This document shows, one piece after another, positions 1 through 49,975 of a DNA stretch of 49,975 nucleotides. The notes below the pieces were generated by a model. The model made no database searches and had not been told where the DNA came from. It saw only the letters and a program-made list of their open reading frames with translations. The first letter of the stretch is position 1. Each line of letters starts with the position of its first letter. The position numbers and the translations under genes are program-made. This DNA is from an uncultured Verrucomicrobiota bacterium (GTDB lineage Bacteria > Verrucomicrobiota > Verrucomicrobiia > Opitutales > Opitutaceae), in assembly GCA_903904685.1 (NCBI GenBank), contig CAIVDS010000041.1, positions 1-49,975 of the forward strand, given 5' to 3'.

Positions 1-139
1 AAATAAACGAACAGGCGGATTTACATTTACGAAAACATCGAGCTAAGGTTCACGGTGGCGCGGTAAGCTATATTTGGTCACCTTTCTCACACCCCAACCC
101 GAACCCGCCGGGATCGTATCGTCTCAAAAGTTTCTAATG

Positions 140-169
140 AATAGGGGTATTTACGTGACTCCACCAACC
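140..169 (+). repeat. Left terminal inverted repeat of the IS
   Basis: These 30 bp begin AATAGGGGTATTTACG and are the exact reverse complement of 1111-1140. They end two bases before the transposase stop codon at 171-173. Confidence 0.9.
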
Positions 170-170
170 C

Positions 171-1088
171 CTACAGGTTGTGGTCACCGAGGGTGTCGTA
201 GGTTGTCGGTGCGGTTTGGACGGCCTGTTGGGCCAGTCGGTAGAAGAGTTTGCCGCGAGATGAGGACGTGCGGCGGTTAAAGCGGAAGGTAAACTCATCG
301 AGATAGTCCTGAAGATAGGAGGATCTGACCGCGCCTTGGTGGGTGCCCATCAGCCAACGCTTGAGCAAAGAGATCACCCGATGGACGCGCGGCAAAAGGT
401 GAGCTTGGCCGGGTGGTTGTCGGTTTTGGATCAAGGGTTGATGAACATAGCCCTGAAGCTCCCGATACGCCGGCCAACCATCGGTCTGCACTGTGCTGGC
501 GGGCTCTATCGCCTCGGCGATGAAACCGTGAAGCGTCTTGCGGGTGCAGTCGGGGATATGTCGCAATCGTATGCGGCCGATCTTGGTTCCGTCGGCTTCC
601 GCCGCGACGGCGATCAGGGCCTTGTCGTAGGTTTGACGACCACGCACCGCTTCCTCTTCGCCGCCCCAATAGGCCTCGTCCACCTCGATGATCCCGCGCA
701 GGCGCTCCCGTCCTGGCCGCACCATCGCACGTCTGAGTTTGTGCATCACCGTCCACGCCGTCTTGTAACTGCCCAGTCCGAGCACTCGTTGCAGGCCGAT
801 GGCGCTGACCCCGTTTTTCTGGCTCGTGATTTGCCACATCGCACGGAACCAAAGCGTCAACGGCAGCTTGCTGTCCTGGAACACGGTCCCCGCCGTCACC
901 GAGACCTCCTTTCGGCAGGCCAGGCACCGCCACAAATCTCGCCTGATCTCCAGCGACCTGCTCGCCGCGCAGCGCGGACAAACAAAGCCTCCCGGCCACC
1001 GCAACGTCGCAAGATACTCCCGACACGCAGCTTCGTCGCCGAACCGACGCTCCAGCTCCAACATGGTTTTCGGATAGTCCTCTGCCAT
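171..1088 (-). CDS. IS1595 family transposase (ISXO2-like DDE domain)
   Basis: Catalyses cut and transfer of the surrounding element. The 305-aa protein starts at the ATG at 1088; an in-frame GTG at 1100 is possible but less likely. The N-terminus carries a zinc ribbon (CPRC around residues 37-40, then CLAC about 18 residues later) typical of IS1595 transposases. The ISXO2-like DDE domain follows, with the first Asp in EVDEAYWGG and a later Asp in VQTDGWPAY. The C-terminal stretch FRFNRRTSSSRGKLFYRL is also typical of the family. No frameshift or internal stop is present, so the protein appears intact. It is unrelated to its housekeeping neighbours and was brought in by transposition. Confidence 0.93.
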   Translation of the reverse strand: MAEDYPKTMLELERRFGDEAACREYLATLRWPGGFVCPRCAASRSLEIRRDLWRCLACRKEVSVTAGTVFQDSKLPLTLWFRAMWQITSQKNGVSAIGLQRVLGLGSYKTAWTVMHKLRRAMVRPGRERLRGIIEVDEAYWGGEEEAVRGRQTYDKALIAVAAEADGTKIGRIRLRHIPDCTRKTLHGFIAEAIEPASTVQTDGWPAYRELQGYVHQPLIQNRQPPGQAHLLPRVHRVISLLKRWLMGTHQGAVRSSYLQDYLDEFTFRFNRRTSSSRGKLFYRLAQQAVQTAPTTYDTLGDHNL

Positions 1089-1110
1089 AGGCCCAATCAC
1101 TACAGGTTGT

Positions 1111-1140
1111 GGTTGGTGGAGTCACGTAAATACCCCTATT
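1111..1140 (-). repeat. Right terminal inverted repeat of the IS
   Basis: These 30 bp end CGTAAATACCCCTATT and are the exact reverse complement of 140-169. They lie about 22 bp upstream of the transposase ATG, so the transposase promoter probably overlaps this end. Confidence 0.9.
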
Positions 1141-1403
1141 GAATCATATAAATAAGGGTTCGTTAACTATAGGGTATTTCCTTCATTTTCATTTCAATTT
1201 GTCAAAGATATATGAAAACCCATAAGTATTTGTCTGCGTAGCGCAAATCTATCATCAATGACACTAATGCGTGTCAGCCATGATAGCGACTCGGTGAAAC
1301 GACTTTCGCGGGACAGCAGGGCGCGGGCTTGGACAAGTTTTGGCAGGTTAGCCGTTAATTTTACGGCAGCCTAAGCCAAGCGATACCCGGTTATAGAATC
1401 CAG

Positions 1404-2555
1404 TCACCCCAACTGCCGCGCAACCCAATCGGCCACCGTGCCGTTGGCTGGTCGGCGCAGGCTCGCCCGAAGACGCTCCGCCTGCGACTGCGTGCCGATA
1501 AGGCGGTCGATGTTACCCAGACAATCGCCAAGCTCCCGGCCGAGCGCCTTCGCCGACGCCGCGCCCTGGATATATTCGGGATACATCGGTTCCTTGAGCA
1601 GCAGGTTAGCGATCCCGAGATACTCGATCTTCACGAGAAGACGGCCGAGAAGGTAGGTCAGGGGATTCGCCCGATAAGCGATGGCTCCGGGAATCGCCGC
1701 CAGCGCGCAATGCATCGACATGGTTCCGCTTGAAGTCAGCACCGCCGACGCGGCGATCTGCGTGCCGGTGGGAACGAGACGCACGTTGGCGGGCGGATTG
1801 GCCGCGCGCAGAACGCCAAGGATATCCTCGCTCGGATAGATCACGACGGCATCGCGTTTCCCGTAGGCGGCATGGCCGGCCAGCAACAGCGGGAAAATCC
1901 GCCCCACCGCCTGCTTGCGACTGCCCGGCAGCAGGAGAATCGGTCCGTTCGGATCATAGCACACCGGCGGTTCGTGGCCCTCCGCCAAAAACGGATGGCC
2001 CACAAACTCGACCGGCAGCGAGGTGTCCGCGTAGCAGGCGACCTCGAAGGGGAAAATCACCGCGAGCGCGTCGAGGTGCTTCGCCATCGTGAACCGGCGT
2101 CCGCCTTTCCATGCCCAAATCTGCGGGGAGATGTAATAGAGCAGCCTGATCGCACCGCCTCCCTTGACGGAAAGGCCGCGCTCGAAAAGCGCCTTGGCGA
2201 TGCGCAGGTTGAGACCGGGGTAATCCACGAAACACACCGCACGGGGTTTGAATTCTTCGATCCAGCGCAGCGTCTCGTTGAAGAGCGCCTTGAAAAACGA
2301 GTAGTTCTTCAAGACCTCGACCAAACCGACGACGGAGGACGCCGTGAGATCATGAAGCAGTTGCGCTCCCTCCTTCGCCAGTTCCGGACCGCCGAGCGCC
2401 GCGATGGCCAACCCGGGTTGTTTGGCGCGGAGTTCCTTCACCATCGTGGCCGCATGCTGGTCGCCTGAATGCTCGCCCGCGAGGATGAGCAGGTCCACGC
2501 GTCCGCCGGCGGGCGGCGGCAGGCGAAACGGCAATTTCAGCGCCTCGATCATCAT
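1404..2555 (-). CDS. lpxB: Lipid-A-disaccharide synthase
   Basis: Glycosyltransferase family 19 enzyme that joins lipid X to UDP-2,3-diacylglucosamine to form the tetra-acyl disaccharide of lipid A, at the inner face of the cytoplasmic membrane. The 383-aa length is normal. Family motifs are present: AGEHSGD at about 26-32, DYPGLNLRIA at 111-120, YYISPQIWAWK at 140-150, FVGHPF, LLLPGSRKQAV at 207-217 and SSGTMSMHCAL further on. It is the last gene of a minus-strand operon and its ATG overlaps the stop codon of the upstream dehydrogenase by 4 bp (ATGA), indicating translational coupling. About 260 bp of AT-richer DNA separate it from the insertion sequence. Confidence 0.97.
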   Translation of the reverse strand: MMIEALKLPFRLPPPAGGRVDLLILAGEHSGDQHAATMVKELRAKQPGLAIAALGGPELAKEGAQLLHDLTASSVVGLVEVLKNYSFFKALFNETLRWIEEFKPRAVCFVDYPGLNLRIAKALFERGLSVKGGGAIRLLYYISPQIWAWKGGRRFTMAKHLDALAVIFPFEVACYADTSLPVEFVGHPFLAEGHEPPVCYDPNGPILLLPGSRKQAVGRIFPLLLAGHAAYGKRDAVVIYPSEDILGVLRAANPPANVRLVPTGTQIAASAVLTSSGTMSMHCALAAIPGAIAYRANPLTYLLGRLLVKIEYLGIANLLLKEPMYPEYIQGAASAKALGRELGDCLGNIDRLIGTQSQAERLRASLRRPANGTVADWVARQLG

Positions 2556-3550
2556 TTCGCCGCCGCCTTGATCTGTTCGGTGATCGCGATGGCCACCTCA
2601 AGGGCGGTCTTGCCCAGCGACGCGCCGACCTTGGGCTGCGTCCGCTCCGCCACGCTTGCGGTGAAGTGCTGCAATTCCAGCTTCAACGGCTCGTCCTTCT
2701 CGATCGGAATGTCCTGCACCGGGATCGAGCTGGCATCGCCCGCCTTGGCCAGGCCGATCTTCAGCTTCACGCCGTAGGCGATGATGTCGGTCTTTTTAAC
2801 CAGGTGCCCCTTCTGGTTCATGAAATCGAGCGAGATGTAGGCGTTGTCCTGGAAGATGCGGATCTCGCGGTTTTTTTTCAGGCTCATCCGGCTGGCGCTG
2901 AGATTCGCCACGCAACCGCTCTCGAACTCGATGCGCGCGTTGGCGATGTCCTCGGTCTTGGAGAGGACGCTGATGCCGACGCTGTCGATCTTGCGAATGG
3001 GCGACTTCACCAAAGCGAGCACGATGCCGATGTCGTGGATCATCAGGTCGAGCACCACGCCGACTTCCGTGCCGCGCGGGGTGTAGGGTGCGAGACGCTC
3101 GGCGGTGATGTAACCGGGACGGTCGATGTGTTTTTCCATGAACGCCATCACCGGGTTGAAATGTTCGATGTGGCCGACCTGCACGATGCAGCCGTTGGCC
3201 TGCGCGGCGGCCAGCACGCGCTCCGCTTCTTCCAACGTGGCGGTGATCGGCTTCTCGATTAGAAGATGACATTTCTTCTCCAAAAGCGGGAGCGCCACCA
3301 GCGCATGCCTGTCGGTCGGCACCACCACGGAGATCGCATCGCAGGCCTCGCCGAGCTCCTCGATCGTCGCGAAACGGCGGCAGTTGTGCCGCTCGCAAAT
3401 CTCCTTCGCGCGCTCGTCGCTCGCCTCGTAGATGCCCATGAACTCGACATTCGGCAGCGCCGCGTAGATGCGCGCATGGTGCTGGCCAAGCGAGCCGACG
3501 CCGGCGACGCCGCATTTGATCTTGGGCTTTGAGGAGGAGAACAGGCTCAT
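2552..3550 (-). CDS. Gfo/Idh/MocA family oxidoreductase in the lipid A operon (possibly GnnA-like)
   Basis: NAD(P)-dependent sugar dehydrogenase, 332 aa from the ATG at 3550. An upstream in-frame start at 3682 would run into lolD and is rejected. The Rossmann motif GVAGVGSLGQ is at about 14-23, the family EKP motif at 99-101, GHIEHFNP at 126-133 and DLMIHDIG near 168-175. It lies 23 bp after lolD and overlaps lpxB by 4 bp, so it is firmly in an envelope operon. Gfo/Idh proteins next to lpx genes include GnnA, the UDP-GlcNAc 3-dehydrogenase that starts UDP-GlcNAc3N synthesis for amide-linked lipid A. The substrate here is inferred from context only, and the partner transaminase GnnB is not in the window. 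Confidence 0.88.
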   Translation of the reverse strand: MSLFSSSKPKIKCGVAGVGSLGQHHARIYAALPNVEFMGIYEASDERAKEICERHNCRRFATIEELGEACDAISVVVPTDRHALVALPLLEKKCHLLIEKPITATLEEAERVLAAAQANGCIVQVGHIEHFNPVMAFMEKHIDRPGYITAERLAPYTPRGTEVGVVLDLMIHDIGIVLALVKSPIRKIDSVGISVLSKTEDIANARIEFESGCVANLSASRMSLKKNREIRIFQDNAYISLDFMNQKGHLVKKTDIIAYGVKLKIGLAKAGDASSIPVQDIPIEKDEPLKLELQHFTASVAERTQPKVGASLGKTALEVAIAITEQIKAAAK

Positions 3551-3573
3551 GGAAGACTTGGGTTGGCGGAAAA

Positions 3574-4236
3574 CTAGACCGTATGCAGCACCCCATCGCG
3601 CATAAACAGCACGCGGCCGGTCTTCGCGGCGTAGGCGGCGTTGTGGGTGACCAGCACGAGGGCGGTCTTCGTCTCGGCGCACAGTTCCAAGAGAAGCCCG
3701 ATGACGGCGTCGCCCGTTTTTTCGTCGAGGTTGCCCGTCGGCTCGTCGGCGAGGAGCAGTTGCGGCGAGTTGATTAACGCCCGCGCCACGGCCACGCGCT
3801 GACGTTCGCCGCCCGAGAGATGCGCCGGCAGGTGGTGGGCGCGGTCAGCCAAACACACCCGTGCCAGCATCGACCGCGCGCGGTCGCACTCCGCCGTCCC
3901 GATCGAACCGGTCATGCGGATGGCCATGAGCACGTTTTCCAAGGCGTTCAGCTCGGGAATGAGATAGAAGGACTGAAAGACCATCCCGAGGAACTTCGCC
4001 CGGCGCTCCGTGCCCGTGTCGGACGTGCCAGTCCAACGCACTTCGCCGCTGTCGGGTCGGTCGAGTCCGGCAAGCAGATGCAGCAACGTAGATTTGCCCG
4101 AGCCCGACTCGCCGCGAATGCTCACGCTTTCGCCGCGGGCGACCGTGAGGCTGACATCGCGCAACACCTCCAGACGACGGTCGCCGCTGAGGTAGGTTTT
4201 GTGCACGCCGAAGGCTTCGAGAATCACGTCACTCAT
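3574..4236 (-). CDS. lolD: Lipoprotein-releasing ABC transporter, ATP-binding subunit
   Basis: ATPase that powers release of outer-membrane lipoproteins from the inner membrane to the periplasmic carrier LolA. The 220 aa hold the Walker A motif GESGSGKST at about 42-50, the Q-loop (FQSFYLIPEL) near 88-97, the ABC signature LSGGERQ at 140-146, Walker B LLLADEP at 160-166 and the H-loop VTHN near the end. The MacB/LolD-type features fit its pairing with the permease just upstream, whose reading frame overlaps this start by 8 bp. MacB-like ATPases are close relatives, but the partner permease and the lpxB linkage favour LolD. Confidence 0.93.
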   Translation of the reverse strand: MSDVILEAFGVHKTYLSGDRRLEVLRDVSLTVARGESVSIRGESGSGKSTLLHLLAGLDRPDSGEVRWTGTSDTGTERRAKFLGMVFQSFYLIPELNALENVLMAIRMTGSIGTAECDRARSMLARVCLADRAHHLPAHLSGGERQRVAVARALINSPQLLLADEPTGNLDEKTGDAVIGLLLELCAETKTALVLVTHNAAYAAKTGRVLFMRDGVLHTV

Positions 4237-5464
4237 TGCGCAGCGCCTCCACGGGGTTGAGTCTGGCCGCCCGCCAGGCGGGGAGGATGCCCGCCAGCGT
4301 GGAAATCACGATGGTGCTGACGACGATGAGGGCGAGATCTCCCGTCGAGAGATAGGCCGGCACGTTGCTGAATTGATAAAACCGCACGAGAGCCTCCTGA
4401 CTGCCGGTGAGCCGGGTGAACAGATGCAGCACGTCGTTGCGGCAGGCGAGAAACCCAAAGCCCAGCGCCAGACCGCTGAGCGTGCCGCTCACGCCGATGA
4501 GCAGTCCTTGAAAGCAAAAACACAGCGCCACTTCACGCGGCCGGCCGCCCAGCGCGCCCAGCAGCCCGATCTCGCGGGTTTTCCGCACGACCGCGATCAG
4601 CAGCGAACTCGTGACCGAAAAGGCGGCCACCACGACGATGAAAAGGAGCAGGATGAAGATCAGGTTTTTCTCCAGCTGAAGCACGAAGAGAAAATCCTGG
4701 TTGAGCTCCATCCATGACCGGGCGGCGGCGTTGGCGGAGGGCGGCAGCACCGCGTTGATGCGGCGCGCCACGTCGTCGGGATCAAGATTCGCGGCGATGC
4801 GCACATCCAGTCCGTGCACCGCGCCGCCCAGCCCGTAAAGGTCCTGCATCCGGCGCAGGGTCACGATCACGGTGTTGCTGTCGAGCTGCTGGTGCCCGAT
4901 CTCAAAGATGCCCGCCACGGTCAGTTCACGCGGGAGAAAAACCTCGTCGTTTTTCAGTTTCTCAATGAGCAGCGGAGACGAAATCTGGACCTTGTCCCCC
5001 ACCTGCGCGCCGATCGAATAGGCCAGTTGGGAACTGAGGATCACCGTGTCGTCGTCAAGCGCGTCGAGTGAGCCGACGCGGATGTAGCGATTGAGCGGGA
5101 TGACGTCGTTGACGTGATTCAAATCGACGCCCTGGATCGCGGGGAAGACGGGCTTGCGGTTATATTCGAGCATGCCGACGCCTTCGGCGAACGGCGTGAC
5201 GCCGAGCACGCCGGGCACTTTGGCGACAATCCCCATGAGAGCCTTCGGATCGTTGATGAGGCCTCCGGATCTGATCTGCACATCGCCCTGGGTGTCGACG
5301 ATCATGCGCCGAATCTCGCGGCCGAAGCCGCCCATCACGCTGATCGAAACAATCAGCAGCGCCACGCCCAGTGCCACGCCGAGAACAGAAATCGCCGTGA
5401 AAAACGGAAACCGCTTCCCCGTGGGGAAGAGCTGTTTCAGGGCAAGGTAGAGATACCAGGGCAT
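4229..5464 (-). CDS. lolE: Lipoprotein-releasing ABC transporter permease (LolC/LolE family)
   Basis: Integral membrane subunit of the Lol lipoprotein export system, 411 aa. It has the standard arrangement of one N-terminal membrane helix (about 22-47), a large periplasmic MacB-PCD-like domain (about 50-260) and three C-terminal helices (about 268-294, 310-335 and 375-397). The FtsX-type cytoplasmic loop KTREIGLLGALGG follows the second helix, and the C-terminus ends with PAWRAARLNPVEALRNE, a strong family signature. Only one permease gene is present, so the transporter may be a homodimer (LolF-like) or the second permease may lie elsewhere. It starts 10 bp after lysS and overlaps lolD by 8 bp. 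LolC and LolE cannot be told apart from this sequence alone. Confidence 0.92.
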   Translation of the reverse strand: MPWYLYLALKQLFPTGKRFPFFTAISVLGVALGVALLIVSISVMGGFGREIRRMIVDTQGDVQIRSGGLINDPKALMGIVAKVPGVLGVTPFAEGVGMLEYNRKPVFPAIQGVDLNHVNDVIPLNRYIRVGSLDALDDDTVILSSQLAYSIGAQVGDKVQISSPLLIEKLKNDEVFLPRELTVAGIFEIGHQQLDSNTVIVTLRRMQDLYGLGGAVHGLDVRIAANLDPDDVARRINAVLPPSANAAARSWMELNQDFLFVLQLEKNLIFILLLFIVVVAAFSVTSSLLIAVVRKTREIGLLGALGGRPREVALCFCFQGLLIGVSGTLSGLALGFGFLACRNDVLHLFTRLTGSQEALVRFYQFSNVPAYLSTGDLALIVVSTIVISTLAGILPAWRAARLNPVEALRNE

Positions 5465-5474
5465 CAGTATAATC

Positions 5475-6947
5475 TCATGAACCCGGACGCAGCTGCGGGA
5501 AGAGAATCACGTCGCGGATGCTCTCGGCGCCCGTGAGCAGGATGCACAGGCGGTCGATGCCGATGCCCATGCCGCCGGCAGGCGGCATGCCGTGCTCAAG
5601 CGCAAGCAGGAAGTCGTGGTCGATCTTCTGCTGCTCCTCGCCGGCCTGCGCTTCGAACATCGCACGCTGCACGTCGGGGTCGTTCTGCTCCGAGTAGGCG
5701 GGAGCGATTTCCATCCCGCCAATGATTAGCTCAAACACATCGATGGTCGTCGGGTCGTCGGGCGTGATCTTGGCGAGCGGGCACAACTCCTTGGGCAGAT
5801 GAGTAACGAAGGTCGGCTGAATGAACGTCGGTTCGATAAGCTTGCCAAAAATCTCGTTGGTCAGCTCGAACTCCTCCCACTTCAGGTCAGCGTGAAGGCC
5901 GAGCTTCTGCACGCCGGCGATCTTCTCTTCCTTGCTGCGGCTAAACCACCGGGCGTCGCCGGTCTTTTCGATGATGAGGTCTTTATACTTCACCTCGCGC
6001 CACTGACCGCCGAAGTTGATCATCTCTCCGCTGGCGGCGTGCTTGATCTCGGAGACGCCGAGGACTTTCTCGCAGAGTGAGCGCAGAAGATCCTGCACGA
6101 GCGTCATCATGCCGCGATAGTCGCTGTAGGCTTGGTAAACCTCCAGCATGGTGAACTCGGGATTGTGACGGCGGGAGACGCCCTCGTTGCGGAAGTTGCG
6201 GCCGATCTCGAACACGCGGTCGTAGCCGCCCACGAGCATGCGCTTCAGATAAAGCTCCAGCGAGATGCGCAGCACAAAATCAACGCCGAGCGTGTTGTGG
6301 TGCGTCTGGAACGGCCGCGCCGCCGCGCCGCCGGCGACGTTCTGCAACACGGGTGTTTCGACTTCGAGAAACTGCCGGTCTTCGAGGAAGCGGCGGATGT
6401 GCGAAACGATCTTCGAGCGCGTCATGAGACGGTTGCGCGACTCCGTGTTGACGATGAGGTCGAGGTAACGCTGACGGTAAATCTGCTCGGAATCGGTCAG
6501 GCCACTCCACTTCTCGGGCAGCGGACGGAGCGCCTTCGACACAAGCGTGACCTTCTCCACGCGCACGGTAACCTCGCCTGTCTTGGTGAGGAACAGCGTG
6601 CCGGTCGCACCGATGAAATCGCCGAGGTCGAGTTTCTTGAACGCCGCGTAGATTGCGTCGCCAACGACATCTTTTTTAATGTAGAGCTGAATCTGACCCT
6701 GCTGGTCGAGAATCTTAACAAACTGGCTCTTGCCCATATCGCGGATAGTGACGAGGCGACCGGCGACCGACACGGTGACAGTGTTGTCCTGGCCGACGAC
6801 GTGGAGTTTGACCGCGTTCGCCGAAAAATGGGTCTGCTCGACGTTGGCGCGAAACGGGTCGAAACCGCCGGCGCGCAACTCGGCCAGTTTATTGCGGCGC
6901 ACCGTATGCTGGTCGTGGGAAATATCGGTCGAAGGAGTCTCGCTCAT
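5475..6947 (-). CDS. lysS: Lysine--tRNA ligase (class II)
   Basis: Charges tRNA-Lys with lysine. The 490-aa protein starts at the ATG at 6947; a 24-residue in-frame upstream extension has no similarity and is rejected. The N-terminal OB-fold anticodon-binding domain (about 40-150) has VAGRLVTIRDMGKSQFVKI. The class II catalytic core has motif 2 FEIGRNFRNEGVSRRHNPEF and motif 3 GGMGIGIDRLCILLTG, and ends IRDVILFPQLRPGS. It appears to be the first gene of the lysS-lolE-lolD-dehydrogenase-lpxB operon and is transcribed away from the MgtC-like gene. Confidence 0.97.
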   Translation of the reverse strand: MSETPSTDISHDQHTVRRNKLAELRAGGFDPFRANVEQTHFSANAVKLHVVGQDNTVTVSVAGRLVTIRDMGKSQFVKILDQQGQIQLYIKKDVVGDAIYAAFKKLDLGDFIGATGTLFLTKTGEVTVRVEKVTLVSKALRPLPEKWSGLTDSEQIYRQRYLDLIVNTESRNRLMTRSKIVSHIRRFLEDRQFLEVETPVLQNVAGGAAARPFQTHHNTLGVDFVLRISLELYLKRMLVGGYDRVFEIGRNFRNEGVSRRHNPEFTMLEVYQAYSDYRGMMTLVQDLLRSLCEKVLGVSEIKHAASGEMINFGGQWREVKYKDLIIEKTGDARWFSRSKEEKIAGVQKLGLHADLKWEEFELTNEIFGKLIEPTFIQPTFVTHLPKELCPLAKITPDDPTTIDVFELIIGGMEIAPAYSEQNDPDVQRAMFEAQAGEEQQKIDHDFLLALEHGMPPAGGMGIGIDRLCILLTGAESIRDVILFPQLRPGS

Positions 6948-7057
6948 TGGAACCGGCAACCGTGGCGCGCCATGGTTGTCTGCGCAAACGCAAAAACCCG
7001 CCGGCCCTCGCCATCGCAAGACTTGCGACCGGCGCTACCTCTTCGCATACTGGCAAT

Positions 7058-8317
7058 GTGCTCCCCTCGTTCCTCGGCCCCATCTTCGCCAGCGCCGGCC
7101 TCGGCGCGCTCATCGGCCTCATCCGCCAGTGGAGTGAACAGACCGAACACGGAGGCAAAACCGACTTCGGCGGCGTGCGCACCCACACGTTTTGGGCGAT
7201 GCTTGGCTGTCTCGGGGCGGTGGCCAGCCGCGACTTCACTCCGCTCGCGCTCCCCGTGGTCATCACGGTGGTCGCGGCCCACCTGTTGGTCGCGCACGGC
7301 CGCCTGGCGGACCCCGCGTCGCCCGGCAGCACGTCGTTCGCGGCTTCGTTGATCACGCTGTTCATAGGGGCGCTCGTCGCCTGGGACCATACGCAGACGG
7401 CCGTCGTCGTCACCGCGCTCACCATGGTGCTGCTCGGCCTCAAGCAACCAATCCACGATTGGACGCGCGGCTTCACCGCGACCGACATCCGCGGCACGTT
7501 GCAATTCGTCGCCATCACCGGTGTCGTCCTCCCGCTCGTGCCGAACCGCGACCTCGGCCCGTTCGGCGGATTCAATCCCTACGGGATCTGGCTGATGGTC
7601 GTGCTTATCTCTGGACTGGGATTCATCGGCTACATCGCGATGCGTCTGCTCGGCACTCGGGCCGGCATTCTCCTCACCAGCCTCTTCGGCGGACTCGCCT
7701 CCAGCACGGCCTCGACCCTCGCCTTCAGTCGCCGCAGCCGCGAAGATCCCGCCCTCTCGCTCGATTACGCCTTCGCCGTGGTGGTCGCCTGCACCGTCAT
7801 GTTGCCGCGCGTGGTGTTCATCATTTTCTTCCTTAGCCCCGCGCTCGCCTTGCGCATCGCGCCGGCCTTCGCCGCGATGATGATTCCCTCGATCGCCTAC
7901 GGAGCGTGGCAATGGTGGGCCGCCCGCCACACGGAGAAGGGTGTGGTCGCCTCTCCTACCATGGCCAACCCGCTCGGTCTGCTGACTGCGATCAAGTTCG
8001 GTCTGCTGTATGCGACCATCGCTTTTCTGGTCAAAGTATCCACCCAACTCGAAGGTCAGTCCGGGCTTTTGCCGCTCAGTTTCGTCTCGGGCCTGACCGA
8101 CATGGATGCGATCTCCCTGTCGATGGCCAACAACCTGCGCTCAGGAACGGTCGACATGAAGATGGCCGCGCGCGCAGTCATCATCGCCGCCGTCGCTAAC
8201 TCCCTGATCAAGACCGTGCTCGCCGCCAGCCTGGGATCCCCCCTGCTGCGCCGCCGAGTGAGATCCGTGCTGCTAGTGACCGCCGCCGTCGGTGCAGGCG
8301 CGGCCTTGCTGGTATAA
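7058..8317 (+). CDS. MgtC/SapB family membrane protein with DUF4010 domain
   Basis: Polytopic inner-membrane protein of unknown transport or sensing role, about 419 aa. The N-terminal MgtC-like part begins SFLGPIFASAGLGALIGLIRQ, with a conserved charged RQW after the first helix and GGVRTHTFWAMLGCLGA. The C-terminal DUF4010 part contains SLFGGLASSTASTLAFSRRS and SGLTDMDAISLSMA, both typical. About ten hydrophobic segments are visible. The start is uncertain: there is no in-frame ATG before the first helix, so I chose the GTG at 7058; a TTG at 6947 would add a non-hydrophobic leader and overlap lysS. It is divergent from lysS and followed 51 bp later by lipB. Confidence 0.85.
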   Translation: MLPSFLGPIFASAGLGALIGLIRQWSEQTEHGGKTDFGGVRTHTFWAMLGCLGAVASRDFTPLALPVVITVVAAHLLVAHGRLADPASPGSTSFAASLITLFIGALVAWDHTQTAVVVTALTMVLLGLKQPIHDWTRGFTATDIRGTLQFVAITGVVLPLVPNRDLGPFGGFNPYGIWLMVVLISGLGFIGYIAMRLLGTRAGILLTSLFGGLASSTASTLAFSRRSREDPALSLDYAFAVVVACTVMLPRVVFIIFFLSPALALRIAPAFAAMMIPSIAYGAWQWWAARHTEKGVVASPTMANPLGLLTAIKFGLLYATIAFLVKVSTQLEGQSGLLPLSFVSGLTDMDAISLSMANNLRSGTVDMKMAARAVIIAAVANSLIKTVLAASLGSPLLRRRVRSVLLVTAAVGAGAALLV

Positions 8318-8368
8318 ACGGAGCTCCCGCACTTGCGCCGAGCATGGATCGCCGTATCGGTTAACCCC

Positions 8369-9055
8369 ATGCCAGCCACCACCGCGCCCGCCGTCACGAT
8401 CCTCGACTGGGGCCGCACCCGTTACGAAGCGGCTTGGGGAGCGCAGGACGAATTGGTCACACGCCGCATCGCCGGTGAGATTGGAGACACACTGGTATTC
8501 ACCGAGCATGAACCCGTTTACACGATCGGCCTGCGCAGCGGGGCCGAGCAGCATGTCGTCTGGGATCCTGCGCATCTCGCCCGCGAAGGCATCGAGGTCG
8601 TCAAAACCAACCGCGGCGGCGACATCACCTACCACGGTCCCGGCCAGATCGTCGGCTACCCCATCGTCTCGCTCGCCACGCACAAAGACCTCCACGAATA
8701 CCTGCGCCTCCTCGAACAGGTCATGATCAACACCGTGGGCGCGCTCGGCCTCGTCGCCTCGCGCCGCGACGGCAAGACCGGCATCTGGGTTGGCACGCGC
8801 AAGGTCGCCGCCATCGGTGTCGCCGTGCGCCGCTGGGTCACCTATCACGGATTCGCGCTGAGCGTGAACGTGAACCTCGCGCATTTTCAGGGGATCGTTC
8901 CCTGCGGCATCAGCGCGGACGAGGGCACCGTCACCTCGCTGCAAGCCGAGCTTGGACGCGAGTTGGACATGGCCGAGGTAAAAAACATGCTCGCGGTTGA
9001 GTTCCGGTCGCTGTTACCCACCTTCCTTGCTCACAGCGATGGACACCACGCGTAA
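8369..9055 (+). CDS. lipB: Lipoyl(octanoyl) transferase
   Basis: Transfers octanoyl groups from acyl carrier protein to lipoyl domains of 2-oxoacid dehydrogenases and the glycine cleavage H protein. The 228-aa protein starts at the ATG at 8369. Family signatures include TRRIAGEIGDTLVFTEHEPVYTIG (in part), RGGDITYHGPGQIVGYPI, the conserved Lys in WVGTRKVAAIGV and the acyl-accepting Cys in GIVPCGISADEGTVTS. It overlaps lipA by 17 bp, so the two lipoate synthesis steps are coupled. Confidence 0.96.
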   Translation: MPATTAPAVTILDWGRTRYEAAWGAQDELVTRRIAGEIGDTLVFTEHEPVYTIGLRSGAEQHVVWDPAHLAREGIEVVKTNRGGDITYHGPGQIVGYPIVSLATHKDLHEYLRLLEQVMINTVGALGLVASRRDGKTGIWVGTRKVAAIGVAVRRWVTYHGFALSVNVNLAHFQGIVPCGISADEGTVTSLQAELGRELDMAEVKNMLAVEFRSLLPTFLAHSDGHHA

Positions 9056-9935
9056 ACCTTCCTGGCTTCGTGCCAAACTTCCCACCGGCCCCGGCTACGC
9101 CGCCGTCCGCAAACTCGTGGACGACACCTCGCTCCACACCGTCTGCCAGAGCGCGCAGTGCCCCAACCTCGGCGAATGCTGGTCCCGCGGCACCGCCACC
9201 GTGATGATCCTCGGCAACATCTGCACGCGCTCCTGCAACTTCTGCGCGATCCAGACCGGCCGCCCCACCGAACTCGACCTCGGCGAACCGGCCCGCGTGG
9301 CCGACGCCGTCGCCCGTATGAATCTAAAACACTGCGTCATCACCTCTGTATGCCGCGACGAGCTGGCCGACGGCGGCGCCAGCGTCTGGGCCGCGACCAT
9401 CCGCGCCGTTCGCCATCTCAATCCCAACACCGCCATCGAAGTCCTCACCCCTGACTTCAAGGGCAACTGCGCCCATGTCGACCTCGTACTCGACGCCCAC
9501 CCCGACATTTTCAACCACAACCTCGAAACCGTCGAACGCCTCCAAAAACCCGTCCGCGTGCAGGCCCGCTACGACCGGTCGCGCAGTGTTCTCCAGCACG
9601 CCAAAAGCCGCGGCTTCACCACCAAGACCGGTATCATGCTCGGCCTCGGCGAAGAGGAGCACGAGATCGAGCAGACCCTGCGCGACATCGCCGCCGACAA
9701 GACAGACATCGTCACCATCGGCCAGTATCTCCAGCCCACCCCGCAGCACCTGAAAATCGCCCGCTGGGCTCATCCCGATGAGTTCGCGAAGTGGAAGGAG
9801 TTCGGCCTGTCCATCGGCATCGGTGTCGTCGAAAGCGGCGCGATGGTCCGCTCTAGTTATCACGCCGACGAACAGTCGCAGAAATACACCGGCGTCGACC
9901 ACCTGAACACCGCCAACGCTCTTATCGGCGCCTAA
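9039..9935 (+). CDS. lipA: Lipoyl synthase (radical SAM)
   Basis: Inserts two sulfur atoms into the protein-bound octanoyl chain made by LipB. The 298-aa protein starts at the ATG at 9039, inside the end of lipB. It carries both iron-sulfur sites of the family: the auxiliary cluster motif CQSAQCPNLGEC (about 38-49) and the radical SAM motif CTRSCNFC (about 64-71). The stretch TKTGIMLGLGE and the C-terminal serine region VVESGAMVRSSYHAD are also characteristic. About 170 bp without a clear terminator separate it from the next gene. Confidence 0.97.
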   Translation: MDTTRKPSWLRAKLPTGPGYAAVRKLVDDTSLHTVCQSAQCPNLGECWSRGTATVMILGNICTRSCNFCAIQTGRPTELDLGEPARVADAVARMNLKHCVITSVCRDELADGGASVWAATIRAVRHLNPNTAIEVLTPDFKGNCAHVDLVLDAHPDIFNHNLETVERLQKPVRVQARYDRSRSVLQHAKSRGFTTKTGIMLGLGEEEHEIEQTLRDIAADKTDIVTIGQYLQPTPQHLKIARWAHPDEFAKWKEFGLSIGIGVVESGAMVRSSYHADEQSQKYTGVDHLNTANALIGA

Positions 9936-10105
9936 GTTTTTCGCAACCAAAGCCGATCCTAACGACCTCAAAGGAGAACGAATAGGCCAGTCGATTTTCC
10001 CCAGTCGGCGGATGGTCCGCGAATGTGACGTCACGCTTTGTGAAAAACCGTCGCGCTCTCGGATCAATGTACTCCATGATGCATCACTCGTCCGAAAAAT
10101 CATTC

Positions 10106-11266
10106 ATGAGCTTCGACTTCGACACCGTCACACAACGCCTCGGCACCGACTCCCAGAAATGGCAGAAATATGCCGGTCGGGATATCCTGCCGCTCTGGGT
10201 GGCCGACATGGATTTTCGTTCTTCACCGGCAATTTTGTCAGCGCTTCACGACCGCGTTGAACATGGTATTTTCGGTTACGCACGTCCGATGCAGTCCACC
10301 ATAGACGCCGTGGTCAACGCCCTCGCTTCGCACTACGGCTGGCCAATCAACCCGGCATGGATCGTCTGGCTCCCCGGCCTTGTGTGCGGCCTCAACGTGA
10401 CGTCGCAGGCCTTCGCCCAACTCGGCGAGGAAGTGCTTTGCCTTACACCGGTTTACCCGCCGTTCATGGCCGCGCCCAAAAACAGCGGGCGCGTCTCCGT
10501 GACTGTGCCGTTCGTGCTCAACCCCGCTGCGCATCGCTGGGAAATCGATTGGACCGCGCTTGAAAAAGCAGTCACTCCGCGCACGAAATTATTTTTCTTG
10601 TGCAACCCGCACAACCCGCTCGCCCGCGTATTCCGTCGCGAGGAACTGGTGCGTCTCGCTGAATTTTGCGCCCGCCACAACCTGATCCTCTGCTCGGACG
10701 AGATTCACTGCGACTTGATCCTTGATCCGGCCCTGCCGCATCTGCCAACCGCGCTCGTCGCACTCGAACACGCCGCGCGCACGATCACCCTGATGGCTCC
10801 CAGCAAAACCTACAACGTCCCCGGACTCGGCACGTCGTTTGCGATCATTCCCGACGCCGCGCTACGCGCCCGCTTCGTCCGCGCCACCGCCGGCATCGTA
10901 GCCGAGGTGACAACCTTGGGTTTCGCCGCCTGCGAAGCCGCCTACCGCGGCAGCGAACCATGGAGACAGGACCTGCTTGCATATCTGCGCGGCAACCGTG
11001 ATTTCCTGCTGGACTTCATCGCCAACGAACTGCCCGGCGTGCACGTCGAAGCCCCGATCGAGGCAACTTATCTCGCCTGGCTTAACGTGCAGGCGCTTGG
11101 CCTGGCTGATCCCATCGCACACTTTGAGAAACACGGCGTTGGCTTGAGCGACGGCGCATTCTTCGGTTCAACACGAGGCCGCCATGTGCGCATCAATTTC
11201 GGCTGTCCGCGCGCCACGCTGGCCGAGGCTTTGCGTCGGATGAAGACAGCGCTCGCCGCCCGTTGA
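10106..11266 (+). CDS. MalY/PatB-family PLP-dependent aminotransferase (probable cystathionine beta-lyase)
   Basis: Fold-type I PLP enzyme, 386 aa from the ATG at 10106. The N-terminus reads PLWVADMDFRSSPAI, a MalY/PatB hallmark. The PLP-binding Asp is in SDEIHCDLIL and the Schiff-base Lys in APSKTYNVPGLGTSF. The family carries out C-S beta-lyase reactions on cystathionine or cysteine conjugates, and some members act as regulators (MalY) or aminotransferases; the substrate cannot be read from the sequence. It ends 6 bp before the dihydrouridine synthase gene and is probably co-transcribed with it. Confidence 0.9.
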   Translation: MSFDFDTVTQRLGTDSQKWQKYAGRDILPLWVADMDFRSSPAILSALHDRVEHGIFGYARPMQSTIDAVVNALASHYGWPINPAWIVWLPGLVCGLNVTSQAFAQLGEEVLCLTPVYPPFMAAPKNSGRVSVTVPFVLNPAAHRWEIDWTALEKAVTPRTKLFFLCNPHNPLARVFRREELVRLAEFCARHNLILCSDEIHCDLILDPALPHLPTALVALEHAARTITLMAPSKTYNVPGLGTSFAIIPDAALRARFVRATAGIVAEVTTLGFAACEAAYRGSEPWRQDLLAYLRGNRDFLLDFIANELPGVHVEAPIEATYLAWLNVQALGLADPIAHFEKHGVGLSDGAFFGSTRGRHVRINFGCPRATLAEALRRMKTALAAR

Positions 11267-11272
11267 GTCACC

Positions 11273-12382
11273 ATGCGTATCGGTCCGCATACGCTTTCCT
11301 CAAATCTTTTCCTGTCACCGCTGGCCGGTTACACCAACCTGCCCATGCGCCTCACATTGCGCGAACTCGGCGGGCTGGGCTGGGCCACGACCGATCTCGT
11401 CAACGCCCGTTCACTCATCGAACGCAACCGCACCGCGCTCAAGCTGGTCGAAAGTTGCGAGGAGGATCGGCCGCTGGCGATCCAGCTTTTTGGCTCCGTG
11501 CCGGAAGAGATGCGTGACGCCGCCGTGATCTGTCAGGAAATTGGCGTGCAGTCCGTCGATATCAACATGGGTTGTCCCGTGAAGAAAGTCGTGAAGATCG
11601 GCGGCGGCTCCGCCATGATGACCGAACTCGCCAAGACCGCCGCTCTTGTGCGCGGCATGATCGCCGCGGTGAAAATCCCCATCACCGCCAAGATGCGTCT
11701 CGGCTGGGACGACGACAACCTCACCGCGCCCGACCTCGCGCGCGTGTTGGAGGGCGAGGGCGTCGCCGCGATTTTCGTGCATGGGCGCACCCGCGCCCAA
11801 GGCTTCTCCGGCCAAGTCAATCTGGCCGGCATCCGCTCCGTGGTGCAGGCGGTGAAGACGATTCCCGTGATAGGCAACGGCGATGTGACCACGCCCGGGT
11901 CGGCGAAACATATGCAGGATGAAACCGGTTGTGCCGGCGTGTCGATCGGTCGCGGCGCATTTTACGACCCGTGGATTTTCCGGCGCACCGACCATCTCCT
12001 TCGCACCGGCGAACTGCTTCCGGAGCCATCGTTTGAGGAGCGGGTTCGCGTGATGCGCCGGCACTTCGGTCGGTATTGCGAATTTTACGGCGAGGAAAAG
12101 GGCGCAAAGCATTTCCGCAAGGTCGCCCCGTGGTATGCGAAGCGGTTTGGTCCGGCACGGCCGTTCAAAGCCAAAATCATCATGATCACCTCGCGCGCCG
12201 ACTTCGAAACCGCAATCGCGGAGTATCGGGAATGGCGCGCTCAATTTTGCGACGAGCACGGCGCGTTACGCGCGCAATACCGGCCCGGACCGATGGTGGC
12301 CTCATTCATGCGCAACCCCGACGATCCTGTCTTCACCCGTGAATCGATTCCCGTGCCCAAAGGTCCGGTGGAAACATGGTAG
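11273..12382 (+). CDS. dusB: tRNA-dihydrouridine synthase
   Basis: FMN-dependent reductase of uridines in the tRNA D-loop, 369 aa. The N-terminal TIM barrel begins LFLSPLAGYTNLPMR, and the catalytic Cys lies in DINMGCPVKKVVKIGGGSA (about 97-115). Further barrel motifs are KMRLGWDD, HGRTRAQGFSG and VIGNGDVTTPG, and ISIGRG-type phosphate binding is present as VSIGRGAFYDPWIF. A helical C-terminal domain follows, about 40 residues longer than in typical DusB. It runs convergently to the next gene with 25 bp between. Assignment to the DusB subgroup is likely but not certain. Confidence 0.93.
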   Translation: MRIGPHTLSSNLFLSPLAGYTNLPMRLTLRELGGLGWATTDLVNARSLIERNRTALKLVESCEEDRPLAIQLFGSVPEEMRDAAVICQEIGVQSVDINMGCPVKKVVKIGGGSAMMTELAKTAALVRGMIAAVKIPITAKMRLGWDDDNLTAPDLARVLEGEGVAAIFVHGRTRAQGFSGQVNLAGIRSVVQAVKTIPVIGNGDVTTPGSAKHMQDETGCAGVSIGRGAFYDPWIFRRTDHLLRTGELLPEPSFEERVRVMRRHFGRYCEFYGEEKGAKHFRKVAPWYAKRFGPARPFKAKIIMITSRADFETAIAEYREWRAQFCDEHGALRAQYRPGPMVASFMRNPDDPVFTRESIPVPKGPVETW

Positions 12383-12407
12383 TCGAAAACCGTGCCGGCG
12401 AAACCAC

Positions 12408-13496
12408 TCAGTAAGACTTGCCCACCGTCGCACCGGAACGATCACGGAAAATAATCTGTCGGCGACTCGTGTCGACGTGATCCAACATGATGCCAAGGGG
12501 CAAATCCACCGCTTCGTTGGACCGCGCCAAACGCCCATTGATGATGGCCCGCGAAGACGCTCCTTCGAGCACGCTGGTGATCTTGGCCGAATCCACCCAC
12601 GCACGAAAAGCCAGGCTTGCCAGCGGCACTTGAGGGATCGCCTCGCTGATTTTAGGCAACGATGTCGGCACGGCGGGCGCAGGTAAGGATGGTGGATTGT
12701 TGACGACGACAGCCTCAGAATTTGGAACCGGCGGGGCGGTCGTCTCACGGGTTTCAACCAATGGATCAACCCGTGATTGTTCACTCTCACGCTTGACTAT
12801 GACCGTATCCTGAGCGTTCGCGATGAGTTTTGCCGGTATTTCGGCAACGGGCTGGGCTGTAAGAGGCTTCGTTGGAGCCGAAGCAACTACAGGAGCGACG
12901 GCTACAATCATATGCGCGGACTTGTCCGAGAAAAAGGCTTCATATCCAAAATAACCACCAGCCAACAACACCAAGCCACCAAAAACTAGTCCTATCCGTC
13001 GCGGATCAAACGCCAATGATCGCACGGGGACGGGGCGGATAGCAGACTTGGGTGGCTGCTGGGCAAACGTTGCCTCGGTGGCTCCTGACGCGGCAACTAA
13101 ATGAAAAGCGGGAAGCGGTGCAACTGGTGCCTCTGCATTCGCCACGGTCTCGGAAAATAGCAGAGGAGCCCCGATCTCCTTTGGTAAACTCCCAGATTCC
13201 GCAGGCGGAAGCTCAGGCGCAGGGAATCCACCCGGCGAGGCGCCAGATTGGAAAGACTGATGTTTCAGCCCGGATGACTCGACCTGTTTTAGAGGCACAT
13301 CCTTCGACTCAGGAGCGGAGATCACAGACGAATCGGCCGCAACCGCCGATTCGGCAACAAGCTTCGGCCGCAACCGCAAACGAGACGGAGGTTCGGACTC
13401 AGCCGCAACCGGCGGCACCGGAACACCCGCTGGGGGTGGCGCATCCTCTGGACGCACACGCGGGCGCAACGAAGATGGCGGAGGCTCGTCGCTCAT
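12408..13496 (-). CDS. Uncharacterised proline-rich single-pass membrane protein
   Basis: I do not recognise this 362-aa protein. It starts at the ATG at 13496 with MSDEPPPSSLRPRVRPE and has a long disordered N-terminal cytoplasmic region rich in Pro, Ala and Glu (1-175). One membrane helix follows (IGLVFGGLVLLAGGYFGYE, about 178-196), then another Pro/Val-rich linker. The last 70 residues form a compact domain with RAWVDSAKITSVLEGASSRA, AIINGRLARSNEAVDL and IIFRDRSGATVGKSY. That end loosely recalls the periplasmic GspB/PilP-type domains of secretion and pilus systems, but the resemblance is too weak for a call. It lies downstream of an FKBP gene on the same strand. Confidence 0.75.
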   Translation of the reverse strand: MSDEPPPSSLRPRVRPEDAPPPAGVPVPPVAAESEPPSRLRLRPKLVAESAVAADSSVISAPESKDVPLKQVESSGLKHQSFQSGASPGGFPAPELPPAESGSLPKEIGAPLLFSETVANAEAPVAPLPAFHLVAASGATEATFAQQPPKSAIRPVPVRSLAFDPRRIGLVFGGLVLLAGGYFGYEAFFSDKSAHMIVAVAPVVASAPTKPLTAQPVAEIPAKLIANAQDTVIVKRESEQSRVDPLVETRETTAPPVPNSEAVVVNNPPSLPAPAVPTSLPKISEAIPQVPLASLAFRAWVDSAKITSVLEGASSRAIINGRLARSNEAVDLPLGIMLDHVDTSRRQIIFRDRSGATVGKSY

Positions 13497-13569
13497 GATG
13501 ATGAGTAAACTAACACCTTTTACCGTGGGTGAAATCAAATTTTATCCCGTTCGCCCATAGCCATGGTTA

Positions 13570-14049
13570 TTATCCGTTAGGCGAAAGTAACGCCGGCTTG
13601 ATTTCGATAAGCTCAACCTCGAACACCAGCGTGGCGCTGCGGGGGATGACGGGCGGACGCCCGCGCGTGCCATAACCAAGTTCGAACGGAATAATCAGCA
13701 GGCGTTTTTCCCCGACCCGCATGAGTTGCAATCCCTCATCCCACCCGTCGATGACCTCATGACGACCAACGCGCAGGACTAAAGGCTCACGATTCAAATT
13801 CTGGTCAAACACCCTGCCGTCGAGCAAAACACCCTTGTAGCGCACGGCCACATTGTCGCCGGGCTTGGGCATGGCTCCGGTGCCAGGCTGGAGCACAAGC
13901 GTACGCAAACTGGTAGCGGTGCGCTGCGCTTCGGGCCACTGTTTCTCGATGATCACGAGATCCTCCATCGGGAATTTCTCCCGCTGCGCGTGCAACACGA
14001 GCGGCGCAATGAACAGCAAGACCGGAATGGAAAGACGGAAAAGGCGCAT
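13570..14049 (-). CDS. FKBP-type peptidyl-prolyl isomerase, exported
   Basis: Periplasmic folding helper, 159 aa from the ATG at 14049. The N-terminus MRLFRLSIPVLLFIAPLVLHAQ is a signal peptide with a likely cut after HAQ. The FKBP domain fills the C-terminal 110 residues, with VAVRYKGVLLDGRVFDQN, VIDGWDEGLQLMRVGEKR, FELGYGTRGRPPVIP and ATLVFEVELIEI, all standard active-site segments. An in-frame start 27 bp upstream would spoil the signal peptide, so it was not used. It follows the helicase gene after a 122-bp gap and precedes the proline-rich membrane protein by about 70 bp. Confidence 0.93.
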   Translation of the reverse strand: MRLFRLSIPVLLFIAPLVLHAQREKFPMEDLVIIEKQWPEAQRTATSLRTLVLQPGTGAMPKPGDNVAVRYKGVLLDGRVFDQNLNREPLVLRVGRHEVIDGWDEGLQLMRVGEKRLLIIPFELGYGTRGRPPVIPRSATLVFEVELIEIKPALLSPNG

Positions 14050-14171
14050 AAATTGAATGATAAAAAGACCACGCAACTTCTCCGTGGATGCGACTAGGGT
14101 CAGAGCTTCTTCATCACTCTCTGCGTTTAGTCCCGGTGCGGAGACTTTCTATTTGATCGAGCGGGACTTGA

Positions 14172-15455
14172 TTAACGGCCGCGAAAACCACCGCCACCAC
14201 CACGATTGCCCCCTTGCCGCGCTTGGCCGCCACCACCCTGACCTTGACGACCACCGGAATGACCTTGCGGGCGTCCTCCACCACCACGACGTTGGTTCTG
14301 GCCTTTTTTAGGATAAGAGGGATTAACCACGAAGGGCTGATAAGGAAACCCTTCGAGCCGAAGCTCGGGAATCTTGGCCCCGATGAAACGCTGGATGTCT
14401 CGGATGTCGTCGGCATTTTCCGGTGAAACCAGCGTGAACGCATCGCCCACCGCCATCGCCCGACCAGTGCGGCCGATGCGATGCACGTAGTCCTCGGGAT
14501 TCTCGGGAACATCATAGTTGATGACGTGAGTGACGCCGGCAACGTCGATGCCGCGCGCGGCGATGTCCGTGGCGACCATGATCTCGTATTTGCCGCTTTT
14601 GAAGCCTGCGAGCGCCTCGATACGCTGGTTTTGCGAGCGGTTGGCGTGCAGAACGGCGACCGAGTGCTTGGCGGACTTCAGGCGGCTGGCAATCTTGTCG
14701 GCACCGTGCTTGGTGCGGCTGAAAACGAGCACGCTCTGAAAGTCGGTTTTTTCTAGGAGAGCGACCAGCAGTTCGAACTTCTGCGCCCAAGCGACCGGGT
14801 AAAGCGCGTGACTGACCGACTGGGTAACGGAGCGATTGACGCCGCACTCAACGCGCTCCGGATTTTTCAACGCAAACGAAGCAACGGCGGCAATCTCTGG
14901 CGGAACGGTTGCGGAAAAGAACAGCGTCTGGCGATTCTTCGGACAGCGAGAGATGATGTCTTTGACGACGGGCAAGAAGCCCATGTCGAGCATGCGATCT
15001 ACTTCGTCGAGGACGAGGATCTCGATGCTTCCAAGCGAAAGTTCTCCGCCCTTGATGTAGTCCATCAATCGGCCCGGTGTGGCCGAAATCACATCAACGC
15101 CTTTTTTGAGTTCGTTGCGCTGGGCACCGTAGCCGACGCCGCCGAAAAGGGCGACGGTGCGGAGATCCGTAAAACGGGCGAAATCACGGAAAGCGGTCTC
15201 AACTTGGGCAGCCAGTTCACGCGTGGGCTCGAGGATGAGCACGCGGGGCGCACGGGCATGAACACCGAGTTTGGAAAGGATCGGCAGCGCGAAGGCCGCC
15301 GTCTTGCCGGTGCCGGTCTGGGCGGAGGCGATAAGATCGCGACCGGAAAGCACCACGGGAATGGCGCGAAGCTGAATAGGCGTCGGATCGGTGTAACCGG
15401 CGGCGACGACACCGCGCATCACGGACGCGGAAAGATTGAGAGCGTTAAAAGGCAT
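14172..15455 (-). CDS. DEAD-box RNA helicase, RhlE-like
   Basis: ATP-dependent RNA unwinding enzyme, 427 aa from the ATG at 15455. Q motif: PTPIQLRAIPVVL. Motif I: ASAQTGTGKTAAF. Motif Ib region: TPGRL. Motif II: VLDEVDRMLD (DEVD, a small variant of DEAD). Motif III: FFSATVP. The second RecA domain has VLVFSRTKHGADKIA, ATDIAARGIDVAGVTHVINYD and HRIGRTGRAM. The last 50 residues are a low-complexity Gly/Arg/Gln tail with RGG-type repeats, expected to bind RNA. It lies downstream of the RRM gene on the same strand, beyond a terminator. Confidence 0.94.
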   Translation of the reverse strand: MPFNALNLSASVMRGVVAAGYTDPTPIQLRAIPVVLSGRDLIASAQTGTGKTAAFALPILSKLGVHARAPRVLILEPTRELAAQVETAFRDFARFTDLRTVALFGGVGYGAQRNELKKGVDVISATPGRLMDYIKGGELSLGSIEILVLDEVDRMLDMGFLPVVKDIISRCPKNRQTLFFSATVPPEIAAVASFALKNPERVECGVNRSVTQSVSHALYPVAWAQKFELLVALLEKTDFQSVLVFSRTKHGADKIASRLKSAKHSVAVLHANRSQNQRIEALAGFKSGKYEIMVATDIAARGIDVAGVTHVINYDVPENPEDYVHRIGRTGRAMAVGDAFTLVSPENADDIRDIQRFIGAKIPELRLEGFPYQPFVVNPSYPKKGQNQRRGGGGRPQGHSGGRQGQGGGGQARQGGNRGGGGGFRGR

Positions 15456-15588
15456 GGGAATGAATCGTTGCGGAAAAAGGAATCCGACCGGATCTAGTCG
15501 GTAGGGGCCGGTCTCCGAACGGCCCAAGGCACGTCCGGAAGCGCAAACCCGAGTTGGGGCGCCTCCTAAGCGTGCAAATTCGTAAAAA

Positions 15589-15623
15589 TGAAAAAGGGCG
15601 AAGCGCGGTTAGGCGCTTCGCCC
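15589..15623 (-). terminator. Intrinsic terminator of the RRM protein gene
   Basis: A perfect 11-bp stem (15596-15606 with 15613-15623) and 6-base loop is followed, in the minus-strand direction, by a T-rich run (CTTTTTCATTTTT). It lies 38 bp beyond the RRM gene stop codon and 134 bp before the helicase start, so it should separate or attenuate transcription between the two. Confidence 0.88.
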
Positions 15624-15660
15624 TCGAAAATCGTGATCGGCCGTTTAGGCCGAAGTCAGA

Positions 15661-16032
15661 TTAGTAACGGCGATCGCCGCCGCCGGAGCGGCCGCCACCA
15701 CCGAAACCGCCACGGCGTTCGCCGCCGCCGAAGCCGCCACGACCACCGCCGCCGCCGCCACCAAAGGAACGGCCAGCGCCTTCCTCCTTGGGACGGGCTT
15801 CGTTAACCGTGAGAGCGCGGCCACCGAGATCGGCGCCGTTCAGCTTCTCAGCAGCGACTTTCGCCTCTTCAGGCGAGCTAAAGGTAACAAAAGCGAAACC
15901 GCGAGGGCGGCCCGTCATTTTGTCCATGGCGACGTAAACGTCGGTCACGTTACCGAATTGACCGAAAGCCGAGCGGAGCTCGTCTTCGGAGGTCTTGAAG
16001 GACATATTGCCAACGTAGAGTTTGGAACTCAT
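15661..16032 (-). CDS. RRM-domain RNA-binding protein with glycine-rich tail
   Basis: Small RNA-binding protein, 123 aa. One RRM fills residues 1-80, with RNP2 KLYVGNMS (about 4-11) and RNP1 RGFAFVTF (about 44-51), both with the aromatic residues that stack on RNA bases. The last 38 residues are Gly/Arg-rich (GGRGGFGGGERRGGFGGG). This layout matches bacterial RRM proteins of cyanobacteria and Verrucomicrobiota/Planctomycetota, some of which respond to cold. The long upstream leader region may carry regulation. It has its own terminator, and the RhlE-like helicase with a similar tail comes next. Confidence 0.95.
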   Translation of the reverse strand: MSSKLYVGNMSFKTSEDELRSAFGQFGNVTDVYVAMDKMTGRPRGFAFVTFSSPEEAKVAAEKLNGADLGGRALTVNEARPKEEGAGRSFGGGGGGGRGGFGGGERRGGFGGGGRSGGGDRRY

Positions 16033-16423
16033 AGTGATGATTCGTCGATCCCCGTCTGCTGCCAGTCCGTTCCCGACTATCGGGTTTCAAATCATCCCGG
16101 GACCAATGCCCCACTGACGACTCACCAGTTCCTGTCATCTAACGTTTCTCTGACGATGAAGCTGCCACAAAGAACAGCGCTTGCTTAAACGCAAGAAAAA
16201 TCGCGACATCCGCATATGGTCACACAATGACCCCATCGCTAAACGTGTTGACGCATGCAATCTTGGCTGCGGACCGCCCCGAGGTCACTCCGGATGGAAA
16301 AAGCAATCGCCGATTGGTCGGTCGAGCGCTCATTCATCTGACTTTACCCGCTCCAGCAGGCATTACTTCACCTCAAGTCGCGGGACGGGCAGGCCACAGG
16401 AGATGTGCGCAATGAAGCCATAG
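16033..16423. other. Intergenic region upstream of the RRM gene
   Basis: About 390 bp without a convincing gene; short open frames here have no family features. It should hold the promoter and leader of the RRM gene on the minus strand. The only structure I can name is a small hairpin at 16072-16084 (CCCGA/TCGGG stem) inside the likely leader. No clear -35/-10 pair or Shine-Dalgarno sequence is visible before the RRM start. Confidence 0.5.
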
Positions 16424-16954
16424 CTAGGCTTGCTCGGCATAACGAGCGATCAGCCAGAGCAGGTCGGAGACACGATTGATGTAGTGGCGCAGCAACGGTC
16501 GCACGTTACGGCCTTGGGCGGGCAGACCGATGAGACGTCGTTCGGCGCGACGGGCGGTGCTGCGGGCGAGGTCGACGGACGCGGCGTGCAGGTTGGCTCC
16601 CGGAGTAGCCCAACCGTCGAACTTTACGTTTTTTTCTTCAATTGCGGCCACGGCGGCGTCGAGGCGGGCGAGATCGGCATCGGTAAGTTTTTGGAACTTC
16701 GATTCGGCGTAGCGACCAGCGTCGGTCTCGGCACAGGCCAGTTCGCCCATGAGGTTGATAAGGTCTTTTTGGATGCGTTCCAGTTCGGAGCGATGGTCGA
16801 TGTTGGCGCAGGTGGCCTTGGCGAAGCCGATGGCGGCGTTCAACTCGTCGAAGGCGCCGACGGCTTCGATTTGAGGATGATCTTTCGGCACGCGCTGGCC
16901 GTAGAGCAGGCCGGTGGTGCCGTCGTCACCGGTGCGGGTTGCGATGGAGGACAT
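16424..16954 (-). CDS. Cob(I)alamin adenosyltransferase, PduO type
   Basis: Transfers the adenosyl group of ATP to cob(I)alamin to make coenzyme B12. The 176-aa protein starts at the ATG at 16954. Family motifs are the ATP-binding N-terminus TRTGDDGTTGLLYGQRVPK, AVGAFDELNAAIGFAKA, the helix with RSTARRAERRLIGL and the C-terminal YINRVSDLLWLIARYAE. A 12-residue upstream extension in frame is not conserved in character and was left out. No cobalamin riboswitch or other B12 gene is seen nearby. Confidence 0.94.
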   Translation of the reverse strand: MSSIATRTGDDGTTGLLYGQRVPKDHPQIEAVGAFDELNAAIGFAKATCANIDHRSELERIQKDLINLMGELACAETDAGRYAESKFQKLTDADLARLDAAVAAIEEKNVKFDGWATPGANLHAASVDLARSTARRAERRLIGLPAQGRNVRPLLRHYINRVSDLLWLIARYAEQA

Positions 16955-17065
16955 GCGGCGATATTCAGGGCACGGCATAGTTTTCGCCACCGGAAAATAA
17001 AAAGCCTTGGGAAAAATTCCGGGGCGGTGAATGGCCTAAGGTGTCAACTGTGAGTGAACCGGTGA

Positions 17066-18148
17066 TTAGAAGCTGATGTTGATCTTGCGCGCGGCGGCCT
17101 GGGCGCGGAGACACAGCTCGGCGGCCTTGAAGACGTGACGCTGGGTCATCGATTTTTCGGTGTGGTTGAGACAGTCGAGAATCAGTTCGCCGAAGAAACG
17201 GAAGCCGACCTGACCGGCGACGTTGATGTGGCGCTCACCTTTTTCGTCCACGAGGTAAACATGGTCGCCGGTTTTTTCGCGGCCGACGTCTACGTATTTA
17301 CGCAGCTCGATGTAGCCGTTGGTGCCGAGAATGGTCATGCGACCGTCTCCCCAAGTGCTGAGGCCCTTCGGCGTGAACCAGTCTACGCGGACATAGTTGG
17401 TCGCGCCGTTGTCGCCGATGAGGTTCGCCTCGCCGAAGTCCTCGAACTCTGGGTGCTCGGGGTTGCCGTAGTTGGCCACAGCGGCGTGGGCGACGGTGGC
17501 GTCTGTCGCACCGGTGAAAGTCAGAAACTGCTCGAACTGGTGGCTGCCGATGTCGCAGAGGATGCCACCGAACTGTTTCTTCTTAAAAAACCAATCAGGG
17601 CGGCCGGTGCCGAGCCGGTGGGGGCCGAGGCCGATGACCTGAATCACTCGGCCGATGGCACCTTGCCGCACGAGCTCGGTCGCATACATGGCACTCTCAA
17701 CGTGGAGGCGTTCGCTAAAATAGACGGTATACTTACGACCGGTGCGGGCGACGACGGCCTTGGCCTGGTCGAGTTGGTCGAGTTCGGTAAAGGGGGTTTT
17801 ATCGGTGAAGTAGTCCTTGCCGGCCTCCATGACGCGACAGCCGAGGGGGCCGCGGAGGTTGGGGATGGCGGCGGCGGCGACGAGCTTGATGTCGGGGTCG
17901 TTGAGAATTTCATCGAGCGAGCGGGCGACCTTGACCTGCGAGAATTTGGACGTGAACGCTTCGACCTTTTTGGGATCGGCGTCGTAGACCCATTTCAACT
18001 GGCCTCCGGCTTCGGTGAGGCCGTTGCACTGGCCGTAGATGTGGCCGTGATCCAGATGCGTGGCCGCAAAGATGAATTCACCGGGCTTTACCACCGGGCT
18101 GGGTTTGCCTTGTGGCGCGTAATTCATGCCGTCGGATTTTTGACTCAT
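17066..18148 (-). CDS. Gfo/Idh/MocA family oxidoreductase
   Basis: Predicted NAD(P)-dependent sugar or sugar-acid dehydrogenase, 360 aa from the ATG at 18148. The N-terminal domain has a degenerate dinucleotide-binding region (FIFAATHLDHGHIYGQCNG) instead of a clear GxGxxG, followed by DPDIKLVAAAAIPN. The usual EKP motif is replaced by DKTPFTELDQLDQAK. The C-terminal domain has GGILCDIGSHQFEQFLTFTG, the family His-containing segment. These changes place it in a divergent branch common in Verrucomicrobiota and Planctomycetota, with unknown substrate. It follows the deformylase gene by 75 bp on the same strand. Confidence 0.87.
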   Translation of the reverse strand: MSQKSDGMNYAPQGKPSPVVKPGEFIFAATHLDHGHIYGQCNGLTEAGGQLKWVYDADPKKVEAFTSKFSQVKVARSLDEILNDPDIKLVAAAAIPNLRGPLGCRVMEAGKDYFTDKTPFTELDQLDQAKAVVARTGRKYTVYFSERLHVESAMYATELVRQGAIGRVIQVIGLGPHRLGTGRPDWFFKKKQFGGILCDIGSHQFEQFLTFTGATDATVAHAAVANYGNPEHPEFEDFGEANLIGDNGATNYVRVDWFTPKGLSTWGDGRMTILGTNGYIELRKYVDVGREKTGDHVYLVDEKGERHINVAGQVGFRFFGELILDCLNHTEKSMTQRHVFKAAELCLRAQAAARKINISF

Positions 18149-18223
18149 ATAAGGATAAACGAATAAGGTCAATCAGAGCAGCCTGGTGGCGGCGAGGCGA
18201 GTGAGAGCAGGCTGCAAACTATC

Positions 18224-18805
18224 TCAGGAAATAGGCGGCTTCCCCTGGGCTGCATCCTTGGTTCTCTTGGCGAGTGCCTTAATGTCCGGATCGATGGTGA
18301 CGCGCACTTTTTTATCCATCCGGTCGATGAAGAGCGTGCCGTTGAGGTGGTCGACCTCGTGCTGGATGCAACGCGCCAGCAGGTCATCGCATACGAGCAT
18401 ATGCGGCGTGCTCTGCAAATCCTGGTAAGTCACGCGAATGGCGTCGGGCCGGGGCACGTCGCCTCGGATGTCGGGGAATGACAGGCAGCCCTCCTCGTAA
18501 ACGAACTCGTCCGAGGGCAGAAAGATGACCACCGGGTTCACTAGCACGATGGGCATGAACAGTTCTTTCGGTGGTTTTGAGCCGTCGAGTTCCCAGTTGT
18601 AATCGGCCTTGGCTCCGCGCAGATCGACCACGCACAACTGGATCGCATGGCCGACTTGCTGGGCGGCGAGACCGATACCGGCTGCGGTATGCATGGTGGC
18701 GAGCATCTGCTCGGCGAGGCGGGTGAGCGACGCATCGAAAACGGTCACCTTGGCGCCTTTTTTGCGCAGCACGGGATCGTTGTAATGAACAATTGGCAGG
18801 GCCAT
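18224..18805 (-). CDS. def: Peptide deformylase
   Basis: Metalloenzyme that removes the formyl group from new proteins. The 193-aa protein starts at the ATG at 18805. All three active-site motifs are present: GIGLAAQQVG (about 45-54), EEGCLSFP with the metal-binding Cys (about 105-112) and QHEVDHLNG with the two metal-binding His (about 148-156). An in-frame upstream start at 18883 would overlap the divergent gene and was rejected. The C-terminus continues past the core with a short charged tail. Confidence 0.96.
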   Translation of the reverse strand: MALPIVHYNDPVLRKKGAKVTVFDASLTRLAEQMLATMHTAAGIGLAAQQVGHAIQLCVVDLRGAKADYNWELDGSKPPKELFMPIVLVNPVVIFLPSDEFVYEEGCLSFPDIRGDVPRPDAIRVTYQDLQSTPHMLVCDDLLARCIQHEVDHLNGTLFIDRMDKKVRVTIDPDIKALAKRTKDAAQGKPPIS

Positions 18806-18872
18806 AGGTCGGTAGAGTGGCTGCAAAACGTGGATTTGCCTCCCGCGCGCGGCAACCGAATACTGCGCCCGA

Positions 18873-20534
18873 ATGAACAACACCCACCATGCTCATCCCT
18901 CTTGGCATTTCACGGCCTGGATGACTGCTGGGCTGTTGCTTCTGGCCACCGCTTGGCTGGTGCCGGTAAACCTAAAGTCTGTCACGCCGTCGCTGCTCAA
19001 AGAAGCGGGTGCCGGAACGCCCTCGGTCGTGCGTATGGGGCGCCAGTTGCTTGACTCCGAGAAACCCGGGCCTGCCGCGTTGGTGCTCGCCGCCGCCCGA
19101 TCGCTCAACGATCCGCAGGCTGCCGCCTTGGCCACCGCGCTCGCGGGTGCTGCGCAACGCCAGACGGAACTCGTGCCGTGGGGCGGTTGGGATCCGTTTC
19201 TCGATCCGCTTTTCAACCTCAAGGAAAATGCCGGTCATCGGGAAAGCACGCCGGTGCTCGCTTTTTTTATCACAGGAAAAGCGCGCAACGGTCTGCGCAG
19301 CTATCTGGCCAACTCCCGCTCCCAAGGAGTGCAGTCGCTTTTGCGCTTGCGCGAGCTCGATCACACCGGACGCTTTTTGCCGGCCTCGCGCGCCGGCGGG
19401 CAGGCGCTCGACGCGGTCGTTTTGCTCGGCGCATTGCTCTACCAAGGCGACCATTTTTCAGCGCCGCTGCAACGGGAGTTGCGCGGTCTTGCCGAAACAT
19501 CCCTCCAACAAAACAACCTGGGCGAACTCGAACCCGTGTTCATGGACCTGCTTTCGCTGGGGCGCCGGCTCAATTGGGTGCAGCTCTGCGAACTCCTGCG
19601 CGTGACGGACAGTGCGAAGACCGTCGGCGAATTCGCCCAGCTTGCCCGCGCCACGCCCGACGACCTGCCGCTCATCTACAGCGCGGCGTTGTTTTCCGAG
19701 TCCGCCGATCGCGTGGCCTCCTATCTGCTGCGCTACGGCCGGGCGGGCGTGACGGATCTCGGGCTGGCGCTTTCACTCGGGCAGGGTGCGGTGACGCAGC
19801 TTCTTTTGCGACAGGTGCCGGTCAACCGGCAGCCTGCGCCTTCCTTCGGGCCGGCCACCCTGCTGGCTCTGCTTTATCCGAAGCTCGCGCTCGCCGCCAA
19901 GTATCTCGGTTTCCTGCTGGGAGCTTTCTGCCTGTTTCGCGGTCTTGAGAGTTTGCTGTTCGACGCACCACGAGATGCCGCGCTCCCTCGCGTGAAAAGC
20001 GGCGTGCTTGCGGTATTGACCGCCGGCATGCTCATCCTCGCCACGGAGCCTTTTCTGCTCAAACCTGCACCATCGTCTGAATTCCAATTCAAACTCACCG
20101 TCCCCGTTCTCGCCAACCTCTCCGATCCCGCCTCCCTCACCCACAAGGAACCTACGCTCACCATGGACACATCCACCCTCATCTCCATCGGCTTTTTCGC
20201 CCTTCTGCAGATCAGCATGTATCTGCTGTGCCTCGCCAAGATGCGCGAGATCAACAACCAGTCTTCTCCGGCGTTGCTCAAGCTGCGCCTCATGGAAAAC
20301 GAGGAGAACCTCTTCGACGGCGGTCTCTACATCGGTATCGCCGGCACGGCTACCGCGCTCGTCCTCCAGGTGCTGAAGGTCATCGAGCCCAACCTGCTCG
20401 CGGCCTATTCCTCCAATCTCTTCGGCATCATTTGTGTCGCCCTCGTGAAAATCCGCCATGTGCGGCCGTTTAAGCGCCAGCTCATCTTGGAAAGCCAGAT
20501 GCCGGAAGCCGTAAAACCGGTCGGCCCCACATGA
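18873..20534 (+). CDS. Uncharacterised multi-pass membrane protein
   Basis: I do not recognise this 553-aa protein. An N-terminal hydrophobic segment (about 17-34) is followed by a large Ala/Leu-rich soluble helical region (about 45-330) that resembles repeat-type alpha solenoids. The second part is membrane-embedded, with hydrophobic segments at about 335-360, 380-400, 430-455, 470-490 and 505-522. The stretch RLMENEENLFDGGLYIGIAG is conspicuous and precedes a helix, somewhat like the proton-channel subunits of the MotA/TolQ group, but I would not assign it there. The gene is followed after 40 bp by another envelope protein gene, so the two likely act together. Confidence 0.8.
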   Translation: MNNTHHAHPSWHFTAWMTAGLLLLATAWLVPVNLKSVTPSLLKEAGAGTPSVVRMGRQLLDSEKPGPAALVLAAARSLNDPQAAALATALAGAAQRQTELVPWGGWDPFLDPLFNLKENAGHRESTPVLAFFITGKARNGLRSYLANSRSQGVQSLLRLRELDHTGRFLPASRAGGQALDAVVLLGALLYQGDHFSAPLQRELRGLAETSLQQNNLGELEPVFMDLLSLGRRLNWVQLCELLRVTDSAKTVGEFAQLARATPDDLPLIYSAALFSESADRVASYLLRYGRAGVTDLGLALSLGQGAVTQLLLRQVPVNRQPAPSFGPATLLALLYPKLALAAKYLGFLLGAFCLFRGLESLLFDAPRDAALPRVKSGVLAVLTAGMLILATEPFLLKPAPSSEFQFKLTVPVLANLSDPASLTHKEPTLTMDTSTLISIGFFALLQISMYLLCLAKMREINNQSSPALLKLRLMENEENLFDGGLYIGIAGTATALVLQVLKVIEPNLLAAYSSNLFGIICVALVKIRHVRPFKRQLILESQMPEAVKPVGPT

Positions 20535-20574
20535 TATTTTTCACGCAACCGGCGGGACGATCCGCCAGCGCGCC

Positions 20575-21882
20575 ATGAATAAGACTCTTCTCCTGATCAT
20601 CTGCGACTTCCTGTTGCTGAACCTTCTCGCCCTGACCAACTGGGAGAAGGCCGTGCCCGCGACGTCGTCGCGCAAGCCCGTGCCCGCTGCGCTGGCGGCC
20701 AACGCCGTCACGAAGGACGACGACCTCGTTTCCGTAATGAAACTTTCGCTGGAAGACGAGAAGACGCAGCGCGACCAGCTTTCCCAACAACTCCAATCCA
20801 TCCAGACGACGTTGCAGCAGCGCGAGCAAAACCTCTCGCAAGTGTCCGCCACGTTGGCCGAGACGCAGAAAGGCGCCGCCGAGCTTTCTCAAAAATACGC
20901 CGCCGCCTCGCAGGCCGCCACGTTGACCAAAGAGCAGCTCGCCGCCCTCGAAAAAGAACAGGCTGCGGCCCGTGAAAAAATCGACAGCCTCAACGTCGCC
21001 GTCAAAATCGCCGAGCAGGAAAAACAGTTTCTCCGGGCGACCGCCGACTCGCTCAAGGTCCAAGTCGAGGCGGAGCGTCAGGAGCGCATCAAGATCCAGG
21101 CGACCGCCACGCAACTCGCGCAGGGCGTCGGACAACTGGCGGAGAACTCCACCGCTCTGACGAAGGAGATCCGCGAAAATCGTCCGATCAACGTCAACGT
21201 TCTCTTCAATGACTTTCTCGTCAACCGTGTGGCGACCACGTTTGTCGGCACACGTCCCGCACTCTTTGGAGTCAAAACGGAAGGGAAGGACGCCCGCACC
21301 GTCTTCGTCACGGACGGACACGATACCTTTGCGCTGCTGCACATCGACGACACTCCGTTCAACCTCGGTGAAACCAGCTGGGATTGGAATTCGCTCAAGG
21401 TGGAGTTCAGCAAAGGCAGCTATCGCACCGCCTCGCCCGCGCTCACTTTTCTCGCGGTCGATCCGCGTGTCGCCGTGCTGTCCGTCACGGCCGCGCAGGT
21501 CGCCGCGCTGGGAGTGAAGCCCTACCTGATCGCGCTGGAGCCGTTTAAGTTTCCCGATGCCGTGCTGATTTCCAACGGAGGCACGGGCTACGGCGAAGTG
21601 CCCTTCAAGTTGGACCCTGGCAACCCGAGCTATGTGCGCATGGACAATAGGCTCGTGCGAAGGCTGTTTGGCGACTTCGCCCCCTCGCGCGGCGACTTGG
21701 TGATGAGCAAGACCGGCGAACTGCTCGGCATCATGGTGAACAGCGACTACTGCGCGTTGGTGAATAATTTCCTCCCCGCGCAGACGATTCGCACCGGCGA
21801 TGATCTCTCGCAGCGGCCGACCAGCGGGCAGTTCGACGATCTCATCCACCGCCTGCGCCGCCTGCCGATGAAGATGCAATGA
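20575..21882 (+). CDS. Membrane-anchored coiled-coil protein with degenerate trypsin-like domain
   Basis: Unnamed 435-aa envelope protein. It starts with a membrane anchor, MNKTLLLIICDFLLLNLLAL, with few charges before it. A long heptad-rich coiled coil follows (about 55-205, many Glu/Gln/Ala/Lys). The C-terminal 220 residues look like a chymotrypsin-fold domain: TTFVGTRPALFGVKTEG, a DPRVAVLSV strand, then PSRGDLVMSKTGELLGIMV in the place of the usual G(D/N)SGGP..G..VGI. The nucleophile Ser region is not conserved, so proteolysis is doubtful. Function unknown; the fold call is inferred by eye. Probably co-transcribed with the preceding membrane protein. Confidence 0.78.
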   Translation: MNKTLLLIICDFLLLNLLALTNWEKAVPATSSRKPVPAALAANAVTKDDDLVSVMKLSLEDEKTQRDQLSQQLQSIQTTLQQREQNLSQVSATLAETQKGAAELSQKYAAASQAATLTKEQLAALEKEQAAAREKIDSLNVAVKIAEQEKQFLRATADSLKVQVEAERQERIKIQATATQLAQGVGQLAENSTALTKEIRENRPINVNVLFNDFLVNRVATTFVGTRPALFGVKTEGKDARTVFVTDGHDTFALLHIDDTPFNLGETSWDWNSLKVEFSKGSYRTASPALTFLAVDPRVAVLSVTAAQVAALGVKPYLIALEPFKFPDAVLISNGGTGYGEVPFKLDPGNPSYVRMDNRLVRRLFGDFAPSRGDLVMSKTGELLGIMVNSDYCALVNNFLPAQTIRTGDDLSQRPTSGQFDDLIHRLRRLPMKMQ

Positions 21883-21891
21883 GCGGGCGTA

Positions 21892-23202
21892 TCACGAGCT
21901 CTCCGAGGTTCCGGAAATCAGGGGTTTGAGCACGCCGAAGGGCACGGCGACGGAGCCGAGGAAAACCGGATTGCTGCGGGCCAGACCGTCTTTCCCGAAA
22001 CATTCCCACGGCGCGCAGAAATCCAGACCTTGGCGGAAATCTTCCCGTCGCAGGTGGGCGATCATGTCGTTGAAAATGCGTTGGGCCCAGTCGGGGGATT
22101 CCTGGGCGAGCACGGCGATCAACCAGCCGGTAGGCGTGTGCCAATAGGCGCCGTTCTGATAATGGTTGATAGGCGTGTCGGTTCGTTCCCAGGCCGAAGT
22201 CGCGCTCGCATCATGATCGGTCGGAACGTGCCGGAGCGCGCCTTGGTGGGCGATGGTGCCGGCAGCCAGCGCCTTCAGGATTTCCGCACGGGCGGCCTGC
22301 GCGGCGGGTTGGTCCAGCACTCCAAGATAGAGCGCATAGATGGTTCCCCACACGTCCGGCTGCCCGGAAGTCCCGGTGGAGGCCTTCAACCATCCACCGA
22401 TCCGTGCGGGATCGGCGAAGGTGGGGACGAGTCGGGCGGGGATGGCGGCGGCGGTGTCGCGGAGGGCGGCGGCCTCGGTCGCGTTGCCCAAGGCGTCTTC
22501 CAAGTCGGCCAGTTGCCGCGCCGCCCGCCAGCGCAGGAGCGAGGCGAAGAGCAGGTGGCCGGTCATATGGATGGAATCGCAAAAAATAAACCCCACCGCC
22601 CGTCGCGCCGCCTCGGTGAAGACCAGACCCGTGGCGGGATCAATCTGCGGGACTTGGAAAGCCAGGCGCAGACGCTCGATCACCGGGAGCCCGGCGACCA
22701 TCCTGCGCAGAAAGGCCGTGCTGCCGATGGCGCGCCAGAAGTGGTGGGCGATGAGGATGAAATCGTAGTGGTTGTTGGTCGGCGGAACGATGCCCCAGCG
22801 TTCGCCTCCCTGGTCCTCGCCCGGCGAATACGTGCCCGGGTAGTAAACCGGGGCGCCGTCAAACAGGACGTGATCGGGAATCGCATGCGATGGAATGATC
22901 GCTCCGCTTTTCAGGCGCCGCTCCCGGGGCCCGTTTTGGCCGGTGGCGATCAATACGAGATGATCATCCATTTCCTGGGGCGTGACGAAACCGGTGCCCA
23001 AGGTGAGCGCGAAGTCCTGCGTCCACACGGCCGGGTAGCAGCTTCGTCCGCCGGGACGGATCAGCGTGCGACCAACCGTATTGCGGGGATGATCGGGGGA
23101 AACCTGTTCGCCCGGACGCACGCGGGCCGCCTCGATCGAGGCCTCCGTGAGTCCGGCGAGAAACTGGAGATGCTGATGGGCGAGCGATGAAGAAAGGGGC
23201 AT
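21892..23202 (-). CDS. Six-hairpin glycosidase-like protein
   Basis: Predicted (alpha/alpha)6-barrel carbohydrate-active protein, 436 aa, no signal peptide seen. Aromatic and acidic patches typical of such barrels recur: CYPAVWTQDFALTLGTGF (about 54-71), PTNNHYDFILIAHHFW, SGQPDVWGTIYALYLG and HYQNGAYWHTPTGWLIAVL. The QNGAYW motif is found in several glycoside hydrolase families of this fold. I cannot assign a family or substrate. It is the distal member of the minus-strand cluster with the HEAT protein and the interrupted heparinase-like gene, which suggests a role in breaking down the same glycan. Confidence 0.78.
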   Translation of the reverse strand: MPLSSSLAHQHLQFLAGLTEASIEAARVRPGEQVSPDHPRNTVGRTLIRPGGRSCYPAVWTQDFALTLGTGFVTPQEMDDHLVLIATGQNGPRERRLKSGAIIPSHAIPDHVLFDGAPVYYPGTYSPGEDQGGERWGIVPPTNNHYDFILIAHHFWRAIGSTAFLRRMVAGLPVIERLRLAFQVPQIDPATGLVFTEAARRAVGFIFCDSIHMTGHLLFASLLRWRAARQLADLEDALGNATEAAALRDTAAAIPARLVPTFADPARIGGWLKASTGTSGQPDVWGTIYALYLGVLDQPAAQAARAEILKALAAGTIAHQGALRHVPTDHDASATSAWERTDTPINHYQNGAYWHTPTGWLIAVLAQESPDWAQRIFNDMIAHLRREDFRQGLDFCAPWECFGKDGLARSNPVFLGSVAVPFGVLKPLISGTSESS

Positions 23203-23282
23203 GATGCAAGGAGAGGATGGTTATCATTCCAAAGGTAAAACGCCAGCCTTCGGTATTCACGTCGGGCGCGGGCGGCAGCAGG

Positions 23283-23852
23283 TCATGCCGGCAAGCGCAC
23301 GAGCGCCTTCACAGCTTCTTTGCTGGTGCACCATTCCTCATCCTTGGCGGCGGCGGTTAAAACCGCGCGACTCGTCGGACTGGCGATGAGGCCCAGCGCC
23401 TTGCACGCCGCTGCACGCACCATGTAATTCTCACCACTGTCCACCGCATACCGGTGCAACGCAGAGAGCACCCCGGGGACACCCTCTCCAATCTCGCCGA
23501 GGGCGAGACAGATCGCCTGTTTAAGCCGGCCCCGGCGGCGCCAGGCCTCGATCTGGTCTGGCGTCGTGCCGGCCGGGAACTGAGGAGTGGCCCCGCCGGG
23601 GGAACCGGCGGAACCGCCTGCGGGCAATTCCGGCTGGCTGTAGAGCTGGGCGGCATCCTCGATGGCCAGCGCCTCTAACAACGGTTGCACGGCGGCCGAC
23701 GCACGCAGGTCACCCAGCGCCACCGCCGCGGTGTAGCGCACCCGCCAGTCGGCATGCGCCAGCGCCATGAAAAGGACCGGCAGCGACGCGGCGTCCTTGC
23801 GCAGGCCGATGTCGACGCATTGATCCATCAATTCAAAGTGGGTGGTAGTCAT
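23283..23852 (-). CDS. HEAT-repeat protein
   Basis: Small helical scaffold, 189 aa. Three or so HEAT/PBS-lyase-like units are visible: LPVLFMALAHADWRVRYTAA / ALGDLRASAAVQPLLEAL, then LKQAICLALGEIGEGVPGVL, then MVRAAACKALGLIASPTS and a final degenerate unit. A Gly/Pro-rich linker (about 75-90) splits the first and second units. It begins 2 bp after the stop of the heparinase-like C-terminal half, so it is translated from the same message. No catalytic residues; likely protein binding. Partner unknown. Confidence 0.82.
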   Translation of the reverse strand: MTTTHFELMDQCVDIGLRKDAASLPVLFMALAHADWRVRYTAAVALGDLRASAAVQPLLEALAIEDAAQLYSQPELPAGGSAGSPGGATPQFPAGTTPDQIEAWRRRGRLKQAICLALGEIGEGVPGVLSALHRYAVDSGENYMVRAAACKALGLIASPTSRAVLTAAAKDEEWCTSKEAVKALVRLPA

Positions 23853-23854
23853 GG

Positions 23855-25096
23855 TTACGAGGTAGCTTTAACCAAATCGGCCTGCGTCATCAGGCGGTGC
23901 GGAATTTTCCAAGTCGTCTTGCCGGTGGTGATGACCACTTCGTTGTTTTCATAATGCGCCTCGGGCTCGGGCGCGGCTTGCGGGGCGAGCACCACCGGGC
24001 GGCCTTCGAAGCCGCTGCCGCCGGTTTCGTTTTTGTCGTATTGGCGGATGCTCACGTTGCAGCGCACGACCACCTCGATCTCCGAACCGGCCGTCAAATC
24101 TCCGGGCATCTCGATGTGCGGCGCGAGCATCGCGGAACGAAGCGCGTGAGCGGAGATATCCACTTCCCTGCCTTGCACCCAAAGCCGTGCTTCCCTCATG
24201 CGCGCAGGCAGACGCAACCACCACCTCTTCGCGGAAGGCACGCGGAGCGTCCGTCGATACCACCAGCGAGGACTGGTCGGAATGTCGGCCAGCAAGTCAG
24301 CCGCCATGGTGAACGGGAGCACGCGCGCCGCCGCTACCAACTGCTGTCTGGCGTCATCGAAGCCCAGCGATTCCCTTGGGTCAGCCACCACCGACCAGCC
24401 GGCGGCAACGTCCTCCACCTCACGCCGAGTCTCGTCCGGCCAGGCGAGCCAGAGCCAGCGCACGTCTTTGCCGCGCTGGATCCAGTCGGCGCAAAGCGAA
24501 GCACCATCCAGACGATCCGGATAACCCGTGACGCGGCGCGTTGTCCTTACGTCGGGTCCGACGAGCGGCAACAGCCGCAGCCGCACGCCCTCGGCGGTTT
24601 CAATGGCGACACCGGCATTTGAAGCCACTTCCTCGGGGCGCAGCCAAAAACGAGCGGTGACCTCGTGTTTGTCGTCAAAACTCGCCCAGTCTTCGATCAG
24701 CCAGAAACGCCCTTCACACTGGCGCGAACGTCGCACGACGTGCCGCGTGTCCGGCCAGCGTTCCGCATAAATCGGCGTCACGTCGGTCGTCACGCGGTCG
24801 TCTTGGAAATCAACGAGCCTGGCCTGCGGATAATCCTGCATCGCCCTCATACCTTCCCAGCCATCGACGAGCAGCACCGAATGCGCACCGGCGCAACCGC
24901 TGCCAAAGTTGAAGCGCCACTTGACGCCCACGTCCATGGAACCCACCTCGCGCCACGTATCCTCGTAGTTGAAGAGCGTGCACTCCTTGATCGGCACGCC
25001 GTCCACCGTCAGCGGTGAGCCATAGGCCGTGAGCACGAGCGCGTTGGGATTCACGTGGGCTCGGCTCGGGGAAACCGGTTCGCTGCGATCCCACAT
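23855..25096 (-). CDS. Heparinase II/III-like protein, C-terminal half (gene interrupted by TAG)
   Basis: This 413-aa frame is the beta-sandwich half of a heparinase II/III-type polysaccharide lyase. Its ATG directly follows, in the same frame, the TAG that ends the upstream 351-aa frame. The N-terminal segment SRAHVNPNALVLTAYGSPL matches the family strand with the conserved His before an Asp/Asn-rich turn and G.PL..DG. Further strands continue with HSVLLVDGWEGMRAMQDYP and a Trp-rich beta domain. It has no start signal of its own that I can see, so it is probably the severed end of a 765-residue protein and not an independent gene. If translation reinitiates at the adjacent ATG, both halves could still be made. 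Confidence 0.8.
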   Translation of the reverse strand: MWDRSEPVSPSRAHVNPNALVLTAYGSPLTVDGVPIKECTLFNYEDTWREVGSMDVGVKWRFNFGSGCAGAHSVLLVDGWEGMRAMQDYPQARLVDFQDDRVTTDVTPIYAERWPDTRHVVRRSRQCEGRFWLIEDWASFDDKHEVTARFWLRPEEVASNAGVAIETAEGVRLRLLPLVGPDVRTTRRVTGYPDRLDGASLCADWIQRGKDVRWLWLAWPDETRREVEDVAAGWSVVADPRESLGFDDARQQLVAAARVLPFTMAADLLADIPTSPRWWYRRTLRVPSAKRWWLRLPARMREARLWVQGREVDISAHALRSAMLAPHIEMPGDLTAGSEIEVVVRCNVSIRQYDKNETGGSGFEGRPVVLAPQAAPEPEAHYENNEVVITTGKTTWKIPHRLMTQADLVKATS

Positions 25097-25099
25097 CTA
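25097..25099 (-). other. In-frame amber stop splitting the heparinase-like gene
   Basis: The minus strand reads CTG ATG TAG ATG TGG across 25105-25091. Removing this single codon joins the flanking frames into one uninterrupted 765-codon frame, with the break falling inside a conserved beta-strand region. A single substitution from CAG, TGG, TAC or similar explains it; sequencing error or genuine readthrough cannot be excluded. Confidence 0.85.
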
Positions 25100-26152
25100 C
25101 ATCAGATAAAGGCTGCTGTCGGGCGACACCACGGCGGCGCCGACCTCGGGTTCGGCCCACGAAACAAAGGCGCGCGCATGGGCCTTGGGACGGTCCTCCG
25201 GCCACCAGATCAACGACCAGACGAGATCGTCATAGCCCCAGCCCACCTGCCGGTCGTGCGTCCATGAGGCGTGTTTTTCCAACAACTCAAAGTAAAACGG
25301 ATCTTTCGTGCGCCGCGCCGCGTAGGTGATGCACGCACGCACCGGCACATGGTAACCGTAGTGGTCCCACGGCAGGCACAATCCCGCCGGCGTCCATTCG
25401 CGCGCGATGATGCGCGCAATCGAGGCGGCGCTGCCGCCCGAGGGAGGGAGTTTGCGGTCATACCAGTCGCCCCCCTGCGTGCGCTCGAGGAACTCGACCA
25501 GAAACGGCAGGCTCGGGCCGACCACGCCGTCCATGTAGGTGCTGCCTTCTCCCGAGTAGCCCGACGTCGACATGCCGCCGATCATGCCCGGCAGACGACG
25601 CGCTCCGTCGATCATCATGCGGCGGGCCATCGCGCCGCCGTTCGGGCCGGAACCGAAAAGGTAGCCGATGAGGGCGTTGCTGAAGCATAGCGACATGGAC
25701 TGGTTGTCCACGCACTCCGGCTCCGGCTTGGTGCGCATGCCCGAGAAAAAATAGATGAACTGCAATGAGACGAACTGCCGGGAAAGCTCGCGCTCCTCCT
25801 CGGGCGACCACGCCCCGAGCACCTTCAACCACTGGAAATAAAGCGCCCAGCGGGTATGCGGGAACGCGTAGCACCAGAAGTGAAACTGCAGCCCGTTGCC
25901 GAACGGCTGGGCGTCCATCGAATTCAAATACTGCCGGATGTTGCGGCGCGCCGATTCCAGGTCGCGCTCCTCGCCGGTGATCAAGGCGACGAACGGCGTG
26001 AACCACGGAAAATCATCCGGCGCGGTGCGTGCGCGACTGCGCAACGCGGACCACACCTGCCCCATGCGCGTGCCGTCACGCTCCGCCCGCGCGAGCTTTT
26101 CGCGCAGCTGCTTCAAGCCATCGATGTAGAAAGGAGCGGTCGGAACGGGCAT
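25097..26152 (-). CDS. Heparinase II/III-like protein, N-terminal toroid half (gene interrupted by TAG)
   Basis: This 351-aa frame is the alpha/alpha toroid half of a heparinase/alginate-lyase-type protein. Helical, aromatic-rich segments include FHFWCYAFPHTRWALYFQW, DNQSMSLCFSNALIGYLFG, SGYSGEGSTYMDGVVGP and LPWDHYGYHVPVRA; the Asn, Tyr and His residues of such segments form lyase active sites. No signal peptide is seen, so the protein would act in the cytoplasm on imported oligosaccharides or lacks its export signal. It ends SPDSSLYLM at a TAG after which the same frame continues at once. It is the first gene of the minus-strand cluster, divergent from a Gfo/Idh oxidoreductase. Confidence 0.8.
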   Translation of the reverse strand: MPVPTAPFYIDGLKQLREKLARAERDGTRMGQVWSALRSRARTAPDDFPWFTPFVALITGEERDLESARRNIRQYLNSMDAQPFGNGLQFHFWCYAFPHTRWALYFQWLKVLGAWSPEEERELSRQFVSLQFIYFFSGMRTKPEPECVDNQSMSLCFSNALIGYLFGSGPNGGAMARRMMIDGARRLPGMIGGMSTSGYSGEGSTYMDGVVGPSLPFLVEFLERTQGGDWYDRKLPPSGGSAASIARIIAREWTPAGLCLPWDHYGYHVPVRACITYAARRTKDPFYFELLEKHASWTHDRQVGWGYDDLVWSLIWWPEDRPKAHARAFVSWAEPEVGAAVVSPDSSLYLM

Positions 26153-26339
26153 GGGAGGGGTGTTGGCAATGTCAGGATGGTTGAAGCCTCAGTCAAAAAA
26201 ATATCCGCATCTCGCGAAATCCGCCGGCGGATCATTTGGGCCTTTTAAAACCGCCACCGTGCAGCCCGCACGCATCCCATGCGCCATGACGTCGCGGCAA
26301 AGTCTCGCCGTCGGATACCCTTCCCTTATCAATGCCGAA

Positions 26340-26358
26340 TGTGTTTTACCAAAACACA
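26340..26358. promoter_or_regulatory. Perfect palindromic operator candidate
   Basis: TGTGTTTT-ACC-AAAACACA: two 8-bp half-sites in exact inverted symmetry around a 3-base centre, in the divergent promoter region and 50 bp upstream of the Gfo/Idh start. The size and symmetry suit a dimeric GntR- or LacI-type repressor; one is encoded at 28867-30003. A TTATCAAT stretch at about 26327-26334 could be a -10 element just upstream of it. The link to that regulator is inferred. Confidence 0.6.
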
Positions 26359-26407
26359 CCGATAACTTCTGTCTCCCACCTTAACCTCCCACCCTCTTCT
26401 CCTCCAC

Positions 26408-27439
26408 ATGAGCACACCAAAACGAATCGGCCTGATGGGCTGCGGCATGGTCGCCCAATACGGACACATACCCGCCATCCAGTCGGTGCCCTCGCTGCAA
26501 TTGCACGCCCTGTTCGACCCCAACGAGGACAATCTCCGCAAAACCCAGGCCCGGTTCGGCATCCCTCATGCGTTCACCGACGCGGAGGCCTTCTTCAAAT
26601 CCGGCCTCGACGGCGTCAGCATCACTTCCCCCGCCCCCTGTCATCATGACAACGTCATGCAGGCCGCCGCCCACCGCATTCCCGTCCTCTGCGAAAAACC
26701 CCTCGCCATGAACCGGGCCGAGGCGGAGCGCATGATCGCGGCGATGGCCGCGGCCGGCGTTTCCCTCTATTCCGGGTTTTGCTATCGCTTCAGCCCCTGC
26801 GCGCTCAAGATCCGCGAGCTGGTCCGCTCCCGCGCGATCGGCGAGGTGCGCTCCCTGCGCCTCATCTACAACTGGTCCCTCCACGGCAAATTCACCGTCG
26901 AGGCGGACGGTCGCCGCGTGATCCAGAAACGCCGCGAAGACCGCATGCTCGAAGGCGGCCCCATGATCGACTGCGGCACCCACCAGATCGATCTCGCCAC
27001 GTTCTGGCTCGGTTCGCCGGTGCGCTCGTTCAGCGCCAAAGGTGCCTGGGTGGACGATTATCAGGCACCGGACCACATGTGGGTCCACCTCCTGCACGCC
27101 AACAGCGCGCACACCGTGGTTGAGATCAGCTACTCCTACCACCACACTTCCAAAAACCGCCGCTGGGAGTTTCTTTACGAACTGATCGGCACCGAAGGGG
27201 TGATCCGCTACGACCGCGGGACCGAGAGCTTCACGGTCGAAAACGGCGAAGGCCGGCAAGACCTTGAATTCGGCCCGGAGAAGAACTTTGACGGCATGTA
27301 TGCCGAATGGGCCCGCGCGCTCGCCACCGGCTCCTCCGAACTGCTCACCACCGCCGGGGAAGGCATGCGCGTCGTCGAGATCGCCCGCCAGGCCACCGAC
27401 GACGTCATCGCCAGCCGGCACGCATCGTCCGCTCCGTGA
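26408..27439 (+). CDS. Gfo/Idh/MocA family oxidoreductase
   Basis: NAD(P)-dependent dehydrogenase, 343 aa, canonical in form. The nucleotide-binding loop is GLMGCGMVAQYGHIPA (about 8-23), the catalytic-region motif is CEKPLAMNRAEAERM (about 97-111), and the C-terminal domain has GGPMIDCGTHQIDLATFWLG with the conserved Asp and His. It is transcribed away from the interrupted heparinase-like gene and presumably oxidises or epimerises a sugar released by that locus. A palindromic site lies in its promoter. The next 500 bp contain a degenerate repeat instead of a partner gene. Confidence 0.92.
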   Translation: MSTPKRIGLMGCGMVAQYGHIPAIQSVPSLQLHALFDPNEDNLRKTQARFGIPHAFTDAEAFFKSGLDGVSITSPAPCHHDNVMQAAAHRIPVLCEKPLAMNRAEAERMIAAMAAAGVSLYSGFCYRFSPCALKIRELVRSRAIGEVRSLRLIYNWSLHGKFTVEADGRRVIQKRREDRMLEGGPMIDCGTHQIDLATFWLGSPVRSFSAKGAWVDDYQAPDHMWVHLLHANSAHTVVEISYSYHHTSKNRRWEFLYELIGTEGVIRYDRGTESFTVENGEGRQDLEFGPEKNFDGMYAEWARALATGSSELLTTAGEGMRVVEIARQATDDVIASRHASSAP

Positions 27440-27957
27440 GCAAACCGGAGTCCGCGAACCCGACCGCCCTTGCCCGGTGTCCGTGCGCTTTCTGCCGAGG
27501 GTAAGCAAACTCCAGCCGTTGGCAAAACCGGCTTCTCCGGAGCCTCAATCGGCTTCGCAGGACGGCCAACCGGCATGGCCGGACAACCTTGGGGATGCCC
27601 CGACGGGCGAAAACCCACTGTTTCCGGGCAAAAACCCTTCGTTTCCGCTCAAAATGCTTCCAAATATGGAGAAAATGGCTTCATCGGAGCCAAAAAAAGC
27701 TTCGCCAACGGAGATTCGGCTATCATCGCAGCAAGTTCGGCTAGCTTCCAGTGGATGCTGCGATGCGAACAGGAGTTTGTTGCCGCATTATAAAGAAAGA
27801 GGCGAACCAGTAGGGCTGAGCAGCAGCGTGAGGCATGCTCTTCACGCCTTTCTATTCATACCACCAAAAATCACACGTTGGGACTGGATACGGGAGACCG
27901 CCGGAGCACGCAGCGCCTGCTCGACGCCGCCGGGAAGATATGTCTTTTTATTTACCC
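27440..27957. other. Intergenic region with periodic repeat
   Basis: About 520 bp between the oxidoreductase and the secreted protein. Several frames are open across it, but none has a recognisable start, family motif or codon pattern. The middle (27503-27754) is a degenerate tandem repeat described separately. The end should hold the start signals of the secreted-protein gene. Confidence 0.6.
27503..27754. repeat. Degenerate 21-bp-period tandem repeat, about 12 units
   Basis: Cutting the sequence every 21 bases from 27503 aligns recurring words: GGCTTC then GGA six bases later, with A-rich or C-rich spacers (for example GGCTTCTCCGGAGCC at 27530-27544, GGCTTCGCAGGA one period later and GGCTTCATCGGAGCC near 27677). 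Middle units instead share AAAACCC and TTCC words (about 27608-27650). In one plus-strand frame the units read as heptads such as KTGFSGA, SIGFAGR and ENGFIGA; in another as ENPLFPG and KNPSFPL. Whether it is translated is unknown. Confidence 0.7.
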
Positions 27958-28707
27958 ATGAAACCGTCCCGTCTTCCGGTCCACGGCCTCGGCATCCTCC
28001 TCGTGTCCCTCGCCGCGCACGCCGCCCTCCCGCCTCTGGCGCTGGGCGATCGCACCGTGCTGGCCGACGATTTCACCGACAACCACAACGCCTGGACCAA
28101 CGTCGCCGTCGTGAATGCCGGCGGCGCCCCCGCCACCGGCAAGGCCCGCATCGCGGCCTCCGACTGGAGTTCGTCCGTCCACGATGGAACCGCCGTCAGC
28201 TCCGTCCTTGCCTTCAAGACCCCGCTCGACCTCGCCCAAGGCCCGGTCTCGCTCTACATGACCGTGCGCGTCGACGTCCCGGACGGAACCGACAACAACC
28301 GTTTCAGCATCGGCCTCCAGGAGGCCGCCGGCACCCCCGCCTGTTTTGTGCGCCTGCAAATCCGGCCCGCCGCCGCCGGCTCGATCGAATACCGGAATCC
28401 CGAGGGGCTCGGCCAGTTCACGGCCATCACCCACACGCAGCAATTTCTCACGACCGCCACCGCCTACTACAGCTTCAGGCTCACGGTGACAGGAGCCGAA
28501 AAGGGCAAAGGCCCGGCCACCGCAGAGGCGTTTTATTATGACGCCAGAGCCGCGAAATACGTAAGCCTCGGCCTGGCCCAGTCCGCCGTCTCGCTCGCTA
28601 CCGGCCTCTTTGGCACCCTGGTGTTGAACAGCCGCAACGGCGCGAATGGCGGCGCCGCCTATTTTGACGCCGTCGCCGTCACGCAGGGCCGCGCCCCCAA
28701 GCGTTGA
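27958..28707 (+). CDS. Secreted protein of unknown function
   Basis: Exported protein of about 249 aa. From the ATG at 27958 it begins MKPSRLPVHGLGILLVSLAA, a clear signal peptide with a likely cut near AHA-ALP; an ATG at 27940 adds six residues and sits only 2 bases after a GGGAAG, too close for a normal ribosome site. The mature part starts VLADDFTDNHNAWTN and is predicted to be all-beta, with LYMTVRVDVPDGTDNNRFSIGL, YYSFRLTVTGAEKGKGP and GGAAYFDAVAVTQG, like the laminin-G/concanavalin-type sandwich proteins that bind glycans. No catalytic motif and no C-terminal sorting signal seen. Likely part of the surrounding carbohydrate locus. Confidence 0.75.
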   Translation: MKPSRLPVHGLGILLVSLAAHAALPPLALGDRTVLADDFTDNHNAWTNVAVVNAGGAPATGKARIAASDWSSSVHDGTAVSSVLAFKTPLDLAQGPVSLYMTVRVDVPDGTDNNRFSIGLQEAAGTPACFVRLQIRPAAAGSIEYRNPEGLGQFTAITHTQQFLTTATAYYSFRLTVTGAEKGKGPATAEAFYYDARAAKYVSLGLAQSAVSLATGLFGTLVLNSRNGANGGAAYFDAVAVTQGRAPKR

Positions 28708-28866
28708 GCCCCGTTCAGCCGGGCCTCCCCTTCTCCGTGCGCAAGGTGCATACCGAATCGACTTTGGCGCCGGATTTCCGCTTGCTGGCCGTTTCCCACA
28801 ATGGCGCTCGCATCCTCTCGCGGCACAAAAGGCATGTGACCGCCTGCCCTTCTCCCAAGCAATCCC

Positions 28867-30003
28867 ATGGCCAGAAAACCCGTTCATCGCGACCTTCCTT
28901 CGTCCACCCGGCTTGCAAACGATTTTTCCGGTTTTGATGAAAAGCACAGCAGGCAATTCGCGCTCACCGCGCATCTGAGAAAAATCGCCCGGAGGCTGCA
29001 AAAGACCAAGACCCGGCCTTTTTACTCCATGCGGGAGGTGGTGGAGCAATTCGGGGTTCCTCTTCGCACCGTGGCCCTCGCCTACGAGACGCTCGAGCAT
29101 GAAGGCCTGCTCAACCGTCGCCGCAGTTCCCAGACCCTGCTCGTCGGGAAAAAAATCTCCCCGCGGAAAGCCGTCCGGGCGGTTGTCGGCATCCCGGTGT
29201 GGCTGCATGCCATGGTCGTCGCACCCTATTCGCGCATCCTGCACACCGAACTGGAAGATCGCCTCCGCCAGCACGGTTTCGTGGCCGATTCCATTTTTTT
29301 TCGCGGCGACGAAGTGACCAGCCCCGACTTTGCCAAGCGCCTCATCGAGCACAACCTCGACTACGTGCTCTGGCACACGCCCCATCCCCACGCGATCGAC
29401 GTGCTCCGCACGCTTCAGGACCACGGTGTGCGCCAGATACTGGTTCAGCCCATGGACAGCCAGTTCCGCATCGCGCTGCCCACCTATTTGCAAGACTGGC
29501 AGGTCGCCTACCGTGTGATGGCGGATGTCTGGCACGCCGCCGGCATCCGCCACGTGATCATCCCCGAACCGGTCTACCTCCCCTCCAAACGCGCCAAAAA
29601 CTCCATCTTCAACACACTCGCTTCCAAAGAAATCGCCGTGCGCTTCGTGGATGCCAATGCCGCAACCCTGCTCGCCGAAGCTTCCCGCCATCGCAAAGGC
29701 GAATGCGCGGTCGCCTTTATCGACCAGATAGGAGCCGACGCCATCTGCAACGAAGAGCCTGTTCTCATCGAAGAACTCATTCGCGTCTGCCGGGTCGGAC
29801 TTTGCCGCGGTTCCATCCGTCTGCCCTATTTTCATCACCGGGATGTCCGCATCGATATCGTGGGCTTCTCCGCCACCGATATCGCCGGTCGCATCGCCAA
29901 TGATCTGAGCGAAACGCTCACGACGACACAGCAGATCCTCCATACCTTTAAAGCCGGCTATCTCCCCCAAGTCCCATTCAACGTCAGCACCGAGTTGTTG
30001 TAA
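28867..30003 (+). CDS. GntR/LacI-type transcriptional regulator
   Basis: Predicted sugar-responsive transcription factor, 378 aa. The N-terminal GntR-type winged helix (about 35-95) has FYSMREVVEQFGVPLRTVALAYETLEHEGLL, the recognition helix and wing of that class. The rest resembles a LacI/periplasmic-binding sensor domain: VVGIPVWLHAMVVAPYSRI, LDYVLWHTPHPHAIDVLRTL, AGIRHVIIPEP and DVRIDIVGFS. Such GntR-headed LacI-type regulators are common in Opitutaceae carbohydrate loci. It closes the plus-strand half of the locus, and the palindrome at 26340-26358 is a plausible target. Confidence 0.85.
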   Translation: MARKPVHRDLPSSTRLANDFSGFDEKHSRQFALTAHLRKIARRLQKTKTRPFYSMREVVEQFGVPLRTVALAYETLEHEGLLNRRRSSQTLLVGKKISPRKAVRAVVGIPVWLHAMVVAPYSRILHTELEDRLRQHGFVADSIFFRGDEVTSPDFAKRLIEHNLDYVLWHTPHPHAIDVLRTLQDHGVRQILVQPMDSQFRIALPTYLQDWQVAYRVMADVWHAAGIRHVIIPEPVYLPSKRAKNSIFNTLASKEIAVRFVDANAATLLAEASRHRKGECAVAFIDQIGADAICNEEPVLIEELIRVCRVGLCRGSIRLPYFHHRDVRIDIVGFSATDIAGRIANDLSETLTTTQQILHTFKAGYLPQVPFNVSTELL

Positions 30004-30072
30004 GCGTGCGGCAAGGTGGTGCTGAATGACCTCCACGTAACTCTCCGGCTCCGTTTCCGACCTCTCTCCTCC

Positions 30073-31203
30073 ATGTCCGACTCCACCCTCCTCAACCGCG
30101 CCACGCTAATCATCGACCAGGTCACCGCCGAGAAACCGGCCGACTACGTCCTGCGCGGCGAACTCGGCGCCGCCAAGCACCTCCTCTCCGCCGAAAAACG
30201 CGACATCGCCCGCGCCGTCTTCGCCTATTATCGCTGGCTTGGCTGGCTCGACGAAAAAGCCTCCACCCAGGCCCGCCTCGCCGCCGCCCTCGAACTTCAG
30301 TGCAAATTCGCCGCCGATCCGTTCTCTTTCAAACCAGAGGCCCTCGCTGCCCTCGCCGTGCCTGCGTGGGTCGCCTCCGAGATGGATCTCTCGCCCGACT
30401 ACCTGCGCCACCTCCAACGCGAGCCCGCCCTGTGGATTCGCGTTCAGAAAGAATTCGCCGCCGCTCTCCCCCGCTCGCTCGGCAACTGCGCCCCGGCCTC
30501 CACGCCGTTGATTCCCGAGGCCCTGCGCCCCACCGCGCTCGCCTACTCGGGGAAAACGGATCTCTACAAAACCTCCGAGTTTCAAAAAGGCGTCTTCGAA
30601 ATCCAGGACCTCGCCTCGCAACTCGTCGGCCACGCCGCCGCGCCCAAGCCGGGAGAAACATGGTGGGATGCCTGCGCCGGCCAAGGCGGAAAAACCCTCC
30701 ATCTCGCCGAGCTGATGGAAAACAAGGGTCTCATCTGGGCCAGCGACCGCAACACCGGCCGCCTCGCCGCCCTCCGCAAACGCGCCGCCCGCGCCCAGGT
30801 TTTCAACTACCGCGCCAACATCTGGAACGGCGGTCCGTTTCTTCCCACCAAGACGAAGTTCGACGGCATTCTCATCGACGCCCCGTGCAGTGGCGTTGGC
30901 ACCTGGCAGCGCAACCCGCACGCCCGTTGGACGACCACGCCAAACGACGTGAAAGAGCTCGCCGAAATCCAGCTCCAACTCCTCAACCACGCCGCCGGCG
31001 CGCTCAAGCCCGGCGGTCGCCTCCTCTACGTCGTCTGCACGCTCACCCGCAGCGAAACGACCGCCATCGCCGACGCCTTCACCGCCGCGCACGCCGACTT
31101 CCAACCCGACGCCGTGCTCGGCCAAGGCCCCCAACTCTTCTTCCAGCCCCACGAACTCGACGCCAACGGCATGTTCCTCGCCGCGTGGAAAAAGAAAGTC
31201 TGA
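30073..31203 (+). CDS. RsmB-type rRNA (cytosine-C5) methyltransferase
   Basis: SAM-dependent RNA m5C methyltransferase, 376 aa from the ATG at 30073. The N-terminal 150 residues include a NusB-like helical segment (LRGELGAAKHLLSAEKRDIARAVFAY, in part). The catalytic Rossmann domain has WWDACAGQGGKTLHLAEL (SAM binding, about 197-214), DAPCSGVGTWQRNPHARW with the motif IV Cys, and LLYVVCTLTRSET with the motif VI Cys nucleophile. It is shorter than E. coli RsmB (429 aa). Its end overlaps the proposed start of the next methyltransferase gene by about 19 bp. Confidence 0.9.
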   Translation: MSDSTLLNRATLIIDQVTAEKPADYVLRGELGAAKHLLSAEKRDIARAVFAYYRWLGWLDEKASTQARLAAALELQCKFAADPFSFKPEALAALAVPAWVASEMDLSPDYLRHLQREPALWIRVQKEFAAALPRSLGNCAPASTPLIPEALRPTALAYSGKTDLYKTSEFQKGVFEIQDLASQLVGHAAAPKPGETWWDACAGQGGKTLHLAELMENKGLIWASDRNTGRLAALRKRAARAQVFNYRANIWNGGPFLPTKTKFDGILIDAPCSGVGTWQRNPHARWTTTPNDVKELAEIQLQLLNHAAGALKPGGRLLYVVCTLTRSETTAIADAFTAAHADFQPDAVLGQGPQLFFQPHELDANGMFLAAWKKKV

Positions 31204-31988
31204 TCCTTCCCTCTTTGCCTCCTCCTAAAAAGATCACCGCCGCCACCGTTCGCGCCGACTTCAACGACCTTGTCGCGGTCGTCCACTATGCGAAAGCCGC
31301 GCACGAACTCGGCCTTTGGGAATCCGAACGCCTTCTGATCGAGTGTTTCTTCCCCGACAAGAACGCCCGGCTGCTCGAAGCCGGCTGCGGGGCCGGTCGC
31401 GTCACGCTCGGCCTCTGGCAACTCGGCTACCACCGGCTCACCGCCTTTGACTTCGCCGAGGAGCTCGTCGATCAGGCCCGCGCCCTCGTCGAGGAACGCG
31501 GCGTGCCCGTCGCCATCCATCACGCCGACGCCACGCAGCTGAAAAAATGCCCCCCGATAGGCGACGCCTCGTTCGACGGCGTGCTCTTCATGTTCAACGG
31601 CCTCATGCAGATTCCCGGTCGGCGCAACCGGCGCAAGGCTCTCCGCTCGCTCGCCGCCGTGTGCCGTCCCGGAGCGCCGTTTTTATTCACCACGCACGAC
31701 CGCGACCATTCCCATGCCGAGCGCGTCATGTGGAGGCTTGAAGCCATGCGCTGGGCCGCCGGCACCCAGGACCCGCGGCTCCTCGAATTCGGAGACCGTT
31801 ATTTCGAGGACGACGTCGGGAGCCGCACGTTCATGCACCTGCCCGAACGCGCCGAAATCCTCGCCGACCTTGCTGCCACCGGTTGGACGCACGAGCACGA
31901 CATCATGCGCGCATCCGTCGCCAAGGAGTCGGGCGCCGTGGAGGATTTTTCCGACGAATGCCGCTTCTGGGTCGCAAGGCGGAGCTGA
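31185..31988 (+). CDS. Class I SAM-dependent methyltransferase
   Basis: Small-molecule or unknown-substrate methyltransferase, about 267 aa. Motif I is LLEAGCGAGRVTLGLWQLGY, followed by the acidic motif II end LTAFDFAEELVDQA, and IHHADATQLKKC then FDGVLFMFNGLMQIPG for motifs III and IV. The start is uncertain: no ATG lies near the head of the domain, so I chose the GTG at 31185 inside the end of the rRNA methyltransferase gene; a TTG at 31215 is the alternative. The open frame extends much further upstream, but that part only shadows the previous gene. Substrate unknown. Confidence 0.8.
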   Translation: MEKESLILPSLPPPKKITAATVRADFNDLVAVVHYAKAAHELGLWESERLLIECFFPDKNARLLEAGCGAGRVTLGLWQLGYHRLTAFDFAEELVDQARALVEERGVPVAIHHADATQLKKCPPIGDASFDGVLFMFNGLMQIPGRRNRRKALRSLAAVCRPGAPFLFTTHDRDHSHAERVMWRLEAMRWAAGTQDPRLLEFGDRYFEDDVGSRTFMHLPERAEILADLAATGWTHEHDIMRASVAKESGAVEDFSDECRFWVARRS

Positions 31989-32048
31989 GTGCTCCCCTCA
32001 CCTACGGCTTGCGCACAAGCGCGGCAGTCCCATATTTGCCAATCTTCC

Positions 32049-32891
32049 ATGCCCGACTTCACCGATCGCACTTGGCTCTGGTTTGCCACCGCGTGCTACC
32101 TCGCGGGCTTTGTCATCGGGTCGATCGCCCTGCTCCGCGAACGCAGACACTCCCGCGCATTGATGTTCGGGGTCCTCTTCATCGGCTTCGCATTGCAGAC
32201 CTTCGGCCTCTATCAACGCGGGCTCGCCGTCAAAGGCTGCCCGCTGGGCAACACGTTTGAGATTTTTCAATTCACCGCCTGGTCGGCCATCGCGCTCTAT
32301 CTGGTGATCGGGCCCACGTTTCGCCTAAGCCTGCTCGGATATTTCACCTCGCTTCTGGCCGCTGTGCTCACTTCGGTGTCGCTCGCCATCCCCGCGTGGG
32401 ACGCCACCCGGCGCGTCGGTATCTTTGGAGGAAATCCGTGGATCGAGTTTCACGCGGCGATCGCGCTTTTCAGTTACGGCGTGTTTGCGCTGCTCGCGCT
32501 CACTTCGACCATGTATCTCCTTCAAGTGTTCAGCTTGAAACGACACCACCTGCGCGGACTGTTTTCGTTCCTGCCCTCGATCCATGATCTCGACCACATC
32601 AACCTGCGTCTGCTGGGCGCGGGCGTGATGCTGTTGGGCGCCTCTCTTGCCGTCGGCTCGGCCTACTGGGTGCAGGACACGGCCACGGTCAACACGGCTA
32701 AACTGATTATTACCGTCGCCCTGTGGGCCGCCTATGCGGTCGTCCTCGGCCTGCGGCTCAAAGAACTGCTCATCTCAAAACGCCTGGCCTGGACCTGCAT
32801 CATCCTGTTCGCCGCCGCGCTGCTTTCGCTGGATGCGGTCAACTCCAGCCGCCCCCCTCTCTCGCCGACACCGGTGAAAGCCTCGCGATGA
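32049..32891 (+). CDS. HemX/CcsA-like cytochrome c assembly membrane protein
   Basis: Polytopic inner-membrane protein, 280 aa from the ATG at 32049, with about eight membrane helices. It belongs to the cytochrome c assembly (CcsA/HemX) group: GNTFEIFQFTAWSAIALYL, PWIEFHAAIALFSYGVFALLALTSTMYLLQ and the pair AVGSAYWVQDTATVN. The full tryptophan-rich WWD haem signature of CcsA is not evident, so a HemX/YpjD-like role in haem handling is more likely than a complete CcsA. It overlaps hemA by 4 bp (ATGA), a linkage seen in other bacteria with HemX. Confidence 0.87.
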   Translation: MPDFTDRTWLWFATACYLAGFVIGSIALLRERRHSRALMFGVLFIGFALQTFGLYQRGLAVKGCPLGNTFEIFQFTAWSAIALYLVIGPTFRLSLLGYFTSLLAAVLTSVSLAIPAWDATRRVGIFGGNPWIEFHAAIALFSYGVFALLALTSTMYLLQVFSLKRHHLRGLFSFLPSIHDLDHINLRLLGAGVMLLGASLAVGSAYWVQDTATVNTAKLIITVALWAAYAVVLGLRLKELLISKRLAWTCIILFAAALLSLDAVNSSRPPLSPTPVKASR

Positions 32892-33973
32892 CCACTCTCT
32901 CGGCCACGCTTTTCCTGATCGGTGCCAACCATCGCACTGCACCGATCGAGGTGCGCGAGCGCCTCGCGCTCACGTCGAACCGGCTTCCGGAATTCCACGC
33001 CCAGCTCGATGCGCTGAAAGGCCTCCGTGAGATCACCGTGCTCAACACCTGCAACCGCGTCGAGTTCTACGGCGTGGCCGAGTCTCCCGATACGGTGGCG
33101 CAACTCCAGCAGGCTTTCTGCGCCTTCCAAGGCCTTGAACCCGAGTCCTTCGCCGCCATCTGCCGGCAGGTTCACGGGCGCGCCGCCATCGAGCATCTCC
33201 TCTCCGTCGCCTGCGGCATCGACTCGCAGATGCTAGGCGAGACGGAAATCCTCGGCCAAGTGAAGGATGCCTACGCCGCCGCCCAAGGACGCCGCACCAC
33301 CGGCCCCGTGCTCAACCGCGTTTTCCAGAAAACCTTCCAATACGCGAAGCACGTCCGCACCCACACCGCCATCAACGAGGGCCAGATCAGCATCGCCAAC
33401 GTCGCGGTGGACCTCGCCCTGAAGATCTTCGGCGACCTCTCCTCGACGCGCATCCTGCTTCTCGGCTCCGGCGACATAGGCGAGAAAACCGCCAAGGCCT
33501 TCCAAAGCCGGGGCGCAACCTCGCTCACCATCGCCAGCCGCACGCTCGGCCACGCGATGGAACTCGCCACCGCTTTCAACGGCACCGCCCTGCCGTGGGA
33601 ACACGTCACCGAGAAGCTCGGCGACTACTCCATCGTGGTCGGCTCCACCTCCGCGCCCGACGTTGTCGTAACCACCGCCGACGTGGTCGCCGCGATGAAG
33701 AAACGCCGGGCCGAGCCGCTCTTCTTCATCGACCTCGCCCTGCCCCGCGACATCGACGCCGGCGCGGCCGAGTTGGACAACGTCTTCCTCTACAATCTCG
33801 ACGACCTCGCCAAGATCGCCGAGGAAAACCTCGCCGCCCGCACCGCCCAGGTCGCCCACGCCCGCCAGATCGTCGGGGAAAAATCCGAAGCCATCTGGAA
33901 ACAGGTCGAGTCGCAGGCCGGCGGCGGATCGCCTCCAACCGCCACGCAGGTTCAAGAACCTCGCTCGATCTGA
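32888..33973 (+). CDS. hemA: Glutamyl-tRNA reductase (short form)
   Basis: First enzyme of C5-pathway tetrapyrrole synthesis: reduces glutamyl-tRNA to glutamate-1-semialdehyde using NADPH. The 361-aa protein has LIGANHRTAPIEVRERLAL (10-28), the catalytic Cys55 in TVLNTCNRVEFYG, ACGIDSQMLGETEILGQVKDAY and the NADPH loop LLLGSGDIGEKTAKAF. It is 50-60 residues shorter than typical GluTR, because much of the C-terminal helical dimerisation domain is missing and it ends in a low-complexity tail. Chlamydial HemA is also short, which fits a PVC-group origin. The ATG overlaps the stop of the HemX-like gene. Confidence 0.95.
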   Translation: MTTLSATLFLIGANHRTAPIEVRERLALTSNRLPEFHAQLDALKGLREITVLNTCNRVEFYGVAESPDTVAQLQQAFCAFQGLEPESFAAICRQVHGRAAIEHLLSVACGIDSQMLGETEILGQVKDAYAAAQGRRTTGPVLNRVFQKTFQYAKHVRTHTAINEGQISIANVAVDLALKIFGDLSSTRILLLGSGDIGEKTAKAFQSRGATSLTIASRTLGHAMELATAFNGTALPWEHVTEKLGDYSIVVGSTSAPDVVVTTADVVAAMKKRRAEPLFFIDLALPRDIDAGAAELDNVFLYNLDDLAKIAEENLAARTAQVAHARQIVGEKSEAIWKQVESQAGGGSPPTATQVQEPRSI

Positions 33974-34088
33974 CGCACCACCCAATCGTCCGCCGTCTTG
34001 CCGGCGGCGTCCAAGATGCGCGCACGGCGATCAGCCGTCTCTTGGAAGCAATGTCCGGCTTCTTTCCCTGTCGTTCCGATGAACGCCA

Positions 34089-35327
34089 TCAACCGCCCAC
34101 CACCTCCATGGCTATGCGCGCCCACTCGAAAAGACGTTTCGGTTCGCGCTGCACCGTGCTGATATCCTTGAGAATCAGTTCCAGCGGGCATCCGTGACGC
34201 GCGCAGACATCCACCGACGCCTGCAAGTGCCCTCGAATGGCCTGCTCGTTAAACTCCGGCCACGCCAGCAGCGCCGGGTTCGGCTTCCGCGAAAACACGT
34301 AGTCCCCCTTGATTTGCGCGGCGCCGCATTCCTCGTCCACCCACGGGCTCATGGAGATCTTTCGCAAATTCGGGATCCTGCGCACCTGCGCCATCTTTTT
34401 GTCGAGCGGATCGCAACAACCGTAGTACACCAGCCCGAACCGCTCGAAGAGAGGCATGCACAGCTCGATCTCGAACTCGTCGAACATCGCCGGGGAAGCG
34501 GTGGAGAACATCTGGGCCATGCTAAACATCCAGATATCCTTTACGCGCGGATGCATGGGATCGTATCCCGGTGCGGGCAAATCATCCGTCCATGCGCCGG
34601 TGCAATGGATGATCGGCTGTGGGTGACAGAGTAGGTTCTGCGCCTCGAGTTGGTCCAACAGAGAGAGGTTGCCCTTGACGACGCGGCGCACGAGTTCGGC
34701 CATGAATTCAGGCCGGTCGATCAGGCCGTACAGCGCCCCTTCCATGCCCATCCAGAAGCTGATCGGGTCCCATACCGTCATGTACGACGGGTCGTAGCCC
34801 TGCTCGACAATGCCAAGCGCGCCGTCAAACAATTCATGGGCGACCTCCAGCCGCCGGGCGGTTTCCGCCGAGTCGTGCGTGACAACAGGCATTTTGATCT
34901 TCTCCAGGTCGGCGTCATGCTCGAACTGATTGAAGTAGTGATGTCCGACAACGTCGTTTGTGGGGTCGCTCACGGCAATTTCCTCTTGGGTCGTGACGCC
35001 CAACCCGGAACTCTGGACGGCCTTGGGAACCCGGATGAAGGGTTCGACCACCATGTCCACCCGAAAGCGTCGCCACTGGAAAAGCGTCCTGCGCAACCGC
35101 TCTTCGTATCGACGGCATTCGGGCTCTTGGCATTGCAGGGTCAGCTCATCGTCCACGTTCATCTCGTTCCAGCACACCTGGTCGATCATGACCATGGGCC
35201 GGTCCGGGTTCCGCGCGTTCAGCCTGCGCCACATCGCCTGCTTCTCGCTCTGCACGGGCAACGCGGCAATCTCTGCAACGCGCGCAGCCAACCCCCTTAT
35301 AATCGTGACATCACTACGACTTGTCAT
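34089..35327 (-). CDS. Uroporphyrinogen decarboxylase-like (UroD/MtaA family) protein
   Basis: Predicted TIM-barrel protein of the UroD superfamily, 412 aa. Recognisable segments are YMTVWDPISFWMGMEGALYGL, the His/Cys-containing PIIHCTGAWTDDL, LVYYGCCDPLDKK and LRKISMSPWVDEECGAAQIKG. True HemE has an N-terminal R-Q-A-G-R motif that I do not see, and this protein is longer, so it is not the haem enzyme despite lying after hemA. Related proteins include corrinoid-dependent methyltransferases and many uncharacterised members in Verrucomicrobiota and Planctomycetota. It is on the opposite strand to hemA. Confidence 0.83.
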   Translation of the reverse strand: MTSRSDVTIIRGLAARVAEIAALPVQSEKQAMWRRLNARNPDRPMVMIDQVCWNEMNVDDELTLQCQEPECRRYEERLRRTLFQWRRFRVDMVVEPFIRVPKAVQSSGLGVTTQEEIAVSDPTNDVVGHHYFNQFEHDADLEKIKMPVVTHDSAETARRLEVAHELFDGALGIVEQGYDPSYMTVWDPISFWMGMEGALYGLIDRPEFMAELVRRVVKGNLSLLDQLEAQNLLCHPQPIIHCTGAWTDDLPAPGYDPMHPRVKDIWMFSMAQMFSTASPAMFDEFEIELCMPLFERFGLVYYGCCDPLDKKMAQVRRIPNLRKISMSPWVDEECGAAQIKGDYVFSRKPNPALLAWPEFNEQAIRGHLQASVDVCARHGCPLELILKDISTVQREPKRLFEWARIAMEVVGG

Positions 35328-35420
35328 CGGTTACTCATCTCCTTTTCTCATAGCAGAACGTTCAATATGAGCCAATTCGGGCCAGCGTCATGCGAAAATC
35401 GGTCACTCAACCCCACCGGT

Positions 35421-36779
35421 TTACCGGCCGATGCCGAAGGCGCGAAAGCCGAGGACGCGAAGCTTGGGCAGATCGACGATGTTGCGGCCGTCGAACACAA
35501 AGGCCGGTTTGCTCATGCCTTCATAAATCTTCGCGTAATCGAGGGTCTTGAACTCGTCCCACTCGGTCACGATGGCCACGGCATGAGAACCCTTGGCCGC
35601 CTCATAGGCGCTGGATGCGACGGTGAGCCGCGGGTTGACATGCCCCTTGCCCTGCACGTCGGCCATGATCTCGGCCGCGGACACCTTGGGGTCATAAACC
35701 ACGACATTCGCCTGCTCGGCCAGCAAGTCGCGCACGACAGTGATCGCGGCGGATTCGCGCGTGTCGTCGGTGTCTTTCTTGAAGGCAAATCCCAGCACCG
35801 CGATACGCTTGTCGGCCACGGAATTGAAAAGCGAACGCACGATCTTCGATGAGAAACGTTGCTTCTGATAGTCGTTCATTTTAACGACGCTCGCCCAGTA
35901 GGCGGAAACTTCGGGCAGGCCGAAACTTTCGCAGAGGTAGGAAAGGTTGAGAATATCCTTCTGGAAGCACGAGCCACCGAAACCCACGGAAGCCTTCAGG
36001 AACTTCGGACCGATGCGGGAATCCTTGCCGATGGCGTTGGCCACCTCGTCCACGTCGGCTCCGGTCGCCTCGCACAAGGCGGAGATCGCGTTGATCGAGG
36101 AGATGCGCTGCGCAAGAAAGGCGTTGGCCACGAGCTTGGAGAGTTCGGAAGACCAGAGATTGGTCGTGATGATGCGCTCGCGCGGCACCCAGCGGGCGTA
36201 AACGCCCACGAGGGTTTCCACGGCCTTGTCGCCTTCCGGCGTGCGCTCGCCGCCGATGAGCACGCGGTCGGGGTTGAACAAGTCGGCGACCGCCGTGCCT
36301 TCCGCCAAAAACTCTGGATTGGAGAGGACTTGGAACGTCACCCCCGAAGTGTTGGCCGCGAGGATCTGCTGGATCGTCTCGGCGGTCTTCACGGGAATGG
36401 TGGATTTCTCGACGATGATCTTGGGTGTCGTGGCCACCTCGGCGATGGTGCGCGCCACGGATTCGATGTAGCGCAGGTCGGCCGCCCGGCCGGCGCCCAC
36501 GCCGTAGTTCTTGGTCGGCGTGTTGACCGACACGAAAATAATGTCCGCCGACGCGATGGCGCCCTTTACGTCGGTCGAGAAAAACAGATTGCGACCGCGG
36601 GCTTTCTTAACGACCTCGTCGAGACCCGGCTCATAGAGCGGCAGCTTGTCGGAATTCCATGCCGCGATGCGCGTCGCGTTCATATCCACCACGGTGACTT
36701 GGATGTCGGGAGCCTTCAACGCGATGACCGCCATCGTCGGACCGCCCACGTAACCGGCGCCAATGCAGCAAATTTTCAT
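35421..36779 (-). CDS. ugd: UDP-glucose 6-dehydrogenase
   Basis: Oxidises UDP-glucose to UDP-glucuronate with two NAD+, supplying uronic acid for surface polysaccharides. The 452-aa protein starts [17 protein letters not shown] (dinucleotide binding), has [24 protein letters not shown] and [13 protein letters not shown], and the catalytic Cys271 in [17 protein letters not shown]. The C-terminal domain has [18 protein letters not shown]. The [12 protein letters not shown] and [13 protein letters not shown] segments resemble animal-type UGDH more than the short Gram-negative type. It stands alone between the UroD-like gene and tsaD, with no glycosyltransferases nearby. Confidence 0.95.
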
Positions 36780-36855
36780 AGTTGGAAGCAGTTAACTTGC
36801 CGCGCCATGTCCTAGAATCCAAGACGGATTTTCACAAAACGGGCTTTCCGCTTTT

Positions 36856-37881
36856 TTAAAGAGCCAGACTGGGAGCGATGCCGAGAGTCTCCGGCGCGAC
36901 GGCGTGAACCGAAGGATCGGCCCACGCCGCAAAGGCGATCATCCCGGCGTTGTCACCCGTATGTTTGGGCTGAGCGGCCAGCAAAGGAATCGCCCGTCCT
37001 CGCGCAACCCCGTCGAGCGCGGCGCGGAGAGCGCGGTTGTTGGCCACACCACCTGAAAGGCCCAGACTCCGGTAGGCGTCACGCTGCAACGCAAACGTGG
37101 TTTTGCGAACAAGCGCATCGATCACCGCCTGCTGGTAGCTGGCGCACAGGTCGGACGTGCGCTCGGCGATCGCCGCCGGTGTCATTTTTTCGAGTTGGTA
37201 GCGCAGACTGGTCTTAAGGCCGGAAAAGCTGAAATCGAGATCGCTGCGCGGGCCGATCCCGCGAGGGAAATCAAAGGCGTCGGCACGACCGGTGGCGGCG
37301 CGTTGCTCGATGATCGGGCCGCCCGGATAACCCAGCGCCAAAAGTTTGGCCCCTTTATCAAGCGCCTCGCCAGCCGCATCATCCTTGGTGGATGAAATCA
37401 CGGTCACGCGGCGCTCGCGATCAAGGTTGAACAACAACGTATTCCCGCCCGAAACCACCAGTCCGAGATGCGGCAGGAGGGCATCCATGCGTGCATCAAA
37501 TTCAGCCGGCGATTCGGCGTGAGTGGCGATAAACGACGAGAACACATGGCCTCGCAGGTGGTTGACGCCCGCCATAGGAACGCGCAGCGCAAGCGCCAGC
37601 GACTTGGTCGCAGCCACGCCGATGGCGAGACATCCGGCGAGGCCGGGCCCATGGGTCACGACGACCTGGGTGACTTTTGAGAAATCGACTTCGGCGCAGG
37701 CATATTCAAGCAGCGGCGCAAAGTTGCGCAGATGCTCACGCGTGGCGAGATCGGGCACGACGCCGCCATAACGGCCATGCAAGGCGATCTGGCTGTGCAT
37801 CCACTCGCCCACGAGTCCCCGCGCAGGATCGAAAAAGGCGACGGCGGTCTCATCGCAGGAGCTTTCAAGGGCGAGAATCAT
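36856..37881 (-). CDS. tsaD: tRNA N6-adenosine threonylcarbamoyltransferase
   Basis: Transfers the threonylcarbamoyl group to A37 of ANN-decoding tRNAs together with TsaB and TsaE. The 341-aa protein starts MILALESSCDETAVAF (ASKHA fold phosphate loop), has the metal-binding pair in NHLRGHVFSSF, VSGGNTLLF, and the nucleotide site GLSGGVANNRALRAAL near the C-terminus. Length and motifs are standard. It begins 3 bp after the stop of the upstream protease gene and is probably co-transcribed with it. Confidence 0.96.
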   Translation of the reverse strand: MILALESSCDETAVAFFDPARGLVGEWMHSQIALHGRYGGVVPDLATREHLRNFAPLLEYACAEVDFSKVTQVVVTHGPGLAGCLAIGVAATKSLALALRVPMAGVNHLRGHVFSSFIATHAESPAEFDARMDALLPHLGLVVSGGNTLLFNLDRERRVTVISSTKDDAAGEALDKGAKLLALGYPGGPIIEQRAATGRADAFDFPRGIGPRSDLDFSFSGLKTSLRYQLEKMTPAAIAERTSDLCASYQQAVIDALVRKTTFALQRDAYRSLGLSGGVANNRALRAALDGVARGRAIPLLAAQPKHTGDNAGMIAFAAWADPSVHAVAPETLGIAPSLAL

Positions 37882-37884
37882 GAC

Positions 37885-39180
37885 CTAATGCTTGGCCGCA
37901 ACCGGAGCGGGAGCGGGATCGGACGGTTCAAGCAGAAGCGCCGCGCGCAACACCGCCACGGCGGCATCCATCTGACGGTCCGGCACGACCTCGATATCGA
38001 AACGTTCTTTGAAATCTGCCGGATTGGCCACGTCGTCCCGGGAATGCTGCAAGCGCACGTTCTGGTCGTCAGCCGGCGACATGACGATCTCGACATCGGG
38101 CGAAACCCCATGCTCATGAATGGTGACGCCGCTGGGCGTGTAGTAGCGCGCGGTGGTCAGGCGCATGCCCTCGCCGTTGTGCAGATCGATGATGGTCTGG
38201 ACGGAGCCTTTGCCGAATGAACGCTCGCCCACGATCACCGCGCGGTGCGTGTCCTTGAGCGCGCCTGAAACAATCTCCGCCGCGCTGGCGGTGCCGGCAT
38301 TGATGAGCACCGCCACGGGAATGGTGAGCGGCTCCTCGGGCGCGGCGGCCCGATACTCGTCGCGATCCTCCGGATGGCGCCCTTGGGTATAAACTATCAG
38401 CTCGCCCTTTTTGAAAAACGGCTCGGTCACCTCGACCGCCGCATCGAGCAGACCACCGGGATTGTCGCGCAAGTCGATTATGAGGGCATCCATTCCCTGG
38501 TCGTTGAGCTTGTTCAGTGCATTGACGAATTCCTCGCTGGTGCGTTCGGTAAACTGGGTGAGTTGCACGTAGCCGATGCCACCGGGCAGCAAGTGAACAT
38601 CACGCACGCTGTCGATTTTGATCTTTTCGCGCACGAGCGTGACGGTGAACTCCTTGGAGAAAGAGGGCCGATAAATTTTCAAGGTGACCTTGGTGCCCGG
38701 CTTGCCGCGCATTTTATCCACGACGGCGTTGATCGACGGCTTCTCAATCTGCACGCCATCAATCATTATTATCTGGTCGCCGCGCCGGATCCCGGCCCGC
38801 GCACTCGGCGTCCCAACGATGGGCGCAATCACGACGACATTGCCATTACGCAGCTCAACCTGCACGCCGATGCCGCCAAACTCGCTGCTGATTTCCTCGG
38901 AAAGAGCCTTATAGTCGCGCGCATCCATGTATTCGGAGTGTGGATCGAGCGAGCCGACAATGCCGCGCAACGCGGCCTGGGTAAGCTTGGGCAACTCGGC
39001 ATCCTTGGCCACAACGTAGTCCTCATTGACGATTTTTAGCACCTCACGGATGTAACCGGAGGATTTCTCAAGCTCGCGATTAGGCCAAAAACCCCAAGCC
39101 GCCGCCATGCGGACGGCCCCAAAAGAGAGCGCCATGCCAAGAAAAACACCGGCGGCTATCGCAAGAATGCGTTTGAGCAT
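37885..39180 (-). CDS. C-terminal processing protease, S41 family (CtpA/Prc-like)
   Basis: Periplasmic serine protease, 431 aa from the ATG at 39180. A signal anchor is seen at MLKRILAIAAGVFLGMALSF. A PDZ domain (about 105-185) has GGIGVQVELRNGNVVV and ARAGIRRGDQIIMIDG. The peptidase core has LIIDLRDNPGGLLDAAVEV, the Ser in NAGTASAAEIVSGAL and the Lys in VGERSFGKGSVQT, the Ser-Lys dyad of the family. An upstream in-frame start at 39306 would overlap the divergent methyltransferase gene and remove the N-terminal signal, so it was rejected. It probably processes or degrades envelope proteins. Confidence 0.95.
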   Translation of the reverse strand: MLKRILAIAAGVFLGMALSFGAVRMAAAWGFWPNRELEKSSGYIREVLKIVNEDYVVAKDAELPKLTQAALRGIVGSLDPHSEYMDARDYKALSEEISSEFGGIGVQVELRNGNVVVIAPIVGTPSARAGIRRGDQIIMIDGVQIEKPSINAVVDKMRGKPGTKVTLKIYRPSFSKEFTVTLVREKIKIDSVRDVHLLPGGIGYVQLTQFTERTSEEFVNALNKLNDQGMDALIIDLRDNPGGLLDAAVEVTEPFFKKGELIVYTQGRHPEDRDEYRAAAPEEPLTIPVAVLINAGTASAAEIVSGALKDTHRAVIVGERSFGKGSVQTIIDLHNGEGMRLTTARYYTPSGVTIHEHGVSPDVEIVMSPADDQNVRLQHSRDDVANPADFKERFDIEVVPDRQMDAAVAVLRAALLLEPSDPAPAPVAAKH

Positions 39181-39214
39181 GCGAGGCACTGTGGCCAACT
39201 CATGGCTTTTGTAA

Positions 39215-40192
39215 ATGGGATCGTCATCCTCACTTTCACCCGCGTTTGCCAGCGCCTTCCGATCCCGAGCCGGAGCGGAGGAAACCATGACGTTCGCCAA
39301 CTTCATGGATCTCGCGCTCTACCACCCGGAACTTGGCTACTACCGCCGGAATGCCGCCCGTGTGGGCTATGGCGCCGGCACGGATTTTTACACGGCGAGC
39401 ACCTCGGGGGTTGTCTTTGGTGAAATGGTAGCGGCAGCCTGCACGACGCTGCTGGGCGGCGCTGATCCGGCGGATTTCACCTTTGTGGAGATCGGCTCCG
39501 AGCCGGACGGTGGCGTGCTCCAAGGCGTGACACACCCGTTTGGCGCGACGAAAACCGCGCGAGTTGGCGAGTCGATTCAGATCACCGGTCGCTGCGTAGT
39601 ATTTTCAAATGAGCTTTTCGATGCGCAGCCGTTGCGGCGCTTTGTGCGGCGTGGCGCGACTTGGAGTGAACTCGGCGTCGCATTGCGCGAAGATCAGTTG
39701 CACGATGTTGAATTGGCCGCGACCACTGAAAACTGGCTGCCCGCCGACGCCCCCGAAGGCTACGTTTTCGATGCGCCGCGGGCAGCGGTCGATCTGGCGG
39801 CACTCATTGCGGCGCAACCATGGGAAGGACTGTTTATTGCCATCGACTACGGCAAATCCCAGAACGAACTAGCCATTGAAACGCCTGCCGGCACCGTGCG
39901 TGCCTATTCCAAACACAACCAGTCCAACGATCTTTTGGCCCAACCGGGCGAACAGGACCTCACCGGGCACGTATGCTGGGATTGGCTGCAAGAAGTTTTG
40001 GCCGCCGCTAGGTTTCCGCGCCCCACCGTGGAGTCGCAGGAGGCTTTTTTTATCCATCACGCCGGAGCTTTTCTGGCCAAAGCGATGGCGACGGAGGCAA
40101 ACCGACTGAGCCAACGCAAACTATCCCTCATTCAACTGCTCCATCCCTCGCATCTCGGGCAAAAATTCCAAGTTCTGCACGCCCGCAGGTAA
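39215..40192 (+). CDS. MidA-like SAM-dependent methyltransferase (DUF185)
   Basis: Member of the MidA/NDUFAF7 family of protein arginine methyltransferases, 325 aa. The N-terminus has the family segment MTFANFMDLALYHPELGYY, which includes ALYHPE.GYY, followed by the GTDFYTAS motif. SAM-binding motif I is FVEIGSEPDGGVLQGV, more divergent than usual, and VVFSNELFDAQPLRRF matches the conserved SNE.DA.P motif. FIAIDYGKSQNELA and YSKHNQSNDLLAQPGEQDLT are also typical. It is about 40 residues short of the family norm. It is divergent from the protease gene. In mitochondria the family methylates a complex I subunit; the bacterial target is not known. Confidence 0.88.
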   Translation: MGSSSSLSPAFASAFRSRAGAEETMTFANFMDLALYHPELGYYRRNAARVGYGAGTDFYTASTSGVVFGEMVAAACTTLLGGADPADFTFVEIGSEPDGGVLQGVTHPFGATKTARVGESIQITGRCVVFSNELFDAQPLRRFVRRGATWSELGVALREDQLHDVELAATTENWLPADAPEGYVFDAPRAAVDLAALIAAQPWEGLFIAIDYGKSQNELAIETPAGTVRAYSKHNQSNDLLAQPGEQDLTGHVCWDWLQEVLAAARFPRPTVESQEAFFIHHAGAFLAKAMATEANRLSQRKLSLIQLLHPSHLGQKFQVLHARR

Positions 40193-40263
40193 AACAGCCA
40201 AATTTGCCCTTGCTTCGCGGGAGACCCGACTTTTATCTCTGACCCTTTAACCAACTCCCATCC

Positions 40264-40494
40264 ATGGCCAGAATCTGCGCAATCACAGGCAAACGCCCCG
40301 TCAAAGGCTCCATCATTCACCGCAAAGGTCAGTCGAAGAAGAGCGGCGGCATCGGCACGCACATCACGACGATCACCAAGCGCAAGTTCCGCCCGAACCT
40401 GCAGAAGATCCGCATCAAAACCGCCAACGGCGGCACCAAGCGCGTCCTCGTCTCAGTCAAGGCCATCAAGGCCGGCCTCGTCGAGAAAGCGTAA
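40264..40494 (+). CDS. rpmB: 50S ribosomal protein L28
   Basis: Small basic ribosomal protein of 76 aa: MARICAITGKRPVKGSIIHR at the start, then KRKFRPNLQKIRIKTANGG and a C-terminal VSVKAIKAGLVEKA, as in other L28 proteins. It has a strong intrinsic terminator 24 bp after its stop, so it is probably a single-gene unit or the end of one. Confidence 0.97.
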   Translation: MARICAITGKRPVKGSIIHRKGQSKKSGGIGTHITTITKRKFRPNLQKIRIKTANGGTKRVLVSVKAIKAGLVEKA

Positions 40495-40518
40495 GCGCCT
40501 CCGACCCGATGCATTTTC

Positions 40519-40557
40519 AAAAACCGCGACCTGTCCAGGTCGTGGTTTTTTGTTTTT
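40519..40557 (+). terminator. Intrinsic terminator of rpmB
   Basis: A 12-bp stem (40521-40532 with 40537-40548, one G-T pair) with loop GTCC is followed by TTTTGTTTTT. It sits 24 bp after the rpmB stop codon. Confidence 0.92.
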
Positions 40558-40946
40558 AAGGACGCGCAACCTGCACCAACAGACCTGTGGCGGATCACTC
40601 AAACGCCGTTGGAACGGGTCCGCCGTGCGGGCAGCACCTCGACAAACATTCGCTCGTCCCAGCCTCTGCGGATCTGCGCTTGCCGGCCTTATGCAGGCTT
40701 CACAGTCTTCAACTCGGTTCCAACTCCGCCTGCGCTTTGCCTGCAATCCACTTCCTCACTTCTTTTTCCCTAGGCATTATGCCCCTGTCCAAGCCATGAT
40801 GGTCTCTAATGATTCCGCCTATTAATCGTTGTTAAATAGTTATAATGATAACAGTATAGTTGTGAAAACTTAGAATGCTGATGTATGGAAAATTTTCATG
40901 ATATCTGGCGGATGTCATCACGTTCACTTTTTTCGGGAATCACATC
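40558..40946. other. Gene-poor region before the orphan small protein
   Basis: About 390 bp without a convincing gene. The second half (from about 40800) is clearly AT-rich compared with its surroundings and holds a TATAAT at 40841-40846, a candidate -10 for the gene at 40947, though no good -35 is visible. A short palindrome GAAAATTTTC lies near 40889. Confidence 0.5.
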
Positions 40947-41357
40947 ATGAACAACCCTAACCCCACGTTTGCAGAAAGTTTTTGTGCGCTGCATAAAATC
41001 CCTCCGGAGAACTTTGCCCAAGCCGTTTTTAGACGGTCGCTTTATAGGCGAACGTTAGTGTTCACTGTTTTTTTACAGTTTTTTCGGCATGATTATTTCG
41101 CGGCTGATTTTGACCTGATTCATGGGGTTGAACATCTGCGCAAGATGCGTGAATTCAACGCGGAGATCGACCGGTTCAACCAACATCCGTCCAACCGCGG
41201 GTGGCTGCGGCGGCGATTACGCCTGCGGGTATCCACGCATCGCTTGAGACTGCTAATCAAGACAACGCTTCGGTTGCCGGCTATTCCAAAAGAAAGTGCT
41301 ACAGGCACGTCGGTGCCGTTTAATTCTGCGGACGGGGGAATCAACTCTGGACGATAA
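40947..41357 (+). CDS. Uncharacterised small basic protein
   Basis: I do not recognise this 136-aa protein. The start is supported by a CGGGA about 9 bp upstream and by an AT-rich promoter-like region. It is basic and aromatic in its first half (ENFAQAVFRRSLYRR then VFTVFLQFFRHDYFAADFDL), followed by a charged helical part (GVEHLRKMREFNAEIDRF) and an Arg-rich stretch (GWLRRRLRLRVSTHRLRLL). No signal peptide or true membrane helix. The rich, non-repetitive composition suggests a real protein, perhaps nucleic-acid or membrane associated. No co-directional neighbour within 400 bp downstream. Confidence 0.65.
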   Translation: MNNPNPTFAESFCALHKIPPENFAQAVFRRSLYRRTLVFTVFLQFFRHDYFAADFDLIHGVEHLRKMREFNAEIDRFNQHPSNRGWLRRRLRLRVSTHRLRLLIKTTLRLPAIPKESATGTSVPFNSADGGINSGR

Positions 41358-41769
41358 ATTGAGTCTGGCGGAGCCGTAAGGACAGTGCGACGATCAACAT
41401 CGAGACTTCCTCTTGGAAGAATTTTTAGCCGACGACGAGGGAGACGCCCAGCATTCGGCAAAACGGAAGCCAAAAATCAGTAAAGTCGGATTCCATTGCT
41501 GGTCCATTATATCCAATGATGAGACAGGTATGGGCGCTGTCCATGTCTGTTTTCAAATGTGGAAACATCGGTGATTACACGGACTTATCCATTTGACCAT
41601 CCGTCGGTGGTCCATTGACTCTTATTCTAGTTCCCATTCAAATTGCGAAACTATCCAAGGTCTGGCGACGAGGCTGCGTAGTCGATCCGAGTCGGCCAGC
41701 GAGATGAGGCGACATAAAATTGTCTGGTAAGACGTAAGCACATGAAACGACGCTCCGACAGTTCGGCGC
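41358..41769. other. Gene-poor region at the end of the chemosensory operon
   Basis: About 410 bp with no supported gene. GGTCCATT occurs twice (near 41500 and 41607), but I see no ordered repeat. Composition is lower in GC than the flanks. It would contain the 3' ends of the orphan gene and of the minus-strand hybrid kinase transcript; no clear terminator hairpin was found. Confidence 0.45.
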
Positions 41770-43845
41770 TTATGACGAGGAGGCGCGCACACCCCAACGC
41801 TCAAGCGTCGCCTTCAATTCGTCTACCTGCACAGGTTTCGAGATGTAATCGTCCATGCCGGCGGCGAGGCACCGCTCGCGATCACCCTGCATGGCATTGC
41901 CGGTCATCGCGATCATGCGGGGACGCTTGTGCTCGAGTGTTGCCCATTTCGCGCAGATGCGACGCGCCGCCTCGTAGCCGTCCATCTCCGGCATTTGCAC
42001 ATCGAGCAAGATGATGTCGTAGATTTTTGTCTCTAGCACCTGCATGACCTCTACCCCGTTACCCACGGCATCGGCGTTATAGCCGAAACGCTTGAGCAGC
42101 ATGAGTGCGACCTTCTGGTTGACGGCATTGTCATCGGCCACCAGCAGACGGAGAGGCAGTCGATCCGCCAGCGATCGTCCGCCAGCATCGAAAGGCGAGA
42201 CGGTGGCGAGGCGTTTTTCCTGCTGCGAGACGCCGGTCACCGCGCGCACCAACGATTCAAGCAGCACCGCCGGACGGATCGGCTTGCCGACAAAACCATG
42301 CACGACAGGCACACGCCCGCCACTCGCACGCAACCGATGGGCCGACAGGAGCAGCAACTTGGCACCGGTCGCGCCCGGCAATCCGCGCAGGCAGGCGACG
42401 ATGGTTTCGGCATCGGTACCGAGCAACTCATAATCAAACAGCAGCAAATCGAAGCGCCGAGCCGACGACTGGAGCGCGGTCTCGACCGCCGCAACACTTT
42501 CGGCCTCGACAATCTCAAAACCCCAGATCTGCGCAAACTGGGCCAGCAAACGCCTTTGCGCGGCACTGTCCTCGAGCAGCAGAAGGCGTTTGCCGCGCAA
42601 GGCCGAAGAACCGCGCTGCCAAACCGGCGCTTCGTCCACCCCGGGCCGGACCATGATACTGAAGTGAAACGTCGAGCCTTTCCCTTCTTCGCTTTCCATC
42701 GACATGGTTCCACCCATGAGCTCGGTCAGCCGTTTGCTGATTGCAAGACCGAGACCGGTGCCGCCAAATTCGCGTGTCGTCGAACTGTCGACTTGGCTAA
42801 AGTATTGGAACAGTCGGTCTTGTTTTTCGCGCGGGATGCCGATGCCCGTATCGGCAACGGTGAAATGCAGGCGGAGTTCGCTTGGTTTGACCCCGGCCTT
42901 CGCCAAAACCGAGACCACGACCTCGCCTTTCGCGGTAAATTTCACCGCGTTGCTGACAAGGTTGACGATCACCTGTCGCAGGCGTGTGACATCGCCTACA
43001 ACGACCGGCGGTATTGCGGGATTGATGAACGCGACCAGCTCAAGCTTCTTTTCTGCGGCCTTGGGCGCGAGCAATTCGAGCGCTTCTTCCACGCACTGCC
43101 GGAGGTTGTAGGGATGCGTCTCGAGATCGATCTTACCCGACTCGATTTTCGAGAAATCAAGCACATCGTTGATGATGGTGAGCAGGCTGTCCCCCGAACT
43201 GTGGATGATTTCGACGAAATCGCGCTGCTCGGCGTTGAGCGGCGTATCGAGAAGCAGCGTAGTCATGCCGATCACACCGTTCATGGGGGTGCGGATCTCG
43301 TGACTCATATTGGCGAGAAACTCCGACTTCGCCCGCGTGGCTTCCTCGAGTTTCTGATTGAGCGAGATAAGGGCGGTGTTGCTGTCGACCAACTGCTGCT
43401 GGCTTTCGCGGAGCGCGCGGTAGGCGGCGTCGCGCTGGAGTTGGTTGATATACGACTTCGAATGGGAACGGATGCGCGCGATCAACTCGACCTTGTCCGG
43501 CAGCTTTACGAGATAGTCGTTGGCACCCGCCGCGAAAGCCTCGCTCTTCACCGCAGGCTCTTCCTTCGTCGAGAGCACGATGATCGGGATGTCCTGCGTG
43601 GCCGGGTTGGTGCGATACTGGCGCACGAGCGTGAGGCCGTCTACGCCTGGCATGATGAGATCCTGGAGGATGACCGTCGGCTTGATTTGTGCGGCGAGCT
43701 TGAGTGCCTCGTCCGAGGTCGCGCAGAAGTGGAAATCGATGTTGGGCTGGTTCGCCAGCGCGCGCCGGACGGCCTCGCCGACCATCGCCTGATCGTCGAC
43801 CAACAGCACCATGATGTCATATTCGTTGGCAGGAAGGGTCGTCAT
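41770..43845 (-). CDS. Hybrid histidine kinase, Rec-HisKA-HATPase-Rec-Rec
   Basis: Multi-domain phosphorelay protein, 691 aa, cytoplasmic (no membrane helix). An N-terminal receiver has acidic pair VDD (16-18) and phospho-acceptor Asp62 in [10 protein letters not shown] coiled linker leads to HisKA with His182 in [13 protein letters not shown]. The HATPase has [16 protein letters not shown] and [14 protein letters not shown] second receiver (from about 418) has Asp471, and a third (from about 566) has Asp615 in [13 protein letters not shown]. The gene follows cheB by 47 bp on the same strand. The N-terminal receiver suggests it is the direct target of the CheA-like kinase of the cluster. No output domain (DNA binding or GGDEF) is attached. 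Confidence 0.95.
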
Positions 43846-43892
43846 TGTTCGCGGTTCCTTATTTTATGCATGAGTCGTTGTTCCTAAAACCA

Positions 43893-44915
43893 TTATTTTC
43901 GGCCAAACGCCGCCACCACCTTTGGAGCGATCTGATCAAGTGGCAGAATATCCACGGCGGCGGCGAGCGTGGCGGCGGCCTTCGGCATCCCATAGACCGC
44001 GCTGCTGGTCTGATCCTGGGCGATGGTGTAGCGGCCTTGGTTGCGCAGGGCCTTCAGCCCTACGGCGCCATCGCGACCCATGCCGGTCAGCAGCACGCCG
44101 ACCACATCACCCGGCCAATACCTCGTGATGCTCTGGAAAAAAACATCCACCGACGGCCGGTAGACATATTCGCGCGGGTGCGGGGTGTAGCCGAGTTGCC
44201 CGCCTGCGAGCAATGTGAGGTGATCGTTGGTGCCGGCCAGCAGCACCACGCCGGCTGCAGGGCGTTCGCCTTCGAGAGCCACGCGCACGGGCAACTTGCA
44301 GTCGCGTCCAAGCCAGTCCGCCATGCCGACGGCGAATTGCTCGTCCACATGCTGGATCACCACCACCGCCGCAGAAAAATCCCTCGGCAAGCCAGACAAC
44401 ACTTGCGCCACCGCCGCAGGACCGCCTGCGGATGCGCCGATCGCGAGCAGGCGGTTTTGCCGCGCCACCAGAGCCGCGGCTTCCTCGGACGCGGCGGTAC
44501 CAGGCATGCTCCCTCCCCGGTCCATGATCAACTTTTCGATGATGTCTATTTTCACGAGCAACGGCGCGGCGCTCTCGCGCAGGTTCCCCGTCCCAAGCGC
44601 AGGAGTGTCCACCGCGTCGAGCGCGCCATGCCCCATCGCCTCAAATACCCGCCACGCGTTCGCGCCCACGCTCACGGTCACGACAAGAATCGCGCATGGG
44701 GAGCCGGCCATGATCCGGCGCGTGGCCTCGATCCCGTCCATCACCGGCATAAGCAAATCCATCAGCACCAGATCGGGGGGGGCTTTCGCACAGAGTTCCA
44801 CGGCCTCGGCCCCGTTGCACGCAACCCAGGCGATTTGATGCCGGGGCTTTAATGCCAGTGCGCGTTTCAGGGCTTCCACGGCGATCGGCAGGTCGTTAAC
44901 AATGCCGATTCTCAT
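43893..44915 (-). CDS. wspF: Chemoreceptor methylesterase CheB (WspF-like)
   Basis: Response regulator and methylesterase that resets the receptor of this pathway, 340 aa. The N-terminal receiver starts [20 protein letters not shown] with Asp53 in LVLMDLLMP; the usual acidic pair is N-D here, and [18 protein letters not shown] replaces the usual Lys-Pro segment, both also known in WspF of Pseudomonas. The C-terminal methylesterase has the Ser in [12 protein letters not shown], the His in IQHVDEQFA and the Asp in [13 protein letters not shown]. It overlaps the CheA-like gene by 4 bp. Overall resemblance to WspF is strong along the whole length. Confidence 0.95.
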
Positions 44916-47146
44916 GCGTCAGCCTCCCCGATTAAATCCACCACCGCCTGAAGCAGCGTTTCGTCGTGGAAGCTGCCCTTCGTGAGATAATAATCGGCGC
45001 CGGCGTCGAGACCGCGGCGGCGATCCTCTTCGCGATCCTTGTAGGAAACGATCATTACGGGCAGCGCTTTCGTGCCGGGATCCTTTTTGATGAGAGTGAC
45101 GAGTTCGATGCCGTCCATGCGCGGCATGTCGATGTCCGTGACGACGAGATTGAAGCGGCCGGTGCGCACCGCGTTCCATCCGTCCATGCCGTCGACGGCG
45201 ATCTCGACCTCGTAGCCGCGGCTGGCGAGCAGCTTGCGCTCCAGCTCCCGCACCGTGAGCGAGTCATCAACGACCAACACCCGCTTGCGCTGCTTCGCGT
45301 CGCCTGCGTCCGCAGCGTCGCGCACCTTGCTGAGCCGTCCGCCGGAAATCAGTTTGTCGACCGAACGAACCATGTCCTCGACATCAACGATCAACACCGG
45401 GGCGCCGTCCTCCATGAGCCCGGCAGCGGCGATGTCCTTGATTTTGCCAAGGCGGGCGTCGAGCGGCTGCACGACCAGTTCGCGTTCGCCAAGAAACCGA
45501 CCCACCACCAGCGCATAGATTCCCCCTTGGTCGCCGACCACGATTACGGACAGCTCGTCCCCCGTCGGGTTTGGTTCGACGCCCCCCAGCACCTGGTGCG
45601 CTGAGACGAGGCCGACCTGCCGGCCCTCGAAATTAAAGTGCTGCCGGCCTTCGAGCATCTCGATTTTCCCCTTGGCGAGCCTCAGGGTGCGCACGATGTA
45701 GGCGAGCGGGAACGCGTAGGGCTCGCCGCCGATGTCCACGAGCAGCGTGCGCGCCACCGAAAGCGTCAGCGGCAGTTGCAACTGGAAACGCGTCCCCTTC
45801 CCTGGCTGCGTGGTGACCCGCACCGTGCCGCGCACCTGCTTTACCATGGTCTGCACGACATCGAGGCCGACTCCGCGACCGGAGATTTCGGTGACGATCT
45901 CCTTCATCGTGAAGCCGGGCAGGAACAGGAACTCCAGCACCTCCGCCTCGCTTAATTGCTGCGCGGTCTCAGCGTTGGTGAGGTTGCGGGCGACGATTTT
46001 GTCGCGCAACCGGCCGGGGTCGATGCCCACGCCGTCATCGGCCACGATGATTTGCAGAGTGCCCGCGCTGTGCCGGGCCTCGAGCCGTACGACACCTTCC
46101 GCCGGTTTCCCGGCGGCGCGGCGAGCGGCGGGCGTTTCCACCCCGTGGTCGATGGCATTGCGCAAAAGGTGCCCGATCGGCGCCTCGAGTTTTTCCAAAA
46201 TGTCGCGGTCCACCCGCGTGGCCTCGCCGATGATTTCAAGCTTCACCTGCTTGCCAAGCGTCCGGCCAAGATCGCGTACCATGCGGGGGAACCCATGGAT
46301 GCCGTCGGCAAACGGGCGCATCCGCACCGCCAGCGCCTCGTCGTAGAGCCGGTGAGCGAGGTTGGTCGAACGGCGGTCGAATATCTCCAGCTCGTCGAGC
46401 CGTTGCGAAAGGAACTGATGGCACTCAAGCGCACGGCGCTGCGCCTCGGCCTGCGCCACTTCCACCGCACCGCTCAACACGTGCCCCGCGTTGGCCTCGC
46501 GCAGGCCGTCCAGGGTGCGGCCGAGATCGTAGTGCATCCGCTTAAGCCGCAGAAGCGATTCGGCAAACGGCTTCAGCCAGCGCGATTCCACGAGCGACTC
46601 GCTCGCAAGCGCGAGCAGATGGTTCAAGTTTGCCGCCGTCACGCGCAACATGCGGTCGGATGTCTCTCGTTCATTCGCCGCCACGGCCGGATCGGCGGCG
46701 ACGTTCGCATCATCGCGCGCCGGCGCCTCGGCGCTCGTGTCTTCATCGGGCGCGTTGGCGAGAGTGGTCAAAAATTCGTCCACCTCCGGTTTCTTTTCGC
46801 CGGCCCATTGCTCCGCGTCCGCCTCGGGAACGTGCGAGATGCGCGTGAGCAGATCCACGCCGCTCAGCAGCAGATCGATGCGCGCCTGATGCAAGGTGAG
46901 CCGGCCTTGTTGCGCCGCCACGAGGCAGTCCTCCATCGCATGCGCCACGTTCACGCCGGCGTCGAGGCCGACGATGCGCGCCGCGCCCTTGAGCGAGTGC
47001 GCCGCCCGCATGGTGGCCTCGAGTTGGTCGGCGGCGGCGGGATTCCGTTCGAGCGCGAGCAGGCCGGCCGTGAGCACTTGCGCCTGATTTTCCACTTCCA
47101 CGCGGAAGAGATCGAACATCGAATAATTACTCAGGTCTTCACTCAT
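44912..47146 (-). CDS. wspE: CheA-type hybrid kinase with C-terminal receiver (WspE-like)
   Basis: Core kinase of the chemosensory array, 744 aa. The HPt domain has His50 in [14 protein letters not shown] linker and dimerisation helices follow. The ATP-binding domain has [32 protein letters not shown] and GRGVGLDVV. The CheW-like coupling domain starts [20 protein letters not shown]. The C-terminal receiver has [16 protein letters not shown], its Asp in [13 protein letters not shown] and the Lys in YYLTKGSF. This CheA-Rec layout is that of WspE. It overlaps the genes on both sides by 4 bp, so stoichiometric expression is expected. Confidence 0.95.
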
Positions 47147-47835
47147 GAAAGGCTCCGGTTCAGCGTGTAGAACAGCAGTTGGTCATCCAGGCAGCCGACC
47201 GTCTTGTCGCGCCATGCGAGCATCGATTTTGTATAGGTCGCCGTGGCCTTGGCGACGGTTGTCGGCACTTCCTTCAACTCGCTCGGCTGGCAACGATGGA
47301 TCCCATGCACTTCATCCACGGGAAACACAAGGCGGCTCCCCTCGCGGCTGATGACGAGCAGGCGCCGGTGATGCGCCTGCGCCTTGTCCTTTTTGGGCAG
47401 GTCGGTTTTTTCAAGACCGAGCATTTCGCCGAGCGACACGCACACGAGCAGCGCCCCGCGCACGTTGGCGAGGCCGAGCACAATGCCGTCGCGCCGGTGC
47501 GGCAGAGAGTGCACCGCGCGCAGCGTGGCCACCTCGTTGAACACCGCGGTCGGCAGCCCAAACCACTCGGCACCAATGCGAAAAATAACGACCGAATGCG
47601 TGCCGGCCTCCTCGGTTTTCTGCTCGCCGGAAAAATGGCCCGTCCATTCGGCGAGGTGCCCGACGGGCAGATCGGAGTCGAGAAGTTTGGCTGCGGCTGC
47701 GGAGTAAACGGGGCAGTTGCGGCAGTGCACGTGGCGTTCGAGCTCGGGGCACAAGCCGTCGCCACGCACGCCGATTTTGTTCCAGCAATCGTTCAGACTG
47801 GTCTTGGCGAAGGGAGTGGATGTTTCAGCGTTCAT
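47143..47835 (-). CDS. wspD: CheW-like coupling protein with N-terminal extension (WspD-like)
   Basis: Scaffold that links receptor and kinase, 230 aa. The first 75 residues are an extension with a Cys-rich segment (CPELERHVHCRNCPVY), then a CheW domain with VVIFRIGAEWFGLPTAVFNEV, RRDGIVLGLANVRGALLVCV and VDEVHGIHRCQPSEL. The N-terminal extension and its Cys pattern are features of the WspD type, unlike the short WspB. It starts 1 bp after the CheR-TPR stop and overlaps the CheA-like gene by 4 bp. Confidence 0.92.
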   Translation of the reverse strand: MNAETSTPFAKTSLNDCWNKIGVRGDGLCPELERHVHCRNCPVYSAAAAKLLDSDLPVGHLAEWTGHFSGEQKTEEAGTHSVVIFRIGAEWFGLPTAVFNEVATLRAVHSLPHRRDGIVLGLANVRGALLVCVSLGEMLGLEKTDLPKKDKAQAHHRRLLVISREGSRLVFPVDEVHGIHRCQPSELKEVPTTVAKATATYTKSMLAWRDKTVGCLDDQLLFYTLNRSLS

Positions 47836-47836
47836 T

Positions 47837-49084
47837 TTACTTTACGGCCTTTTGTTCTATCCGCCTCGCGCGGTCGTTCATGACCTTCGCGCCCGTCTTG
47901 TCGCCCTGTCCGTCGAGCAGAAACGCGAGCTGAACCAGCGCCTCGTGGTGTTGAGGATCAAGGTAGAGCGTCTTGCGGTAAAACTCGGCGGCCTCCGCGT
48001 GGCTGCCGGACGCATCGCGAACCAGACCCATGACATAAAACGCCTTTGCGGACGGGCCGTGCGCATGCAGATGCGCCTCACATTCCTTCGCCGCCTCGAC
48101 GAGCCGGCCCTGGTCGGCGAGTTGCATGGCGTGATCAATTCCGGTTTTCGGCTGCGCCGGCGGCCCGGCCACGTCACGCGACGAACGCAAGGTGACCGAA
48201 CTGAACGGCATTGGTCGCATCGGCGTCACGACACGCGCAGGCGGCGGGCGGCGAGGAGACTGGTGTCCGTTCGACTGCGCTTCGACCGGTACGGCTCCGG
48301 CATGGCGAAAAGCAAAAGCCAGCGGTACCTTCGCCGAGACAAACGCGTGACTCAGCAGCAGCCCGGTTTCCGACGGGCCGACAAACAGCCAGCCCTTGAG
48401 GGCAAGCAGCCGCGTAAGCGTCGCGACAGCGCGGTCCTGCGTACTGCGATCAAAGTAGATCAGGAGATTGCGGCAGAAGATGACGTCGTAAGTTGCCGCC
48501 CCCGGATTTAAACAAGCGTCAATGATATTGCCCTGGTGAAACTCCACCTGCCTGCGCACGACCGTGGAAAGCTGCCAGCCGGAGCCAGCAGGCGTGAAGT
48601 GACGATCGCGAAACTCCAAGTCTCCGCCGCGAAAGGAATTCCGGCCGAACACGGCACGGCGGGCATAGGCAAGTGAACGCGCACTGATATCCAGCGCGTC
48701 GACGCGGAACCGTTCCGCCGGAAATCCCGCGTCAAGCAAGGCCATCGCCATCGAATACGGCTCCTCTCCGGTCGAGCACGGCAGGCTCAATATGCGAAGG
48801 ACACCCTCAGGATGCGTCCGCAACCAGTCTTCGTAAACCAGCCGTGCGAGCGCCGTGAACGCTTCGCGATCACGGAAAAACCACGTCTCCGGCACGATGA
48901 CCTCCTCTATCAATTCCTGCACCTCGTCGGTGGAGGCGCGCACGCGATCCAGATAGGCACCGGCATCCTTCAATCCGCAGGCTGCGAGCCGCTGCTGCAC
49001 CGCACGCTCGATCGATGCCGCACCGACTGATGCGGCATCAAGCCCCATCGTCTGCTTTAGCAGAGCTTGAAACTCGTCGGTCAT
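47837..49084 (-). CDS. wspC: Chemoreceptor methyltransferase CheR with TPR tail (WspC-like)
   Basis: SAM-dependent methylation of receptor glutamates, 415 aa from the ATG at 49084. The N-terminal helical CheR domain (about 1-80) precedes the catalytic domain with IVPETWFFRDREAF, LSLPCSTGEEPYSMAMAL and VIFCRNLLIYFD. After a Pro/Arg-rich linker (about 275-300) the C-terminus has two or three TPR-like units (GPSAKAFYVMGLVRDASG, AAEFYRKTLYLDPQHHEALV). CheR-TPR is the WspC layout. Its start overlaps the preceding cheW by 4 bp. Confidence 0.94.
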   Translation of the reverse strand: MTDEFQALLKQTMGLDAASVGAASIERAVQQRLAACGLKDAGAYLDRVRASTDEVQELIEEVIVPETWFFRDREAFTALARLVYEDWLRTHPEGVLRILSLPCSTGEEPYSMAMALLDAGFPAERFRVDALDISARSLAYARRAVFGRNSFRGGDLEFRDRHFTPAGSGWQLSTVVRRQVEFHQGNIIDACLNPGAATYDVIFCRNLLIYFDRSTQDRAVATLTRLLALKGWLFVGPSETGLLLSHAFVSAKVPLAFAFRHAGAVPVEAQSNGHQSPRRPPPARVVTPMRPMPFSSVTLRSSRDVAGPPAQPKTGIDHAMQLADQGRLVEAAKECEAHLHAHGPSAKAFYVMGLVRDASGSHAEAAEFYRKTLYLDPQHHEALVQLAFLLDGQGDKTGAKVMNDRARRIEQKAVK

Positions 49085-49551
49085 CGGGCAACCTCCTCCA
49101 TCACTTGCCTGAACAACGCCTCGCGCACGGCCGCGGGCAGGAGTTTGTCCACCTCGACCCATTGGATCAACCCGCGCGCATTGTGGGCAACCGGACCAAG
49201 GTAAGACGCGCCGTCGCTTCTCACGCCGGACGCGACGAAATCCCCTGGCTCGCGGCGTAACGTCTCCGTCGCCTTCTCGGCGATCAGGCCGAGCAGACGT
49301 TTGGCGCCGGTCTCGTCGGGATAATAAACAAGCAGCAGGCGCGTGCTCAGCCGCGCGTGCGAAGGCCGGCCAAGAGCGATCTCACTGAGATCGAGCACCG
49401 GCACGGGCGAGCCGCGATAGGTGAACACGCCGGCCACACCCGCCGGCGCGCGCGGGATTTTTTTCACCTGCACCAGCGGCAGCACCTCCGCCACCCGCGC
49501 GGCGTCGAGCGCGTAACAGTCGTTGCCGAGGTGGAAGAGGATAAAAAGCAT
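49081..49551 (-). CDS. wspB: CheW-like coupling protein (WspB-like)
   Basis: Short scaffold protein of 156 aa made of a single CheW domain: MLFILFHLGNDCYALDAARV at the start, VKKIPRAPAGVAGVFTYRG and VPVLDLSEIAL in the middle, then LLVYYPDETGAKRLLGLIAE. Together with WspD it makes the two-CheW set of the Wsp pathway. It starts 9 bp after the receptor gene stop and overlaps cheR by 4 bp. Confidence 0.93.
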   Translation of the reverse strand: MLFILFHLGNDCYALDAARVAEVLPLVQVKKIPRAPAGVAGVFTYRGSPVPVLDLSEIALGRPSHARLSTRLLLVYYPDETGAKRLLGLIAEKATETLRREPGDFVASGVRSDGASYLGPVAHNARGLIQWVEVDKLLPAAVREALFRQVMEEVAR

Positions 49552-49560
49552 CGAGGTTGT

Positions 49561-49975
49561 TCAGAGCTGGATACTCTCGACACCCGCCTTGAGGCCGCGG
49601 GCCGTATCGTTCAACTGTTCGATAGCCGCGCCCGACTGCCGCAACGACTCGACGGTCTGTTGCGCGGCCTCGCTGAGCTGGGAGAGCGCCTCGCTGATTT
49701 GCTGCGCGCCGGTCGCCTGCGCCTGCATGCCCTCGTTCACGCTTTCGAAGCGCGGCGTCATAGTCTGCACGTGCTGGATGATCTGCGCCAACTGGCCGCC
49801 GACCTGCCGGACTTCGTCGACACCGCGGCGCACTTCCTCGGAAAACTTGTCCATGCCCATCACCCCGGCGGAGACGGCCGAGAGCATTTCCTTCACCATT
49901 TGCTCGATATCGTAGGTCGCCACGGCCGTCTGGTCGGCGAGCCGGCGGATCTCGGTCGCGACGACCGCGAAACCG
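49561..49975 (-). CDS. wspA: Methyl-accepting chemotaxis protein, C-terminal fragment (WspA-like)
   Basis: The receptor gene runs off the window end; only the last 137 or so residues are seen. They begin GFAVVATEIRRLADQTA, the conserved hairpin tip descent of the MCP signalling domain, followed by a long helix with heptad pattern (KEMLSAVSAGVMGMDKFSEE, then ALSQLSEAAQQTVESLRQSG). There is no C-terminal NWETF-type CheR/CheB tether. Sensor and membrane parts are outside the window. Being first in the operon, it corresponds to WspA, which in Pseudomonas senses surface contact or envelope stress. Confidence 0.93.
   Translation of the reverse strand, partial: GFAVVATEIRRLADQTAVATYDIEQMVKEMLSAVSAGVMGMDKFSEEVRRGVDEVRQVGGQLAQIIQHVQTMTPRFESVNEGMQAQATGAQQISEALSQLSEAAQQTVESLRQSGAAIEQLNDTARGLKAGVESIQL

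Follow-up and report, generated by a model that had tools for sequence, protein, structure and literature searches.

Degenerate 21-bp arrays paired with a gene for a predicted helical protein: a candidate two-part dispersed element in an Opitutaceae genome

The degenerate 21-bp repeat lying between two genes of the window, by which we mean the whole 49,975-nucleotide stretch analysed, belongs to a dispersed family of arrays, and every long copy found of one particular gene for which there is upstream DNA, in four species, is accompanied by such an array. The arrays as a group are untranslated, and their spacing is kept while their letters drift. The account we favour, tentatively and at a little short of an even chance, is that array and gene form a dispersed element in which the array acts as a nucleic-acid scaffold whose function depends on spacing, and whose user is probably a partner protein. 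Sequence is the usual means of recognising repeat arrays; in this family the unit length is held as the sequence drifts, and the same unit length is found, in unrelated sequences, upstream of members of this gene family in other species. If the spacing is truly selected, this would be a natural case of a nucleic acid read by its geometry and not by its letters, and the partner protein makes the idea of selection on spacing directly testable.

The window is contig C41 of a genome of 3.23 Mb in 114 contigs, called the own genome below. The region 27440-27957 is a mosaic of a conserved left end, a 21-bp array, the tail of an unrelated gene and the 5' end of an IS110-like element. The features of the locus are as follows.

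26408..27439, + strand: Gfo/Idh/MocA-type oxidoreductase gene, upstream context (ORF; Pfam GFO_IDH_MocA, E 8e-21)
27452..27523, + strand: conserved left end of the element, common to the copies in C92, C35, C19, C17, C44 and C67 of the own genome
27524..27742, + strand: non-coding array of about ten 21-bp units, no two alike, in constant register, with homologous units in C58, C19, C67 and C87
27743..27793, + strand: tail of an unrelated gene, a remnant that matches the ORF at L089:1873-2436 at 77% over 69 bp
27792..27939, + strand: IS110-like insertion sequence, truncated 5' end, found at five other places in the genome
27958..28707, + strand: downstream context gene, with no Pfam family and outside the array-linked gene family (Pfam, family comparison)

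The sequence-only reading had bounded the repeat at 27503-27754. The part conserved in the family starts earlier, at about 27446-27452, some 10 bp 3' of the oxidoreductase stop codon, and the array itself stops at about 27742. The left end contains a small inverted repeat, recognised by eye, followed by the first register anchor. Past the array, the tail of the unrelated gene prolongs one of the open frames of the array by chance. The stretch that the L089 ORF tail has in common with the window covers 27743-27811 and ends within the first bases of the IS110-like element; the neighbourhoods of the two differ. A 66-aa sister copy of the IS110-like fragment scores 16.5 bits against Pfam DEDD_Tnp_IS110, under the 29-bit cut-off, and the window's own 33-aa piece has no Pfam match. 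This truncated 5' end was found at six places in the genome (the window, L002, L006, L007, L008, L014 and L009 are listed) and once in G004; where the end is present, the copies are seen to be cut at differing points. Three of the fragments, in the window, C35 and C85, have a 21-bp array no more than about 1 kb away. A search of window positions 27000-28300 against Rfam gave no match at E <= 1. Our preferred reading of the locus is a truncated copy of an array-plus-gene element, without its gene and beside an IS110-like fragment; we found no trace of the linked gene in the window, and the deletion of the gene is itself not visible there.

The periodicity of the region is real, as the sequence-only reading had proposed, and it is the strongest such signal in the window. 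Over 27503-27754 the identity is 0.472 at lag 21 and 0.40 at lag 42, while 1000 first-order shuffles of the same segment gave 0.257 ± 0.031 at lag 21, and the best of lags 5 to 89 in those shuffles never exceeded 0.402. When the window was scanned in 252-bp frames at 10-bp steps, the 12 highest-scoring frames at lag 21 each started between 27431 and 27541 (best 0.485), and the next unrelated place reached 0.437. Measured against dinucleotide-preserving shuffles the array has a z of 7.2, and its Fourier period is 21.06. The twelve units listed for 27503-27754 do all differ from one another. The remark that the phase never slips is borne out by homologous copies, whose anchors keep their phase modulo 21, but automatic segmentation into units places one 20-bp step near 27570, a call that is ambiguous.

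A search of the own genome with 27440-27957 returned 23 matches, of which 5 fell in the IS110-like part, 1 in the gene tail and 1 was the query itself; the remaining 16 fell in the array part. Chained array searches, the protein search and a 398-kb random sample of the own genome together yielded 31 array stretches, a count that may be too high in terms of loci, since some stretches sit at the ends of contigs, where two of them may be the halves of a single locus, and may also be too low, since the search was non-exhaustive; a small left-end fragment at C91:46436 is excluded from it. The random sample supplied two new arrays, with values of 0.78 and 0.71 at lag 21. A weaker stretch, with 0.51, was seen in the sample at L147 near position 7200.

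All 29 of the own arrays that were scored have a Fourier period of 20.8-21.1, a lag-21 z of 7.2 to 23.8 and a best lag of 21, 42 or 63. The scoring left out C92a, which is too short, and C17, where another stretch was scored; for C43 it likewise took another stretch. The arrays range in size from about 10 to 45 units of 21 bp. By sequence they fall into six groups, with 20, 6, 2, 1, 1 and 1 members and no similarity between groups at E <= 1e-6, and within a group the interiors are replaceable by other units in the same register. Among the 29 arrays with an upstream gene present, a simple gene caller placed 20 behind a same-strand gene and 9 behind an opposite-strand gene, two of the nine depending on low-scoring frames; the arrays thus have a modest preference for sites behind same-strand genes.

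What is kept in these arrays seems to be spacing and not sequence. Within most elements of the largest group, anchor words occur at the same phase modulo 21. In six elements the distances between anchors are 86, 107, 212, 338, 359 and 422 bp, which correspond to 4, 5, 10, 16, 17 and 20 units plus 2 bases. Automatic segmentation of 33 arrays (29 from the own genome and 4 from relatives) found that only 8 of 623 steps were not 21 bp, with adjacent units differing at 41.9% of positions, and the unit length is kept for up to about 44 unit steps amid this wide sequence drift. The step caller does miss some real shifts: a one-base shift in C58b and C9, detected by eye, went uncalled. One-base displacements of the anchors are also seen in C85a and in C35a and C35b, two arrays into which another repeat has been inserted. 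Pairwise alignments of copies contain many short gaps of other lengths besides those of 21, 42 and so on, which we put down to the forced alignment of unlike units and inserted repeats. The arrays were found via their lag-21 signal, a procedure that favours in-register stretches. Because the period lies so close to 21 in every scored array, few steps depart from it and unrelated units share it, a constraint on the arrays acting at the level of nucleic-acid length is supported.

A comparison of the neighbours of the arrays identified one recurring gene family, directly downstream and on the same strand, with a product of about 240 aa. The own genome holds at least ten long copies of this linked gene and one short fragment among the best 11 of 22 candidates scored. 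Upstream DNA is available for nine of the long copies (eight full length, and C14, which the contig end cuts near its 3' end), and each of these nine is preceded by a 21-bp array; C43, the tenth, starts at the end of its contig and has no upstream DNA. The copies within the own genome are paralogues, and the nine cases are not independent of one another.

Copies in other species provide a further check. In a profile search covering 252 family genomes, in which the best 11 candidates per genome were considered and copy numbers are accordingly lower bounds, the linked gene was found in at least nine genomes, the own genome and G066 included. With the best 7 candidates per genome, it was found in at least 4 of 372 genomes in a sample of the order and in at least 3 of 387 in a sample of the phylum, all matches falling in the same family. 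Outside the own genome three full-length copies were found, each preceded by a 21-bp array, with lag-21 z of 13.9 (G010), 8.0 (G011) and 6.7 (G154), and a truncated copy in G003 keeps its array (z 5.3). Gene fragments in G250, G008, G033 and C4, which we tallied apart from the long copies, have no array in front of them.

Between species, the arrays share their spacing only. When those of G010, G011, G154 and G003 were compared among themselves and against the 31 own arrays, the best E was 0.19. The refuting condition set earlier, an absence of similar arrays from related genomes, has a divided outcome: no similar array DNA was found, but the same period was, with the linked gene as guide. The DNA of the window element had no independent homologue among 55 relatives (best 11 candidates per genome), the matches being to the IS110-like part, with the exception of a 22-base match in G009 that has no array. 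The C19 element DNA, searched against the 252 family genomes, found no independent relative, which is a weak test at the best 2 candidates per genome. A 25-base match to an array element in G016 has no array around it, and a pattern scan of the genome collection gave two matches, neither with a 21-bp array. The one strong match to array DNA, in G066, was dropped as being the same contig as the own C12. The two sequences, L083 (G000:C12) and L092 (G066:C88), are 100% identical over 1768 bp in genomes assigned to different genera, and the shared contig has probably been assigned to the wrong bin in one assembly or the other. A genome of the same genus, G002, contains clean tandem arrays of 39 bp x 5.3 (L128:10838-11042) and 32 bp x 6.1 (L133:16320-16514), unlike the degenerate 21-bp arrays.

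The linked gene has intact open reading frames, with a GC3 of 0.84-0.92 in seven copies, and it is fast-evolving, since dN/dS by a simple count is 0.62-0.98 in five pairs. Four copies of its protein had no match at E <= 0.01 in Pfam, NCBIfam or PHROG, and no transposase domain was recognised in it. With one copy as query, there was no match in plasmids, phages or viral contigs. A structure model (pLDDT 82.9, pTM 0.56) predicts an all-helical, long-helix protein built on a repeated plan suggestive of internal duplication, with two 56-residue helices and a low-confidence start. Foldseek gave no match to this model at E <= 0.001. A second structure comparison reached a top Z of 9.7, a value that for helical models may reflect only a common arrangement, and none of the solved structures was clearly related to the model.

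In some copies an internal deletion has removed the gene. C12 equals C98 minus 810 bp: the match stops at a point past the array and picks up again within the gene's final codons. Similarly, C91b retains the array and the post-gene flank of C24, and C58b retains part of the post-gene flank of C9. Among the solo arrays checked for gene remnants, only the tail in C12 and one marginal 28-residue match in C47 were found. We infer that the element spreads within the genome and that solo arrays are left-over or non-autonomous copies of it. MITEs are internally deleted, non-autonomous elements, and the three pairs above resemble them in that the gene-less copies keep the outer parts of gene-bearing ones. 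They differ from MITEs in the lack of a recognised transposase domain in the linked gene.

We propose that a non-coding 21-bp array, followed on the same strand by the gene for a helical protein of about 240 aa, would make up a two-part element. The array, as DNA or as RNA, may serve as a length-calibrated scaffold, whose units, exactly 21 apart, would seat a repeating protein assembly, most likely formed by the product of the linked gene. The sequence of the array could then change freely, with the protein changing along with it. A scaffold read by its spacing is suggested because tests for hairpins, curvature and substructure, given below, returned no common structure; its reader would most simply be the protein that is inherited with it, a conjectural step. 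In a stronger form, which we think possible though rather doubtful, this would be a new class of element in which the information of the array lies only in its spacing, the array acting as a ruler for a co-inherited helical protein, and in which the pair multiplies and sheds gene-less arrays.

The main rival is that the arrays are neutral minisatellites, in which slippage or unequal exchange of whole units keeps the period, and which hitch-hike with a mobile or duplicating gene. We consider this a serious possibility. Higher-order repeats of 42 and 63 bp are present, gene-less copies exist, and some one-base register shifts are tolerated. The interiors of arrays are also replaced more quickly than the gene is: in C19 and C98 the genes are 85% identical over 744 bp, and the arrays have no match longer than 60 bp. 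Against it, the period of 21.0 returns with unrelated units in four other species and in six unrelated groups of the own genome, and steps other than 21 bp are rare for the divergence. To gauge the latter we simulated drifting arrays. At an indel:substitution ratio of 0.05, 72 of 551 steps were called as non-21 (202 true indels), and at a ratio of 0.005, 11 of 565 were (17 true indels); the real arrays resemble the lowest simulated ratio. Also weighing against a neutral origin, 380 kb sampled from two genomes of the same genus contained no segment with lag 21 best and above 0.53, although segments of 0.49-0.53 did occur, and these could include an array no stronger than that of the window (0.51).

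A specific physical structure of the DNA is a further alternative to a scaffold read by its spacing. Since 21 bp is two helical turns, a bend recurring once per unit would sum to overall curvature. Predicted curvature does peak at a helical repeat of 10.5, with a mean z of 3.7 against mononucleotide shuffles in 20 arrays under a wedge model. The effect is uneven, with z above 5 in 8 of the 20 arrays but below 2 in 10, and 3.2 for the window array, and no 10.5-bp component was found as a substructure of the arrays. A phased bend is on these grounds unlikely.

Structure at the RNA level was examined in several ways. No helix covariation was found in 73 non-redundant dimers out of 203, the best mean z over four stacked pairs being 1.72. 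An RNA hairpin in each unit was thus rejected: some units resemble small inverted repeats, but no helix covaries. Folding of 24 arrays (up to 420 nt), compared with column shuffles that do not preserve dinucleotides, gave a mean z of -0.80 for the sense strand and -0.21 for the antisense strand, a sense-strand excess that is suggestive at most. The sequence-only reading had offered a periodic DNA or RNA structure as one of two explanations; of this, a constraint on spacing at the nucleic-acid level stands, while the helix-covariation, curvature and 10.5-bp tests settle no specific type of structure.

The layout of array and gene recalls type III toxin-antitoxin systems, in which a repeat RNA made upstream binds the protein. 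In ToxIN, as described in PMC8860590, a tandem array directly precedes a small gene of the same strand, and ToxI has 3 to 5.6 repeats, alike in core and fold, with a pseudoknot as the core. Repeats directly 5' of a small same-strand protein gene are likewise what we see, in 9 of 9 own and 3 of 3 other-species copies. The arrays here differ, however, in having about 10-45 units that diverge by about 42% within an array, no covarying helix, and a protein predicted to be an all-helical bundle of long helices. The 140 nt before the gene start in 12 copies have no common stem-loop or other shared shape (folding z -2.56 to +1.06), and at C9, the one locus scanned, the only terminator-like site is at chance level and at the far end of the array. 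The PADLOC defence library returned one weak match, to 1 of 15 members at E 0.017. We judge an arrangement of this type distinctly improbable.

The other explanation first offered was a coded heptad peptide, and the window array does have at least two open plus-strand frames, as claimed (0, 0 and 1 stops). A fully open plus frame across the array is found in only 5 of 30 arrays (26 own, 4 from relatives), the window array being one of the five, and the other 25 have stops in all sense frames. The GC signal has no 3-bp period: its lag-3 autocorrelation is -0.061 ± 0.016 over 15 arrays of differing unit types, compared with +0.12 in one coding gene used as a control. Of ten harmonics in the GC profile, that at 3 bp is the weakest. 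Changes between copies are spread evenly over codon positions (1093, 1072 and 1082), which is weak evidence alone, as the linked gene, with its long intact frames, is nearly as even. A coded heptad across the family was therefore rejected, and is very improbable even with the window's open frames and the two arrays described next.

In two copies, C113 and C26, the array continues gap-free as far as the linked gene's start codon or past it. At L119:3736-3935 and at L180 (reverse strand, around the start codon) array-like units become the N-terminus of the linked protein, and those at the N-terminus in C113 read as heptads.

Among known repeats, pneumococcal BOX elements (boxA-boxB(n)-boxC) offer a close parallel. 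They are dispersed and intergenic, and between their conserved ends lie tandem internal modules whose number varies; open frames occur on both strands in some of them, and the authors favour transcription as untranslated regions (PMC3049150). The likeness lies in the left and right anchors common to several copies of our largest group and in lengths that differ by multiples of 21. However, BOX modules are described there as alignable families with predicted RNA stems, whereas here the unit sequence is nearly free and no stem covaries; internal modules are not conserved as in BOX, since unit types differ between copies and even neighbouring units diverge. The portions of that paper drawn on here mention no gene belonging to BOX, whereas a gene family is linked to the arrays here.

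Resemblance to a second kind of repeat is slighter. Cyanobacterial STRR (short tandemly repeated repetitive) heptamers are degenerate intergenic tandem repeats, as our arrays are, and 21 is 3 x 7. They differ in that our arrays have no significant 7-bp sub-period (lag-7 autocorrelation 0.034 ± 0.023); a 7-bp excess in the GC profile is unsupported by that autocorrelation. Our search of the open-access literature found no description of such arrays, and nothing usable on cyanobacterial heptamers or on iterons and helical turns. The array-plus-gene element can be described as a dispersed modular repeat with its own gene, and there is a real chance that it is of a categorically new kind.

Two other dispersed repeats, both palindromic, were seen in the own genome. 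One, of about 110 bp, occurs at L072:3133-3244 and in L073, L076, L086, L119 and L124, and adjoins or sits inside several arrays; of three arrays that contain it, two have a one-base register shift (C35a and C35b) and one does not (C21a). The other, of about 147 bp, occurs at L016:1348-1505, L075 near 4053 and L122:2053-2204. In C67 it lies within an array, to which it adds exactly 147 bp (7 x 21), so that the register is kept.
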